DNA of 64,000 nucleotides from Synechococcus sp. PROS-9-1 (GTDB lineage Bacteria; Cyanobacteriota; Cyanobacteriia; PCC-6307; Cyanobiaceae), in NCBI RefSeq assembly GCF_014279775.1, contig NZ_CP047961.1:2170001-2234000 (forward strand), read 5' to 3'. How positions within the stretch are numbered: position 1 is the stretch's first letter; each line of letters opens with the position of its first letter. Positions 1 through 64,000 of the stretch are shown here, piece after piece. Under the pieces are notes generated by a model. The model saw nothing but the letters and a program-made list of their open reading frames with translations, was not told the origin of the DNA and made no database searches. The translations under genes and the position numbers were made by a program.

Positions 1-286
1 GGCTTGATACCGCAGGCGATTCAGCTTGCAGGGACGGCTCAACAGGATCTCTCCAGCCTTCTTCTTCGTCCATCAGCCAATCGATCTTGTCGCCGACCCA
101 GCGACCCATTCTTTCGAGATCCCTTGAAGGACGCATACCACCGGCAGAACGTCGACCAGGTCGCGTGCCAGCAACACCATCCACCAGCTGGCGACCGGTT
201 TCAATCCACTGATCCAATCGCCGATCACCAGAGTCCTGACTGCGCTGCCCCTGACTGCGCTGCCGCGGTTGAAAACGTCCATCCAT
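1..286 (-). CDS. conserved hypothetical protein, N-terminal part (runs off the left edge)
   Basis: An open frame starts at the ATG at 286 on the minus strand and stays open to the window edge, giving at least 95 residues. The N-terminus is rich in Arg, Gln and Ser (MDGRFQPRQRSQ...), followed by a helical segment with DQWIETGRQLVDGVAG and then GRWVGDKIDWLMDEEEGW. I recall proteins of this general look, basic N-terminus then an acidic Trp-rich end, as picocyanobacterial conserved hypotheticals, but I know no function. An ATG at 282 in another frame gives only an overlapping 69-residue ORF, which I take as a shadow. It lies downstream of the sprT-like gene on the same strand. Confidence 0.55.
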   Translation of the reverse strand, partial: MDGRFQPRQRSQGQRSQDSGDRRLDQWIETGRQLVDGVAGTRPGRRSAGGMRPSRDLERMGRWVGDKIDWLMDEEEGWRDPVEPSLQAESPAVSS

Positions 287-295
287 CCCTTGACC

Positions 296-391
296 TTAAC
301 GACGCCGCTGCTGCAGCCAACGCTCCCTTTGCCAACCGATTAACGCGATCGACACCCCACCAGCTTCTAAGACCCAAAGAAACAAATCCAT
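296..391 (-). CDS. possible 31-residue mini-protein
   Basis: The ATG at 391 comes one base after the TGA of the sprT-like gene, so translational coupling is possible. The product is 31 residues: a hydrophobic stretch (LFLWVLEAGGVSIALIGW) followed by a basic tail (QRERWLQQRRR), the pattern of a single-span membrane peptide. The stop lies only 9 bases before the start of the next minus-strand gene, which suits an operon. I recognise no family, and length alone is weak evidence. Confidence 0.35.
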   Translation of the reverse strand: MDLFLWVLEAGGVSIALIGWQRERWLQQRRR

Positions 392-392
392 C

Positions 393-941
393 TCAATCCT
401 GAGCGGGGGCAGATACATAGCTGAGCAGACAACTCACATCCCAGTGACCGTCATGATGCCGATCACAGCACAACCTGCAAGCCGCTTGCCTGACCCGTCG
501 CCGATACGGAGTCCGCTGCCCACAGATGGGGCAGATGGCAATCCAACGAGGGGAACTCTGCTGAACAGGAAAACGATGGCGGATGCTCACCTTGAATCGG
601 GTTTGTGAGGCATTAATCACCTCCATCTGAGCCCGAAAGCAAGGGCCATGACTCTCGCTCTGACCCAACACCAGATCCACCCAGGCATGAATCATTTCAT
701 GGCAGAGGGTGCTCTCGGTGGCGCAGCGAGGCAAGGGATCCAGCAAGGGTTTTGAGAGCACAATCTCCCGTCCAAGCGGGGGAGCCACCGCCGGCCCGCG
801 GCGATAAAAGCCTGCCGTCTTTCGCATCCGCCCATCACTCCAGCGCAAGGCAACCAGGGGTCCCGTGCCCCGCACCAGGCAGCCATCAAAGTGTTCTCGA
901 TTGAGCCTGTGAAACAACGGCAGCAGTGGCTCGAGGGGCAT
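393..941 (-). CDS. SprT-like zinc metalloprotease-family protein
   Basis: The 182-residue protein carries HEMIH (about residues 81-85), the HExxH zinc site of SprT/SprT-like proteins, and a further His in ESHGPCF (about 98). A C-terminal CPICG...CRLCC cluster looks like a zinc ribbon, the usual SprT architecture. The family includes Spartan-type proteases acting on DNA-protein crosslinks; the function of bacterial members is poorly defined. I chose the start at 941 (MPLEPLLPLFHRLN) because the region upstream, to 1022, overlaps the divergent gene and does not resemble the family. It probably heads an operon with the two small genes to its left. Confidence 0.75.
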   Translation of the reverse strand: MPLEPLLPLFHRLNREHFDGCLVRGTGPLVALRWSDGRMRKTAGFYRRGPAVAPPLGREIVLSKPLLDPLPRCATESTLCHEMIHAWVDLVLGQSESHGPCFRAQMEVINASQTRFKVSIRHRFPVQQSSPRWIAICPICGQRTPYRRRVRQAACRLCCDRHHDGHWDVSCLLSYVSAPAQD

Positions 942-1039
942 GGGGACTGCGAAAAAAGCCAAACAGGACGAAAGCCGGCCCAGTCTGCCTCGTTCCTGCA
1001 TCCAGTCAGTCAGAATCTGCACTCATTCGGATACACCCG

Positions 1040-1459
1040 ATGGAACTGGGCTTGGTTCGCGAGATCGGTAGCAAGGCTTTATTAGCCGGTGGTGGAGCGC
1101 TGCTCCTCTACTGGACATTCACGGCGGTGAAGCTCGTGCTGAGCGCCCGTGGGATCAATCCGCTAATTAAGCAGTTCTTCACGCAAGTGGCAGCGGGCAG
1201 GATCGATGCCGCTTACTTGCTCACCACCAAGAACTATCGCCAGCATGTGAACCGTCAACAGTTCATTCGCTACCTGGCGGGTTTGAAGCTGAATCGCTTC
1301 CGCAATCTCAAATCTGGTCGCCCGAGGCTGCAGGAAGGCAACATCATCCTGACCGTGAAATTGATCGCAGAAGACAAAGAGGAGATGCCTCTGGATTTCA
1401 CGTTTATCAAGACGGATGATTCCTGGAAGATCGAGCGAATCGTCGCCGTGAACAGCTGA
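1040..1459 (+). CDS. membrane-anchored hypothetical protein
   Basis: The 139-residue protein starts at the ATG at 1040 (MELGLVREIGSK). A hydrophobic segment at about residues 12-30 (ALLAGGGALLLYWTFTAVKLV) looks like an N-terminal anchor. The rest is a small mixed alpha/beta domain ending DFTFIKTDDSWKIERI, which resembles the DUF4864/NTF2-like fold class of proteins with an ENG-DDSWK-type C-terminal strand. No catalytic motif is visible. It ends 9 bases before ligA on the same strand, so the two may be co-transcribed. A longer frame from 926 overlaps the divergent sprT-like gene and is less likely. Confidence 0.6.
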   Translation: MELGLVREIGSKALLAGGGALLLYWTFTAVKLVLSARGINPLIKQFFTQVAAGRIDAAYLLTTKNYRQHVNRQQFIRYLAGLKLNRFRNLKSGRPRLQEGNIILTVKLIAEDKEEMPLDFTFIKTDDSWKIERIVAVNS

Positions 1460-3562
<2,103 letters not shown>

Positions 3563-3731
3563 GTACCTATCAAACCTACCTCAGCCCTTAAAGAACCTGG
3601 GATTTTTCAGTGCCAATCTGTTGGCCAGATCTCAAAATAATTATCTTCACCCTTTCTGCATGATTAATGCACTTTATCAGGTGCACAATCAAACTAATCT
3701 TCAAACACACCATCACTGAAGAAAAACATTA
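3563..3731. other. intergenic region after ligA
   Basis: This is part of a 469-base stretch between ligA and the convergent TVP38-type gene. It is more AT-rich than its neighbours. I see no convincing terminator or RNA; the only ORF candidate in the stretch begins at 3732. Confidence 0.4.
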
Positions 3732-3890
3732 ATGAACTCACCCAAAGCCTTCCGCTGGATCAAAACAGACTGTGGTCGAGCCAAATATATCGACCTCTCA
3801 TCTCGCAATGGTGTCATTCCCAAGTTGAGACTGGGATGGTTTGTACTTATTGCCTGCATTCGAGATGCTAACCTTCCCAACCCGGATTAG
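3732..3890 (+). CDS. possible 52-residue hypothetical protein
   Basis: An uninterrupted 52-codon frame from an ATG in the otherwise gene-free 3563-4031 interval. The product has a basic first half (SPKAFRWIKTDCGRAKY) and a hydrophobic patch (LGWFVLIACI) near the end. I recognise no family, and no strong ribosome-binding site is visible. It could be a lineage-specific small gene or chance. Confidence 0.3.
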   Translation: MNSPKAFRWIKTDCGRAKYIDLSSRNGVIPKLRLGWFVLIACIRDANLPNPD

Positions 3891-4031
3891 CTACTAAAAT
3901 AGGATTTGTCTATGGCATTCCCTCGCACGAGCAAGATCAGAACTTCACTTGATGTAAGCCATCGCCTAAATCATTGATCTGAGAGATCTTTGGAGATAGA
4001 GACAAGACCAAGTCACGTGCTTGAATTAACC

Positions 4032-4823
4032 TTAGAGGAAAGTTGTTTCATCATTTAAGGCGTTCTTTGCTGCACGCCCGACTAACCAAACCACTCCAAC
4101 CGTGGCTAAGACGCCCACCACGCGCAGGATCCATGCTTGGGCAGAAGCTTCTCCAGCGAGCACCTCACCAAAACGAGCTGCATCACCTGCCAGCGCGCCC
4201 AACGCACAAAACAAAATAGTGCCTGGGACGATGCCAATCAGACCGATGCTGTAATCACGCAAGCTCACCTCACTGAGGCCATAAACCAAGTTCAGCAAAG
4301 AGAAGGGGAACGCTGGAGATAGACGCGTCAAAAGCACAAGCTTGAGCCCCTCTCGGCTGACAGCCCTCTCCACAGCCTGAAGCTTTGGATAATGCGTCAA
4401 ACGCTGGCTCGTCCAATCGCGCAACCAATATCGGCCGAGCAGAAACGCTGCCTCTGCGCCGAGACAGGCCCCCACAAACACAATCAGGCTTCCCCACCAG
4501 GTTCCGTAAAGAGCTCCAGCCAACATCGAAGCCCATACCCCTGGAAGCAGAAGTGTCACCCAAGCCGCATACAGCGGAATGAACACCAATCCACCCAGAG
4601 GAGAGCGCAGCCACAGCGTGAATGGCTCAAACCAGGACATCCCCTCAATCATGTGTTCAAGCCCATCCGAAGCCACACTTCCATGCTGACCGTTTGGAGT
4701 AGAAACGGAGCCTTCAACAAAGCCTGCACTCAACTGGAGGCGGAGGTGTAATGCCGCAAGGCATAGAACCAGAAGCGACGGGAAGCGACGAAAAAACCAA
4801 CAGCGAGGCCTAACCCCAGCCAA
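4032..4823 (-). CDS. TVP38/TMEM64-family (VTT domain) membrane protein
   Basis: The VTT/DedA-like family includes membrane proteins linked to lipid scrambling and membrane homeostasis; the role here is not known. Up to 263 residues with several membrane segments. The family core is visible: LPGVWASMLAGALYG, then GACLGAEAAFLLGRYWLRDW, the LLTRLSPAFPFSLLNLVYGL segment, and GIVPGTILFCALG. The start at 4823 overlaps the upstream permease gene by 94 bases; a shorter start at the ATG at 4652 (MIEGMSW) would remove the overlap and keep the core. The stop at 4032 leads into the ligA intergenic region. Confidence 0.75.
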   Translation of the reverse strand: MAGVRPRCWFFRRFPSLLVLCLAALHLRLQLSAGFVEGSVSTPNGQHGSVASDGLEHMIEGMSWFEPFTLWLRSPLGGLVFIPLYAAWVTLLLPGVWASMLAGALYGTWWGSLIVFVGACLGAEAAFLLGRYWLRDWTSQRLTHYPKLQAVERAVSREGLKLVLLTRLSPAFPFSLLNLVYGLSEVSLRDYSIGLIGIVPGTILFCALGALAGDAARFGEVLAGEASAQAWILRVVGVLATVGVVWLVGRAAKNALNDETTFL

Positions 4824-5518
4824 AGCATGGGAGTGCTGGCTCGTCCCAGCACAACTTCAGCCGGAACAGTCGTAAGAAAGGCCACCGGAATCACCAAGGT
4901 GAAGAGCAAGCGCAAGGGAGCTGGGTAGGCCGCTACGGGATAGCGACCTGACGCCAGCACAGCCCGCAAAACCTCAGTTGCATTCCAGGTTTTCACAAAC
5001 CAAATGCTGGTCGCTGCAATCAAAAACCAGAGCGAATACAGGATCAAACCACCAGCCAAGAGCATCAACAACACCACCGCAATGCCTCCTAGCGACAAAG
5101 AAGCGCCCGCCTGCTGCCCGCCCCAAATCACCAATAACAAGCCAAGAACGATCTCCGGCAACCCTGCTGGCGAGATCGTTCGCAAGGACAGCCAAAACTG
5201 ACTGTCAATCGGCTTCAACAGCACGAAATCAAGCGTGCCTTCACGCACATGGGTCACGATCGAAGACAGGTTGGGACGCAACCAGGTGCTGGCCACACCA
5301 TCGAGAACCGTATAAAAACCCTGAACTATCAAGGCTTCATGCCAGCTCCAGCCACCCAACTCCCGTCCTGGTCCAAAAAAGAGAGACAGCATGAACAGGC
5401 TGCCAAGCAAACTCAAACCAACCGCAACCAACTCAATCACAACGTTGAGTTGATACTCCAGCTGCGAGGCCACTGCTGTTCCCCAGAATCGCCGCAGACT
5501 TTTGAAGTAACGCCCCAT
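4730..5518 (-). CDS. ABC-2 type exporter permease (second permease)
   Basis: A 262-residue polytopic membrane protein of the ABC-2/DUF990-like permease kind, with about six hydrophobic segments and a basic loop near the N-terminus (MGRYFKSLRRFWGT). It is the third gene of a minus-strand unit: ATPase (6316-7299), permease (5519-6316), this permease. It begins the base before the previous gene's stop ends, so the genes are tightly coupled. The set probably forms one heterodimeric exporter; the substrate cannot be read from the sequence. Confidence 0.8.
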   Translation of the reverse strand: MGRYFKSLRRFWGTAVASQLEYQLNVVIELVAVGLSLLGSLFMLSLFFGPGRELGGWSWHEALIVQGFYTVLDGVASTWLRPNLSSIVTHVREGTLDFVLLKPIDSQFWLSLRTISPAGLPEIVLGLLLVIWGGQQAGASLSLGGIAVVLLMLLAGGLILYSLWFLIAATSIWFVKTWNATEVLRAVLASGRYPVAAYPAPLRLLFTLVIPVAFLTTVPAEVVLGRASTPMLWLGLGLAVGFFVASRRFWFYALRHYTSASS

Positions 5519-6316
5519 TCAGGCCCCCATCGCGCTGTAACGCCGAACCCCAGCGCGCCAAAGCAGAAGAACAAGCGGCAAAAGCAGCACGATCCAGGCC
5601 AACTGGATTGCAAATCCAGCCAACAAGTCCACAGGCTGTTCAGCTAATACACGCGCCGGGAAGTCAATCAAATAAGGGAAAGGAGTCCACTGCGCCAACG
5701 TGCGCACAAAGGGTGGGAACGCTGTAAGCGGAGCAAGCAGCCCAGACAAAAACAGGAATGGAATGAACAACAGCCTCTCCAGAGCACTGGCCTTCTCACT
5801 CCAAAAGCAAAGGGAGGCAATCAGGCTCTGCAACAGAAAAGCAATCGAGAAGGCCATCCATGTTGCCAACCAAGCCAGCAGAAAGTGACCAAGCGATGGC
5901 AACCAGAAGGCATTGGGCTGAATCAAGAAAAAAATCGCGGTGATCACCGCAGCAAACGGCAAACGGGTGAGCTGCTCGCCAAGATGACTTGCGACATAAC
6001 GCCAGAGCGGGTGGAGTGGCTGAAGAAGATAAGGAGACAATCTCCCAGTGAGAGCATCATCTTCAAAGGCGTAAACCATCCAAACAACAGAAAATTGCCG
6101 CACCAAAAAGGCGCTCAAAAAATAACGATCAAGGCCCACACCATCCATCCCCAACGCTCCGCGGGCATCACTGCCATTCCAAAGGCTGAGCATGATGAAA
6201 GGGAGCACACCGGAAAGAGCCCAAAGGGCGATTTCGGCGCGATATTCCAGCATATGGGCGTATTCCGTGCCCAACAAAACACGAACGATTTTGCGATTGA
6301 GTCCAAAAATCCGCAT
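5519..6316 (-). CDS. ABC-2 type exporter permease (first permease)
   Basis: A 265-residue polytopic protein with about six membrane segments, similar in length and arrangement to its downstream neighbour. The N-terminus (MRIFGLNRKIVRVLLGTEYAHMLEYRAEI) is a typical cytoplasmic lead into the first span of DUF990-like permeases. The ATG at 6316 overlaps the ATPase stop by one base (TAATG), implying translational coupling. It should pair with 4730-5518 to make the membrane channel of one exporter. Confidence 0.8.
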   Translation of the reverse strand: MRIFGLNRKIVRVLLGTEYAHMLEYRAEIALWALSGVLPFIMLSLWNGSDARGALGMDGVGLDRYFLSAFLVRQFSVVWMVYAFEDDALTGRLSPYLLQPLHPLWRYVASHLGEQLTRLPFAAVITAIFFLIQPNAFWLPSLGHFLLAWLATWMAFSIAFLLQSLIASLCFWSEKASALERLLFIPFLFLSGLLAPLTAFPPFVRTLAQWTPFPYLIDFPARVLAEQPVDLLAGFAIQLAWIVLLLPLVLLLWRAGVRRYSAMGA

Positions 6317-7299
6317 TACACCTTTCCCTGCCGAAACAGATCACCGATCAGCTGATCAATCGGGGGATCACTCACTTCCAGATCCCGCACCTCAAAGCGG
6401 TCCAGCAGTTGTGCCACCACAGCCGTGAGTTCATCGGGCTGGACTCGCAAGTTCACCTCGCAGTCGCAGCAACTGTCGAGGCGGCCAAGACCAGCAAACG
6501 CCTCAGCCCCAACTGGTGCAGCAAGTTCCAGACGAACATGGCGCTCAGGCGCGAGCCGACTCACCAAGCGATCGAGCGGGCCGTCATGGAACAAATGCCC
6601 CTGATGCATCAACAACACGCGCGGACATAAGGCCGTGATATCGGCCATGTAATGGCTCGTTAGCAACACAGTGGCACCGGTCCTTTGGTTGTAATCAGCC
6701 AAAAACTGCCTCACCCGGGCCTGCGCATTCACATCCAATCCAAGGGTGGGCTCATCAAGGAACAACACGTCAGGCTGGTGAAGCAAAGCAGCGAGTAACT
6801 CAGCTTTCATGCGCTGGCCCAACGACAGCTTGCGAACAGGACGCGTGAGCTCCTCTCCCAACTCCAATAAATCCGACAGCTCTGAAATACGGCGATTGGC
6901 ATCCCGATCACTAATGCCATAAACAGCAGCATTCACCCTCAAGGAATCCATCGGCGGCAGGTCCCATAGCAACTGCTGTTTCTGCCCCATCACCAGAGTG
7001 ATCCGACGCAAAAAGTCGGGATGACGCTTTTGCGGTTGATGACCTGCAACGACCACCTGACCCTCACTGGGATAGATCAACCCACACAACATTTTCAAGG
7101 TGGTGGTTTTGCCAGCCCCATTGGCACCAAGAAATCCCACCATCTCTCCGGGAGCAATGGTGAAACAAATGTCCCTCGCTGCGCACACATCACGATGGCG
7201 CCGGCGGATGAAGTGTTGCAAGGTTCCAGCCAAACCCGGTTGCTTGTCAGCAACCCGGTAAATCTTGCTAAGGCCTTCAACCTCGATCACAACAGTCAC
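6316..7299 (-). CDS. ABC-2 type exporter ATP-binding protein
   Basis: A 327-residue ABC ATPase that powers the two adjacent permeases. Walker A is GANGAGKTT (about residues 58-66), the signature is LSLGQRMKAE, and Walker B is VLFLDEPTLGLD; the switch His is in LLTSHYM. About 80 residues follow the nucleotide-binding domain, as in the NatA/DUF990-associated subclass. It starts 3 bases after the valS stop, so valS and the exporter may share a transcript. Confidence 0.88.
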   Translation of the reverse strand: MTVVIEVEGLSKIYRVADKQPGLAGTLQHFIRRRHRDVCAARDICFTIAPGEMVGFLGANGAGKTTTLKMLCGLIYPSEGQVVVAGHQPQKRHPDFLRRITLVMGQKQQLLWDLPPMDSLRVNAAVYGISDRDANRRISELSDLLELGEELTRPVRKLSLGQRMKAELLAALLHQPDVLFLDEPTLGLDVNAQARVRQFLADYNQRTGATVLLTSHYMADITALCPRVLLMHQGHLFHDGPLDRLVSRLAPERHVRLELAAPVGAEAFAGLGRLDSCCDCEVNLRVQPDELTAVVAQLLDRFEVRDLEVSDPPIDQLIGDLFRQGKV

Positions 7300-7302
7300 G
7301 AT

Positions 7303-10047
7303 TCATCGCAAATCCACCAACCGTCTGCGCGCCAGCTCAGCCTGAACCTCCGCTTCAGCAAGCTTGGCCTTGCATTCAGCGACCACAGGGGCTGGAGCCT
7401 TATCCGCAAAGTTGGGATTGCTGAGGCGTCCCGCCAATCCCTTGATCTCCTTCTCCGCTTTGGCGATGTCTTTTTCAAGACGGCCCTGAAGTGCTTCAAG
7501 GTCAACCAAACCTTCGATGGGCAGCAACACCTGCAACTCACCGCTGACGCCAGCGAGTGCTTTGGCAACAGGTGCAGCCTCGGCCTGCGCCTGCGTCATC
7601 AACTCCACCGATTCAGCTCGAGTAAGCGCGGTGATATCAGCCGTACCTTGCACCAACACGGCCATCAGCTCTGGGCGGCTCGTCACGAAACGCACGGGCA
7701 CCGATTGGGATGGCTTCAAACCCGCAACAGCTCGCAAATTACGGACCACTCGGATCGCAGCGATCAGCTCGGAAAAAGACGCTTCCAAGCCATCATCCAA
7801 AGCACCCTCGTCTACAGAAGGCCAAGGCTGAAGCGCTAAAAACGTGTTTTCGGGCTCGGCGGTCACGCTGTGCCACAGCTCTTCGGTGAGGTGGGGCATC
7901 AACGGATGCAACATCAAATGCATTTGGCTGATCACCTTGGCCAGCACCTGTTTGGCCGTGTGCTGATCCGCCAAAGCTGCAGCGCTGGGCTCCTCACCTG
8001 GATTTAGACGACGCTTGCTCAGTTCCAAGTACCAGTCACAAACGTCGTTCCAAGCGAATTCATACAAACCTTTTGCAGCTTCACCAAGGGCATAACTGCT
8101 GTAGCGGGCAGCCGTTTCCTGATTCACGCGCGCTAAGCGCGACAAAATCCAGCGGTCGGCAAGCTGCAACGCGGAAGGATCAGGCTCACCGAGTTGTGCT
8201 GGTGTGCCCCCACCCAGATTCATCAGGGCAAACCGGGTGGCGTTCCAGAGCTTGTTCGCAAAATTACGAGAGGCCTCCACCGTGGCCGATGTGTCCTTCT
8301 TACGGTCGTAATCGAGGCGAATATCTTGCCCAGCACCGGCCACCTCGCGCACTAGAGCGAACCGCAGGGCATCGGTGCCATAGCGCTCAATCAACAACAG
8401 GGGATCGATCCCATTCCCAGCGCTCTTGCTCATCTTGCGGTTCTGCTCGTCCCGCACCAACCCGTGGATATAGACGTCCTTAAAAGGCATCTCACCAGTG
8501 AAGGCACCGGCCATCATCGTCATCCGAGCCACCCAGAAAAAAATGATGTCGAAGCCTGTGATCAAGGTACTGGTGGGGTACCAACGCTGAAGGTCAGCGG
8601 CATTTGCATCGGGCCAACCCAGGGTTGAAAAAGGCCAAAGGCCACTGGAGAACCAGGTGTCGAGCACATCTTCGTCCTGCTCAATGCGGGCCTCAGCTCC
8701 AAACTTTTCTTTGGCTTGGGCAAGGGCATCTGTCTCATTCCGAGCCACCACATAAGGCGTGGAGTCCGTGTACTTCCCGCCGGTCTCACTAATCACAAAC
8801 CAGGCGGGGATGCGATGGCCCCACCAGAGCTGACGGCTGATGCACCAGTCGCGAATATCTGTGAGCCAGTCGCGGTAGACCTTTTCCCAGCGCTCAGGAC
8901 TAAAGCGAGGGTCCTGTTTCGTGAGTGCTTCTCGACAGCGAGCGGCGAGAGGCTCAGTGTTCACAAACCACTGGGTGGAGAGCAGGGGCTCCACCGGTAC
9001 CTTGCCCCGATCGGAGTGGGGAACGCTGTGCCGGTAGTCCTCCACCTTGCCCAACAAACCCTCTTCATCAAGGGCTGCCACCACAGCCTTACGCGCCTCA
9101 AAGCGATCCAAGCCTTCAAAGCGGCCAGCCTCGGCATTCATCGTGCCGTTCTTACGCATCACAGTGATCTGGGCCAAACCGTGACGCTGCCCAATCGCAA
9201 AGTCATTGGGGTCATGGGCCGGTGTGACCTTGACGCAGCCAGTGCCGAAATCCTTCTCCACGTGATCGTCGGCAACGATCGGGATCTGGCGGCCCGTAAA
9301 AGGAAGATCAAGGGTCTGTCCGACCAGATGGGCATAACGCTCATCGCTGGGGTTCACCGCCACTGCCGAATCACCGAGCATGGTTTCTGGGCGGGTGGTG
9401 GCCACCTCAAGATGGCCCTCACCACTGCTGAGCGGATAGCGGAAATGCCAGAGATGACCATCCACCTCCTTCATCTCCACCTCCAGGTCACTCACCGCGG
9501 AGCCCGAAGCAGGACACCAATTCACTAGATATTCACCGCGATAGATCAGGCCCTGCTCATGGAGGCGAACGAAGGCCTCTTTCACCGCCTCGCTAAGACC
9601 TGCATCCAACGTGAATCGTTGTCGCTTCCAGTCGACGGAATACCCCAACCGGCGCAACTGATCAACGATGCGACCTCCACTTTCTGCTTTCCACTGCCAG
9701 GCCCGCTCCAAAAAAGCCTCACGACCAAGGTCATGGCGCGTCTTGCCCTCCTCCTTCAGCTGCTTCTCAAGAATCGTCTGCACTGCGATCGAGGCGTGAT
9801 CCGTGCCAGGCAGACAAAGCACATTTTTGCCCGCCAACCGTTGGTAGCGCACGATCGTATCGATCAGAGCTGTATTGAAGGCATGCCCCATGTGCAGGCT
9901 GCCGGTGACATTGGGCGGCGGGATCACCACAGCAAACGGTTCGCCCTCAGCCGCAGGGTCCGGATGAAATGCCCCCTCGTCCTCCCAGGCCTTTTGCCAT
10001 CTGGCTTCCGTACCAACCGGGTCATAGGTCTTGGCCAGATCAGACAC
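7303..10047 (-). CDS. valS: valyl-tRNA synthetase
   Basis: ValS charges tRNA-Val with valine and edits mischarged threonine. The 914-residue protein has the class I HIGH-type motif as HMGH (about 52-55, within [13 protein letters not shown]), an editing domain (about 200-340, with [11 protein letters not shown]), the KMSKS motif (about 550, in [13 protein letters not shown]), the anticodon-binding domain, and a C-terminal coiled-coil arm rich in Glu and Lys, typical of ValRS. The cognate tRNA-Val(UAC) gene lies about 5.6 kb away on the same strand. No T-box or leader is evident upstream. Confidence 0.97.
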
Positions 10048-10235
10048 GGGAGGAGCGCGAACACTGCCTTCATGGTCTCAAAAGGCGGCCTCAGGTCGCC
10101 TTAAAACGCTGATCGCAAGGCAGCAATGCAAACGATCCATGGATCAGACCTCCAACGATCTGAGCGCTGCCATCCAGCAGAACGGATGGCCACTGAACAG
10201 CATCAGAAAGGAGGTTCACACACAACAGGGATTGT
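10048..10235. other. short intergenic region with an unresolved small ORF
   Basis: The 188 bases between valS and the oxygenase gene hold a minus-strand frame that could yield about 50 residues ending FALLPCDQRFKAT (stop at 10091). It would start from a TTG inside the oxygenase gene's last codons. It reads like protein but has no good start, so I do not call it a gene. Confidence 0.3.
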
Positions 10236-10868
10236 TCAGAACTGAGCAAGCCGCTTGAGGTAATCCTGCTGAGCGCCCGCATTGATCCAACCTGTGGCAA
10301 TCGTCTTACTCAAATCTGGATTCACCCTGCCGCGGTGAATATGGGATGGGCCCGCTGGGAATATCACTAATTTGCCGCGTTCGGCCGGTTCGTGATGGTT
10401 CTGCCAATGGAATTCCGTGCCTGCTTCTTCCACCGTGTCGCAATAAAGAATCCAAGCCAACACGCGATGCACGGGCTCAGTTGCTTCATCGCTGATGGTC
10501 CAATCGCAATGCCACTGCTTAAAGCCTTCGCCAGGGGCATACCGCTGCAAGTTGAAGATCGGCATCACAAACAACTCTTGCTCAGGACAGACCGAACGGA
10601 ACAGAGGTCTTTCCTGCAGATAGCGCTCTAATCCAGCAGCAACGCCGCGCAAAATCACGTCAGACAATCCGAAGGCATCCGGATCACTGCGATCAATCGC
10701 AACCAAGCTGATATCCGTCGACACCTTGGCCGGTTCCTCAGCAGCTCCAGGCCCGAAGGCCACCCCAGTCCGCTGCAAATCAGTGCGACGATCAAAAAAG
10801 GCCATGGCACCATCAGCCACCGCTTCAAAACCGGCGTTGCGATACCGAGCGATCAGGTCTGTAGACAT
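10236..10868 (-). CDS. 2-oxoglutarate/Fe(II)-dependent oxygenase-like protein
   Basis: The 210-residue protein fits the 2OG-Fe(II) oxygenase (prolyl hydroxylase-like) fold. The iron-binding HxD is in FKQWHCDWTIS (about 120), and the distal His is in GPSHIHRGRV (about 180) followed by an Arg that would bind 2-oxoglutarate. The segments YCDTVEEAGTEFHW and GKLVIFPAG match the usual strand pattern. The substrate is unknown. Its ATG overlaps the stop of the preceding gene (TGATG), so the two form an operon. Confidence 0.7.
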   Translation of the reverse strand: MSTDLIARYRNAGFEAVADGAMAFFDRRTDLQRTGVAFGPGAAEEPAKVSTDISLVAIDRSDPDAFGLSDVILRGVAAGLERYLQERPLFRSVCPEQELFVMPIFNLQRYAPGEGFKQWHCDWTISDEATEPVHRVLAWILYCDTVEEAGTEFHWQNHHEPAERGKLVIFPAGPSHIHRGRVNPDLSKTIATGWINAGAQQDYLKRLAQF

Positions 10869-11335
10869 CAGGATTTAGGACGTTTCCAAGGGATCGCAAC
10901 AACGCCATCGAGGGCTTGCCATTCCCTTTGATCAGCAGTCACATGCTCGAGCAAATCAACCCGCTGTAGGGCACGGGTCAGACGTTCCGGTGCCAGCACC
11001 AAGGGATCTTGTGGGGCCTGAGAGAGCAACAGCACTTGAGGATCAGCTGGATCTGCCAAGACATGAAGCTCAAGATCGCCCAACTCTCGTTCAAAGAATG
11101 TGCGGCGCATCCGCGTCGTGATCGTCTCCCCAAGAGATGTCGCGAAGTGCTCAAGGCTTTCGGTATCTCCTGAAAGGCCGCAATTCAAGGCAAGCCAAAT
11201 CATCAATTTCGCCCAGCCATCAACCGTCCAAAGCGGCTGAAAACTGAGCCGGTGCTGTCGAATCAGCTCCAAAAGCGCAAAGTCCACAAGGGTTCCTTGC
11301 AGCTGATCAGGATCCGGAAGGCTCATATCAAACAT
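10868..11335 (-). CDS. conserved hypothetical protein
   Basis: A soluble protein of about 155 residues (start at the ATG at 11335, or 11326). The longer frame reaching a TTG at 11368 has no better start signal. No known domain or catalytic motif is recognised; the sequence has amphipathic helical segments (LVDFALLELIRQHRLSF, TRALQRVDLLEHV). It overlaps the downstream oxygenase gene by one or a few bases, suggesting a shared role, and is divergently arranged with 11398-11655. Confidence 0.55.
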   Translation of the reverse strand: MFDMSLPDPDQLQGTLVDFALLELIRQHRLSFQPLWTVDGWAKLMIWLALNCGLSGDTESLEHFATSLGETITTRMRRTFFERELGDLELHVLADPADPQVLLLSQAPQDPLVLAPERLTRALQRVDLLEHVTADQREWQALDGVVAIPWKRPKS

Positions 11336-11397
11336 CTTCTTCAAGACATCTTCCCTACCGGAGGTCAAAATGGTGGTGCTGACGATCGACTCTGGCC

Positions 11398-11655
11398 ATG
11401 ACCCTGGATCTCAACGATCCCGAACTCGAGTTCTCGGATCTGGTGTACGCCTATCAGAGCTGGGTGATGGCCGTCATCAATGACGAAAAGCTCGAAGGCG
11501 ATGACCTCCTCCTGACAGACGAGATCGCCGAAGATGCTCTCAACGCCATGAGATTCCTTCCAGGCGAAGTCACCAGTGCGATCGAAACGTCTCTTGCCCG
11601 TGTCTACGACGTCGACGCCGACGAACTAGCGGAACTGCTCTTCCCCGAAGACTGA
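11398..11655 (+). CDS. small acidic conserved hypothetical protein
   Basis: An 85-residue, strongly acidic protein beginning MTLDLNDPELEFSDLVYAY and rich in Asp, Glu and Leu. It looks like a soluble picocyanobacterial protein of unknown function. It lies in a short divergent region with the preceding minus-strand gene and 39 bases before the SDR gene on the same strand. No motif assigns a function. Confidence 0.65.
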   Translation: MTLDLNDPELEFSDLVYAYQSWVMAVINDEKLEGDDLLLTDEIAEDALNAMRFLPGEVTSAIETSLARVYDVDADELAELLFPED

Positions 11656-11694
11656 TTCCAACAGCGAGACTGTATCTTCTCTGACGTCTGCTGA

Positions 11695-12615
11695 ATGGGC
11701 TGGACCCTGAAGGACATCCCGGACCAAACTGGGCGTGTGGCCCTCGTCACTGGGGCCAACAGCGGCCTGGGTTTGGAAACCAGTCGTGCGCTTTTACAAA
11801 AAGGCGCAACCGTGCTCATGGCTTGCCGCAGCCAACGCAAAAGCGAAGCAGCACGCCGTGACTTGCTGGATGACGGCACAACGGGCGTTGACCTGCTGGA
11901 TCTTGATTTATCCGATCTCAAGAGTGTTGAACGCTGCTCCAACGTTGTCCAAGAGCGTTATGGCCGCCTGGACCTGTTGTTGAACAACGCTGGCCTGATG
12001 GCACCTCCACGACGGCTGAGCGTCCAAGGCTTGGAAATGCAATTTGCCGTGAACCATCTCGGGCATATGGCACTGACCCAACAGCTTCTTCCGCTGATGG
12101 AAGGCCGCCAAGATGCACGGGTGGTCACTGTGACATCTGGAGCGCAATATTTCGGCAAAATGGAGTGGTCAGATCTGCAGGGCGAGCAACGCTATGACCG
12201 ATGGAGTGCCTACTGCCAGAGCAAATTGGCCAATGTGATGTTTGCGCTCGAGCTCAATCAGCGGCTTCAGCAACAAAACAGCACCGTGATCTCTCTTGCC
12301 GCCCATCCAGGCCTGGCCCGCACGAACCTTCAACCGGTCTCCGTCGCCGCAACCGGAGCCTGGCAAGAGTCTTTGGCCTACCGAATCATCGATCCCTTAT
12401 TTCAAAGCGCAGAGATGGGTGCACTCCCCCAACTGCATGCAGCAACAGCAAGCAGCGTTAAAGGTGGAGAACACTTCGGTCCAGGTGGATTTGCATCCAT
12501 GCGTGGAATGCCAACACTTCAGCCTGTGGCCCGAACAGCCAGAGACGCCGAACAACGCGAGCGTCTTTGGACGACCAGCGAAGACATCATCGAATCCAAG
12601 ACGAGCAAGGTCTAA
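11695..12615 (+). CDS. short-chain dehydrogenase/reductase (SDR)
   Basis: A 306-residue SDR with the NAD(P)-binding motif TGANSGLG (about 20-27), an NNAG motif (LLLNNAGLM, about 98), and the catalytic YxxxK as YCQSK (about 174-178) preceded by a Ser in VTSGAQYF. The layout is that of retinol dehydrogenase/protochlorophyllide-reductase-like SDRs. It is probably not the chlorophyll enzyme itself, whose sequence differs; its substrate is unknown. It ends 6 bases before the fur-family gene, so co-transcription is likely. Confidence 0.8.
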   Translation: MGWTLKDIPDQTGRVALVTGANSGLGLETSRALLQKGATVLMACRSQRKSEAARRDLLDDGTTGVDLLDLDLSDLKSVERCSNVVQERYGRLDLLLNNAGLMAPPRRLSVQGLEMQFAVNHLGHMALTQQLLPLMEGRQDARVVTVTSGAQYFGKMEWSDLQGEQRYDRWSAYCQSKLANVMFALELNQRLQQQNSTVISLAAHPGLARTNLQPVSVAATGAWQESLAYRIIDPLFQSAEMGALPQLHAATASSVKGGEHFGPGGFASMRGMPTLQPVARTARDAEQRERLWTTSEDIIESKTSKV

Positions 12616-12621
12616 ATCACC

Positions 12622-13020
12622 ATGACGACCCAGCCGACAGCGAGCCGACAGCGACAGCAACGCCTTCTCGACACCTTGCGTAGCTGCGGTGACGAAATGA
12701 GTGGGCAACAGCTGCATCGGCTCTTAGAGAACGGATCCAGCGCCATGGGACTCGCCACGGTGTACAGAAACCTCAGACAACTTCAGCAGCAGGGTCTTGT
12801 GCGCTGCCGACATTTACCCACCGGGGAGGCCCTTTATGCCCCGATTGAGCAGGACCGCCATCACCTCACATGTGTCGACTGTGGAAGCACAAAAGCATTA
12901 GATCACTGCCCGATTCACGGACTCTCAATCTCCAGCGAAGAGCAGTCTGGATTCAAGATGTTGTTCCACACCTTGGAATTCTTCGGCATTTGCTCTGAGT
13001 GCCAACACAATCGCCCTTAG
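12622..13020 (+). CDS. Fur-family metal-responsive regulator
   Basis: A 132-residue protein with a winged-helix N-domain (MGLATVYRNLRQLQQQGLVRC, about residues 40-60) that binds DNA, and a metal-binding C-domain with two CxxC pairs (CVDCG about 88, CSECQ about 126) for structural zinc. The His-rich DRHHLTC is a family metal site. The variant is closer to Zur/PerR-like cyanobacterial paralogues than to canonical Fur, but the target metal cannot be told. It sits 6 bases after the SDR. Confidence 0.85.
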   Translation: MTTQPTASRQRQQRLLDTLRSCGDEMSGQQLHRLLENGSSAMGLATVYRNLRQLQQQGLVRCRHLPTGEALYAPIEQDRHHLTCVDCGSTKALDHCPIHGLSISSEEQSGFKMLFHTLEFFGICSECQHNRP

Positions 13021-13071
13021 AGAGCCTGGGAATACTGATTAGCTCCCACTGCACAGGTTGGCGGCACAGAC

Positions 13072-13242
13072 TCATTTCTCGGCAAAACTACCCTTCACTT
13101 CCTTAGTGACTTCATCCACGCAATGGTCGATATTTCGAGCCTGATTAGCGATCGGAGCAATTTGGATCGCGAAGTAAATCACGGAAAATATTGCCAGCAC
13201 CGGATAGAGATGGGCATTGATCAGGTCGCGAGCTTTCGACAT
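13072..13242 (-). CDS. small membrane protein
   Basis: A 56-residue protein from the ATG at 13242 (MSKARDLINAHLYPVLAIFS), the start I prefer over an upstream one at 13299 which only adds a hydrophobic leader. One membrane segment (VLAIFSVIYFAIQIAPI, about 15-31) is followed by a charged tail. The tail contains a single Cys (NIDHCVDEVTKEVKG). The pattern resembles conserved small picocyanobacterial membrane proteins. Function unknown; it is convergent with the fur-family gene. Confidence 0.55.
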   Translation of the reverse strand: MSKARDLINAHLYPVLAIFSVIYFAIQIAPIANQARNIDHCVDEVTKEVKGSFAEK

Positions 13243-13303
13243 GATTACAGCAAAAAGGGATGGATTAATTATTACCAAGCCTGCCCCCAAAAGGAGCAAT
13301 CAA

Positions 13304-13432
13304 ATGAAAATCGTTTCGTTACTTAGTGCACAGAAAGCTATTTGCGACGCACCAAGAGAATCGTGCGCCTGCATGGAAGAGCCAACCAAACGCATGGGCA
13401 AGCATTGCAGACTTGTAGAGATCGGAAGATAG
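13304..13432 (+). CDS. possible 42-residue cysteine-containing protein
   Basis: A 42-codon frame preceded by AAAAGGAG (13288-13297), a good ribosome-binding site with normal spacing to the ATG. The product starts MKIVSLLSAQKAICDA and contains four Cys (one in ICDA, CAC, one near the end in KHCRLV), which would suit metal binding or disulfides. No family is recognised. Overlapping frames on both strands (13300-13530 and 13342-13545) have poorer starts and are left out. Confidence 0.4.
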   Translation: MKIVSLLSAQKAICDAPRESCACMEEPTKRMGKHCRLVEIGR

Positions 13433-13576
13433 GCAGCTGGCTCAAGACAAACCAACCCATGCAGAAAAAGGTATCGACAGTTGATCACAAACGCGTGTTC
13501 GGCCGATGGGGGGATTTCACTGTCACGCACGGATCGATCAACTAGCGATTATTGATGGGTTCGAAATTAAATTCAA

Positions 13577-13747
13577 ATGTCTATTGAAATTCGCAATTGG
13601 GACGTTGTTGCTAAAGCCATGGAAGCATCAGGTGCGACATCAAGCCAGATGTATCAACGCGCCAAAGCATTAGCTGAAGGCAAACTCGATCCAATGCCAA
13701 CAAGTTTTCCCGAAGCTCCATACAGCATTTCAGCTGTTTCGGGTTGA
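13577..13747 (+). CDS. small conserved picocyanobacterial-type protein
   Basis: A 56-residue soluble protein, MSIEIRNWDVVAKAMEASG followed by TSSQMYQRAKALAEGK. The sequence reads as a compact helical protein with a Pro-rich end (PMPTSFPEAPYSI). It resembles short hypothetical proteins common in marine Synechococcus, but I cannot name a family. It lies in the small-gene zone and is followed by a palindromic element at 13770. Confidence 0.55.
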   Translation: MSIEIRNWDVVAKAMEASGATSSQMYQRAKALAEGKLDPMPTSFPEAPYSISAVSG

Positions 13748-13769
13748 TCACAACACATCACTCATTCAG

Positions 13770-13815
13770 CCCTCCAGCGTGTCCCGCTGGCTTCGCCGGA
13801 GGCTAGAGACGCTCC
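13770..13815. repeat. imperfect palindromic (REP-like) element
   Basis: A GC-rich imperfect palindrome: outer arms AGCGTGTC and GAGACGCT pair with one mismatch, and inner CCGCTGGC faces GCCGGAGG. It lies between two small genes. Elements of this look recur in some cyanobacterial genomes, but I see just one copy in this window, so calling it a repeat is inference. Confidence 0.4.
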
Positions 13816-13848
13816 ATTCTGATTTAACAGCAGCTCAGCGGAAATTTT

Positions 13849-14031
13849 ATGTCCACTCATCAGACCTTCAAACGCTACGCAATCCGATACCGAGACTCAT
13901 CGGGTTGCACCCACGAAGACAATGTTTACGCTTCAGACGCAATGGAAGCACAGAATCTAGCGATGGAATTCAATGAAGAACTCCTGCGAAGACCACATAG
14001 CATCACAGCTATTTTGCAAACGCACACTTAG
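13849..14031 (+). CDS. small conserved hypothetical protein
   Basis: A 60-residue soluble protein, MSTHQTFKRYAIRYRDSSGC followed by THEDNVYASDAMEAQNLAMEF. The alternation of strand (FKRYAIRY) and helix (AMEAQNLAMEFNEELL) suggests a small folded domain. No motif indicates a function, and no partner is obvious. It follows the palindromic element by about 30 bases. Confidence 0.6.
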   Translation: MSTHQTFKRYAIRYRDSSGCTHEDNVYASDAMEAQNLAMEFNEELLRRPHSITAILQTHT

Positions 14032-14121
14032 AGAATCTGCGTTAATGGATCAAGGGATTGGATCATTCTTTAACTGCTAGCCCCTCAGAGCGATTAACAG
14101 GAATAGGCAGTCAGAGAAGTG

Positions 14122-14167
14122 CTGAAACCGAACCTTCTGATACGGCTGCCCCCCTTTTCGGTTTCAG
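14122..14167. repeat. inverted repeat (hairpin)
   Basis: Perfect 11-base arms, CTGAAACCGAA (14122-14132) and TTCGGTTTCAG (14157-14167), enclose a 24-base loop. No T-run follows on either strand, so a simple terminator is unlikely. It could be part of a small RNA or a leader of the ORF at 14210. Confidence 0.5.
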
Positions 14168-14209
14168 GAAGGCAGATCTAGACCAAACAGGTCCCAATCG
14201 GAGACATCC

Positions 14210-14317
14210 ATGACCGCAACAACACTCCACGCACCAAAGGACCTCATCACCAGAGAAGTCGAAGGCCAAGGCAACGTTGACGGCCAAGAGCAACCCATGG
14301 CTTCGTTGCTGCCATAG
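14210..14317 (+). CDS. possible 35-residue mini-protein
   Basis: A 35-codon frame, MTATTLHAPKDLITREVEGQ then GNVDGQEQPMASLLP. It begins 43 bases after the inverted repeat. The composition is protein-like but there is no known domain. It could be a decayed remnant of a longer gene; three longer minus-strand frames cross the same bases but look like shadows. Confidence 0.3.
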   Translation: MTATTLHAPKDLITREVEGQGNVDGQEQPMASLLP

Positions 14318-14403
14318 CCACAAAATTGATCACTGGAGAAAACTTGCTGCGCGCCATCGAGCTTTGACAAAGCCTGGCCAGATCAATCCATTGGATGAAC
14401 AAC

Positions 14404-14583
14404 ATGAAACTTTTCTCGGCAATTGCTGCTATTACCCTGATGACTACTCCAGCCCAAGCAAGCATGGGGATGAGGGCCCCAAATCTCCTGATGGAAAAAC
14501 TCTATTACGCCGAAGGGCGTCAACACCCTGACCATCCACTGCATGGGTCTTTTTCCGGACTCTGTTGCGGAACGGATAGCTAA
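14404..14583 (+). CDS. small secreted protein with a YYAEGRQHP motif (copy 1)
   Basis: The 59-residue protein has an apparent signal peptide (MKLFSAIAAITLMTTPAQA, cleavage after AQA), so it is probably exported. The mature part is about 40 residues with the motif LYYAEGRQHPDHPLHGSFSG and then a CC pair. The same motif occurs in the gene at 62741: 24 of 28 residues match over NLL...GLC. The ATG at 14404 gives the better signal peptide than the one at 14395. Function unknown; the conserved short motif suggests a selected peptide rather than chance. Confidence 0.65.
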   Translation: MKLFSAIAAITLMTTPAQASMGMRAPNLLMEKLYYAEGRQHPDHPLHGSFSGLCCGTDS

Positions 14584-15016
14584 GACTATTAACAACACTA
14601 CAGCCACGAATAAACGATATTGGGCGACCAGAACTTCAAAAGCAAATTGATGAATCAGCATCATCACTGGTTCATCAACGTCCATGATTGATACCATCAC
14701 CAAGAGGGCTCACAACAAAAAGGCCATCATAAAGCTTACTAATTAATGCATCTTGACAAGAATCATAGAGCAATCGTTCCGATCAATTCACTATTTGGCA
14801 TCTATCGACAAGGCTATAGTCAATTGAACCAGCTGTTACTGTTACCTTCGCGGCACACGTTGAACATGCATCTGCACGGCAGGAATATGGTTGCAAATCA
14901 TTAGCTACACAACAATAGAATAATTCACTAGCCGATATATGTTTACTCATCTCGTTAAATGCCTATATCATGACAGCTTTCAAAACGAGGCTAAAGGTAA
15001 AAATATTGAGCACTTT
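14584..15016. other. AT-rich spacer with one weak ORF
   Basis: About 430 bases, lower in GC than the flanks, without a convincing gene. The only frame of note is 14746-14904 (52 codons, plus strand, beginning MHLDKNHRAIVPINS), which lacks a ribosome-binding site and a recognisable motif. The stretch might carry a small RNA, but I see no diagnostic fold. Confidence 0.3.
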
Positions 15017-15049
15017 GGCCGATGAAGTATTAAAAACACTTCATCGGCC
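15017..15049 (-). terminator. perfect 12-bp hairpin downstream of a small gene
   Basis: Arms GGCCGATGAAGT (15017-15028) and ACTTCATCGGCC (15038-15049) are perfect, with a 9-base AT-rich loop. It lies 5 bases past the stop of the minus-strand gene at 15055, a place suited to a terminator or 3' stabiliser. The T-run after it on the minus strand is weak. Confidence 0.55.
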
Positions 15050-15054
15050 TAGGC

Positions 15055-15255
15055 TTATCCAGCTTCAAGCTCAAATGACTGCTCCAGCAAACAACGAAAG
15101 AGCTGATCTTTACTTTCGGCCAAGAATTGTTGCTCGAGGGGGTCACCGCCAGGCCAATTGCGAAGCGCATCGCTAGTAGTTTTGTACGCCAATCGCAACG
15201 CCTCAAGGCTCAAGTGGACAGTGGCGACGATTTCATGGGAGTGATCTGATGACAT
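15055..15255 (-). CDS. small helical conserved hypothetical protein
   Basis: A 66-residue soluble protein, MSSDHSHEIVATVHLSLEAL followed by a helical, acidic sequence ending LLEQSFELEAG. A strong ribosome-binding site (AAGGAG, at 15262-15267 on the minus strand) precedes it. It is the second gene of a two-gene unit with 15267-15425. The perfect hairpin at 15017-15049 follows its stop. Function unknown. Confidence 0.6.
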   Translation of the reverse strand: MSSDHSHEIVATVHLSLEALRLAYKTTSDALRNWPGGDPLEQQFLAESKDQLFRCLLEQSFELEAG

Positions 15256-15266
15256 GGGAAAACTCC

Positions 15267-15425
15267 TTATTTTTCGGAAATGACCCGCTCTGTAGCGGCT
15301 TTTTGCATGAAATAAAGATCTAAAAGCTGCCCCGCTACTTCTTTGAGCTCATCCATGTCACTGGCGTGTTGGATAGCCCCTTGAAGTCGAAGCTTCTCGA
15401 ATTGAAAGTGGAGAGGCAAACTCAT
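15267..15425 (-). CDS. small conserved cyanobacterial-type protein
   Basis: A 52-residue protein, MSLPLHFQFEKLRLQGAIQH then ASDMDELKEVAGQLLDLYF. It is an amphipathic helical protein of a type I recall as common in cyanobacteria, annotated as hypothetical. Its stop overlaps the ribosome-binding site of the next gene by one base and lies 11 bases before that gene's start codon, so they are surely co-translated. There is no motif that gives a role. Confidence 0.6.
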   Translation of the reverse strand: MSLPLHFQFEKLRLQGAIQHASDMDELKEVAGQLLDLYFMQKAATERVISEK

Positions 15426-15584
15426 ACCGAAGTAGCGGCTCCAAGCAAATGTAAAGAACTATCAATATTCAGTTGGTAGTCATTTCTACTCAAAACAAAT
15501 CCGGTTCACAGCCTGCAGCGAAGGCAGCCCGGCTACCAGCTCAATGCCACAACAGAAAAGTCCATCGCTGACACTTTTGGGAGG

Positions 15585-15611
15585 CAAAAGCCAAGCATTG
15601 CTTAGCTTTTG
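15585..15611 (-). terminator. hairpin downstream of tRNA-Val
   Basis: Arms CAAAAGCTAAGC and GCTTGGCTTTTG (read on the minus strand) pair over 12 bases including one G-U, around an AAT loop. It begins about 15 bases after the tRNA gene ends and most likely stops its transcript. The following bases are not a T-run. Confidence 0.6.
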
Positions 15612-15625
15612 AGGTGAAGTTGAGA

Positions 15626-15697
<72 letters not shown>

Positions 15698-15756
15698 TTA
15701 CACATGGATTCTGCCTGAAGGTGGCAGGCTACGTCCAACACTGTGCTTCAACAAGC

Positions 15757-16269
15757 ATGGCTTCCGGTCGGGAGCACGATCGAGCCACCTATGTCCTGGC
15801 TGTGATCTACGGGGTCATTTGGTGGCCATGGCTAGGGATCAGCGGTGCCATCTGCAGTGGACTGGCCTTTTTGTTCGGCGGTCTCTTCCTTTCACCTGAT
15901 CTCGATATCAATTCCAGGCCCTATCAACGTTGGGGTGGACTGCGCTGGCTGTGGTGGCCCTACCAACGCCTGATCCGTCACCGCTCGGTTTTGTCGCACA
16001 GCCCATTTCTAGGAACGGCCATTCGGATCACCTATCTCAGCTTTTTAGTGGCAGCCATTAGCTGGCTAGGCAGCCGTTGGGGCGCCCCCTCTCCAGAGCA
16101 ATGGGAGAGCTGGCTGCAACAGACATGGAACGAATCATCAAACTCCGTTCTGGTCGCACTGATTGGCCTTGAAGCGAGCGCCTGGCTGCATCTGGTTCAA
16201 GACGGTGACCCCATGCCAAGACTGCCGATCAAGCTTCAGTTGCCTCGCAAGCGCAGACGCCGTCGTTGA
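15757..16269 (+). CDS. DUF2227-family putative metal-binding membrane protein
   Basis: A 170-residue protein that matches the DUF2227 family: SGREHDRATY near the start, then two or three membrane segments, the DLDINSRPYQRWGGLRWLWW stretch, and RLIRHRSVLSHSPF with the HRS...HS residues thought to bind metal, close to the YdjM/metal-dependent hydrolase group. I start at the ATG at 15757 (MASGREHD); a GTG at 15721 would add 12 unsupported residues. Arg-rich end (PRKRRRRR). Function unproven. mazG follows at 34 bases. Confidence 0.75.
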   Translation: MASGREHDRATYVLAVIYGVIWWPWLGISGAICSGLAFLFGGLFLSPDLDINSRPYQRWGGLRWLWWPYQRLIRHRSVLSHSPFLGTAIRITYLSFLVAAISWLGSRWGAPSPEQWESWLQQTWNESSNSVLVALIGLEASAWLHLVQDGDPMPRLPIKLQLPRKRRRRR

Positions 16270-16302
16270 CTCAGGGCAACAAAGACTCCTCGACCTGCCC
16301 CC

Positions 16303-17145
16303 ATGAGCGACGCCATGCACGATCTGGTCGAGGTGGTCGCGCAATTGCGCGACCCCGACAACGGTTGCCCTTGGGACCTCAAGCAAACGCATCAGAGCTT
16401 GGTGCCCTACGTGCTGGAGGAAGCTCACGAAGTCGTGGATGCGATCCGCCATGGCGATGATCGGCACCTCAAAGAGGAGCTAGGCGATCTGCTTTTACAA
16501 GTCGTACTGCACGCCCAACTCGCCAAGGAGCACCAGCGCTTCGATCTCGATGAGATTGCTCGTGGAATCACTGAGAAATTGATTCGCCGCCATCCGCATG
16601 TCTTTGGCAATGCAGAGGCCCGTGACAGCGAAACCGTCTCCGCGAATTGGGAGGCCATCAAGGCCGCAGAACAAGCCGAGCGGGGCGAAAGCCCCTCTGA
16701 ATCAACCAGCCCGTTGAGTGATCAACTCACCAGGAAAGTTCGCGGACAACCAGCTTTGGCTGGAGCCATGACCATCTCGCGCAAAGCCGCCAAAGCAGGG
16801 TTTGAGTGGGATGACATGAAGGGGGTTTGGGACAAAGTGCATGAGGAGCTGGATGAACTCAAGGAAGCGGTGTCCTCCGGTGATCCAAAGCACGCTCAAG
16901 AAGAGCTCGGAGACCTGCTGTTCACGCTTGTGAATGTGGCTCGCTGGTGTGACATCCAGCCGGAAGAAGGCCTCGCAGGGACCAACCAGCGTTTTCTCGA
17001 TCGCTTCTCTCGCGTGGAAGCCTCTCTGGGTGGAGACCTCCAAGGCCGCAATATCAACGAACTCGAAACGGTTTGGCAGGAAGCAAAACTGGCAATCCGT
17101 GCCGAACAAGCCTCCAACAGCGCAGCTAGCAATCACCATCCCTGA
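16303..17145 (+). CDS. mazG: nucleoside triphosphate pyrophosphohydrolase MazG
   Basis: MazG cleaves (d)NTPs to NMP and pyrophosphate, clearing damaged or excess nucleotides. The 280-residue protein has two MazG domains: the first with EEAHEVVDAI and EELGDLLLQVVLHAQL (about 45-75), the second with EELDELKEAV and EELGDLLFTLVNVARW (about 185-220). The paired E-E/D residues bind Mg2+. The length matches the E. coli type. It lies 33 bases after the DUF2227 gene. Confidence 0.92.
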   Translation: MSDAMHDLVEVVAQLRDPDNGCPWDLKQTHQSLVPYVLEEAHEVVDAIRHGDDRHLKEELGDLLLQVVLHAQLAKEHQRFDLDEIARGITEKLIRRHPHVFGNAEARDSETVSANWEAIKAAEQAERGESPSESTSPLSDQLTRKVRGQPALAGAMTISRKAAKAGFEWDDMKGVWDKVHEELDELKEAVSSGDPKHAQEELGDLLFTLVNVARWCDIQPEEGLAGTNQRFLDRFSRVEASLGGDLQGRNINELETVWQEAKLAIRAEQASNSAASNHHP

Positions 17146-17167
17146 AGGCGGCCAAGCTCCCCATCGT

Positions 17168-17602
17168 TCAATCGTCCAACGATGGACGCTGTTGGCGATT
17201 TTTTTTGATCTGACTGCGACGCCCCTTGGCCTCAAGGCGTCGCTTCACTGCACCTCGTCCTGGACGCGTGGCCCGGCGCTGTGGAGGCGGTGGCTTCAAG
17301 CCTTCTCGCAATAAATCAGCCAGCCGAGCCATCGCTCGCTGGCGGTTTTGCCACTGGGAGCGTTCCTCTGCAGCCACCACACGCACGCAGCCATCCGCTA
17401 GTCGCGATGCCAGGACCTCCATCAGCCGTTGTCGCCGAAAGGGGCCCAGCACCGCCGAATTCGCCAGATCGAACACCAACTCAACCCGAGAATCCGTGGT
17501 GTTGACGCCCTGCCCTCCAGGACCTGAGGCGCGGGAAAACCGCCATTGAAGCTCCCTCGAGGGGATCACCAGGCGAGCATTCACGGTGAGATCCTGGGGC
17601 AT
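17168..17602 (-). CDS. arfB: ArfB-type peptidyl-tRNA hydrolase (ribosome rescue)
   Basis: A 144-residue release-factor-like protein with the catalytic GGQ in ASGPGGQGVNTTDSRVEL (about 28-30) and a basic C-terminal tail (GRGAVKRRLEAKGRRSQIKK) that enters the empty mRNA channel in ArfB/YaeJ. It would free peptides from ribosomes stalled without a stop codon. It is convergent with mazG and divergent from speE. The length and tail separate it from full release factors. Confidence 0.85.
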   Translation of the reverse strand: MPQDLTVNARLVIPSRELQWRFSRASGPGGQGVNTTDSRVELVFDLANSAVLGPFRRQRLMEVLASRLADGCVRVVAAEERSQWQNRQRAMARLADLLREGLKPPPPQRRATRPGRGAVKRRLEAKGRRSQIKKNRQQRPSLDD

Positions 17603-17724
17603 CGATCCAGCACTCCTTCAGTGCATCCATCGCTGAACGACCGACTGACACCCTTGACCTTGGCATCACGCCGTCCAACCGGTGCTGGTTTTAGCTGGAT
17701 GGAGCGAACGTCCAGCGACCCGCC

Positions 17725-18588
17725 ATGACCACTGCACCTCAGACCAGTGGCAACTGGATCGATGAGCACCACAACGGAGTGCGCTACGGCCTGGAGGGCC
17801 GCGTGCTGGTAGACGAAACCAGCCCGTTTCAGCGCATCACCGTGATCGATAGCCAGCGCTACGGGAAAGGACTCCTTTTAGACGGCTGCTGGATGACTGC
17901 TGAGCACCAGGAACGCCACTACCACGAATCCTTAGTGCATCCTGCGCTCTGCTCAGCCGAGGCCATCGAGCGCGTGCTGGTGATCGGCGGCGGTGATGGC
18001 GGAACCGCCCGCGAATGCCTGCGCCACCCAGGGGTGAAGCACCTCGACCTGGTGGAGATCGACGGCCGGGTCGTGGATCTCAGCCAAGAACACCTTCCTT
18101 CGATCGGAGGCGGGTGCTGGAACGACCCCCGCTTCCACCTGAGCGTTGGTGATGGGATTGCCTGGGCCGCTGAAGCCGAAGACGCCTCTTACGACGTTGT
18201 CCTAGTGGATGGATCCGACCCCACAGGGCCCGCCGAGGGCTTGTTCAACCGTGCCTTCTTCCGCAACTGTTGCCGCATCCTCAAGCCGGGGGGGGTGTTT
18301 GCCACCCAAAGCGAATCACCCGAAGCCTTCCGCCAAGTGCACATCGACATGGTGAAGCTCATTCGCGAGCTGTTTGGCCACGCTGATCCTCTCTACGGCT
18401 GGGTCCCGATGTATCCAAGTGGCTGGTGGAGCTGGACCTTTGCCGCGAAGGATGCTCCTCGCTATCTCACCGTTCAAAGCGAGCGCGCCGCTGCCGTGGC
18501 CGAAGGGTGTGCCATCTGGAGTCCCCGCTGGCAGCAAGGAGCCTTCAACACCATTCCAGCTTTTATTGAACGGGAACTGAATCCATGA
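17725..18588 (+). CDS. speE: spermidine synthase
   Basis: SpeE transfers an aminopropyl group from decarboxylated AdoMet to putrescine. The 287-residue protein has the signature [19 protein letters not shown] (about 85-103) with the GGGDG glycine motif, EIDGRVVDL for AdoMet binding, and [16 protein letters not shown] containing the catalytic Asp region. Its stop overlaps the speB start by 4 bases (ATGA), a coupled polyamine unit. Confidence 0.92.
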
Positions 18589-19466
18589 CCAATCCCTCAA
18601 CCCAACCGATTGATCAAAGCCTGTTTGACGATGAGGGTGCCATTTTCATGGGAGCACGACGCAATCCAGAGGGATGCCGCGTGGCCTTATTTGGCGTTCC
18701 CTATGACGGCACCACCTCATTCCGCCCTGGTACCCGATTTGGCCCAGCTGCGATTCGTGAGGTGAGTACAGGTCTTGAGACCTACTGCCCCCAGCTGGAT
18801 CGAGACCTCGAAGACATCTCTTACGCCGACATTGGAGCCGTTGAGATTCCCTACGGCGATCCGGAGCCCGTTGTGGATGCCGTGCGCCATGCCACCAGCA
18901 CCGTGCTTGCTGCAGGCATCAAGCCACTGATGCTTGGCGGTGAGCATTCCATCAGTTCTGGTGCGGTTGCGGCTGTAGCGGAACAACACCCCGACCTCGT
19001 GCTGGTGCAACTCGATGCCCATGCTGACTTACGACATGAGTGGCTTGGAGCCCGTCACAGCCATGCCTGCGCCATGCGCCGCTGTTTGGAGGTGCTTCCC
19101 AGCCAAAAGCTCATGCAGATTGCGATCCGCAGCGGCACCTCTGATGAATTCAAAGAGCTCCGTCGCAGCGGACGCCTGATCTCAGTTCAAGACATCCCGG
19201 ATCAAATGAGCACGCTCAGGGGACGGCCGATCTACCTCACGGTGGACCTCGACTGGTTTGACCCTGCTGTGATGCCAGGGACAGGGACCCCAGAACCAGG
19301 TGGATTTGTTTGGAACGACTTCGCAGCTGTGATCAACGAGCTAAGCCATCACCGCCTGATAGGCGCAGACGTGGTGGAACTCGCCCCTCAACTCGATCCG
19401 AGTGGGATCAGTAGCGTTTTAGCGGCCAAAGTCACAAGAAGCCTGCTGCTGTTGATGGCTCACTAG
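18585..19466 (+). CDS. speB: agmatinase (ureohydrolase family)
   Basis: Agmatinase hydrolyses agmatine to putrescine and urea, feeding SpeE; the urea could be used by the urease encoded in this same window. The 293-residue protein has the binuclear manganese motifs [20 protein letters not shown] and [20 protein letters not shown], with the conserved His and Asp ligands. The ATG overlaps the speE stop. It could be a related ureohydrolase, but adjacency to speE supports agmatinase. Confidence 0.88.
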
Positions 19467-20014
19467 GTCGTTCTATCAATCAAATGTCTGCACAAGACAT
19501 GACATCAGTCAGCATCAAATCGTTGGCGTTGATGAATCCCGAGCCCCAAGAAAGACCTCAACGAAGAATCAAACGGAACGAAAAGCAGTTTGGGTCAACT
19601 TCTACAGCCGAACTGTTAATTCAGAATCCTGATCAGACGTTTGCATCGAATCACAAAAATCCAACTGGCGATCCAAGGGGATCAATAAGGGCTCCTGAAG
19701 ATTGAGCTCAGGAAGAGATGGTGGACGACTCGTCCAGTGATGACAGAACACCTGGTTCGCCAACTCCGCATGAACGGAGAGTCGTCGTAAGCGACACCAC
19801 CCAGATCCTGTAGCTGCAGGGGGTGTGCAATGCAAGCAGGATTGACAACTTGACTGAGTCACATCACACCTGCTGAAACGCGAACTCAGACTAAGGACGC
19901 TTGTTAAAGCGGACCACAAAACCAGCGCAATCTGCTGCTTTGCTTCCAATTCCAGAATTGATTCCGATGCAAGCGCAAATTGGTTCATAGGATTTGAGCG
20001 CTAGTGCCTCAGTC
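19467..20014. other. long spacer before gcvT
   Basis: This is a stretch of about 548 bases without a convincing gene. A 73-codon plus-strand frame (19484-19705) and a 128-codon minus-strand frame (19602-19988) are low-quality and conflict with each other. I looked for the conserved core of a glycine riboswitch before gcvT and did not see it. Confidence 0.35.
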
Positions 20015-21124
20015 ATGGACCAGAACCTCACACCGCTCCATGACCTCTGCATCGCAGCCGGAGGACGAATGGTGTCCTTCGCTGGCTGGGAAATGCCCGT
20101 TCAGTTTTCAGGGCTCATGGCTGAACACAAGGCCGTACGCAGCGGCAGCGGCATGTTTGATATCTCCCACATGGGAGTTCTGCGGATTGAAGGTGCCAAT
20201 CCCAAAGATGCTTTACAACAACTTGTGCCGAGTGATCTGCACCGAATCGGCCCTGGCCAAGCCTGCTATTCGGTCTTGCTGAATGAACAAGGCGGAATCA
20301 TTGATGACTTAATCATTTATGACCTCGGGCCATCGTTGCTGGACGCGAGCCACGAAACCTTGCTGGTTGTGATCAATGCAGCTTGCGCAGAGACCGACAC
20401 AGCCTGGATTCGCCAACATCTCGAGGGAACTGATCTGCAGGTCCTCGACGAAAAGAAGGACGGTGTGTTGCTCGCTCTCCAAGGGCCAAAGGCAATCGGC
20501 CTTCTGGAGCGATTAAGCGGCAGCGATCTCAGCGAGCTGCCGCGCTTCGGCCACTGCAGTCTCAACATTCAGGGGCTCAAAGCTCCAGTCTTCACAGCGC
20601 GCACGGGCTACACCGGAGAAGATGGAGTGGAGTTACTGCTCAAGCCAGACGACGGACGCAAGCTTTGGCAGCAATTGATCGAGGAGGGTGTGACACCCTG
20701 CGGCCTCGGCGCTCGCGACACCCTGCGTCTGGAGGCAGCCATGCATCTCTATGGCCAAGATATGGACGCTGCCACCACCCCCTTTGAGGCGGGCTTGGGG
20801 TGGCTGGTGCATCTGGAAATGCCCGCCCCTTTCATCGGACGGAAAGCCCTTGAGCAAGCGGCTGAACAGGGACCTTCCAAGCGTCTCGTGGGATTGAAGC
20901 TGCAAGGCCGTTCCATTGCCCGCCACGATTACCCCGTCATCCACAACGGCTCGACCGTGGGCGTCGTGACAAGCGGCAGCTGGTCCCCCACTCTCGAAGA
21001 GCCCATTGCCCTCGCCTCCCTTCCGCCAGCCCTTGCCAAGCTCGGCACAGAGCTCAGTGTGGAAATCCGTGGACAGCTCCAACCGGCCACCGTGGTGAAG
21101 CGTCCCTTCTATCGCCGTTCATAG
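20015..21124 (+). CDS. gcvT: glycine cleavage system aminomethyltransferase (T protein)
   Basis: GcvT takes the aminomethyl group from the H protein to tetrahydrofolate, releasing ammonia, in glycine breakdown. About 369 residues from the ATG at 20015 (MDQNLTPLHDLC); a TTG at 19994 would add 7. Family features include FAGWEMPVQFSG, FDISHMG (about 50), the ALQGPKA segment, TGYTGEDGVELL (about 195), and GLGARDTLRLEA. It lies about 75 bases upstream of aspS on the same strand. Confidence 0.92.
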   Translation: MDQNLTPLHDLCIAAGGRMVSFAGWEMPVQFSGLMAEHKAVRSGSGMFDISHMGVLRIEGANPKDALQQLVPSDLHRIGPGQACYSVLLNEQGGIIDDLIIYDLGPSLLDASHETLLVVINAACAETDTAWIRQHLEGTDLQVLDEKKDGVLLALQGPKAIGLLERLSGSDLSELPRFGHCSLNIQGLKAPVFTARTGYTGEDGVELLLKPDDGRKLWQQLIEEGVTPCGLGARDTLRLEAAMHLYGQDMDAATTPFEAGLGWLVHLEMPAPFIGRKALEQAAEQGPSKRLVGLKLQGRSIARHDYPVIHNGSTVGVVTSGSWSPTLEEPIALASLPPALAKLGTELSVEIRGQLQPATVVKRPFYRRS

Positions 21125-21199
21125 GAGGGGCTCAGGCTGCTTGGCACAGGCTTCTTGGCACAGGCTGTGGGAAACTCGCCTCTCTCCAGTGAAACTCCC

Positions 21200-23035
21200 A
21201 TGCGCAGCAACGGATGCGGCGACCTGCGCGACACGCACATCGACGAAACCGTTCAGCTCTGCGGCTGGGTGGATCGCCGCCGCGATCATGGCGGGGTGAT
21301 CTTTATCGACCTGCGCGACCGCAGCGGCACGGTTCAAATCACCGTGGATCCCGACCTTGGTGCTGATGCCTTTGCCGTCGCTGAACACTTGCGTAGCGAA
21401 ACCGTCTTGCAAGTCGAGGGCAAGGTGCGGGCCCGTCCTGGTGAGTCGCTAAATGACCGACTTGCCACCGGTGCGGTGGAGGTTTTAGCGAGCAGCATCC
21501 ACGTGCTCAACAGCGTGAAAGGCACGCTTCCATTTCCAGTGTCTGTCCATGACGAGGAAAACACGCGCGAAGAACTGCGCCTCCGCCACCGCTTTTTAGA
21601 TCTGCGCCGCAAGCGCATGAGCGACAACCTGCGCTTGCGTGCCCAAACGATCCAAACGGCGCGCCGATTCCTCGAAGACGAAGGCTTTATCGAAGTGGAA
21701 ACTCCGATACTGACCCGCTCAACACCAGAAGGTGCCAGGGATTACATCCTTCCAAGCCGCGTCTGCGGTGGTGAATGGTTCGCACTTCCCCAGTCCCCGC
21801 AGCTGTTTAAGCAGCTGCTGATGGTGGGCGGCATTGAGCGGTACTACCAAGTGGCTCGCTGCTTCCGCGATGAAGACCTGCGGGCAGATCGACAGCCTGA
21901 GTTCACGCAACTGGACATGGAGATGAGCTTCATGGGCCAGGAGCAGATCCTCGAGCTCAATGAGCGTTTGATTGCTGCCATTTGGAAAACGGTGAAGGGG
22001 ATTGATCTGCCACTACCGTTTCCACGCCTGACCTGGCACGAGGCGATGGAGCGCTACGGCACGGATCGCCCCGACACCCGTTACGGCATGGAGCTCACGA
22101 ATGTGAGCGACATCGTGAAAGACATGGGTTTCAAGGTGTTCAGTGGAGCCGTGAAGTCAGGCGGCTCCGTGAAGTGCATTGCGGTTACCGGAGGCAATGA
22201 CGCTGTATCCAACGTGCGCATCAAACCTGGTGGTGACGTGTTTAGCGAAGCCCAAGCGGCAGGAGCCGGTGGCCTGGCCTTCATCCGGGTGCGAGAAGGC
22301 GGCGAGATCGACACCATCGGTGCCATCAAGGACAACCTCTCAGACGAGCAGAAGCAAACCCTGCTGCAGCGCACCGGGGCTGAGCCCGGAACCCTGCTGC
22401 TCTTTGGTGCTGGAGACACCGCAACAGTGAACAAAGCTCTTGATCGCGTGCGCCAGTATCTCGCCAAAGAGATGGGGCTCGTGAAGCCCGACAGGGACAA
22501 CGATCAGTGGAATTTTCTATGGGTCGTCGATTTCCCGATGTTCGAATTCAACAAGGATGAAAATCGGCTCGAAGCCCTGCACCATCCCTTCTGCGCTCCG
22601 AACACCACCGACCTGGGCGATCAGGCTGAGGAGTGGGGCAAAACCCTTCCCACAGCTCGCGCCCAGGCCTACGACCTGGTTCTCAACGGCTTGGAACTAG
22701 GAGGGGGCTCCCTGCGTATTCACGACTCCGCCCTGCAGCGGGAAGTGCTGAACAGCATCGGGCTTGCTCCGGAGGAAGCCCAAGAACAGTTCGGATTCTT
22801 GGTCGATGCGCTCGACATGGGCGCACCTCCCCACGGTGGACTGGCTTTTGGTGTGGACCGAATGGTGATGCTGCTCGCCGGAGAAGACTCGATCCGCGAC
22901 ACGATCGCGTTCCCGAAAACCCAGCAAGCCCGCTGCCTGATGACTGCAGCGCCTGCAGGTGTATCTGGGAAGCAGCTCGAGGATCTGCATGTGGCCAGCA
23001 CGTGGGTGGATCCTGTGACAGAAAACGCTGACTAG
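21200..23035 (+). CDS. aspS: aspartyl-tRNA synthetase
   Basis: AspS charges tRNA-Asp, and possibly tRNA-Asn in organisms using the amidotransferase route. About 611 residues from the ATG at 21200 ([13 protein letters not shown]); an upstream frame adds 15 residues. It has the N-terminal OB-fold anticodon domain ([15 protein letters not shown]), class II motif 2 ([20 protein letters not shown]), a bacterial GAD insertion (about 300-410), and motif 3 ([12 protein letters not shown]). The motif set and length are those of bacterial AspRS. Confidence 0.95.
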
Positions 23036-23128
23036 CCAGAAAGCAAAACCCGAACACAAACCAACGTTTCTGCAGACCAACTGGCTTAAACCGAGACCCT
23101 TGATACATCTCATCGAATTCTCAGTCCT

Positions 23129-24259
23129 TTGTCCGCCAGCTCCTCATCAACGGGATCAACCCCGATCCGCTGGAGCGGCGGCAACGACCTGTTGCGTCTC
23201 TACCTGCAGGACATCGGTCGGGTCGACCTGCTCACCGCTGAAGACGAGGTGGTGTTGTCGCGCCTCGTGCAGCAATACGAGCGCCTCAAGCGCGAAGAAC
23301 GTCAATTAGCCGAAGATCATCCGGCGATCGAACGGTTGCTGTGCCTTGAGGAACTGCAGTTGAGGGAGGCCAACCATCTCTCTCACTGGCCCACAAGGCA
23401 GGAATGGGCACGTGCCGCCGAGATGCCTTTGCAAGAGCTGAACCAGGCCATCACCAAGGGCTATGAAACCTGGGCGGGTCTGATTGAATCCGACAGCCGC
23501 GACCTCCAGCGGCGTCTGCGTGAAGGGCGAAAGGCTCGTGACCGGATGATCCAAGCCAATTTGCGCTTGGTGGTGGCTGTAGCGAAGAAGTACCAGCACC
23601 GAGGCATGGAACTGCTTGATCTGGTCCAAGAGGGAACCTTGGGGCTCGAACGGGCGGTCGAAAAATTTGATTCCACCCGCGGCTTTCGCTTCAGCACCTA
23701 CTCCTACTGGTGGATTCGCCAAGGGATCACTCGGGCGATCGCCACCCAAAGCCGAACGATCCGCTTGCCCGTTCACATCACCGAGAAGCTCAACCGGATC
23801 AAACGGGTGCAGCAAGAGATCGCCAGCAGTGAAGGGCGCACCGCTTCGATGTCAGATCTTGCAAGGGAACTCAGCGTCAGCGAAGACACAGTGCGTCAAA
23901 CCCTGGCTCGCGTTCCACGGTCTGTGTCGCTGGAAACCAAGGTGGGCAGGAATCAAGACACCCAACTTGGGGAGCTCCTAGAAGACGAACACGCCACACC
24001 AGAGCAAACCCTGACCCGCGATGCACTCCACGACGATCTCGAACATTTGCTTGATGAGCTAACCCCGAGGGAAGCCACCGTGATTCGCTGTCGCTTTGGA
24101 CTGGAAGACGACACACCCCGAACCCTCGCCCAAATCGGCGAAGACATGAATCTCTCCCGCGAACGGGTGCGTCAGATCGAAACCCGGGCTCTGTTGAAAC
24201 TGCGCCAGCCCCAGCGCCGGAGCAAGGTCCGTGATTACATCCAATCCCTGGATTCTTAA
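23129..24259 (+). CDS. RNA polymerase sigma factor, RpoD-like (group 2)
   Basis: A 376-residue sigma-70 family protein. Region 1.2 is LLRLYLQDIGRVDLLTAEDE (about 21-40), region 2 includes NLRLVVAVAKKYQHRGMELL and FSTYSYWWIRQGITRAIA, which bind the -10 element, and region 4 is the helix-turn-helix LAQIGEDMNLSRERVRQIE near the end. The short N-terminus without region 1.1 suggests a group 2 rather than the primary sigma. The start is a TTG at 23129; no in-frame ATG sits closer to region 1.2. Confidence 0.88.
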   Translation: MSASSSSTGSTPIRWSGGNDLLRLYLQDIGRVDLLTAEDEVVLSRLVQQYERLKREERQLAEDHPAIERLLCLEELQLREANHLSHWPTRQEWARAAEMPLQELNQAITKGYETWAGLIESDSRDLQRRLREGRKARDRMIQANLRLVVAVAKKYQHRGMELLDLVQEGTLGLERAVEKFDSTRGFRFSTYSYWWIRQGITRAIATQSRTIRLPVHITEKLNRIKRVQQEIASSEGRTASMSDLARELSVSEDTVRQTLARVPRSVSLETKVGRNQDTQLGELLEDEHATPEQTLTRDALHDDLEHLLDELTPREATVIRCRFGLEDDTPRTLAQIGEDMNLSRERVRQIETRALLKLRQPQRRSKVRDYIQSLDS

Positions 24260-24425
24260 ACCAATCACCGGCCATGAGGCCGTGGCACGCACGCAACGAG
24301 GCCTCTTTCCGCTTGAAGAGGCTGGCAACTGCCAACGACGAACCGACTGCTGACCTGCTGACCCAACGGCTTCAGATCCACGCAAAACAGCCTGGATGCT
24401 GCGCAGCCTGCTGGACAACTCACCA

Positions 24426-25160
24426 TCACTCCAGGCTGGAGCTGACAGCAAGCTCAAAGGGGAGCGCCCGATTGGGAAGCCTCAACAGTTCAGCGCTCAT
24501 CGAAGCGATATCTTCGGGCTGAGTCATCGCTTCAACGTCCATCGATTGCGTTGGCCAGCGGTCGCTCGGACCGCTGCGCACAGCAGCTGCCATATCCGTA
24601 TTCACCCAACCAGGACAAATCGCCGTGACCCGAATTCCGGCAGCCCAACCCTCGTTGCGCATGGTTTGGCACAGACCAAGCAGAGCAAATTTGCTGGCGC
24701 TATAGGCAGCCAGGCGACCTTTGCTGCGCTTCCCGCTCATCGAAACCAAAACCTGAATGCGACCCTCTCCATGGGCTGCCAACTGCGGCCAGGCGGCACG
24801 AGTTAGCCACCACGGTCCCATCAAATTCACATTGATGGTGTGAGCGATTTCTTGTTCTTCGCTGGGCGCAAACAGGAGCGGAACACGGCTGAAGATCCCA
24901 GCGCTATGGATCACGCTGTCGAAGCCGCCGAAATGATCAGTGGTGGCCTCGACCCAGGCCTGGGCTGCCGCGGGGTCCTCAGCGGCATAGGGATACAGCA
25001 AAACCCGTTCGCTCCCAGCCAGGTCGGGATCCAGGGGCGTCTGCTTCAACGCTGCCCGATCGCGAAGCCCAAGACTGAGGCGATGGCCGTCGGCAAGAGC
25101 TCGTTCCGCGACCGCACGACCAATGCCACGACTTGCACCACTAATCAGGAGAGTGCGCAC
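24426..25160 (-). CDS. short-chain dehydrogenase/reductase (SDR)
   Basis: A 244-residue SDR with the cofactor motif SGASRGIG (about 7-14), an IHSAGIF segment standing for NNAG, and the catalytic YSASK (about 158-162) preceded by Ser in LVSMSGKRS. It falls in the FabG-like classical group but with a variant NNAG motif; the substrate is unknown. It lies between the sigma factor gene (convergent) and pyrG (divergent). Confidence 0.8.
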   Translation of the reverse strand: MRTLLISGASRGIGRAVAERALADGHRLSLGLRDRAALKQTPLDPDLAGSERVLLYPYAAEDPAAAQAWVEATTDHFGGFDSVIHSAGIFSRVPLLFAPSEEQEIAHTINVNLMGPWWLTRAAWPQLAAHGEGRIQVLVSMSGKRSKGRLAAYSASKFALLGLCQTMRNEGWAAGIRVTAICPGWVNTDMAAAVRSGPSDRWPTQSMDVEAMTQPEDIASMSAELLRLPNRALPFELAVSSSLE

Positions 25161-25195
25161 GGCTACCAGGTTGAGGGTCTACAGCGGTAAATTGA

Positions 25196-27492
<2,297 letters not shown>

Positions 27493-27508
27493 TTGTGCCT
27501 CATCCCAT

Positions 27509-28030
27509 TCAAAGTTTCACAGCTTCCTGTTGAAGCGTCTCCGCTTTCCAAACCCTCCAGCGCAACACCACCCCTTCGGGCAGATCCACCACCACCGGCC
27601 AAGACGCGTTGTAGGGAATCAAATAGGGCTGCTTACCGAGCGACAAAAAGGATCTGCCTTCCACTTGTTCCTGAGTGCAAGCCATGCGTGTACTGAGCAC
27701 AAGCACGGGGCCATTTACTTCAAACAAGGCCTTTCCAGAGGCTTCAGGCAGTCGCTGCATCGATAAAGACGGACCCGACAAACGTTTGACATTGCAGTCA
27801 ACATCCACCTCTTTGCCCACGATCAACTGGACGCGCCAATCGAGTGGATGGGCCGAAATCATCTCGTCATCACTCTTCGGCAAAAGGCCCGAGGGCTGAA
27901 TCACCCAACGCTTTTGGCCTTGCTTGGGTGCTGGATAACCACTCAGGTCAAGACGAGGAATCGCAGCAGTAGGAGCTGAGGCCGCAACCATCAGCAGCGG
28001 CAGTGCCAGCCTCAAGAATCCCAGACCCAT
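27509..28030 (-). CDS. eco: ecotin-type periplasmic serine protease inhibitor
   Basis: Ecotin inhibits trypsin-fold serine proteases in the periplasm. The 173-residue protein has a signal peptide ([19 protein letters not shown], cleavage near TAA) and then ecotin landmarks: [28 protein letters not shown] with the first disulfide Cys (79), LSTRMACTQ carrying the reactive bond and second Cys (118), and [19 protein letters not shown] at the end. By alignment to E. coli ecotin (STMMAC), the P1 residue here is Arg115 in place of Met. The start at 28030 gives the signal peptide; an earlier one would overlap queC. Confidence 0.88.
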
Positions 28031-28061
28031 GGTCCTACCCCTACGGCAACAGAATGCAAGC

Positions 28062-28742
28062 ATGACCGATTCCACCGCGATTGCCCTGCTCTCGGGAGGG
28101 CTTGATTCCGCAACGGCTGCTGCGCTCGCCATCAAGTCAGGCTTCCGCGTGATTGGCCTCTCCTTTGATTACGGCCAGCGCCATCGACGGGAGCTTGATG
28201 CCGCCGTAGAGATCGCCAAGGCTCTGAATCTGGATGAGCATCACACCATCAACGTGAATTTGGCGATGTGGGGAGGCTCCTCACTCACCGATCACACCCA
28301 AACCCTTCCCACCAGCGGCGTTGAGGCGGGCATGATTCCCAACACCTACGTCCCAGGGCGAAACACCGTGTTCATTGCGATCGGACTCAGCCTCGCCGAG
28401 GCGCGAGGCGCCGATCGACTCGTGCTGGGCGTGAATGCCGTGGACTACTCGGGCTATCCCGACTGCCGGCCCGATTATCTAGAGGCGTTTCAGGATCTCG
28501 CAGACCTCAGCAGCCGCGCTGGACGACAGGGCCATGGTCCAAAGCTTTGGGCACCACTTGTGGAGTGGAGTAAACAGCAAATTGCAGAGGAAGCATTGCA
28601 TCTAGGGGTTCCCATCGAACGCACCTGGAGTTGCTATAGCGGAGGCGACGTGCCCTGTGGTGTCTGCGATAGCTGCCGCATCCGTGATGAGGCGCTGATC
28701 GCCGCCGGGCGGCCGGACCTATGCAGCCCAGGCCGTCGATGA
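28062..28742 (+). CDS. queC: 7-cyano-7-deazaguanine synthase QueC
   Basis: QueC makes preQ0 from carboxydeazaguanine and ammonia with ATP. The 226-residue protein starts at the ATG at 28062 ([20 protein letters not shown]), where SGGLDS is the PP-loop. The zinc site is C-terminal, [31 protein letters not shown] is also typical. It is divergent from ecotin by 31 bases and overlaps pabB by 4 bases (ATGA). Confidence 0.94.
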
Positions 28743-30082
28743 ACGCCAATCAAGCCGGCACCCAAAAGCTCATTCGCAGCAAGCATCTCTGGATCGAACC
28801 TGATGTAGTCGCACAAGCGCTCGCCGAAGAGCATGGAGAAGCTGGCTTGATTTGGTTGGACGGGGATGCCAGCGAGCTTGGCCGTTGGCTCACCCTGGCA
28901 GCTGACCCTCTCGAGCAACGCTGCTGCCGTGGATTGCCGGGAGAGATGGGAGCCACCAATCCGTTTGAGGCTCTACGCTCGCTCGATCCTGGGCACTGGA
29001 CGGGCTGGCTTAGTTACGACGCCGCCGCGTGGCTCGAACCCAAAAACGCCTGGCGAAGCGATGCCATGGCGAGCCTTTGGATCGGGCGCTACGACCCCGT
29101 TTTGCGCTTTGACCTACAACTCCGGGAGATTTGGATTGAGGGGCTTGATGCCAAGCGCCATGCCGCAATGGAGCGCTGGATTCTGGGCCTGAGTGAACAA
29201 GGCAACCGAGTCCCTAACGCACTCCCCAACTCCAAACCCCTGCATACAGCTTGGGTACGCCACAGCGACAGGAAGGCTTATGCCAAGGGCGTCGAGCACA
29301 TCCGTGATCTGATCGCGATGGGTGATCTCTTTCAAGCCAATCTCACCAGTTGCTCCAGCACAACATTGCAGGAATCGATCAACAATCTGGAGCTCTTTCG
29401 GCGCTTGCGTCGAGCCTGCCCGGCACCCTTTGCTGGTCTGGTCGTTGCCAGCGGTGAGGCCGATGGTGAAGCACTCCTGTCCACATCGCCGGAACGCTTC
29501 ATGGAAGTGCTGCCCAATGGTGCTGTTCAAACAAGGCCGATCAAGGGAACACGCCCTCGAGATTCCGATCCACAACGGGATGCTGATCAAGCAGCTGCAT
29601 TGGTGTGCAGCGAAAAAGACCGTGCTGAAAATGTGATGATCGTCGACTTGCTGCGCAATGACCTTGGCAGGGTCTGCGTTCCTGGCAGCGTCGATGTTCC
29701 TCAACTGGTCAATCTCGAAAGCTACGCCCGGGTCCATCACCTCACCTCAGTCGTGAGCGGCCAACTCAGGGACGGACTGAGCTGGGTGGATCTATTGGAA
29801 TCGAGCTGGCCTGGTGGTTCGATTAGTGGTGCACCAAAACTGAGAGCGTGCCAAAGGCTTCAAGAATTAGAACCCCAAGGTCGAGGTCCCTACTGCGGCT
29901 CCTTGCTAACGCTGAACTGGGATGGACGTTTTGACAGCAATATTTTGATTCGCACCGTTCTGCGCAAAAACAATGAGCTTCGGGTGCATGCAGGCTGCGG
30001 CATTGTTGCCGACTCGGATCCGCAAGCAGAAGCCGACGAACTCGACTGGAAACTGCTGCCACTTTTGGAGGCATTGAAGTGA
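28739..30082 (+). CDS. pabB: aminodeoxychorismate synthase component I (PabB-type)
   Basis: PabB turns chorismate to aminodeoxychorismate with ammonia from PabA, for folate. The roughly 447-residue protein has the chorismate-enzyme core: [64 protein letters not shown] and [13 protein letters not shown]. The AENLMIVDL/GAPK motifs are shared with TrpE, but the neighbouring pabC points to PabB. Its start at 28739 overlaps queC; its stop overlaps pabC by 4 bases. Confidence 0.88.
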
Positions 30083-30933
30083 CAGCATCTCAGCCACAAG
30101 ACTCCATCGCCTGGATCAAGGGAAAGTGGGGGCGTCCTGCAGAACTGGAGCTGCCACTGAGCGACCGGGGGCTGCTGCTCGCCGATGGACTATTCGAAAC
30201 GGTCCTCATTGATCACAACCATCCCTGCTTATTAGACGCACACCTCCGTCGATGGGATGAAAGTGCTGACCTTTTGGGAATGGCACCACCCCCAAAAAGG
30301 TCCTGGTTGGATCCATTGATTCAAGAAGCGATCGAACGACTTGGACTCGAGCAGATGTACGGGGCCCTGCGCCTGAACTGGAGTCGAGGCGATGGGAGCA
30401 AGCGAGGGATTGGCCTCGATCACAACCCAGCCGATCCATCCAGGCATCGGTTTTGGATGACGTTGCAAACCCATACGCCAACATTTCAGACGGTACGCAC
30501 ATGGATCAGTCGTCATGAATATCGGCATGCCTACAGCCTGATGAGTCGATGCAAAACGTTCGCCTATGGCCAAGCGATTCAAGTGCGGCGGGAGGCTCAA
30601 CAGAGGGAGGCTGAAGATGGATTAATGCTCAGCACCAATGGCTCACTGTGCTGCGGCAGCAGCGCAAACCTTGTTGTGCAACGCCATGGCCAGTGGCTCA
30701 CACCCCCCATAAGCGATGGCTGCCTGCCTGGAGTGATGCGGGGACAAGCCCTCAAGCAGGGACTGATAAAAGAGCAGTCGCTTTCAGCAGAACCGCAACC
30801 TGGTGATCAATGGTTATTAATCAACAGCCTTGGCTGCAGGACGATCAGCCAAGTGAATGGAGAACCACTCACGAATCACGGAAATGGAGAAGCTTTTTGG
30901 AGATCCTTGTTGCTGTCGCATTCTGAGCAGTGA
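30079..30933 (+). CDS. pabC: aminodeoxychorismate lyase (PLP class IV)
   Basis: PabC splits aminodeoxychorismate to p-aminobenzoate and pyruvate. The 284-residue protein belongs to PLP class IV: LSDRGLLLADGLFETVL near residue 30, then a Lys-containing segment SRCKTFAYGQAIQV carrying the probable PLP lysine, and the NGSLCCGSSANLVV and PPISDGCLPGVMRG motifs. The GTG start at 30079 overlaps pabB (GTGA). A branched-chain aminotransferase is the alternative, but the context favours PabC. Confidence 0.85.
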   Translation: MTASQPQDSIAWIKGKWGRPAELELPLSDRGLLLADGLFETVLIDHNHPCLLDAHLRRWDESADLLGMAPPPKRSWLDPLIQEAIERLGLEQMYGALRLNWSRGDGSKRGIGLDHNPADPSRHRFWMTLQTHTPTFQTVRTWISRHEYRHAYSLMSRCKTFAYGQAIQVRREAQQREAEDGLMLSTNGSLCCGSSANLVVQRHGQWLTPPISDGCLPGVMRGQALKQGLIKEQSLSAEPQPGDQWLLINSLGCRTISQVNGEPLTNHGNGEAFWRSLLLSHSEQ

Positions 30934-31156
30934 TTGCCATCCTGAGCGCAACAGGCCGCGATCGGCGCTATGGAATGACGGCGTGACTAGAGCCTCAAGA
31001 GCCTCACCTTGACCATCTTCACCGGAACCATTGGCTCGGGATAGGGGGTGGATTCCATCCTTCTGGCTCTGGCTTTTACGGAACTGAGAGACATGGCGCA
31101 AGTGGTGCTGCCGATCGCGGTCAACAGCGCTCTGCCTGAAGTTTCATCCCACGCGC

Positions 31157-31864
31157 TCACACACTTAAGAAACGATCCACCACGTCTTGGCTGAGCTCAG
31201 CCGTAGACCCACTCGCCACAATCCCGCCACGCTGCATGGCGTAATACCTGTCAGCTTGGCGCACAAATTGCAAATGCTGTTCCACCAGCAAAACGCCAAT
31301 CCCTTTCTCAGCGATAATTCGTTGAACGGCAGCCTCAATGTCCTGCACAATATTGGGCTGAATCCCCTCAGTGGGTTCATCAAGAAGCAACAATTTAGGC
31401 TGACCTAACAGAGCACGAGCAATGGCAAGCTGCTGCTGCTGACCACCAGAAAGATCACCACCTTTACGTGAAAGAAACTCCTGGAGAATTGGGAAGAGCT
31501 CATAAACAAAGGGGTCGATACGATGATTTCGAGCAAGACCTCCTGGAAGGGCCTCCATCCCCAACATCAAATTCTCTTCAACAGTTAGTTGAGGAATAAT
31601 TTCTCTCCCTTGAGGCACATAACCGATTCCTGACCTTGCTCGCCGATGAGGAGGTTGACGCTCTATTCCATTACCTTCAAAGACAATCTCACCAGACCGT
31701 GGCTTAAGCAAACCGATCAGAGACTTCAGAAGAGTGGTCTTACCCACGCCATTGCGGCCAATGAGGCAGACCATTTCCCCTGCAAGGACCCTCAAATCAA
31801 CATCTCGAAGGATGTGACTCTCGCCGTAATAGGTATTGAGGCCCCGAATCTCCAGCATTGTCAT
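31157..31864 (-). CDS. urtE: urea ABC transporter ATP-binding protein UrtE
   Basis: UrtE is one of two ATPases of the high-affinity urea importer. The 235-residue protein has Walker A GRNGVGKTTLL (about 37-47), signature LSGGQQQQLAIA, and Walker B LLLLDEPTEGIQP, in the form of LivF-like subunits. The ATG overlaps the urtD stop (ATGA). It is the last gene of the urtA-BCDE string. Confidence 0.93.
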   Translation of the reverse strand: MTMLEIRGLNTYYGESHILRDVDLRVLAGEMVCLIGRNGVGKTTLLKSLIGLLKPRSGEIVFEGNGIERQPPHRRARSGIGYVPQGREIIPQLTVEENLMLGMEALPGGLARNHRIDPFVYELFPILQEFLSRKGGDLSGGQQQQLAIARALLGQPKLLLLDEPTEGIQPNIVQDIEAAVQRIIAEKGIGVLLVEQHLQFVRQADRYYAMQRGGIVASGSTAELSQDVVDRFLSV

Positions 31865-32634
31865 TGAGCGTCGTCCTCCTTGGTTCCTAAATAAACTTCA
31901 ATCACGCGAGGATCTTGTTGCACCTGGTCCATCGATCCCTCACAAAGAACATGGCCCTGATGCAACACCGTCACAGGACTGTCAAGACGACGGATGAATT
32001 CCATATCGTGCTCAATCACTAAGACAGTGTGATCTCCAGCCAAAGACTTCAGCAAATCAGCCGTAAGATCAGTTTCCTCATCAGTAAGACCTGCAACTGG
32101 TTCATCCACCAGCAAGAGGTCTGGATCCTGACCAACCAACATCGCAATTTCCAACCACTGTTTCTGTCCATGAGACAGAGCTCCTGCTCTCCAGTCGGCA
32201 CGAGACTGAAGATTAACGATGTTCATAAGATGGTGAACTTGGTCGCGCTGTTCGGCACTAATTCGACCAAAAAGCAAGGTCCAAGGCTGCTTAGACCGAC
32301 TAACAGCCAATGCCAAGTTGTTTTGAACCGTTAAATCTTCAAACACGCGAGGGCTTTGGAATTTGCGTCCGATTCCAAGTCGAGCAATGCGGTGTTCTGG
32401 GATTCCAACCAGAGAGCGACCTTTAAAGAGCACGCCTCCTGAGCTAGGCGCAACCTTTCCAGTGATGACATCTAGAAACGTGGTCTTCCCAGCTCCATTG
32501 GGACCAATCACCGCCCGCAATTCCCCAGGCCGCAAGCTGAGATTAAGGTCCCGAAGGGCAAGAAAACCGTCAAAACTAACTGTGATGTCCGTGAGCTCCA
32601 GCAGTGGTCTGGAGCCAGAAACGATTCTGCTCAT
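31861..32634 (-). CDS. urtD: urea ABC transporter ATP-binding protein UrtD
   Basis: UrtD is the other ATPase of the urea importer. The 257-residue protein has Walker A GPNGAGKTTFLD (about 43-54), a signature in which the usual LSGGQ is LSHGQKQWLEI, and Walker B LLLVDEPVAGLTDEE; LivG-like. It overlaps both urtC and urtE by 4 bases, so translation is coupled. Confidence 0.93.
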   Translation of the reverse strand: MSRIVSGSRPLLELTDITVSFDGFLALRDLNLSLRPGELRAVIGPNGAGKTTFLDVITGKVAPSSGGVLFKGRSLVGIPEHRIARLGIGRKFQSPRVFEDLTVQNNLALAVSRSKQPWTLLFGRISAEQRDQVHHLMNIVNLQSRADWRAGALSHGQKQWLEIAMLVGQDPDLLLVDEPVAGLTDEETDLTADLLKSLAGDHTVLVIEHDMEFIRRLDSPVTVLHQGHVLCEGSMDQVQQDPRVIEVYLGTKEDDAQ

Positions 32635-33758
32635 GGCTGCACCTCATCATTGCCATCAACTTCAAGTTGCGGATACGTACCGATAGGCCGAGGAAAACCC
32701 ACACGAGTCATCAGATTCCTTGGACCTTCTCCACGGAACCAACCAATCACACCCTCAGGCAATGCCGTCACCACAAGAATGAACAACCCACCTTGGATAA
32801 ACAGCCAGCTCTGGGGCATGGCTTCGCTCACCAGGCTCTTGGCGTAGTTGATCGCAACCGCTCCGAGGATCGCGCCAACAAGGGTGCCGCGACCACCAAC
32901 AGCCACCCAAATCACCATCTCGATTGAGAACGGCACCGTCATGAATTGGGGGGACACAATTCCAGACTGAACGGTGTAAAGAGCTCCACCAATGCCAGCC
33001 AAACTGCCAGCAATGGCAAAAACTAACGTCTTAAACAACGTGGGGTTGTACCCCGCGAAGCGCAGGCGCGGTTCATCATCTCGAATGGCAATCAGCACAT
33101 CGCCAAAGCGACCACGCACCACCCAGCGCACAAACAGCCACATCAGGATCACCATCACAGCAGTGACCCAAAAAAAGCCACGCTGCATCTCCGCCGACCC
33201 CACCATCTGACCGAACAACTGGGTCACATCGGTCTTGAGTCCATTGGTTCCATTAATCAATTTCTGCTGACCGTTGAAGAAGTTAAAAAACACCAACAAC
33301 GCAGCTTGGGTAAGGATTGAGAAATAAACACCCTTAACGCGATTTCGAAAAACCAGGTTGCCAAGCAGGCCAGCCAACAGCCCAGGGACCAGCCAAATCG
33401 CCACCAGGGTGAACCATGGCGAATGGAACGGCTGCCAGAAAGCAGGTAGACGATCTACCCCATAGAGGGTGAAAAACTCAGGGATGCCGTTGAGTAAATC
33501 TCCCGAGCTGTTCAGCTGCAAGTACATCGCAGCCGCATATCCGCCGAGTGCAAAGAAAATGCCCTGGCCAAGGCTGAGCAGGCCTGTGAAACCCCAAATT
33601 AAATCGATGCCCAGAGCAACAATGGCCAACGCAAGGAAGCGGCCCAAAAGATTGAGTCGAAACACGGGCAGCACCGATGGTGCCGCCACGATTGCCGCAA
33701 TGATCAACACCCAGAGAATCACCAGGGGCCATCGGCGTTGTTGAAAAGCATTCATCAT
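32631..33758 (-). CDS. urtC: urea ABC transporter permease UrtC
   Basis: UrtC is one of two channel subunits, LivM-like. About 375 residues from the ATG at 33758 (MMNAFQQRRWPLV); the longer start at 33830 overlaps urtB by 68 bases. Many membrane segments; GLIWGFTGLLSLGQGIFFALGG and AIRDDEPRLRFAGYN are family marks. It sits 4 bases after urtB and overlaps urtD. Confidence 0.92.
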   Translation of the reverse strand: MMNAFQQRRWPLVILWVLIIAAIVAAPSVLPVFRLNLLGRFLALAIVALGIDLIWGFTGLLSLGQGIFFALGGYAAAMYLQLNSSGDLLNGIPEFFTLYGVDRLPAFWQPFHSPWFTLVAIWLVPGLLAGLLGNLVFRNRVKGVYFSILTQAALLVFFNFFNGQQKLINGTNGLKTDVTQLFGQMVGSAEMQRGFFWVTAVMVILMWLFVRWVVRGRFGDVLIAIRDDEPRLRFAGYNPTLFKTLVFAIAGSLAGIGGALYTVQSGIVSPQFMTVPFSIEMVIWVAVGGRGTLVGAILGAVAINYAKSLVSEAMPQSWLFIQGGLFILVVTALPEGVIGWFRGEGPRNLMTRVGFPRPIGTYPQLEVDGNDEVQP

Positions 33759-33762
33759 TGTT

Positions 33763-34917
33763 TTAAGCCTCCACCATGCGTCCCTTCTGCGGGAAGAGGC
33801 CCGCTGGACGGAACTGCAAGAACACCACAATCAAGGCGAACACCAAGACCTGAGCCATGCTGGTTGTGGCAAAAAAGGTCACAGTTCCAGCCAAAGGCGA
33901 CGGCATATCTGGCCAGATCGTGAGCAATCGTCCGGCCCCAATGAGGTCCGTTAACAAGCCGATCGCAAAGGAGGCAAGAACGGTGCCGAGCAGGTTGCCA
34001 ACACCTCCGAGCACCACAACCATGAAGCAGCCCACGATGTAAGAACCACCAACATTTGGGCCGACGGAACCTAAAAGTGACACCGCTACGCCAGCCACAC
34101 CGGCCAGGCCAGAGCCGATACCAAAGGTGAGCACGTCAACGGTGTCGGTAGGAATGCCAAGGCAATCACTCATCGAACGGTTCTGAGTTACGGCACGAAT
34201 GCGCATCCCCCAGACGCTTCGATTGAGGAACCATGTAACACCGACCACTGCGACGATCGTCATCACGATGATCACCAGGCGTGGAACCGGGAACGTGATA
34301 TCCATCCACTCGATGCCACCCCGCATCCACTTCGGTGCCGTGACGTCGACATTGCGGGATGTGGCCCGGGCAATGCGACTGATCTGCGACGCCAAAACAC
34401 CAGCAAGCAAGACACCGCCAAGGGCAGACACCGCCCAGGTGATGGCGCGGTTGATGCGTGCCCGAGCTCCTTCAAAAAACCGATGAGGCAGCACCAATGG
34501 CAAACCAAATCCGAGCACCAAAGCCAGGATCAGCCCAGCCGCATGCGCTAAAGGAACACTGCGAACAAACTGCTGCAAAATCAAACTCACACCCCAAGTA
34601 GCCAGCAACGTCTCCAACGGACTGCCATAAAGACGTCGAATTACTGTGCGTTCAAGAAGGATCCCAACGACTCCACTGACAACGAATGCCAAAGGAATTG
34701 CCACCAATACATAGAGGCCATAAATAGGTTGAAAAGCGGGAAGCTTGAAGACCATTTGCACCACGTAAGTGGTGTAAGCCCCAAGCATCATCAACTCACC
34801 ATGGGCAAGATTGATCACACCCATCAAACCAAAAACAATGGCCAATCCAAGAGCGGCCATCATCAGCACTGAGCCGATTGCGACACCATTGAAGAGGCTT
34901 TCTAGCAGCAGTTGCAC
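33763..34917 (-). CDS. urtB: urea ABC transporter permease UrtB
   Basis: UrtB is the second channel subunit, LivH-like. The 384-residue protein has about eight membrane segments, the GVINLAHGELMMLGAYTTYV segment near residue 33, and VTQNRSMSDCLGIPTDTVD, the cytoplasmic loop contacting the ATPase. A terminator-like hairpin lies between urtA and this gene (34950-34975). Confidence 0.93.
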   Translation of the reverse strand: MQLLLESLFNGVAIGSVLMMAALGLAIVFGLMGVINLAHGELMMLGAYTTYVVQMVFKLPAFQPIYGLYVLVAIPLAFVVSGVVGILLERTVIRRLYGSPLETLLATWGVSLILQQFVRSVPLAHAAGLILALVLGFGLPLVLPHRFFEGARARINRAITWAVSALGGVLLAGVLASQISRIARATSRNVDVTAPKWMRGGIEWMDITFPVPRLVIIVMTIVAVVGVTWFLNRSVWGMRIRAVTQNRSMSDCLGIPTDTVDVLTFGIGSGLAGVAGVAVSLLGSVGPNVGGSYIVGCFMVVVLGGVGNLLGTVLASFAIGLLTDLIGAGRLLTIWPDMPSPLAGTVTFFATTSMAQVLVFALIVVFLQFRPAGLFPQKGRMVEA

Positions 34918-34933
34918 GAGCTGAAATCAAGGA

Positions 34934-34975
34934 CAAAAAAACAACAAAAGGAGGAGTCCGTAACCGAACTCCTCC
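34934..34975 (-). terminator. terminator-like hairpin between urtA and urtB
   Basis: On the minus strand, GGAGGAGT (34975-34968) pairs with ACTCCTCC (34957-34950), and 16 bases rich in T follow. This is a strong intrinsic terminator shape downstream of urtA. It would let urtA be made in excess over the membrane and ATPase subunits, as is normal for binding proteins. Confidence 0.8.
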
Positions 34976-35015
34976 CTTGAATCACAAGAAGATCAAGATA
35001 TCTGAGATACAGAGA

Positions 35016-36311
35016 TCAGAGCTTGTACTTGCCACCTTTTGATGCATCAGTCCAATCACAGGCATAGCCTTTGGAATCTGGGTGAATTTGGTTCCAAGCC
35101 TGTGGTGCAATAGGTCCATCGGTCTCCTCGAGGATGTCGAACTGACCATCAGCTGTGATTTGACCGATACGGACAGTCTGAGACAAGTGATGGTTTGGCA
35201 TCACTTCCACAGGACCCTGCGGTGCATCAAAGGTGATGCCCACGAGAGCTTCACGAACCTTGTTGTCATCGAAGGAGTTGGCCTTCTCGACAGCTGCTTT
35301 CCACAGATAAACCATGTTGTAGGCCGACTCCTGAGGGTCAGCGACCTGGCGGTCTTCACCATATTTAGCCTTGAAGTCTGCAGCAAACTTCTTGGATGCA
35401 GGGGTGTCGATCGACATCATGTAGTTCCAAGCGCCGTAATGGCCTTCCAGGAACTCAGATCCAATCGTGCTGATCTCTTCTTCCGCAATGGAGTAGTTCA
35501 TCACGTAGTAGCCGTTGGCTGGTGTGATGCCAGCGTCCTGGATCTGCTTAAAGAAGGCGACGTTCTGGTCACCATTCAGGGTGTTGATGATGACACCGCC
35601 GTCAGGCAAAGCCTTTTTGATTTTGGCGATGATCGGTGCAACTTCTGTATTACCGAGTGGAAGGTAGTCCTCACCGACAACGGTTCCACCAAGCTGCTCA
35701 ACTTGGGATTTAGTAATCGTGTTGGACGTCCGTGGGAAGACGTAATCAGAACCAACTAAGAAGAAAGGCTTGCCAGCGGCAGGCGACTTCTCATACATAA
35801 ATTTGGTTGCGGGCTCCGACTGCTGGTTCGGAGTCGCTCCGGTGTAGAAGATGTTGTTAGAACACTCCTGTGCTTCGTACTGAATCGGGTAGTAGAGGAA
35901 AGCATCCTTCGATTCGTAAACCGGAAGCATTGCCTTGCGGCTAGCAGAGGTCCAGCCACCGAAAACAACAGGTACTTCGTCCTGATCGATGAGTTTTTTG
36001 GACTTCTCAGCGAAAGTGGGCCAATCAGAGGCACCGTCTTCGACGATGTAGTCAATTTTGTACTTCTTGCCATCAACTTCCACACCACCGGCTGCATTGA
36101 TTTCATCAATGGCCATCTTTTCTGTATCCACCAAGGTGGACTCAGAAATCGCCATGGTGCCCGTCAAGGAATGGAGGATCCCGACAGTGACGTTGTCGTC
36201 ATATTCGACGTTGGAGGCCTTCTCATCGCCACCACCGCACGCAGTGACGGCCAGACCCAGCGACGCTGCGGCCATGCCGGCAAATAGACGCTTGGACAAT
36301 GATGAACTCAT
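35016..36311 (-). CDS. urtA: urea ABC transporter substrate-binding lipoprotein UrtA
   Basis: UrtA captures urea outside the inner membrane. About 431 residues with a lipoprotein signal (MSSSLSKRLFAGMAAASLG, then LAVTAC, lipobox Cys near residue 25). VGILHSLTGTMAISES and EINAAGGVEV are typical of the amide/urea-binding family, and FGGWTSASRKAMLPVYE follows. I start at 36311, which gives a normal signal; 36326 adds 5 residues. A candidate NtcA box and -10 lie upstream. Confidence 0.95.
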   Translation of the reverse strand: MSSSLSKRLFAGMAAASLGLAVTACGGGDEKASNVEYDDNVTVGILHSLTGTMAISESTLVDTEKMAIDEINAAGGVEVDGKKYKIDYIVEDGASDWPTFAEKSKKLIDQDEVPVVFGGWTSASRKAMLPVYESKDAFLYYPIQYEAQECSNNIFYTGATPNQQSEPATKFMYEKSPAAGKPFFLVGSDYVFPRTSNTITKSQVEQLGGTVVGEDYLPLGNTEVAPIIAKIKKALPDGGVIINTLNGDQNVAFFKQIQDAGITPANGYYVMNYSIAEEEISTIGSEFLEGHYGAWNYMMSIDTPASKKFAADFKAKYGEDRQVADPQESAYNMVYLWKAAVEKANSFDDNKVREALVGITFDAPQGPVEVMPNHHLSQTVRIGQITADGQFDILEETDGPIAPQAWNQIHPDSKGYACDWTDASKGGKYKL

Positions 36312-36356
36312 GAGTACCGAAAACAAGTGAAACGGCGCTTAAACGCCGGAGAACGA

Positions 36357-36399
36357 AAGGTACAGATCAAGAGCAAGGGGTTCCTGTATCAATCGGGAC
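36357..36399 (-). promoter_or_regulatory. candidate NtcA-activated promoter of urtA
   Basis: On the minus strand GTC-CCGATTGA-TAC (36399-36386, one mismatch from GTA-N8-TAC) is followed after exactly 23 bases by TACCTT (36362-36357), matching the NtcA -10 pattern TANNNT. The classical spacing is 22-23 bases. Transcription would start near 36350, about 40 bases before the urtA start codon. Confidence 0.6.
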
Positions 36400-36428
36400 A
36401 ATTTGGCCGGTAAACACCTAAATACGCT

Positions 36429-37031
36429 TCACTTTGGTAGCTGTTGCAACACAAACGCTTCCACGCGATCGAGTCCTTCCCCAGTTCGAAGATTGGTAAA
36501 GCACCAGGGTCGATCCCCCCGCATCCTCAGCGTGTCCTGTTCCATGACTGCTAGATCGGCACCAACGAGAGGAGCCAGATCAATCTTGTTAATCACCAAT
36601 AAATCCGACCGTGTAATTCCTGGGCCACCCTTACGTGGAATCTTGTCCCCAGCCGCTACATCAATCACATAGAGACAAAGGTCCACTAATTCGGGACTAA
36701 AGCTGGCCGCAAGATTGTCGCCACCGCTTTCAACCATCACCAGATCAAGCCCAGGGAACTGACGCTCCAGGTCACTCACAGCAGCTCGGTTGATGGAGCA
36801 GTCTTCTCGTATCGCCGTATGGGGGCACCCCCCGGTTTCAACACCACGGATCCGCTCCGGCTCCAACACACCTGAGCGCGTCAGGAATTGGGCATCCTCT
36901 TGCGTATAGATGTCATTGGTCACTACCGCTAATTGCAGGCGATCGCGCAATCTCCTGCAGAGCGCTTCCACGAGCGCTGTCTTGCCAGAGCCCACCGGAC
37001 CGGCGACGCCAAGCCTGAGTTTGCTGCTCAT
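36429..37031 (-). CDS. ureG: urease accessory GTPase UreG
   Basis: UreG hydrolyses GTP to drive nickel insertion into urease. The 200-residue protein has the P-loop [14 protein letters not shown] (about 11-24), the [15 protein letters not shown] nickel-binding CPH motif (about 65-79), and [15 protein letters not shown] for guanine recognition. It overlaps ureF at the start codon by one base. Confidence 0.95.
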
Positions 37032-37699
37032 CAGCTCCGGAACAATCGTGAATACAACTCAGCATGAGCCAACTGGGCGAGCCCTGCACCAGCACCACCA
37101 CTCCAAAGTGCCTTCGGATCCTGAGCTCTCAAAACAAGAGCCTGTGAACTGATCATCGGCATCAATTGCTTCTGGATCCTTTGAGCCGTGGTGGGGCCAA
37201 TTGGAACTAAGCGGACCGCTGCACTGAGCTGATTCGCAACCCAGCCATACAAATAACCCTCAACCATCTCCAGCTCAGAAATCTTCAAGGAAAGGGCTGC
37301 CCACGCCCAGGCCGCGGGCCAAGCCAGAACCACTGGTTGAGGCAATGGATGTCCAAGATCAGCCATCAACTCCAGCAATGAACCGCCCATCTGTGTTTGC
37401 TGGGCACGCATCTCAGCCGACTCCCTCACAGCCAGCAACCAGCCATCCAAAGAGATCAAGTCGCTGGGCATCACTGACCGTTCTTCCTCCCAGCTTTGAA
37501 GTTGAACGCGCAATGGATTTAACGCCGCAGCCTCCAACCTCAGTGCACCCCTCTGAAGCTCAGCTTCAATCCAATGTTGAAGATCGCATGCATCGATCAG
37601 AGAACCGTTTTGGATCAAAACTTCAAGACCCTCGGAATAACTGAATGCACCAACGGGCAAGGCAGGACTCACCAACTGCAGTAATGCAAGCGATGTCAT
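37031..37699 (-). CDS. ureF: urease accessory protein UreF
   Basis: UreF binds UreD and UreG and controls GTP hydrolysis during nickel loading. The 222-residue protein has the family start [20 protein letters not shown] (about 6-25) and the end [21 protein letters not shown]. All-helical. It overlaps ureE by 4 bases and ureG by one. Confidence 0.9.
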
Positions 37700-38175
37700 G
37701 AGTGCTGATGACCGATATAGGCACCGCCTTCAGGCATGAATGGACGACAGCACCGTGTCACCTTCAATCCACGACCGTTGAGCATGGTGGCGAGCACGGA
37801 GTCATCGAGCAACAACAGCTCATGCTCATGCAACTCAAGAGCCACATGGCGATTTCCTAGGTGATAAGCAGCCTCAAGCAATGCCAACGGCGTTGCTGCC
37901 TCCACTCGCAACAACTCCTCAGGAGCAGCGGTAACCAGCACATGCAGCTGCTCATGCGAATCGGTAAGGCGATCACCAGGCATCAAGGCGCGCTCGCGCG
38001 GCAACTGCAACAACACCTCTCGACCACAGGCTGTGCGACGACGGCCACGCAGCACCGTGCGCTGGTGGGCGCTCAGCGGCAACTCCATCACCGAGAGGCT
38101 GCCGTTGGGCGATAACTCCTCAGACCTGAGGCGATGGTCCAAAACGATCAAGCCAACATCCAAGGGTTTAGACAA
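37696..38175 (-). CDS. ureE: urease nickel metallochaperone UreE
   Basis: UreE carries nickel to the apo-urease. The 159-residue protein has the DHRLRSEELSP N-terminal domain and the GNRHVALELHEHELLLLDD nickel-binding region (GNRH, about 107-110). The C-terminus ends GHQHS and lacks a long His tail seen in some bacteria. It is divergent from ureD; the 97-base gap holds a perfect NtcA box. Confidence 0.9.
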   Translation of the reverse strand: MSKPLDVGLIVLDHRLRSEELSPNGSLSVMELPLSAHQRTVLRGRRRTACGREVLLQLPRERALMPGDRLTDSHEQLHVLVTAAPEELLRVEAATPLALLEAAYHLGNRHVALELHEHELLLLDDSVLATMLNGRGLKVTRCCRPFMPEGGAYIGHQHS

Positions 38176-38224
38176 CCAACAAGATCACACAACAAAGACT
38201 GCCCAAACAGCACACCATCGTTTG

Positions 38225-38238
38225 GTAGTGCTTGCTAC
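38225..38238. promoter_or_regulatory. perfect NtcA-type box in the ureE/ureD divergent region
   Basis: GTA-GTGCTTGC-TAC fits the NtcA consensus GTA-N8-TAC without mismatch. It is 51 bases upstream of ureE and 34 bases before the ureD ATG. I did not find a well-spaced TANNNT on either side, so its exact target is open. Confidence 0.65.
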
Positions 38239-38272
38239 AGAGCTGAGGAGTGTTGGCGTCGAGCGTGCCTCC

Positions 38273-39178
38273 ATGCATCGACTTGATCCATGGCACGGCA
38301 CCTGCAACTTGCAGTTTTTTGCAGGCAGCAGCGGCAGTCAGCATCAAGGGGGCTGCACCGCTCCCCTGAAATTGATGCGCGCCGAGCGTGGAGAGAACGG
38401 GCGTTGCGAGCTGCCACTGCTTCACACCGCTGGTGGCCTCGTGGGGGGAGACCAATTGAGCATCAACCTGACGTTGAAACGAGATAGTCGCTGCCTGATC
38501 ACCAGCGTGGCCGCTCAAAAGGTTTATGGATCAGTAGGTCGCAGCAAGCTCAACCCCCAGGGAGCTTGGGCCCATCAAAACGTGAAGGCGAACCTTGATG
38601 CAGGGAGTGATTTGGAGTGGCTTCCCCAAGAGCTTGTGCTCTATGCGGACGCACTATTTGAGCAAAACCTAAGCATCACGTTGCCGTTAAATGGCTCGTT
38701 TCTCAGCGCGGAAATCGTACGTCTGGGGCGCACTGCCGCAAACGAAACATTGGGGAAGGGCCGCTGGAGATCAAGTATTGAGCTCCAACGCCGAACGCCT
38801 GAGGGAAGACGCTGGGAACTCGTTGACAGACTGGAAATCAGCGACGAAGCGCTGAATGGGGTCCATGGACTAAATCAGCAACCCGTCTTTGGCACCTTGG
38901 TTTGGGCGGCACCCTTCCCTCTCCAAACAGAAAGGATCAACACCCTCCTCGATGCGGTTCGGGAGGATCGCAAGGAACTCGAAGGAAGCATGCATTGCGG
39001 CGTTCTCCCCCAGGGCCTGATCGCCCGTTACAGCGGTTTATCAAGCCGTGATGCCCGTTTCTGGTTCAGCAGAATCTGGGCTCGAACCCGTCAGGAACGA
39101 GACCTGGCAGCGCCACAGATTCCCAGGGTCTGGCCTTTGCAAGAGCATCCATTGAGGCCAGCAGAAGGTTCATTCTGA
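38273..39178 (+). CDS. ureD: urease accessory protein UreD
   Basis: UreD scaffolds the UreF-UreG complex onto apo-urease. About 301 residues from the ATG at 38273 (MHRLDPWHGTCNLQF); an upstream GTG at 38228 would put the NtcA box inside the gene. Family features are TAGGLVGGDQL, AAQKVYGSVG, LVLYADALFEQNL and FGTLVWAAP. The last codons lie in a perfect 17-bp stem with the ureD-ureA spacer. Confidence 0.9.
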   Translation: MHRLDPWHGTCNLQFFAGSSGSQHQGGCTAPLKLMRAERGENGRCELPLLHTAGGLVGGDQLSINLTLKRDSRCLITSVAAQKVYGSVGRSKLNPQGAWAHQNVKANLDAGSDLEWLPQELVLYADALFEQNLSITLPLNGSFLSAEIVRLGRTAANETLGKGRWRSSIELQRRTPEGRRWELVDRLEISDEALNGVHGLNQQPVFGTLVWAAPFPLQTERINTLLDAVREDRKELEGSMHCGVLPQGLIARYSGLSSRDARFWFSRIWARTRQERDLAAPQIPRVWPLQEHPLRPAEGSF

Positions 39179-39192
39179 ACCTTCTGCTGGCC
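39156..39192. repeat. perfect 17-bp hairpin over the ureD stop codon
   Basis: Arms 39156-39172 (GGCCAGCAGAAGGTTCA) and 39176-39192 (TGAACCTTCTGCTGGCC) pair perfectly, leaving a TTC loop. The TGA of ureD starts the right arm. No T-run follows, so it is not a typical terminator; processing, stability or translational coupling to ureA are possible. Confidence 0.85.
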
Positions 39193-39228
39193 CAGAGAGA
39201 GAGAAACTAAAGTCAGTGCAAGGTCACC

Positions 39229-39531
39229 ATGCACCTCAGCCCTCAGGAAAAAGACAAACTGCTGATCGTTACCGCCGCCCTCCTGGCGGAACGTCGTCTC
39301 AACCGTGGACTCAAGCTCAACCACCCTGAAGCCGTAGCTTTGCTCAGTTTTTTGGTCCTTGAAGGAGCCAGAGATGGCAAGAGTGTGGCCGACTTAATGC
39401 AAGAAGGCAGCACATGGCTGAGACGCGACCAAGTGATGGAAGGAATTCCAGAACTCGTTAACGAGGTTCAAATCGAGGCGGTTTTTCAGGACGGAACCAA
39501 GCTTGTGACCTTGCATGATCCGATTCGCTGA
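39229..39531 (+). CDS. ureA: urease gamma subunit UreA
   Basis: The smallest structural subunit of urease, 100 residues, helical. Marks are [20 protein letters not shown] (about 3-22), [15 protein letters not shown] and [20 protein letters not shown] at the end. It is followed after 12 bases by ureB. The ureD-ureA hairpin precedes it by 36 bases. Confidence 0.97.
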
Positions 39532-39543
39532 GGCTTCCTCTGA

Positions 39544-39864
39544 ATGGCACTCCTGATCCCCGGTGAACTGCTAGCCGAACCCGGTGAGCTTGAACTCAAC
39601 GCCAACAGAGAGGTCACAACCCTCACCGTTGCCAACAGTGGCGACCGCCCCGTGCAGGTGGGATCCCACTTTCATTTCCAAGAAGCCAATGCTGCCCTGA
39701 TCTTTGACCGTGACGCTGCACGCGGCCAAAGGCTTGACATTCCAGCTGGTACGGCCATTCGCTTCGAGCCCGGTGACAACCGCGACGTGAATCTGATCCC
39801 ATTTTCTGGAGCACGCCGCGTGGTCGGCTTCAACGGACACATCAACGGACCCCTCGACGCCTGA
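39544..39864 (+). CDS. ureB: urease beta subunit UreB
   Basis: Structural subunit, 106 residues, all-beta. Marks are [16 protein letters not shown] (about 4-19), [17 protein letters not shown] (HFHF with the conserved His) and [11 protein letters not shown] at the end. It lies 12 bases after ureA and 3 bases before ureC. Confidence 0.97.
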
Positions 39865-39867
39865 TTC

Positions 39868-41577
39868 ATGCCCTACCGCATCTCCCGCCAGGCCTACGCC
39901 GAAACCTATGGGCCAACCACTGGAGACCGCATTCGTTTAGCGGACACCGAACTCATCCTTGAAGTGGAGAAGGACTTCACCACCTACGGCGATGAGGTGA
40001 AATTCGGCGGCGGAAAGGTGATTCGAGATGGGATGGGCCAATCCCAAACCTCCCGGGCTGACGGCGCCGTTGACACCGTGATTACCAATGCCCTCATTCT
40101 TGATTGGTGGGGCATCGTCAAGGCCGATATCGGCCTCAGGGATGGCCGCATCGTTGGCATCGGCAAGGCCGGCAACCCCGACATCCAGGAAGGCGTCACC
40201 ATCGTGATTGGACCCGGCACCGAAGCGATTGCTGGTGAAGGGCACATCCTCACCGCTGGTGGCATTGACACGCACATCCATTTCATCTGCCCCCAACAGA
40301 TCGAAACAGCCCTAGCCAGTGGTGTGACCACCTTGATGGGCGGCGGCACCGGACCGGCCACAGGGACCAATGCAACCACATGCACCCCTGGTGCATTTCA
40401 TATCAGCCGAATGCTCCAGGCCGCCGAGGGGCTGCCCGTCAACCTGGGATTTTTCGGAAAAGGAAATGCCAGCACCCCTGAAGCCCTAGAAGAGCAAGTG
40501 CGCGCTGGTGCCTGTGGACTGAAGCTTCATGAGGATTGGGGCACGACACCTGCCGCCATTGATGCCTGCCTGTCGGTAGCCGATCAAATGGATGTGCAGG
40601 TTTGCATCCATACCGACACGCTCAACGAAGCCGGCTTCGTTGAAGACACCATCGCCGCGATCAAAGGCCGCACGATTCATACCTTTCACACTGAAGGGGC
40701 TGGCGGCGGCCATGCACCAGACATCATCAAAATCTGCGGCGAAGCGAACGTGCTTCCCAGCAGCACGAACCCCACCCGGCCCTACACCCGCAACACACTC
40801 GAAGAACACCTCGACATGTTGATGGTGTGCCATCACCTTGATCCCAAAATCCCAGAAGACGTGGCCTTTGCGGAATCACGCATCCGCCGCGAAACCATTG
40901 CTGCTGAAGACATCCTTCACGACCTCGGCGCCTTCTCGATCATCGCCAGCGACTCCCAAGCGATGGGACGGGTGGGAGAGGTGATCACACGCACCTTCCA
41001 GACCGCCCACAAAATGAAGGTTCAACGCGGAGCCTTACCCGAGGACTCAAGCCGAAACGACAACCACCGCCTAAAGCGCTACATCGCAAAGGTCACGATC
41101 AATCCAGCAATCGCCCATGGCATCAGCAGTCAGGTGGGGTCTGTGGAGACAGGCAAACTCGCCGATCTGGTGCTCTGGAAACCAGGATTCTTTGGCATAC
41201 GACCTCAACTCGTTGTGAAAGGCGGTTCGATCGTCTGGGCCCAAATGGGTGATGCCAATGCCTCAATCCCCACGCCAGGTCCTGTGCATGGGCGACCAAT
41301 GTTTGCAGCCTTCGGCAAAGCCCTTGCGCCCAGTTGCCTCACCTTCATGAGCGATGCAGCCATGAACGACAACATCCAAAGCAAACTCGGGCTGGAACGC
41401 ACCTGTATCGCCGTAGAACACACCCGCAACGTGGGCAAAAGTGCACTCAAACTCAATTCAGCCCTACCCAACATCAGCGTGGATCCGCAGACCTATGAGG
41501 TATTTGCCGACGGTGAACTACTCACCTGCGAACCAGCAGAGGTGTTGCCCCTCGCCCAGCGTTATCTGCTGCTGTGA
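39868..41577 (+). CDS. ureC: urease alpha subunit UreC
   Basis: The catalytic subunit, which splits urea to ammonia and carbamate with two nickel ions. At 569 residues it has the expected length. Visible active-site pieces: [12 protein letters not shown] (His ligands, about 133), [11 protein letters not shown] with the carbamylated Lys (about 219), [48 protein letters not shown] (flap with catalytic His) and [13 protein letters not shown] (Asp ligand). It overlaps the next gene by 4 bases. Confidence 0.98.
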
Positions 41578-42329
41578 CCACCACCCTGTTGGTGATCCAG
41601 CACGTTGATCGCGAGGGAGCTGACTTGATTGGCACCATCGCCGACGAGCGGGGAATGACGATCAAAATCCTGCGACCAAACCGAGGCGATACCCTCCCCG
41701 ATCCCAGCACCTGCCCAAACACAATCGCATTGGTGCTGGGGGGGCCGATGGGGGTGAACGATCGCCACCGATCCAACCTGACCTGGCTTCAAAGCGAACT
41801 TGATTGGCTGGTGGAATGGCACCGACAGAGGAAACCGGTCATCGGCATCTGCCTCGGAGCGCAACTGCTGGCCGTTGCAGCGGGAGGAACCGTTGAACCG
41901 CTGCAGGTTGGAGAGCCACCCCAACCGCTGCTGGAAGTGGGCATCGGTGCGATCCACTGGGTGGTCGATCCAAGCGACGATCCCTCGCTGCGGGGGCTCC
42001 ACGCCAGCGAGCCGGTGCTGCATTGGCATGGCGACCGTATTCGCCTACCTAAGGAGGCCAGCCTGCTGGGCTCATCTCTGCACTGCCCAGAACAACTCTT
42101 CCGAATCGGCGACCATGCCGCAGGAGTGCAGTGCCACTGGGAGGTCACCGCAGAATCACTGAAGCGCTGGATCGCTGATGACCAGGACTACGTGGTGGGC
42201 GCCCTAGGCCGCGATGGCCCTGCCCTACTGAGGCAACAGTGGACCACCATCGGAGCAACGGTTGAACGCCGCGGCCGGATTGCCATGGGTCAAATCCTGA
42301 CGGACTTAACGAACCAGCTCCATACATAA
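41574..42329 (+). CDS. class I glutamine amidotransferase-like protein
   Basis: A 251-residue GATase1 protein: [13 protein letters not shown], then the nucleophile Cys in [10 protein letters not shown] (about 98), and the His of HWHGDRI (about 155). No synthase domain follows, so it stands alone. Its GTG start overlaps the ureC stop (GTGA), placing it firmly in the urease operon. Free-standing enzymes of this group include gamma-glutamyl hydrolase-like and GMP-synthase-like proteins; the substrate is not known. Confidence 0.8.
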
Positions 42330-42394
42330 AACAAGACGTTTTCATAACTTTGTATCGAAGCAAACGCCAAAGATCTGGTGAGATTCGAATACTT

Positions 42395-42478
42395 ACGCTG
42401 TATCAGCTGATACGCAGCGTTCACCTCGCTCCCTTGCGAGGCGCAGTTCGACTCAGGCCATGGAACGGGGACCTGAGC
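42395..42478 (+). promoter_or_regulatory. three tandem hairpins in the leader of the DUF4278 gene
   Basis: Hairpin 1: ACGCTGTATC pairs with GATA, then a 2-base bulge, then CAGCGT (42395-42420). Hairpin 2: CCTCGC/GCGAGG (42424-42429 and 42436-42441). Hairpin 3: CTCAGG/CCTGAG (42452-42457 and 42472-42477). The array ends 20 bases before the ATG at 42498. It could be a cis-regulatory RNA. Confidence 0.55.
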
Positions 42479-42497
42479 TTGCTTCGTGGAACGTCTT

Positions 42498-42665
42498 ATG
42501 ACCACTCTTCTGTACCGGGGCCACACCTACCAGCAACTCAATGACGCAGCACACAAAGCCAATGTGCAGCTCACCTATCGCCGCAGTGTGTATCAAGCAC
42601 ATCAGGTGGAGGCCCAGAAAAGGTCCGTTCAACTGACGTACCGCGGCCTCTCATACATCCGCTGA
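42498..42665 (+). CDS. DUF4278-type small repeat protein
   Basis: A 55-residue protein with three copies of a short strand motif: LLYRGHTYQQ (about 4-13), LTYRRSVYQA (about 25-34) and LTYRGLSYIR (about 46-55). This fits the cyanobacterial DUF4278 family, whose members are built on (L/V)xYRGxxY repeats. Function unknown. It has a structured leader and overlaps a convergent minus-strand frame by 37 bases. Confidence 0.65.
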   Translation: MTTLLYRGHTYQQLNDAAHKANVQLTYRRSVYQAHQVEAQKRSVQLTYRGLSYIR

Positions 42666-42955
42666 ATCGTCCGGTTCAAAGTGCGCAGTTCTGACAACTC
42701 ATCGCGCCACTGTTGCGCCCAGAGATCCTGACTGCGCTCATAAATCACCATCAGTTCGTCCACCACTTGATCGCGATCGTGCACTCGCAAATCGAGCAAT
42801 AGGTGATCGATACGACCAAAAGGCAGAAGCCAAGCTTGAGTTAAAGGAACGATCCAGGAATCAGTAACAAACAACACCTGAGCAAGAGGCACTCCAGTTT
42901 TTGGATACCCCCAATAACCGTTAGTGCGATGTTCAAGGAATACCGGCCATCCCAT
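42629..42955 (-). CDS. hypothetical protein between DUF4278 and ATP-grasp genes
   Basis: A 108-residue frame that fills the 264-base gap and overlaps DUF4278 by 37 and the ATP-grasp start by 27 bases. The protein looks real: WIVPLTQAWLLPFGRIDHLL followed by a charged helical end (DELSELRTLNRTIQRMYERP). I recognise no domain. If it is expressed, it is antisense to the promoter region of the ATP-grasp operon. A chance frame remains possible. Confidence 0.45.
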   Translation of the reverse strand: MGWPVFLEHRTNGYWGYPKTGVPLAQVLFVTDSWIVPLTQAWLLPFGRIDHLLLDLRVHDRDQVVDELMVIYERSQDLWAQQWRDELSELRTLNRTIQRMYERPRYVS

Positions 42956-44401
42956 GGATATGACGAGTATTTCTGCAGAAAGCAGGCTGCCCCGCGTGCA
43001 GATTTAGAGCCTCTGCTCAACTCACTCGGTGCCATCGGCTTAGCAGAACTCCAACGTAACCATGCCTCTGCCAGCAATCTGTTGAGACGGCTTGGAGCCA
43101 CGTTCAGAATCAACGGCTCAGGGCCCCGCGAAGCAGAACGCATCCTTCCTTTTGATCCCTTGCCCAGATTGATTCATAAAAGTGAGTGGAACACATTAGA
43201 GGAGGGTTTACTGCAACGCCTTGACGCAATTGATCATTTTTTGGCAGATATTTATGGGCCACAACACATTCTTAACGATGGGGTAATCCCTAGAGAAGAC
43301 GTAGAAAGTTCTCAGGGTTGGCGACCAGAAATGCAAGATATCGAATTACCGTTGGGACGCTGGTGTCATGTGTCTGGACTTGACTTGATCAGGGATGGTG
43401 ACGGCAATTGGCGAGTCCTGGAAGACAACTTGAGATGTCCCTCAGGAGTAGCTTATTTCCTCGAAAACCGTCGTGTTATGAAACGATTATTTCCGAGTCT
43501 TTTTGTGGGTAGTCACATCCAAGCGATCGACGATTATCCTTCTCATTTACTGAGAACACTCCAAGACCTGGCCTTCTGGAGTGACTCTCCACGCGTGGCT
43601 TTACTCACTCCAGGAGTGTTCAACAGCGCCTATTTCGAACACAGCTACCTCGCCCAGCAAATGGGAGTCACGCTCGTGGAAGGTAGAGACTTGATCTGTG
43701 AGAACGGATATGTATGGATGCGCAGCACAGAGGGATTGCAGCGAATTGATGTGATCTATCGACGGATTGACGATGACTTTCTCGATCCCAATGTGTTCCG
43801 CCAAGATTCCATCCTTGGAGTGCCTGGCCTGATGGACGCGATGCGCAAGGGCAACGTTGCTATCGCCAATGCACCAGGAACAGGCGTTGCCGACGACAAG
43901 CTCATTTACGCCTACGTTCCCAAGATGATTCGCTACTACCTCGGGCAGGAACCCATCATCGAAAACGTGCCCACCTATCTCTGCTCCAGGCCAGATGACA
44001 TGACCTACGTGCTGGAACACCTCGGATCACTCGTGGTGAAGTCGGTCGCTGAAGCAGGGGGCTATGGAATGTTGATCGGTCCCCACGCCTCAACAAACGA
44101 AATCGAGGCCTTTGCCGAGAAGATCAAGGCTCATCCTCGAAATTTCATCGCACAGCCCACATTGCAGCTCTCCACAGTTCCATCCATCAGTGAGGGTGAG
44201 CTCTATCCGTGTCATGTGGACTTACGTCCTTATGTTCTGCGTGGAAAAAGCAGCTGGGTCAGTCCAGGTGGACTCACCCGCGTCGCCTTAAGACGTGGCT
44301 CTTTAGTGGTGAATTCCTCCCAAGGCGGCGGTTGCAAAGACACCTGGGTGGTGAGTGATCGACAAGCACCGATTGAACATCTGGAGGCCATGCCGTGTTG
44401 A
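42929..44401 (+). CDS. circularly permuted ATP-grasp protein (DUF404/DUF407-like)
   Basis: The 490-residue protein matches the circularly permuted ATP-grasp family. Visible segments are GYDEYF at the start, GLDLIRDGDGNWRVLEDNLRCPSG (about 151-174), DVIYRRIDDDFLDP (about 272-285), ANAPGTGVADDKLIYAYVPKM, VVKSVAEAGGYGM (about 370) and PYVLRGKSSWVSPGGLTRVALR near the end. Family members are predicted peptide-ligase-type enzymes. It overlaps the alpha-E gene by 7 bases. Confidence 0.88.
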   Translation: MFKEYRPSHGYDEYFCRKQAAPRADLEPLLNSLGAIGLAELQRNHASASNLLRRLGATFRINGSGPREAERILPFDPLPRLIHKSEWNTLEEGLLQRLDAIDHFLADIYGPQHILNDGVIPREDVESSQGWRPEMQDIELPLGRWCHVSGLDLIRDGDGNWRVLEDNLRCPSGVAYFLENRRVMKRLFPSLFVGSHIQAIDDYPSHLLRTLQDLAFWSDSPRVALLTPGVFNSAYFEHSYLAQQMGVTLVEGRDLICENGYVWMRSTEGLQRIDVIYRRIDDDFLDPNVFRQDSILGVPGLMDAMRKGNVAIANAPGTGVADDKLIYAYVPKMIRYYLGQEPIIENVPTYLCSRPDDMTYVLEHLGSLVVKSVAEAGGYGMLIGPHASTNEIEAFAEKIKAHPRNFIAQPTLQLSTVPSISEGELYPCHVDLRPYVLRGKSSWVSPGGLTRVALRRGSLVVNSSQGGGCKDTWVVSDRQAPIEHLEAMPC

Positions 44402-45393
44402 GCCGCGTCGCGGACTCCCTCTATTGGATCAACCGTTTTGTAGAGCGCGCCGAAAACATCTCTCGCTTTCTCGAGGTAAGCAATGCGATGGCTTTGGACA
44501 ATCCCAGCGGCAACGCTGAACCCTGGTTGCCCTTAATCGATGCGAATGGTGATCGCCAGCACTTTGATCAAAGCTATCCGCGTCGATCGTCAAAAGATGT
44601 CAGAGATTTTTTGCTTCTAGACCTCGACAACCCCAACAGCATTGTGAGCTGCATCTCGAATGCACGCGAGAACGCCCGCCAAATCCGTGATGTCATCTCT
44701 ACTGAGATGTGGGAACACATCAACGATCTCTTTTGGAGTCTTCAAGACGGAGAAGTTCTATGGAGTGAACCAGACCAAGAGCAACTTCGAACGATTCGTC
44801 GCGGTTGCCAACTGTTCTATGGCATCACTGACGTCACACTCAGCCGCGATCAAGCCTGGTTGTTTAGCCGTCTAGGCCGGCTGATTGAAAGAGCCGATAA
44901 AACCTCCCGAATCCTTGATGTGAAGTACTTTCTGCTGTTACCAGTCCCCAGCGCAGTGGGGGGAGTGCTGGATGAGCTGCAATGGATTGCTCTTCTCCGT
45001 ACCGCTGGGGCTTATCAGATGTATCGGCAGAGCGTCCAACAAGCAATCAGTCCCATTTCAGTGGCACGTTTTCTTCTGCTGGATCCGATTTTTCCCAGAT
45101 CCGTACGGTTTTGCTTGCAAGAGATCAACGACACCCTGGAGCGAATTCAACACAAGCCCATTCCAGGTTCACCTGACGACCTCGAATGCCTGCGCGGTCA
45201 GCTCGTGGCCAAGTGGAGTTATGTCCGCATTGAGTCTCTGATCAACCGCGGTTTGCATGAAGTGATTGATCAACTGCAGACCGATCTCAATCAACTGCAT
45301 GGGCTCATTCAGAAAAGCTATTTCCCCACCGCCGATCACACACCGCAGGACCTCTCAACCATTTCGACAGACCCATCATGCTCGTTGAGCTGA
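44395..45393 (+). CDS. alpha-E domain protein (DUF403)
   Basis: A 332-residue, all-helical protein: MLSRVADSLYWINRFVERAE at the start is the alpha-E signature, followed by ARENARQIRDVISTEMWEHI (about 92-111). It commonly pairs with the permuted ATP-grasp protein in bacteria; together they may act in a peptide tagging or modification reaction, which is unproven. It overlaps the ATP-grasp gene and the transglutaminase-like gene, so the three are translated together. Confidence 0.88.
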   Translation: MLSRVADSLYWINRFVERAENISRFLEVSNAMALDNPSGNAEPWLPLIDANGDRQHFDQSYPRRSSKDVRDFLLLDLDNPNSIVSCISNARENARQIRDVISTEMWEHINDLFWSLQDGEVLWSEPDQEQLRTIRRGCQLFYGITDVTLSRDQAWLFSRLGRLIERADKTSRILDVKYFLLLPVPSAVGGVLDELQWIALLRTAGAYQMYRQSVQQAISPISVARFLLLDPIFPRSVRFCLQEINDTLERIQHKPIPGSPDDLECLRGQLVAKWSYVRIESLINRGLHEVIDQLQTDLNQLHGLIQKSYFPTADHTPQDLSTISTDPSCSLS

Positions 45394-46277
45394 CCCACAC
45401 CCTTACGTATCAATACGACGCACCCATCAGTCTTGGAGCACACCGCCTGTGCCTCCAACCCAGAGGTCACGGTCATCAGCGGCTCCTTGAGCACGAGCTG
45501 ATCGTGTCTCCAGAACCAAGCCATCAGCATGCTCTCGTAGCAGCCAGTGGAGATGAGATTCAACGGATCTGCTTTCAAGGTACAACGAGTCATTTGTGCA
45601 TCGAGGCTCACAGCAAAGTGGAAACCCAAGCTGCAAGGGCACTTGAAGAATGCTTCACCCCACTGAATCCTCCGCTCCCCTACCCCCGCGGACATCTCAA
45701 TCGTGATCTATACGGTGCGCTGGAAGGCTGGTTACCAAACGGTCAGCACGATCCCTCAGCCGTAGCCCTAGCCCAAGACGCCTTGATGGGAGGAAACCAG
45801 CAAACCTTGCCGTTTTTGCGCGAACTGATGGCGACCATTCAAGACCGTGTGAAATACACCGAGCGACATTTAGGTCGAGCCTGGCCAGCCGGCCGAACCC
45901 TGAGAGAAAGGGTGGGTTCTTGCCGAGATTTAGCCATGTTGATGGTGGAATGTTGTAGGAGCGTTGGTCTGCCTGCACGGTTCACCAGCGGGTATCAACT
46001 CACCGATCCTGCCCCCACTGACTATGACCTTCATGCCTGGGCCGAGATCTATCTTCCCGGAGCAGGCTGGCGTGGTTTTGACCCCAGCGCTGGATGCGAA
46101 ATCAGCGAGCGCTACATCGTGCTAGCCAGCTCATCAAATCCAGAACTAACCGCTGCTGTTTCAGGCGATTTCAAAGGTCCACCCAACACCATCAGCAACC
46201 TCAACTGGACAATCAAGGCACAGGTCTTAAGTTGGCCGCCCGAGGACACGGCTCAAGAGACAACTCACGCTGCCTGA
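45378..46277 (+). CDS. transglutaminase-like protein
   Basis: A 299-residue protein with an N-terminal beta domain (VELTHTLTYQYDAPISLGAH) and a transglutaminase-like core: GSCRDLAMLMVECCRSVGLP (catalytic Cys about 177), DLHAWAEIYLPGAGWRGFDPS (catalytic His about 214, Asp about 229). These act as peptidases or transferases. It is the third member of the ATP-grasp/alpha-E/transglutaminase set, and overlaps the alpha-E gene by 16 bases. Confidence 0.88.
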   Translation: MLVELTHTLTYQYDAPISLGAHRLCLQPRGHGHQRLLEHELIVSPEPSHQHALVAASGDEIQRICFQGTTSHLCIEAHSKVETQAARALEECFTPLNPPLPYPRGHLNRDLYGALEGWLPNGQHDPSAVALAQDALMGGNQQTLPFLRELMATIQDRVKYTERHLGRAWPAGRTLRERVGSCRDLAMLMVECCRSVGLPARFTSGYQLTDPAPTDYDLHAWAEIYLPGAGWRGFDPSAGCEISERYIVLASSSNPELTAAVSGDFKGPPNTISNLNWTIKAQVLSWPPEDTAQETTHAA

Positions 46278-46756
46278 AGGACAGGTGCAAGACCATGCAA
46301 TAGCGGACGCGCTGCCGCTTTTGAAGTGACTTGATAGAGCTTTGGGATCTTCAGGCTGTTGTAAACACGGAACTCTCTATCTACACATACATTGGAATTT
46401 CGCTTGGCCTGATTAAGAACAACAGATCCATCGGGATCAGACAAAGAGCGATGGAATGTTCCTCTTGGAATATTGAGAATGTCACCACCACTGTCCAAAC
46501 GAACGATGTGAAAAGGATGCTCCCAAGCCAAGTTCACCAAATAAAAAGTTCTTCCACCACTGGCGGCGAGAAGATTATCGTCCTGATGAGGATGCAGATA
46601 AAACTGCCATGCCCCACTATCTTCAGCATCCGGCGGACTCACCGCTGGCCCACGGTGAACAACTAAGTCGCGAGCATTCGAATCAGGAATCGTGACATCA
46701 AAAAAACGAACAGATGGGGTATCTCGAAAACGCGTGTACGGAATAAGTTCAAACAT
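46265..46756 (-). CDS. cupin-like hypothetical protein
   Basis: A 163-residue protein with a cupin-like pattern: WQFYLHPHQDDNLLAASGGR (about 51-70), where HPHQDDN offers metal-ligand residues, and GGDILNIPRGTFHRSLSDPD (about 90-109). The role could be a sugar epimerase-like or binding function; I cannot tell. It converges with the transglutaminase gene (13-base overlap) and lies about 64 bases past moaA. Confidence 0.6.
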   Translation of the reverse strand: MFELIPYTRFRDTPSVRFFDVTIPDSNARDLVVHRGPAVSPPDAEDSGAWQFYLHPHQDDNLLAASGGRTFYLVNLAWEHPFHIVRLDSGGDILNIPRGTFHRSLSDPDGSVVLNQAKRNSNVCVDREFRVYNSLKIPKLYQVTSKAAARPLLHGLAPVLQAA

Positions 46757-46820
46757 CTCAACAAAGATTTAGAACCCAGGTTTAACGCCGATATCTCTTT
46801 CAATCCGTAGCAAAGGCCAC

Positions 46821-47873
46821 TCATCCACCCAAATAAGCCATCTCAGCATGATGATTCCCTTTCTGCATCAATCCACGCTCTTCACTAAAACGATCTGAAC
46901 GCCCAGTCCACAGCTGAGCCATCACCTCTGCAAGCTCCGAGTCGGAGACCTCCATACGAAGCCATGGACGCAAATCAAGGCCTTCACTCGCAAATAGACA
47001 GGTAAAGGCTTGCCCATCTGCAGTGATCCTAAGACGATTGCAATCAGAACAGAATGGCTCCGTAATTGAAGCAATTGTGGCAATAGACCCTTCACCATCT
47101 TGATAAAGCCATTGACTACTTGTTCCCCCAGGTTGTCGACCAATGGATTGAAGCGGCCAATGGCGATGAAGGAGCTGAATCATCTCGTTCGCTGGCATCA
47201 CCTGATCACGACACCAGCCATTGCGATTGCCTACATCCATATATTCGATCAGACGCAACTGCAATCCTTGTTGTCTGGCCAGCTGTGCCAAGGGAATCAA
47301 CTGATCGTCATTGCAGCCTCGTTGGATCACGGCATTGAGCTTCAGACTTCCATGCGCAGGGTTGTACCCAGCAGCACGAGCCGCATCAATGCCAGCCAAC
47401 ACCCGCTCCAACAGAGCATTCCCAGCCTCAGGACCAGAACGCAAGCCAGCCATTCGCGCGATACTCGCGCCGTCAACAGCATCCAAGCTGATCGTAATAC
47501 GATCGACTCCTGCCGCGCGCAAACGTCTCACCCTCTCATCATCGAGAAGAGAACCATTGGTGGTGATGGCAACCTCTTTCAAACGACTGAAAGGGTGAGC
47601 AGCCGTCTGCCTTCCAAGCGAGAGGGCATCAAGAAGCGGCCAAAGGCGGTCGGTGAGCAAGGGTTCACCACCGGTGAGTCGAAGCGTATGTGCTCCCAAT
47701 TGACAGGCCGCTTGGATCAAGCGAAGTTGATCGCGTGTGTGCAACAAACCCGGAGGTTCAATACTTTCAGGGCAGCAATATGGACACGCTAAGTTACATT
47801 TAGCGGTTAGGGACAACCTTACAACCCCCAACGGCCTAGCCAAGAGATCAAGAACACGTGTTGGCTTTATCAT
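46821..47873 (-). CDS. moaA: GTP 3',8-cyclase MoaA (molybdenum cofactor)
   Basis: MoaA, a radical-SAM enzyme, starts molybdopterin synthesis from GTP. The 350-residue protein has CNLACPYCC (about 27-35; CxxxCxxC), LRLTGGEPLL (about 64), and a second cluster region with CSDCNRLRITADG...C near residue 270. The C-terminal GG of the catalytic tail is present as LGG. It overlaps mobA by 4 bases. Confidence 0.94.
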   Translation of the reverse strand: MIKPTRVLDLLARPLGVVRLSLTAKCNLACPYCCPESIEPPGLLHTRDQLRLIQAACQLGAHTLRLTGGEPLLTDRLWPLLDALSLGRQTAAHPFSRLKEVAITTNGSLLDDERVRRLRAAGVDRITISLDAVDGASIARMAGLRSGPEAGNALLERVLAGIDAARAAGYNPAHGSLKLNAVIQRGCNDDQLIPLAQLARQQGLQLRLIEYMDVGNRNGWCRDQVMPANEMIQLLHRHWPLQSIGRQPGGTSSQWLYQDGEGSIATIASITEPFCSDCNRLRITADGQAFTCLFASEGLDLRPWLRMEVSDSELAEVMAQLWTGRSDRFSEERGLMQKGNHHAEMAYLGG

Positions 47874-48487
47874 TCTTCGAGAGTTGCTAGATCAGAAGGA
47901 CAATTGACATTGCGCAACGGCCCCATCGGCAGAGCAAGAACCCGATACGGAACCCTCCCAAGCCAATCATGCATGCTCAGCCGATGATCAGCCAGCTGAC
48001 GCAATAGGGGTTCTCGATAAATGCTGTCATTGGGGTAAATAGCAAACAGGGGTTGAAGCTGTCTACTGTCATGCGACACCACAGCCAAGGAAGGCTGCTC
48101 CTGCCAAGCACGAATCAGCTGGATCAGAACCCAAGGCTCTAACCAAGGCATATCAACAGGAAGGACGAGTGAAGCAAGAAACTTCTCCTGACCAAAAACA
48201 GCCGACAAAGCAGCCAAAGGCCCCTGACCAGGGAAGGGATCCAATCTGCACTCAACCCCATCAAACCTTGAAGCCAACTGATGATGACTGGAAATTGAGC
48301 TAACCACATCAACTGGCAGATCTAGGCGACGGCACAAACCAATACTGTGCGACAACCAACAGCCACCTTGTGGGTGAGGCAAGAGTGATTTGTCTCGTCC
48401 CATGCGACGACTCATCCCTCCGCAAAGCAGACAAGCTCGAAGCCCCTGCACCGATAACACATCCATCTCCATCAAAAGATTGGACAT
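47870..48487 (-). CDS. mobA: molybdenum cofactor guanylyltransferase MobA
   Basis: MobA attaches GMP to molybdopterin for the MGD cofactor of nitrate reductase. About 205 residues: LCGGMSRRMGRDKSLLPHP (the LxGGxSxRMGxDK signature, about 22-40) and LVLPVDMPWLEP with the metal-binding Asp. The start is uncertain: 48487, 48472 or 48466 all keep the signature; 48532 is possible but overlong. It overlaps moaA by 4 bases. Confidence 0.88.
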   Translation of the reverse strand: MSNLLMEMDVLSVQGLRACLLCGGMSRRMGRDKSLLPHPQGGCWLSHSIGLCRRLDLPVDVVSSISSHHQLASRFDGVECRLDPFPGQGPLAALSAVFGQEKFLASLVLPVDMPWLEPWVLIQLIRAWQEQPSLAVVSHDSRQLQPLFAIYPNDSIYREPLLRQLADHRLSMHDWLGRVPYRVLALPMGPLRNVNCPSDLATLEE

Positions 48488-48555
48488 CTCAGAGGCCAAA
48501 ATGTAGCGAAGAAGACGAAAGACCAAGGACAAGCATCTTCACCTCCTTGCATTCC

Positions 48556-48602
48556 GTATCCATTGAAACCAAGGCAATGACGATCCAATGATGAAATATA
48601 AA
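48556..48602 (+). promoter_or_regulatory. weak NtcA-like site and -10 before nrtP
   Basis: GTA-TCCATTGA-AAC (48556-48569) is followed by TATAAA (48597-48602). The second half-site is off by two bases and the spacer is 27 rather than 22-23, so this is a weak candidate. It lies in the 198-base gap between divergent mobA and nrtP. Confidence 0.3.
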
Positions 48603-48685
48603 GGCGGTTTGCATGTGCGCCGCAACTTGATTCCTCAGCGCATTTTTTAGAAGCCGGGGTTTAATTACACACACAATTACCCCCC

Positions 48686-50248
48686 ATGCTTGGAGAACTC
48701 TGGTCGTTCCAGGGGAGATACAGAACTCTTCATCTCACCTGGTTCGCATTTTTTCTGACCTTTGTTGTCTGGTTCAACCTGGCTCCTTTGGCTACCACCG
48801 TTAAAGCCGATTTAGGCTTAACTCTCGGTCAAATCCGTACCGTTGCGATCTGCAATGTGGCGCTAACAATCCCAGCCCGCGTTCTGATTGGAATGCTCCT
48901 CGACAAATACGGGCCTCGACTGACCTATTCCAGCCTGCTGGTTTTTTCAGTCATTCCTTGCCTGATGTTCGCCTCAGCCCAAGATTTCAATCAATTAGTT
49001 GTTGCACGCCTGCTTTTATCCATCGTGGGTGCAGGCTTTGTAATCGGGATCCGCATGGTTGCCGAATGGTTCCCTCCAAAAGAGATCGGTCTGGCTGAGG
49101 GGATTTATGGCGGTTGGGGCAATTTCGGATCAGCGTTCTCGGCCCTAACACTCGTAGGACTGGCCGGGTGGCTCTCGTTCTCAGGCGGTTTTGAACTTCC
49201 CTCAGGCGCTGTCCTTAATTGGCGTGGTGCTATTGCTCTTACGGGAATTATTTCTGCCGTATACGGCTTTATTTATTACTTCAACGTTAGCGATACACCT
49301 CCTGGTAAAACGTATCAAAGGCCTGAGCGCACAGCAGGCTTGGAAGTCACATCAATGCGTGATTTCTGGGGATTGCTGGGAATGAATGTTCCATTTGCAG
49401 CCATCCTCTGTGTACTCTGCTGGCGCTTACAAAAGGTTGGTTTCCTGAATGCAGGAACCTATCCACTGGCCTTAGGTGCAGTTCTGATCTGGTTTATCTT
49501 TCAAACCTGGGGAATTATTCGCACCAATCGAGAGCTGATCATGGGTACGAAGACGTACCCCAAAGAAGATCGCTATGAATTTAAGCAGGTTGCCATTCTT
49601 GAACTCACATACATTGTGAACTTTGGATCAGAGTTGGCAGTAGTTTCGATGTTGCCAACATTCTTCGAAACCACTTTTGATCTCCCAAAGGCAACCGCGG
49701 GCATCCTTGCCTCTTGCTTTGCTTTTGTGAATCTTGTCGCTCGACCTGCCGGCGGTCTGATCTCCGACAAGCTCGGCAGTCGTAAGAACACGATGGCATT
49801 CTTAACCGGAGGTTTAGGGATTGGTTACCTCGTCATGAGCATGATCAAACCTGGCACGTTCAGTGGAACAACAGGGATCATCATTGCTGTGTTGATCACC
49901 ATGCTTGCCTCCTTCTTCGTTCAATCAGGAGAAGGGGCTACGTTTGCACTCGTTCCTTTGGTAAAGCGACGCGTCACAGGACAAGTCGCTGGTTTGGTTG
50001 GTGCTTATGGCAACGTTGGAGCCGTGACTTATCTCACAATTTTTAGTCTGCTTCCGATGTGGATGGGTGGGGGTAAGGATCCTTCACCAGAAATCATCGC
50101 AGCCTCCAATAGTGCTTTCTTTCAAGTCTTGGGGGTCGCTGGCCTGATTGTTGCTTTCTTCTGCTTCTTTTTCCTCAAAGAACCCAAGGGTTCCTTCGAT
50201 GACCTTCATGAAGGAGAAACAGCGAATCCTGAATTCGCTAACAATTAA
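48686..50248 (+). CDS. nrtP: nitrate/nitrite permease of the MFS type (NrtP/NarK-like)
   Basis: This 520-residue major facilitator protein takes up nitrate, and probably nitrite, at the inner membrane. Two nitrate signatures are visible: GGWGNFGSAFSALTLVG (about 134-150) and GAYGNVGAVTYLTIF (about 435-449), each with the G-x-x-N glycine pattern in membrane segments 5 and 11. About 12 hydrophobic segments. It is followed by a terminator-like hairpin and then narB. Confidence 0.93.
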   Translation: MLGELWSFQGRYRTLHLTWFAFFLTFVVWFNLAPLATTVKADLGLTLGQIRTVAICNVALTIPARVLIGMLLDKYGPRLTYSSLLVFSVIPCLMFASAQDFNQLVVARLLLSIVGAGFVIGIRMVAEWFPPKEIGLAEGIYGGWGNFGSAFSALTLVGLAGWLSFSGGFELPSGAVLNWRGAIALTGIISAVYGFIYYFNVSDTPPGKTYQRPERTAGLEVTSMRDFWGLLGMNVPFAAILCVLCWRLQKVGFLNAGTYPLALGAVLIWFIFQTWGIIRTNRELIMGTKTYPKEDRYEFKQVAILELTYIVNFGSELAVVSMLPTFFETTFDLPKATAGILASCFAFVNLVARPAGGLISDKLGSRKNTMAFLTGGLGIGYLVMSMIKPGTFSGTTGIIIAVLITMLASFFVQSGEGATFALVPLVKRRVTGQVAGLVGAYGNVGAVTYLTIFSLLPMWMGGGKDPSPEIIAASNSAFFQVLGVAGLIVAFFCFFFLKEPKGSFDDLHEGETANPEFANN

Positions 50249-50275
50249 CACCAACGATCTACTCATAACTTAATC

Positions 50276-50306
50276 ACACCCTGTGGCTTTGGCACAGGGT
50301 GTTTCT
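50276..50306 (+). terminator. hairpin between nrtP and narB
   Basis: ACACCCTGTG (50276-50285) and CACAGGGTGT (50293-50302) pair over 10 bases with a 7-base loop, followed by TTCT. It lies 27 bases after the nrtP stop. The short T-run makes it a moderate terminator, so narB may have partly separate transcription. Confidence 0.65.
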
Positions 50307-50326
50307 AATTCGCCTATATCAAAACC

Positions 50327-52555
50327 ATGGCAGAGCCAAACACAACCATTCGCAGTCAATGTCCTTATTGCGGAGTGGGGTGTGGTTTGGACTTGCGACC
50401 ACCGGCAAAAAAAGGGGAAGCCGTCCGTCGAGATGCTGATGGAACTCCCATGTGGACAGCTAGAGGAGATCGACTGCATCCATCAAGTCTCGGCCAGGTT
50501 TGCATCAAGGGGGCCACAGTCGGAGAAACCCTGTCAAGGGGAAGACTGGATCAACCCCTTGGTCGAACCAGTCTTGATGACGACTTCCAACCGATCAGCT
50601 GGGATGAAGCTCTTGATCGCATCTCAAATCAAATCAAATCAAGTCTGAAATCCAAGGGACCAGACTCCATTGCAATGTATGGCTCCGGACAATTCCACAC
50701 TGAAGACTATTATTTGGCGCAAAAACTACTCAAAGGAGCGCTAGGAACTAACAACTTTGACGCTAATTCAAGACTCTGCATGAGTTCTGCTGTTGCGGGT
50801 TACACCCGCAGCTTGGGTTCAGATGGTCCCCCATGTAGCTATGAAGACCTAGACCACTGCACTGTGGCATTCCTGATCGGAACCAACACCGCTGAATGCC
50901 ATCCAGTGCTCTTTCAACGATTACTAAAACGCAAAAAGAAACATCCCGGCTCGGTCACCATCGTGGTGGTGGATCCGCGCCAAACCGATACAGCAAAGGC
51001 AGCTGACATTCACCTAGCAGTAGCTCCTGGGAGTGACCTTGCTCTGCTTCACGGCATCGCCCACCTGGTAATGCGTGAAAACGGACAAGATCCTACCTTT
51101 ATCGATGACTGCACAGACAACTACGACTCCTTTTTTGATGTCGTAGCCCGTTGGACGCCTAGACGAGTGGCCTTGTTTTGTGGCATTCCAGAAAAACGCC
51201 TACGAGAAGTCGCCCAACTTTTTCATCGCCGCGAAAAAGTCTTGAGCCTCTGGTCTATGGGAGTGAATCAACGGCGAGAAGGAACCGCAGTAGTGGGTGG
51301 AATCATCAATCTGCACTTATTAACAGGCCAAATTGGCAAAGAAGGAGCCGGACCCTTTTCTCTAACCGGACAACCCAACGCCATGGGAGGCAGAGAAGCC
51401 GGCGGACTCTCCCATCTTCTTCCTGGATATCGTCAAGTCACAAACCCAGCGCATCGAGCTGAAGTCGAGCAAACCTGGGGATTTCCTCAAGGGAAAATTG
51501 CACCCGAGCCTGGCCTAACGGCCTGGCAACAGGTGGAAGCGATGGAGCGAGGAGATCTTGATTTGTGGTGGGTTGCTGCGACCAACCCTCTCGTAAGCAT
51601 GCCAGATCTCGAGCGCGTTAAAGCAGCGATGAAGCGCTGCCCATTGGTCGTCGTTAGCGAAGCCTATACAGACTCCGAAACATCCCATTACGCCCATCTC
51701 CTTCTACCAGCCGCTCAATGGAGCGAAAAAGCCGGAACCATGACCAACTCTGAGCGAAGAGTGACTTACTGCCCTGCATTTAGGAATCCCCATCGAGAAA
51801 GCCGTGCTGATTGGGAGGTCTTTGCCGAGATCGGACGGCGACTTGGTTTCAAAGAACAATTCGCATACAACTCTGCAGCCGAGGTCTATACAGAATTCAC
51901 AGCACTAACGAAAAAGCGGTTGTGTGATGTTTCAGGGTTAAGTCATGACGTTCTGGCCAAAGAAGGACCACAACAATGGCCATTTCCACAAGACAGTTCA
52001 CCATCTCAAGATTCAAAACGGCTGTACACCAATCAGAAGTTTTCAACCGCGAATGGACGAGCACGGTTCTGTACCGACCAACCACGTGGTCTTGCAGAAC
52101 CACCCTGTGACACCTACCCACTGGTGCTCACCATTGGCCGATATCTGGGGCAGTGGCACACCATGACGCGCACCGCGAAGGTGAAGCGCTTAACAAAGAT
52201 GCACCCCGAACCCCTGCTTGAAATTCACCCAAAGGATGCCGATCAGTTCGCTGTTGAACATGGCGAACTCGCCGCCATCAGCTCACGTCGCGGACAACTC
52301 ACCGCTCGCGTGCTGGTCACAAACAAGATCCGAAAGGGCACGGTGTTTCTTCCCATGCATTGGGGCTTTACGCAAACTCAAGCCTGTGAGGTCAATGCGC
52401 TAATGCATGACCATGCTTGCCCCATTTCGAAACAACCTGAATTGAAGGCCAGTGCCGTCATCGTGGCCCCCGCTGTCTCCGTCATTAAACCCATCGAACA
52501 GCAAGGCAATCGCTTAAAAAGATTGCGACGCATGATCATCCCAGCATTTCGCTGA
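50327..52555 (+). CDS. narB: ferredoxin-nitrate reductase (assimilatory, NarB)
   Basis: NarB reduces nitrate to nitrite with electrons from ferredoxin, using a molybdenum bis-MGD cofactor and one [4Fe-4S] cluster. The 742-residue protein has the cluster motif CPYCGVGCGLD...VCIKG (about 9-60). The molybdopterin parts include YGSGQFHTEDYYLAQKL, NSRLCMSSAVAGYTRSLG (about 145) and GQPNAMGGREAGGLSHLLPG. Its end overlaps the convergent narM by 20 bases. Confidence 0.96.
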   Translation: MAEPNTTIRSQCPYCGVGCGLDLRPPAKKGEAVRRDADGTPMWTARGDRLHPSSLGQVCIKGATVGETLSRGRLDQPLGRTSLDDDFQPISWDEALDRISNQIKSSLKSKGPDSIAMYGSGQFHTEDYYLAQKLLKGALGTNNFDANSRLCMSSAVAGYTRSLGSDGPPCSYEDLDHCTVAFLIGTNTAECHPVLFQRLLKRKKKHPGSVTIVVVDPRQTDTAKAADIHLAVAPGSDLALLHGIAHLVMRENGQDPTFIDDCTDNYDSFFDVVARWTPRRVALFCGIPEKRLREVAQLFHRREKVLSLWSMGVNQRREGTAVVGGIINLHLLTGQIGKEGAGPFSLTGQPNAMGGREAGGLSHLLPGYRQVTNPAHRAEVEQTWGFPQGKIAPEPGLTAWQQVEAMERGDLDLWWVAATNPLVSMPDLERVKAAMKRCPLVVVSEAYTDSETSHYAHLLLPAAQWSEKAGTMTNSERRVTYCPAFRNPHRESRADWEVFAEIGRRLGFKEQFAYNSAAEVYTEFTALTKKRLCDVSGLSHDVLAKEGPQQWPFPQDSSPSQDSKRLYTNQKFSTANGRARFCTDQPRGLAEPPCDTYPLVLTIGRYLGQWHTMTRTAKVKRLTKMHPEPLLEIHPKDADQFAVEHGELAAISSRRGQLTARVLVTNKIRKGTVFLPMHWGFTQTQACEVNALMHDHACPISKQPELKASAVIVAPAVSVIKPIEQQGNRLKRLRRMIIPAFR

Positions 52556-52991
52556 ACGCAGCATCCAAATTGTGGTGATCATGGCCAGGACGCGCCAATT
52601 TACACAAAGCAAAACGCTCTAATTCAAACAAAGACGCCCATTGGCTAACACTAATCTCAATCGATTTCTTTCGAGCCGATTCCTTCACAATGCTGGGTAG
52701 CTCTCCCAACACTTGCCAAGGTTCATCCACCGCAATCGGCAAGTCTTTTGCCATCCCCTCTGCCATCAACCGAGTGAGCAGTCGCAAGTGCTCACGCAAT
52801 GCATTCAAAGCTGGCAACTCATCAGGCCAATCCACAAGCATTTGGCGCTGTTCCTGAGTGAGCTCAAGCCAATGGCTCAATTTTAGTTTGACACCGATGA
52901 GATCTAGTTTCCGGCGCACACAAAGAGGAATGCAACGCCAGTTCCCCACAAAATCCTTCTCAAATCCAAAGCAATGACTGGCTTGATTCAT
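52536..52991 (-). CDS. narM: nitrate reductase-associated protein (NarM-type)
   Basis: This family accompanies cyanobacterial narB and is needed for nitrate reductase activity by an unclear mechanism. About 151 residues from the ATG at 52991 (MNQASHCFGFEKDF): VGNWRCIPLCVRRKLDLIGVK is the family core, followed by LKLSHWLELTQEQRQMLVDW. A longer start at 53075 adds 28 residues without family support. It is convergent with narB, overlapping by 20 bases. Confidence 0.82.
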   Translation of the reverse strand: MNQASHCFGFEKDFVGNWRCIPLCVRRKLDLIGVKLKLSHWLELTQEQRQMLVDWPDELPALNALREHLRLLTRLMAEGMAKDLPIAVDEPWQVLGELPSIVKESARKKSIEISVSQWASLFELERFALCKLARPGHDHHNLDAAFSEMLG

Positions 52992-53102
52992 GCATTGAAC
53001 GACGCAAAATGTTCGCATTGAACCATTTGTAGACATCGCCCTCGAAATGGTTTCATTCGCAACCTCGAACTTCAACGTTCAAAGAGAAGATTTTGCGATC
53101 TT

Positions 53103-53276
53103 ATGGCCTCTTCGATGCGTTTAGCCATTTCACTTGGACTTCTGCTTGGCTCTCTTCACGGTTGGTATACCAGCGAAGCCAATGCACATGCAGGCACGCC
53201 CTACGGCATCAAGAATGTGAATTATCCTGGAGCTTTTGCTGCATTTGGTAGCGATTCACTCAACACGTTTCCATAG
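53103..53276 (+). CDS. small exported hypothetical protein
   Basis: A 57-residue protein beginning MASSMRLAISLGLLLGSLHG, a signal-peptide-like stretch, with possible cleavage after ANA or AHA (SEANAHAG). The short mature part, GTPYGIKNVNYPGAFAAFGS, is rich in Gly, Ala and aromatic residues. No family recognised. It sits between narM (divergent) and the 106-residue gene at 53304. Confidence 0.5.
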   Translation: MASSMRLAISLGLLLGSLHGWYTSEANAHAGTPYGIKNVNYPGAFAAFGSDSLNTFP

Positions 53277-53303
53277 TGAGAGTCTGAATTCTTCGATTTA
53301 GGC

Positions 53304-53624
53304 ATGAACTCTGGGGTCGTCTCTACAGGAAATCGCAGCCAAATCGCAATAGCGACGGGCTTTCTAGGAGCCTTCATTGTTGGCTCACTTGCGGTACAAA
53401 TGGTGCTCAGTCAAGGCGGGGTTGCGATCGACGGCACTAGACCCAATGCACAAGTGGAGCCAGTGATTGCTTCACCAGCCACCCTCTGGGCCGATATGGG
53501 ATCCCGCAGCGAGTTGGTTGAGCAACTTTCGTCATCAACGGCCACCAACGCATCGCCAAAAGCCGTAGTCGATCCAGTTGTGGGATCTGAGGCAACGCTT
53601 TGGTCTGCCTTAGGAAGCCGCTGA
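53304..53624 (+). CDS. membrane-anchored protein with two short repeats
   Basis: A 106-residue protein with one membrane segment ([21 protein letters not shown], about 15-35). After it the same 18-residue unit appears twice: [18 protein letters not shown] (about 51-68) and [18 protein letters not shown] (about 89-106). The last unit reaches the stop. Two bases later moaC begins, so it may share that operon. Function unknown. Confidence 0.6.
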
Positions 53625-53626
53625 AC

Positions 53627-54103
53627 ATGGAAGAAGGCCTCACTCACCTCAACACATCAGGGGAGGTTCACATGGTTGACGTGGGTGATCGCCGTCCAAC
53701 GAAACGCGAAGCAACCGCTAGGGGCTGCCTTCAAATGCAGCCAACCACGCTGGAACTGATCCGTTCCGGCAACACACCGAAAGGTGATCTCCTCGCTGTT
53801 GCGCGAGTCGCAGCCATACAGGCGGCGAAACGGACCTGGGAACTGATTCCCCTTTGCCACCAATTACCACTCAGTGGTGTGGAGGTCACGATTGAACCGG
53901 ATTCCTCCCTACCGGGACTCATCCTGTGTTGCCGGTGCCGCACAACAAACAACACGGGTGTGGAGATGGAATCCATGACAGCAGTGTCCATTGGATTACT
54001 CACGCTTTACGACATGCTCAAGTCCATTGATCCAGGGATGACCTTGGGTCAGATCGCTCTCACCCATAAAGATGGAGGTCGCAACGGTGCCTGGTCCCGT
54101 TGA
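53627..54103 (+). CDS. moaC: cyclic pyranopterin monophosphate synthase MoaC
   Basis: MoaC finishes the conversion of the MoaA product to cPMP. About 158 residues from the ATG at 53627 ([20 protein letters not shown]). Marks are [38 protein letters not shown] (KRTxxLIPLCHPLxL, about 66-85) and [20 protein letters not shown]. It overlaps moeA by 32 bases. Confidence 0.94.
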
Positions 54104-55346
54104 GCCCTATGGACGCGAAGGATTACCTCTTAGCGAAGCCAGACATCGTCTTCTTGCAGACATCAGCCCAATCAATGCGTTAGATAATTTGCCTCTTGAT
54201 GAGGCGCTTGGGCGCGTCAATGCCAAGTCAATCAACGCTCCTGTCTCGATCCCAGGGTTCCGAGCCTCAATCATGGATGGGTACGCCTTAGGGCAACACC
54301 ATCAACCGAGAGTCGGTCAACAATGGACCCTTCAAGGTCGATCAGCTCCTGGCTCTCCATTTGATCGGGTCTTAAACGCTGGTGAAGCCATCCGTATCTT
54401 GACCGGAGCCCCCCTCCCAGAAGGAGCAGGCTGGGTCTTGCCACAGGAATGTGTGGAGACCAGCCAAACGCAACTGACCTTGGCTGCTGAAGTCTCGGAT
54501 CAACCCTGGATCCGAGCCGAAGATGAAGAATGCAAAGCCGGGGATCGATTGATAAATCATGGCCAGCGCTTAACGCCTTCCCAGCTAGGACGCCTAGCAG
54601 GTTGCGGTGTAGCCACGCTTGAGGTCCATCGCAAACCTCGCATTGGCCTCCTGATCAGCGGTGATGAGCTCGTGCCAGCCGGGCTAGAGCGACGAGCAGG
54701 AGCCATATGGGAAAGCAATAGCACCCTGCTTGAGGCGATCTTGAACAGCCTCCACCAGGTAGTGCATACAAAATGCGTGGTTCCCGATCAACCAGAAGAA
54801 TTGCGGCGAGCCTTAGCTGAACTCAGCAAAACCTGTGATGTTGTGGTGAGCACAGGAGGGATTTCAGCAGGAGAAAGTGACTGGATCCGAGCGCTTGTGA
54901 ACGAATTAGGGCAAGTGAGTTTCTGGAAACTGTTTCTGAAGCCGGGACGCCCCTTTGCCTTCGGCCACATCAAAAACCAGGAAGGGACCGTGCCTTTCTT
55001 TGGCCTCCCGGGAAACCCTGTTGCTGCAGCGATCACAGCCCTACAACTGCTCTGGCCAGCCTTACAGATCTTGGAGGGTCAACAGGAGCCTGAGTACTTT
55101 CCACGCATCAAAGTCAAGCTGGCCAACGCTTTGGCTCGTCGGCCAGGACGACCCGAACTAGCCCGCGCTCGCTTGGAGGTCAATGCCAACGGAGAGCTCA
55201 TGGCTCGGGTGAGCGATTCGCAAGCCTCATCCCGCATTGGCTCCCTGGTTCAGAGCGATCTATTGCTGGAAATTCCCGCAGAGACAGGAGGGTTAAAAGC
55301 CGGTGAGAGTCTTTGGGCGCAACTCATACGATCCCGCCTCCTCTAA
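54072..55346 (+). CDS. moeA: molybdopterin molybdenumtransferase MoeA
   Basis: MoeA inserts molybdenum into molybdopterin. The 424-residue protein shows [15 protein letters not shown] (about 58-72), [23 protein letters not shown] and the MogA-like core [15 protein letters not shown] (about 258-272), then [19 protein letters not shown]. The start at 54072 overlaps moaC; a GTG at 54087 would shorten it by 5 codons. Confidence 0.92.
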
Positions 55347-55354
55347 GAAGACAA

Positions 55355-55792
55355 TCAAAGTGGCGTATTTCCGCTAACCCACGAGCCTTGTCCGTTCCTC
55401 CACTCTTTTTTCCAGAAAGGGGCCTGATGCTTGATCGCTTCCAGCAATGACATGCAACAACGTTGCGCAGGGCCACGGCGATCAGCTTCAACAGCCACAA
55501 GCACGATCACCTCAGTCGGCAACAAGCGTCCAACCCGATGCATCACAAGTGCTCGCGTAGCACCTTGAGCCATCAACAACCTTTCCGCATCCTGACGGAT
55601 CAGACCCTCGCACAGCCCTGAATAGTGCGTGAGCTCTAGAGCTTCAAGAGAACTCCCATTTTCAGCAGCAGGCCGAACACGTCCAATGAATGAAGCTGAA
55701 GCAGCAGCATTCGATGACCAATCAGACAACTGAACCCAAGGATCAAAAGAATGGCGGTGAATCTCAACTATTAAATCTGGCTTTCGTGTCAT
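55355..55792 (-). CDS. moaE: molybdopterin synthase catalytic subunit MoaE
   Basis: MoaE, with thiocarboxylated MoaD, adds the dithiolene sulfurs. About 145 residues from the ATG at 55792 (MTRKPDLIVEIHRHSF); an earlier ATG at 55837 overlaps moaD. Marks are FIGRVRPAAENGSSLEALEL, ALVMHRVGRLLPTEVIVLVA (VxHRxGxLxxGE-type) and HQAPFWKKEW with the catalytic Lys. It lies 4 bases after moaD. Confidence 0.9.
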   Translation of the reverse strand: MTRKPDLIVEIHRHSFDPWVQLSDWSSNAAASASFIGRVRPAAENGSSLEALELTHYSGLCEGLIRQDAERLLMAQGATRALVMHRVGRLLPTEVIVLVAVEADRRGPAQRCCMSLLEAIKHQAPFWKKEWRNGQGSWVSGNTPL

Positions 55793-55796
55793 CGCT

Positions 55797-56060
55797 TCAA
55801 CCACCAGTAAAGGGTGGGAGAAATGCAACTTCATCACCTATTTGAACAGGCGTAAGTGGACTCACCAACTGCTGATTGATTGCAATCTGAACGGATAATG
55901 GACGAGGCCCAAGCTCCAATTGATGCCAAATATCTTCAGCCGTCACAACATCTTTATCAGGAATAAAGATGCACTGTTCGTCCCAACCAGCTTGATCACG
56001 AAGCGAAGCGAACAACAACACCTGAAGAGTTCTGTCAGAAGATTTCGTCATAGCGATCAA
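55797..56060 (-). CDS. moaD: molybdopterin synthase sulfur carrier subunit MoaD
   Basis: MoaD is a ubiquitin-like carrier that delivers sulfur to MoaE. The 87-residue protein ends in the required Gly-Gly (PPFTGG), and IGDEVAFLPPFTGG is the family C-terminus. LQVLLFASLRDQAGWDEQCI is the N-terminal strand pair. It is adjacent to moaE, with moaB divergent. Confidence 0.92.
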   Translation of the reverse strand: MIAMTKSSDRTLQVLLFASLRDQAGWDEQCIFIPDKDVVTAEDIWHQLELGPRPLSVQIAINQQLVSPLTPVQIGDEVAFLPPFTGG

Positions 56061-56104
56061 CTACAAGCTCAGCTTCGTTCTAGCGTTATCTAACCCTCGC
56101 GATC

Positions 56105-56641
56105 TTGGAGCTGGCTCTTTCAATTGCTGTCCTCACCATTTCCGACCGACGCACCAGAGCGGAAGACACCAGCGGTGATGCACTGGAACAACGCCTCACG
56201 GCCGCAGGCCATCAACTCAGTGATCGACGGATCTGCCCTGATGATCGCTACCAGATCCGCTCAGAACTCAGTCAGTGGATTGCCAATCCAACCGTTGATG
56301 TTGTGATCACAAGCGGCGGAACAGGCCTGACCGGCCGAGACGGAACCCCAGAAGCGATCGCCCCTTTGTTGGACAAAACCATCGACGGTTTTGGTGAACT
56401 CTTCCGCGTTCTTTCCTACGAGAGCATTGGGACCAGCACGTTACAAAGTCGATGCTTAGCAGGCGTCGCCAACGGAACCATCATCTTCGTGCTTCCAGGT
56501 TCTTTAGATGCCGTTCAAACAGCTTGGGACCGACTGATCTCCAGCCAATTAGACGCGAACACGCGTCCTTGCAATCTCGTACAACTTCTGCCTCGACTAC
56601 GAGAAGCATCCTGGAGAGCCCCAGTGAATTCTGATCTGTAA
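56105..56641 (+). CDS. moaB: molybdenum cofactor biosynthesis protein MoaB (MogA-like)
   Basis: MoaB/MogA binds molybdopterin and adenylates it for metal insertion. The 178-residue protein has the fold marks [20 protein letters not shown] (about 9-28), [20 protein letters not shown] (about 65-84) and [20 protein letters not shown]. The start is a TTG at 56105, and the gene is divergent from moaD by 44 bases. Confidence 0.88.
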
Positions 56642-56720
56642 ATCCAGATCTGTGAATCCTGATTCAGTCGTTGGGACACCTCAAAGCTCTACGTCGTCTC
56701 TGCTTCCAAAGGCACAGAAT

Positions 56721-57494
56721 TTAAAATGGAATCGGCATGGTGACCGCTGCAGGCTCAGGGGCACAAGCATCAACTTGATGATTGACCACGTCTCCCACAA
56801 CAACGATCGAAGGGGAGGCAAATTGTTCAGTCCGAGTAGCGGCTGCCACTTCACGTAAGGGTGCCTTCAAGCAACGCTGACCAGCGACTGTGCCCTGCTG
56901 AATGACAGCGACAGGGGTACTTCCATCAAGACCACCAGCCATCAATTCCTCGGCAATTCGCGGCAAATTATGCAAACCCATATAAATCACTAAACCATCA
57001 CTCGCGGTGGCAAGAGCTTGCCAATTCACGGACGGTCGACGCTTGTCGATCTCCTCATGACCCGTCACGAAGGTGACCGATGAGCCTGCTCGTCGATGCG
57101 TCACCGGTATTCCGGCATAGGCCGGAGCCGCAATTCCTGCCGTCACGCCCGGCACGACCTCAACAGCAATGCCATGGGAAACCAGATGGGCTGCTTCCTC
57201 TCCACCACGACCAAACAGGAAGGGATCGCCGCCTTTTAAGCGGACCACCGTTTGATGGCGCTGACCCAAGGCAACAAGAACTGAATTGGTACTGGGCTGA
57301 GGCACGGAATGGTGTCCGCGACGCTTACCGACAAAGTGCCGTTCACATGAGTCTGGGACGAGATTAAGCACCTCACTTGGCACTAGGGAGTCGTAGACGA
57401 GGGCATCACAACATTGCAGTAGACGATGAGCCTTCAAGGTGAGCAGGTCGGGATCTCCTGGTCCAGCTCCTACGAGATACACAGTTCCCGTCAT
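56721..57494 (-). CDS. cobA: uroporphyrinogen-III C-methyltransferase (SUMT)
   Basis: SUMT makes precorrin-2, the branch to siroheme, needed by nitrite reductase, and to cobalamin. About 257 residues from the ATG at 57494 (MTGTVYLVGAGPGDPDLLTL); VGAGPGDPDLLTLKA, RLKGGDPFLFGRGGEEA, EVVPGVTAGIAAPAYAGIPV and THRR match the family. Placement next to nirA and a chelatase-like gene supports siroheme supply. Confidence 0.92.
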   Translation of the reverse strand: MTGTVYLVGAGPGDPDLLTLKAHRLLQCCDALVYDSLVPSEVLNLVPDSCERHFVGKRRGHHSVPQPSTNSVLVALGQRHQTVVRLKGGDPFLFGRGGEEAAHLVSHGIAVEVVPGVTAGIAAPAYAGIPVTHRRAGSSVTFVTGHEEIDKRRPSVNWQALATASDGLVIYMGLHNLPRIAEELMAGGLDGSTPVAVIQQGTVAGQRCLKAPLREVAAATRTEQFASPSIVVVGDVVNHQVDACAPEPAAVTMPIPF

Positions 57495-57505
57495 GGTCGA
57501 GTCAG

Positions 57506-58192
57506 TCACGGCAATAGGGCAAGACAATGAATAAGTCCCTGCCGAAGCTGGGGATCTTCAAGGAGGGATGGCAAACCACCAGCCTGACGCAACGCCTCAG
57601 ACATCCGATTAGGCGCCAAGGAAAGAGGTAATGGAACCACGTTGGGATGGTCATTAGCAAACTGGTCCCAGGCATCAAACGGAACCACAGGCAAATCAAA
57701 GCGACGCTGAATTGAAGCGAGGAAACGATCTGAAATCCCTGGCCTCAATGGATGATGAACCAACGCCAGAGAAGGATGCTTCGCAGCAACATCCTCAATC
57801 CAACGCGACATCAGAACCCACCAACAATCCCAGGCGCCCAGAAAAGGAAGCGACTTCACCACAACACCCTCAGCCTTCAACCGATTACGAATCAGCGGGA
57901 CGTCACTGCGTGCATGACTGCCAGGGAGCAAGAGCAAAGGCACAAGCCACTGGCTGCCGCACTGCACTGGAGACGGATGCTCGGCAGTCAGCACTTCCAA
58001 TTCAACTGGGGCCGCTCGGCGCTCAGCGACAGCCACCACAATTTGCTGCAAACAAGGTGGTACCAATCCACCTGAACGTCCATGGATCACAAGACGAAGG
58101 GCTGTTGCGCCACTTAATTCGCCACGTTTACGTAACAACGGCCACGGATCTGAAGCCCCTTGAGCTGATGTAGTCAGGTGGTTTCCATTCAT
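57506..58192 (-). CDS. CbiX/SirB-like chelatase-family protein
   Basis: About 228 residues. The segment WLVPLLLLPGSHARSDVPLI (about 83-102) is that of CbiX/SirB-type sirohydrochlorin chelatases, with the metal-binding His in GSHARSD, and LVIHGRSGG early on (about 34-42) fits the first His site. It likely inserts iron into sirohydrochlorin for siroheme, completing the work of cobA downstream. The identity is by family resemblance only. The start at 58192 follows MNGNHLTTSAQ. Confidence 0.72.
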   Translation of the reverse strand: MNGNHLTTSAQGASDPWPLLRKRGELSGATALRLVIHGRSGGLVPPCLQQIVVAVAERRAAPVELEVLTAEHPSPVQCGSQWLVPLLLLPGSHARSDVPLIRNRLKAEGVVVKSLPFLGAWDCWWVLMSRWIEDVAAKHPSLALVHHPLRPGISDRFLASIQRRFDLPVVPFDAWDQFANDHPNVVPLPLSLAPNRMSEALRQAGGLPSLLEDPQLRQGLIHCLALLP

Positions 58193-58198
58193 GCATGC

Positions 58199-58378
58199 AT
58201 GACTAACTACCGCAGAAGGCATTCTCGCGCTCCCATGCAGTCAACCGCTCGCAGCAATCGAGCACCGCAGCGATTCAAGAATGATTTTGATCGCGATTTA
58301 GCGGCCATGGCAAGGGTTTGGTCCATGCTCCGCCATGGTGCCGTTCGCTGGATCGGAGAAATAGGTCGCCAATACTGA
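58199..58378 (+). CDS. small basic hypothetical protein
   Basis: A 59-residue, Arg-rich protein from the ATG at 58199; an internal ATG at 58235 (MQSTARSNRAPQRF) gives 47 residues. The C-terminal part, DFDRDLAAMARVWSMLRHGA, is an amphipathic helix. No family recognised. It is divergent from the CbiX-like gene by 6 bases and precedes the nirA control region. Confidence 0.5.
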   Translation: MTNYRRRHSRAPMQSTARSNRAPQRFKNDFDRDLAAMARVWSMLRHGAVRWIGEIGRQY

Positions 58379-58435
58379 TTCAATTCTCTGCCGTTGTGAA
58401 CAGATCAATCGAGCCAGAAATCAGGGAACTTCCTT

Positions 58436-58521
58436 GTATCGAATTAGACAAAATTCCGAGCTTGTTGTCACCATTTTGGTTCGATCGGATACCGAAACAT
58501 CACCCCACAGATCGCTATAAA
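58436..58521 (+). promoter_or_regulatory. candidate NtcA-regulated promoter of nirA
   Basis: GTT-CGATCGGA-TAC (58479-58492, one mismatch from GTA-N8-TAC) is followed after exactly 23 bases by TATAAA (58516-58521), close to the TANNNT -10 used at NtcA-activated promoters. A second candidate, GTA-TCGAATTA-GAC (58436-58449), lies 43 bases upstream. The nirA start is about 80 bases beyond. Confidence 0.6.
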
Positions 58522-58602
58522 CCTTTTCTCAGCACGCATACCTCTCTCTGATGTGCTGGAAATCTCGCTAATCGACGAATTCCCGTACCAGACATCAGCG
58601 CT

Positions 58603-60144
58603 ATGAGCATTCAAATGCCCACAAGACCATTCCTAGAAAACAAGAAGCTCAATAAAATTGAGCAAAATAAAGCTGCAAAGGACGGATTACTTGTAGGTGA
58701 TGAAATTGAAGAATTTGCAAGAATTGGCTGGGAAGAAGTTGATGAAACCGATCTTCAACTTCGCCTAAAATGGTACGGAATGTTCTGGCGCCCAAAAACC
58801 CCAGGCAAGTTCATGCTTCGCTTGCGGGTACCGAATGGGGTCATCAACCACCAACAACTCCGTGTTGTCGCCTCAATCGTTGAGCGCTACGGAGACAACG
58901 GAAGCTGCGACATCACAACACGCCAAAACTTACAACTTCGCGGCGTGCTACTGGATGATTTGCCAGACATTCTCAAACGGCTAAAGGATGCTGGACTGAG
59001 CTCCATCCAATCGGGTTTTGACAATCCTAGGAATGTAACTGGAAATCCCCTTGCAGGAATTGATCCGAACGAAATTATCGATACACGGCCATTCACCACC
59101 GAGCTTCAAAACTTTCTCACCAACCACTGCGAAGGTAATCCAGAGTTTTCGAACCTTCCACGCAAATGGAATACAGCTGTAGCTGGAGCAAAAGATAACT
59201 TTCTACTTCACAACGACATCGTCTTTCATCCGGTTGAACGAGATGGTGTTTTGGGTTTCGGTGTATGGATCGGTGGAATCCTCTCTTCACAGATGAATGC
59301 TTATGCCATCCCCCTGAATGCCTGGGTGAAGCAGGATGAAATTTGCAAAATGACCGATTGCGTCATTCGCCTTTGGCGTGACAACGGCGAGCGTGACAAA
59401 CGCCCCAAAGGCCGCTTCCGCATGTATCTCGACCAACTAGGTGTTGACACTTTTAGGAGCAAAGTGGAAGGCCTCTTTGGTCCTCTCATAGAGGATCCAG
59501 GATCAGTTTTTAATTCCACACCACGTTCTCACTACGGAATCCACCCACAAAAAAATGCAGGTGAGTTTTTCGCAGGGCTCCACGTAAGCGTTGGACGACT
59601 TACAGCAACCGACCTTCACGATTTAGCCACTGCAAGCTTGGATTACGGAACTGGCGAAATTCGCCTAACTGAAGACCAGAACGTGATCATCGTGGGACTT
59701 TCAACAACCAATCTGGATCGCTTCAAAGCAGATCCATTGTTGCAACGCTTCCCTCTTAAACCAGGTGCCATTGCAGCTGGAACAGTCTCCTGCACAGGGA
59801 ATACCTACTGCAGTTTTGGTCTAACCAACACGAAAGACCAAGCCATTGCAGCTGCAAAAAAACTTGATGCAGATCTCGAATTACCCGAAGAGCTCAAGAT
59901 CCATTGGACGGGTTGCCCTAATACCTGTGGCCAAGCCTTCATGGGTGCGATCGGCCTAACGGGCACCAAAGCTAAAAACAGTCAGGGCGAAATGGGTGAG
60001 GCCTACACCCTGAGCATCGGAGGATCTCAGGGTGAAAACCCGCAGATCGGCGAAGTGCAGCACAAAGCAATTCCCGCAGAAGACATTCAAAACGTTCTTC
60101 GACAGGTACTCATCGAACAATTCGGTGCAAAGCCTCGGGCTTAA
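58603..60144 (+). CDS. nirA: ferredoxin-nitrite reductase
   Basis: NirA reduces nitrite to ammonium with six electrons from ferredoxin, using siroheme and a [4Fe-4S] cluster. The 513-residue protein has two NiR/SiR half-domains: GDNGSCDITTRQNLQLRGV (about 96-114), then the cluster cysteines in CTGNTYCSFGLTNTK (about 397) and WTGCPNTCGQAFMG (about 440), where the C-x5-C and C-x3-C pattern holds the cluster and siroheme. The length is that of cyanobacterial NirA. Confidence 0.96.
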   Translation: MSIQMPTRPFLENKKLNKIEQNKAAKDGLLVGDEIEEFARIGWEEVDETDLQLRLKWYGMFWRPKTPGKFMLRLRVPNGVINHQQLRVVASIVERYGDNGSCDITTRQNLQLRGVLLDDLPDILKRLKDAGLSSIQSGFDNPRNVTGNPLAGIDPNEIIDTRPFTTELQNFLTNHCEGNPEFSNLPRKWNTAVAGAKDNFLLHNDIVFHPVERDGVLGFGVWIGGILSSQMNAYAIPLNAWVKQDEICKMTDCVIRLWRDNGERDKRPKGRFRMYLDQLGVDTFRSKVEGLFGPLIEDPGSVFNSTPRSHYGIHPQKNAGEFFAGLHVSVGRLTATDLHDLATASLDYGTGEIRLTEDQNVIIVGLSTTNLDRFKADPLLQRFPLKPGAIAAGTVSCTGNTYCSFGLTNTKDQAIAAAKKLDADLELPEELKIHWTGCPNTCGQAFMGAIGLTGTKAKNSQGEMGEAYTLSIGGSQGENPQIGEVQHKAIPAEDIQNVLRQVLIEQFGAKPRA

Positions 60145-60239
60145 GCGAACCGAATTAGGCCTACGACGTTAAACCGTGGCGCTTTGTTTTGAAGCCATGG
60201 TGCAACGTCTCTAAAAGTCAAACATTTACTCATTTCTCA

Positions 60240-60374
60240 ATGACTTTAAAAGTTGATTTCCTATCACGCTTTGTCAATTGGCTTAGCGCAAGCGGTGAAG
60301 ACAAAGCACCAATTTCTGTAGCACCACAGCATCAAGATGTCTTCTCACGCTTCATGAATCGCGTCAGCGGTTGA
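60240..60374 (+). CDS. small hypothetical protein between nirA and focA
   Basis: A 44-residue protein from the ATG at 60240 (MTLKVDFLSRFVNWLSASGE). It shows a repeat-like FLSRFVNWLSA and FSRFMNRVSG pattern at the two ends. It could be a small regulatory or accessory peptide of the nitrite genes. No family recognised; an upstream start at 60189 would lengthen it to 61 residues. Confidence 0.45.
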   Translation: MTLKVDFLSRFVNWLSASGEDKAPISVAPQHQDVFSRFMNRVSG

Positions 60375-60402
60375 TTCCCTTTTATTTACTAAATACCCAA
60401 TC

Positions 60403-61314
60403 ATGAGTGCATCAGCTTCCCAGATGGACTATGTCCTGCCCAATGAACTCGTCGACGGCATGATTGCCGCCGGCGGGAAAAAAGCGACCGTCAGCGTCAA
60501 AAACCTGCTCATTCGTGGCTTTTATTCCGGCGCCATTCTCGGCCTTGCTGTGATCCTTGCCCTCACAATTGGTCTCAAGAGTGGCCAACCTTGGTTGGGA
60601 TCCCTGCTCTTCCCCTTCGGCTTTGCCAGCATCGTGCTGTTTGGCATGGAGCTTGTCACTGGCAACTTCGCGCTTCTACCCATGTCCACATGGGCTGGTA
60701 AGAGCACCTGGAGAGCCACGTTCCGAAACTGGGGTTGGGTCTGGCTGGGCAACTGGATCGGCACTGCTGTAGTTGCCTTGATCATGGCGATCAGCCTGAC
60801 CAGTGGTGGCACCGTGGATCCCGCCTCCGCTGCCGATGGTGGTGGCATGTGGCAACAGGTGGCTGCGAAGATCATTGCCCTCAACAAAACCAACGTTGTT
60901 ACCAAGTACGAGAACCTTCAATCCATGGGCTTCTTCTTGGCCTTCCTGCGTGGAGTTGTTGCCAACTGGTTGGTTTGCCTAGGCGTCACGATGGCTCTTG
61001 TGAGCAAAAGTGTTCCCGGCAAATTGCTGGCCTGCTGGTTGCCAATTACGGCCTTCCAATCGATGGGCATGGAGCACATCGTGGTGAACCAGTTCCTTCA
61101 CACTGCTGGTCCGATCCTGGGTTCCGGTGTGGGCTTCGGTCAGGTGATTTTCTGGAACTTCTTGCCAGTCACCCTGGGCAACATCGTTGGCGGCATGGTG
61201 TTCATTGGCATGCTCTTCTACAGCACCCACCGCACCAAGATTTCTGATGTGCTCCCAACAGAGCATGATGAAAAACTAGAACGCGAACTGGCCGCTGAGC
61301 TCGGCGCCCGCTGA
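60403..61314 (+). CDS. focA: formate/nitrite transporter family protein (FocA/NirC-like)
   Basis: A 303-residue FNT channel, probably a nitrite uptake pore given its place after nirA. The family marks are visible: GFYSGAILGLAVILALT (about 40-56), FGMELVTGNFALLPM (about 85-99), GNWIGTAVVALIMA, and VTMALVSKSVPGKLL, with six membrane segments. The channel family conducts nitrite and formate; nitrite is inferred from context. Confidence 0.88.
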   Translation: MSASASQMDYVLPNELVDGMIAAGGKKATVSVKNLLIRGFYSGAILGLAVILALTIGLKSGQPWLGSLLFPFGFASIVLFGMELVTGNFALLPMSTWAGKSTWRATFRNWGWVWLGNWIGTAVVALIMAISLTSGGTVDPASAADGGGMWQQVAAKIIALNKTNVVTKYENLQSMGFFLAFLRGVVANWLVCLGVTMALVSKSVPGKLLACWLPITAFQSMGMEHIVVNQFLHTAGPILGSGVGFGQVIFWNFLPVTLGNIVGGMVFIGMLFYSTHRTKISDVLPTEHDEKLERELAAELGAR

Positions 61315-61325
61315 TTTCAAAGCTT

Positions 61326-62039
61326 ATGAGTGCCATTGATGAAGCCACCCTTTGGGATCGGCTAGCCAATGCACGACGGATTCCATTGAATCCAACTTGG
61401 CTGGGAGAGATATTCTCTCCCAGCCTTTCTGATGAACTCCGTTTTGCGGTTGCTGAACGCTTGGGGATGTTGGCAGAAACAGGATGGCCAATCATCCGTA
61501 CCCTGATCCAACAGCACGGAATTCAGCCTGAATTAATCCATGCCGCCGGCCTTTGCCATCAACCTGAAGCAAAAGATTGGTTACTCACACAACTAAACCA
61601 ATCCAATGATCCAGATGCCTTCTTGCTCAACGCACTGAGTTGCTGGGGCGCCGAGCTGACCTATTCAGACTTTCAGCACATTCTGCAGTTGCCAAGTCAA
61701 GCCCAACGACTTGCTGGCTTAAATCTTCTCAGCTTCAAATCACATCAACTTCAAGCCAATGAATTGCTGCAGTTGTGTGAATCCACTCTGCAAGATTGGC
61801 GTGATCCCGTTGTCATCGCCTGCATACGCTTACTTCAGCGACGAGACGACATTGCCATTAGCACGAGGCTTAGCATTCTGGTCCAAGAAGGATCCGATGC
61901 TGTTGCCGAGGCTGCATTAAGAGCCTTGGGATGCATGGCCACAACTCATAGCAAAATGGCGTTGAAGTCATTAAGCGTAGAACTCACCAATCAAGAGCGA
62001 CGTGAGCAAGCCGTACGCCAGCTTCAGCAGCAATATTAA
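61326..62039 (+). CDS. HEAT-repeat-like protein
   Basis: A 237-residue all-helical protein: repeated helical pairs are visible (ELRFAVAERLGMLAETGWPI, AVAEAALRALGCMATTHSKM). It is likely a scaffold or adaptor; no catalytic site is seen. It follows focA by 11 bases on the same strand and converges with cynS. Its repeated link to nitrite genes would support a role there, but that is inference. Confidence 0.65.
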   Translation: MSAIDEATLWDRLANARRIPLNPTWLGEIFSPSLSDELRFAVAERLGMLAETGWPIIRTLIQQHGIQPELIHAAGLCHQPEAKDWLLTQLNQSNDPDAFLLNALSCWGAELTYSDFQHILQLPSQAQRLAGLNLLSFKSHQLQANELLQLCESTLQDWRDPVVIACIRLLQRRDDIAISTRLSILVQEGSDAVAEAALRALGCMATTHSKMALKSLSVELTNQERREQAVRQLQQQY

Positions 62040-62093
62040 AGACAATAAAAAAGCCCGATCGTGCCGAGCTCTTATTTAAATGAGATCAAAAAC

Positions 62094-62534
62094 TCACCAT
62101 TTTTTATAGGGTAAGAATTTTCCACACATCGTGATTTTCACCCGATCACCTTTTGGATCTTCAACCTTATCTACATCCAAAGTAAAATCAATAGCGCTCA
62201 TAATTCCATCGCCAAACTTTTCCTGGATGACATCTTTCATAGGCATTCCATAAACCTGCATGATTTCATAGAAGCGATAGATCAATGGATCTACAGGTAT
62301 TACTGGATCGAGACTTCCTTTCGTTGGAAACTCTTGCAGTGCAGAGGTAATGGCTGGATCTAGAGCCAACAAAGTTGCTAATTTCTCTGCTTCTTCAGGG
62401 GATGCGGTGGCCTGTCCATAAAAGAGGGAAGCAATCCAAACTTCATCGAGCCCAAGGGCCGCTTCTAGATCAGCAAAAGAAAGCCCCTTAGCCTTTTTTG
62501 CTGCCATGAGAGAAGCAGTAACCGTCGTTGTCAT
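62094..62534 (-). CDS. cynS: cyanate hydratase (cyanase)
   Basis: Cyanase turns cyanate and bicarbonate into ammonia and carbon dioxide, so cyanate can serve as nitrogen source. The 146-residue protein matches the family in length. The catalytic residues are visible: [11 protein letters not shown] with the Arg and Glu (about 95-98), and GIMSAIDF with the Ser (about 121). The N-terminal helical domain is [20 protein letters not shown]. The nearby nirA/focA/trpD2 genes belong to the same nitrogen set. Confidence 0.95.
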
Positions 62535-62740
62535 GTAAAAAGAAGAATAAATGAACTACTAGAGATCAGCACGCCTTGCGTAGCCACTCAGCAGTGAATC
62601 AATCATCTACAAGATCAAGACCCAAAATTGATGCATTAGCTACCAATGCACAATCCAGGAGCAACCAATTGGCAGCATCGGCGACAGAACGACTGAGAGG
62701 AAAAGCGCATCATTAATTTGTTGATGGTTAGGTCGTTTTC

Positions 62741-62959
62741 ATGTTTCTTTCCTCATTTGCGAATCAGTTAAATCAAATCCTGGATCAAGCCTTAAAAAGT
62801 ATCAATAGCTTCCTTATTAGCGACTCTTTGTCAGTCACACCTTCACTTGTGCACCAAACGTTTCCAAACCTGCTCATTGAACGTCTCTATTACGCCGAGG
62901 GGCGACAGCATCCATCCCACCCACTCCATGGAAGCTTTGCAGGCCTATGCACGAGCTAA
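62741..62959 (+). CDS. small protein with a YYAEGRQHP motif (copy 2)
   Basis: A 72-residue protein whose last 30 residues, LYYAEGRQHPSHPLHGSFAG then LCTS, repeat the motif of the gene at 14404. Here the N-terminal half (MFLSSFANQLNQILDQALKS) does not look like the other's signal peptide. The shared part is 24 of 28 residues identical, also in several silent positions. Function unknown. It lies between cynS and the trpD2-like gene. Confidence 0.6.
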   Translation: MFLSSFANQLNQILDQALKSINSFLISDSLSVTPSLVHQTFPNLLIERLYYAEGRQHPSHPLHGSFAGLCTS

Positions 62960-62984
62960 CCCTTAAGGCGCATAAAACAGTCCA

Positions 62985-62998
62985 GTATCAATGACTAC
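62985..62998 (+). promoter_or_regulatory. perfect NtcA-type box before the trpD2-like gene
   Basis: GTA-TCAATGAC-TAC fits the consensus exactly. It lies 54 bases before the ATG at 63053 and just 2 bases before a double hairpin. A TAATTC at 63011 is a poor -10 at the wrong spacing, so the promoter role is likely but not proven. Confidence 0.55.
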
Positions 62999-63000
62999 CG

Positions 63001-63044
63001 CCAAAGGAGATAATTCTGCGGAACGATCTCCTTTGGTTCCGCGG
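63001..63044 (+). promoter_or_regulatory. two mutually exclusive hairpins in the trpD2-like leader
   Basis: Hairpin A: CCAAAGGAGAT (63001-63011) pairs with ATCTCCTTTGG (63026-63036), perfect 11 bp. Hairpin B: CTGCGGAAC (63016-63024) pairs with GTTCCGCGG (63036-63044), 9 bp with one G-U. The arms interleave and share base 63036, so both cannot form fully at once. This is the layout of a switch. Confidence 0.6.
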
Positions 63045-63052
63045 TCATATCA

Positions 63053-64000
63053 ATGGAAACGCCTCCACAAGCCAAAAAGCGAGCATATTTCAAGCAATTG
63101 CTACGCAAAATCGGCAGTGGAGAGCACACCAGCAAAGGGTTGACCCGAAGCGAAGCCGATGAGGCCATGGAGTTGATGCTCACGGGAGGAGCGTCAGACG
63201 TTCAAATCGGCGCCTTTCTGATCGCCCATCGCATTCGCCGGCCTGAACCTCAGGAGCTCACCGGCATGCTCGATACCTATAAAAGGCTTGGGCCCTGTCT
63301 TCTCAGTCAACCTGAGCAACGCCGGCCGATCTGCTTTGGCATGCCCTTTGACGGTCGATCTCGCACGGCACCGATCTACCCCTTAACGACCTTGCTGTTG
63401 GTGGGGTCCGGACAACCCGTGGTCTTACAGGGAGGGAGGCGAATGCCCGTGAAATTTGGAATCACCGCCGCAGAACTGTTCGCTGCCATCGGGCTCAACT
63501 TGAGCGGGCTGTCTATCAACGATGTTCAAACAGGATTCAACCTGCATGGTCTTGCCCTTATTTATCAACCGGAACACTTCCCCCTAGGCGAGGTTCTGCT
63601 GCCCGCTCGGGATGATCTCGGGAAACGCCCTCCATTAGCCAGCGCTGAGCTGCTCTGGACCGCACACCAAGGGCACCACCTACTTGTGAGTGGTTTTGTA
63701 CATCCGCCAACGGAAAGCCGAGCCTGGCAAGCCCTGGAACTAGCCGGAGAAAAGGACGTCATCACCGTAAAAGGCTTAGAAGGCGGCACAGACTTGCCTG
63801 TTAGTCGAGCCGGAATCACGGCTCGGATACACAACTCAGGGGAGCCTGAACGACACATCGTTCATCCCCGGGACCATGGCTGCTTCGGAGATGACCCCCG
63901 CTGGGAATCGGAGGAAGCCTGGGCTGCGCACGCCAAAGAGGCACTTCTGGGCCAAGGGCCCATGGCCGATTCCTTGCGTTGGAACACAGGCTGTTACCTC
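63053..64000 (+). CDS. anthranilate phosphoribosyltransferase-like (TrpD2/YbiB-type), partial
   Basis: The frame starts at the ATG at 63053 (METPPQAKKRAYFKQLLRKI) and runs off the right edge after 316 codons. It resembles the glycosyltransferase family 3 proteins: N-terminal helices with LTRSEADEAMELMLTGGASD (about 30-49), QIGAFLIAHRIRRPEP, and a PRPP-binding-like region (VLQGGRRMPVKFGITAAELF). It lacks the classic TrpD GTGGD loop at this site, so tryptophan synthesis is doubtful; the TrpD2 group binds nucleic acid or unknown ligands. Confidence 0.75.
   Translation, partial: METPPQAKKRAYFKQLLRKIGSGEHTSKGLTRSEADEAMELMLTGGASDVQIGAFLIAHRIRRPEPQELTGMLDTYKRLGPCLLSQPEQRRPICFGMPFDGRSRTAPIYPLTTLLLVGSGQPVVLQGGRRMPVKFGITAAELFAAIGLNLSGLSINDVQTGFNLHGLALIYQPEHFPLGEVLLPARDDLGKRPPLASAELLWTAHQGHHLLVSGFVHPPTESRAWQALELAGEKDVITVKGLEGGTDLPVSRAGITARIHNSGEPERHIVHPRDHGCFGDDPRWESEEAWAAHAKEALLGQGPMADSLRWNTGCYL

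Follow-up and report, generated by a model that had tools for sequence, protein, structure and literature searches.

Tiny proteins common to cyanobacteria and their viruses have been described before, as in the case of NblA, a phycobilisome degradation protein that is carried by some freshwater cyanophages, and NblA-like proteolysis adaptors bind both the phycobilisome and the Clp protease. The family of short C-terminal modules reported here is likewise found in tiny proteins of cyanobacteria and their phages but differs in that the module proteins have no Pfam match to any family. A second point of comparison is NirP1, which is also a small cyanobacterial protein linked to nitrite assimilation and to NtcA (PMC10907346). 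NirP1 homologs are reported to be mostly 76-86 residues long and to conserve one Cys and three Trp in their last ∼50 residues; four beta folds are predicted for them, and most marine Synechococcus reportedly have no NirP1 (PMC10907346). In contrast, no Trp or Cys is conserved in our alignment A4 of 36 host sequences, and both of our AlphaFold models predict helices only. Membership in the NirP1 family has been rejected, as neither the conserved residues nor the fold fits. PSHCP is a hyper-conserved small protein of unknown role in Prochlorococcus and marine Synechococcus (PMC4215834); it resembles the present family as a small conserved protein of the same clade, whereas it is described as identical in these two groups and the module family is variable outside the module. 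Among the matches listed, the module family has not been found described in the literature on small proteins or on the nitrate/cyanate cluster. Marine Synechococcus and their phages matter for carbon and nitrogen flow in the ocean, and most phage genes are without known function. A module found both in a selected host microprotein at the nitrate/cyanate locus and in many viral contigs offers a direct route to a possible viral target among the host proteins.

The window, a stretch of 64,000 nucleotides of the Synechococcus sp. PROS-9-1 genome, contains two tiny ORFs, copy 1 (a) and copy 2 (b), which have both been confirmed where the initial annotation had placed them (14404-14583 and 62741-62959, Table 1). 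As had been noticed there, 24 of 28 aligned residues are identical, and no match between the two proteins extends beyond this module. The underlying DNA is only 71% identical and carries 14 synonymous codon changes, with third positions differing at 17 of the 28 codons; the module match is thus kept at the protein level. When the whole 2.27-Mb genome has been searched with copy 1, copy 2 has been recovered at E = 1.5e-15, together with a third copy (c) that had escaped the earlier reading (G000:C1:668042, E = 3.0e-12). Copy c forms the C-terminal end of an ORF of 185 residues, the first part of which resembles Pfam TerB at E = 2.5e-4 with 21.7 bits, below the curated cut-off of 24.4. The ORF list offers an earlier in-frame ATG for copy 1 at 14395, yet the start at 14404 is preferred, because in the ortholog G026a the reading frame does not stay open beyond the corresponding Met on its upstream side.

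Table 1. Features of the window around the two module copies.
Feature	Position	Strand	Support
decayed hli-like gene just upstream of copy 1; two ends in different frames	14210..14367	+	
copy 1 (a), 59-residue small protein, signal-peptide-like N-terminus + module	14404..14583	+	ORF, genome search, orthologs
signal-peptide-like stretch of copy 1, ending ...PAQA	14404..14460	+	by eye; kept in orthologs
module of copy 1, 28 codons	14479..14562	+	alignment, dN/dS
conserved cluster protein of 237 residues, upstream of cynS; without a Pfam family at E<=1e-5	61326..62039	+	
cynS (cyanase), divergent from copy 2	62094..62534	-	Pfam Cyanate_lyase 1.5e-36
copy 2 (b), 72-residue small protein, amphipathic N-terminus + module	62741..62959	+	ORF, genome search, locus order
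module of copy 2, 28 codons	62864..62947	+	alignment, dN/dS
canonical NtcA-type site GTAN8TAC between copy 2 and cnaT-like gene	62985..62998	.	
hairpin between NtcA site and cnaT-like gene	63000..63037	+	z -3.73, compensatory changes
cnaT-like gene, Glycos_trans_3 family, continues past window edge	63053..64000	+	

The module comprises ∼30 residues and consists of a helix ending in LY, the residues D/E-G-R, a Pro/His loop, and a terminal (F/Y)-x-G-L. In marine Synechococcus the family is genuine and under selection, as had been supposed from the two copies, and both the low dN/dS and the dozens of orthologs speak for this. Across strains, strong purifying selection has been observed, with motif dN/dS of 0.002-0.107 by pairwise Nei-Gojobori comparison over the 28 codons. 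The pairs depend on one another, and some groups come close to saturation at synonymous sites, but the direction is clear. The individual values are 0.002 for the x paralogs (4 sequences), 0.027 for copy a (6 sequences), 0.041-0.064 for copy b (four groups) and 0.107 for copy c (4 sequences), and the signal region of copy a is looser than its module (0.163). G013a has been left out of the group of a, as its C-terminal end departs from the others; this copy (L108 4953-5141) diverges from the family past HPLHG in a frameshift-like manner. In the b copy of G255 (L146), one motif residue is X in one translation and P in another, probably owing to an ambiguous base.

A search for homologues across picocyanobacterial genomes has found the module to be widespread, in 27 of 30 other genomes of the window's genus, the three misses being 63-80% complete, and in 22 of 34 genomes of the sister genus g5 (15 of the 19 good ones). 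Within 250 genomes of the family with a completeness of at least 85%, 69 match the host profile at E<=0.05. We have counted 43 of these as real (E<=3.7e-7), which fall into the window's genus (25), g5 (16), g39 and g32 (one each), and have taken the other 26, with best E-values of 0.001-0.05, as chance, some after being read. Strong matches have been obtained in only 7 of 244 genomes of the phylum, all from the same family as the window; 13 of the 20 phylum-wide matches, at E = 0.0096 or worse, have been taken as chance, and a match in G042 (E = 0.006) has been dropped. A stricter DNA pattern has yielded WH7803 as its single match in 84,980 species genomes.

The proposal of a conserved C-terminal module set on different N-termini holds across picocyanobacterial genomes, given the three copies in this genome and the orthologs elsewhere, and several paralogs with new N-termini occur per host genome. 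The further proposal that the proteins are secreted or membrane-linked has fared unevenly. It agrees with copy 1, the N-terminus of which reads by eye as a putative signal peptide retained in orthologs, and with the x paralogs, whose N-termini appear signal-peptide-like on the same kind of reading, but it does not extend to copy c on its TerB-like protein. The N-terminus of copy b is strongly amphipathic in PROS-9-1 (0 of 2000 shuffles as high), while in four other b copies no significant amphipathicity has been found (fraction of shuffles 0.07-0.43).

What the initial annotation did not foresee is that uncultured viral contigs encode the module too, in a family that exceeds the host one in size and diversity. 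The viral link first emerged, without a motif filter, from a match of the host profile A1 to a 3.2-kb phage-like contig in G216 (E = 3.7e-7), and the 60-residue G216 protein as query has led to 56 IMG/VR loci, which keep [GNE]R in 56 of 56 and a YTGL-like end in 55. A degenerate DNA pattern has matched at least 120 stretches in IMG/VR; among the matches listed, each of the 80 viral loci has a tiny ORF whose product carries Y..DGR..P.HP.H..(Y/F)TGL or a sequence close to it. G007a and G216 have been left out of regex-based counts, as their motifs lie outside the regex. Residues that the pattern did not prescribe are kept as well, namely a Tyr or Phe three residues before [DE]GR in 80 of the 80 listed loci and [FY]TGL in 78, the Thr of which was left free. 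Counted from the nearest Met, the viral proteins range from 34 to 137 residues, with a median of 54 (76 loci among the matches listed). Alignment of the host and phage profiles with hhalign has given E = 4.2e-15 over 31 columns, with a phage set that is largely pattern-selected. The named Synechococcus phages KBS-S-2A, S-H1, and S-CBS3 match the profile at E-values of 9e-6 to 2.6e-4, in forms that are shortened and without the HPxH loop, and no profile match has been found in 6 of the 9 named cyanophage records searched. The ORF of the S-H1 member (L227 4998-5171) is not among the listed features and is overlapped by an annotated gene that runs the other way.

The neighbours of the viral genes include matches to DNA polymerase, helicase, primase, endolysin, sigma factor, and integrase (79 chosen ORFs from 17 sampled loci). 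For the tail protein of contig L262 the closest relatives are in the Prochlorococcus phages MED4-117 and MED4-184, although most records matching it are phages of other bacteria, and in L228 an 827-residue protein has weak matches, all of them to Synechococcus phages; these two proteins hint at picocyanobacterial hosts. In a tree of the 31 columns, which is too short for the direction of transfer, hosts and phages form separate clades with support of 0.80-0.98, and the phage sequences are more diverse.

Structure prediction with AlphaFold for a phage homolog, based on 47 viral sequences, has given a confident helix-loop-helix model with a pLDDT of 93.9, in which a helix at 4-34 is followed by a loop and a second helix at 50-55, and the window's copy 2 is predicted more weakly (pLDDT 76.9). 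With Foldseek, no PDB fold match has been found for the phage model. Against BFVD, two matches have reached a probability of 1.00, one of them to an S-CAM8 protein (E = 8.7e-3); this match has been set aside, as the protein has not been found in two S-CAM8 records. The viral profile also matches 19 residues of the SURP helix of PRP21 (PDB 5nrl, 4dgw) at E = 0.0077, but SURP/PRP21 belongs to a eukaryotic splicing factor, and the match is very short and without a Foldseek match in the PDB; the likeness is probably convergent. No Pfam match of the module has reached its curated cut-off for copies 1 and 2, the G216, L103, and L147 proteins, or six phage homologs; NCBIfam has given no match at E<=10 for copies 1 and 2, and PHROGs no significant hmmscan match for 16 proteins (best E-values 0.061-0.25). 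The extreme shortness of its members explains why the protein libraries searched have missed the family.

Compact in itself and combined with unrelated N-termini, the module occurs in cells as well as in viruses. Docking onto one host protein is the simplest mechanism we can offer. We consider it a plausible reading, if one held at somewhat below even confidence, that the module is a docking unit which would bind one conserved picocyanobacterial protein and which is used by hosts and phages. Hosts would attach different N-termini and thereby bring the module to different places in the cell, and phages would make a nearly bare module during infection that may occupy or redirect the same partner. 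Candidate partners are RNA polymerase, a regulator of nitrogen or photosynthesis, and a system of proteolysis or its adaptors. In its full form the proposal is more tentative: an undescribed host-virus docking module may be present as a microprotein at a nitrogen locus, be grafted onto signal-peptide and TerB-like carriers, be made nearly bare by many uncultured cyanophage-like viruses, and be directed to a single hub partner controlled by both sides. The separation of hosts and phages into different clades makes a shared partner less certain. Against the docking reading, too, copies with a signal peptide would act outside the cytoplasm, a place that a phage protein made bare would not reach; the six cyanophage records without a match and the weaker model of host copy b count on the same side.

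The place of copy b is constant, in a nitrate/nitrite/cyanate locus, which likewise had not been anticipated. In 40 of 41 b loci cynS lies upstream and in 40 of 41 a cnaT-like gene lies downstream, and the full order of nirA, nitrite transporter, 237-residue protein, cynS (reversed), b, cnaT-like gene, MFS, and ppk is present in 37 of the 41. Parts of it are found in the remaining four: in two, nothing but the first genes of the stretch is missing, G068, from another genus, has transporter, cynS, and b, and G020 has b, cnaT-like gene, MFS, and ppk. Pfam has confirmed nitrite reductase, formate/nitrite transporter, cyanate lyase, Glycos_trans_3, MFS, and polyphosphate kinase as cluster families. 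The name cnaT has been carried to the window gene by position and family from the downstream gene of WH7803, for which, as for cynS, putative NtcA sites are reported (PMC9430850). Copy b is embedded in DNA flanked by putative NtcA sites. Of the 41 loci, 37 have a canonical site near the b stop, at distances of -4 to +26 nt, and 3 of the other 4 have GTAN8AAC, and 5 canonical NtcA-type sites occur in the whole 64-kb window. The same canonical site as in the window's spacer between b and cnaT is reported for WH7803 (PMC9430850), where it lies 20 nt after the b stop. The published putative NtcA site of WH7803 cynS falls in the cynS-b spacer, and one putative cnaT site lies inside the b ORF (L109 4960-4973).

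This setting is what recommends a different explanation, namely that copy b is a dedicated nitrate/nitrite/cyanate regulator, functionally equivalent to NirP1 and directed at NirA, cyanase, or CnaT, with the other copies and the phage forms as later offshoots. Besides the gene order and the NtcA site at or after the b stop, it is favoured by the published site in the cynS-b spacer, by the reported absence of NirP1 from most marine Synechococcus (PMC10907346), and by the expression of WH7803 cynS, which is transcribed away from b and is reported to be about 274- to 289-fold up without ammonium (PMC9430850). We nevertheless regard it as unlikely. None of 58 module copies has a canonical GTAN8TAC within 250 nt upstream, and relaxed sites are not enriched in the cynS-b spacer (15 of 40, about 22 expected); direct activation of the module copies by NtcA has been dropped on these grounds. 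An obligate partnership of b and cynS is broken by G202, where b is missing beside cynS and the cnaT-like gene, and by G020, where b is present and cynS is not. Of 250 family genomes, moreover, 135 carry cynS, and many of these belong to genera in which b has not been found. The paralogs and phage forms are also located elsewhere.

Less probable again is that the host copies are domesticated phage proteins, serving as decoys or inhibitors against module-bearing phages. The greater diversity of the phage sequences beside a single host clade and the several paralogs with new N-termini per genome would suit this idea, but PADLOC has returned no significant hmmscan match for six proteins, with one weak match (E = 0.035) for the TerB-like protein, and copy b is fixed at one metabolic locus and not in a defence island.

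That the module is a small metal-binding peptide, through its HxxHxxH-like run, appears improbable to a marked degree. In the host alignment A4 H-P-x-H is invariant or nearly so, whereas among the 56 viral relatives the HPxH loop is kept in only 23, against the YTGL-like end in 55, and the KBS-S-2A, S-H1, and S-CBS3 forms lack it; a metal site has been dropped on the viral count.

Very unlikely, in our estimate, is a role of copy b as a leader ORF whose translation would control cnaT through the downstream hairpin. The two genes lie on the same strand, 93 nt apart in the window, and between them are the NtcA site and the hairpin, which may be a terminator or attenuator and in which both sides are changed at 2 of 19 pairs in 8 sequences from related genomes. 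Against such a role, the hairpin is seen in only 8 of 41 b loci, dN/dS is low over the whole module, and the paralogs and phage homologs have other neighbours. A chance resemblance between two spurious ORFs, which might be suspected as both are short and without annotation in the given material, is refuted by the within-genome E-value of 1.5e-15, the dozens of orthologs, and dN/dS far below 1.

Apart from these readings, copy 1 has a neighbour of its own, directly upstream, in a gene that we take to be hli-like from a sequence motif. An intact relative of it in L095 has no Pfam match at E<=1e-5, and a regex search has found no such frame at the G007a locus. The frame is intact directly upstream of the module gene in 5 of 7 a loci, looks altered in G013, and is broken in the window.
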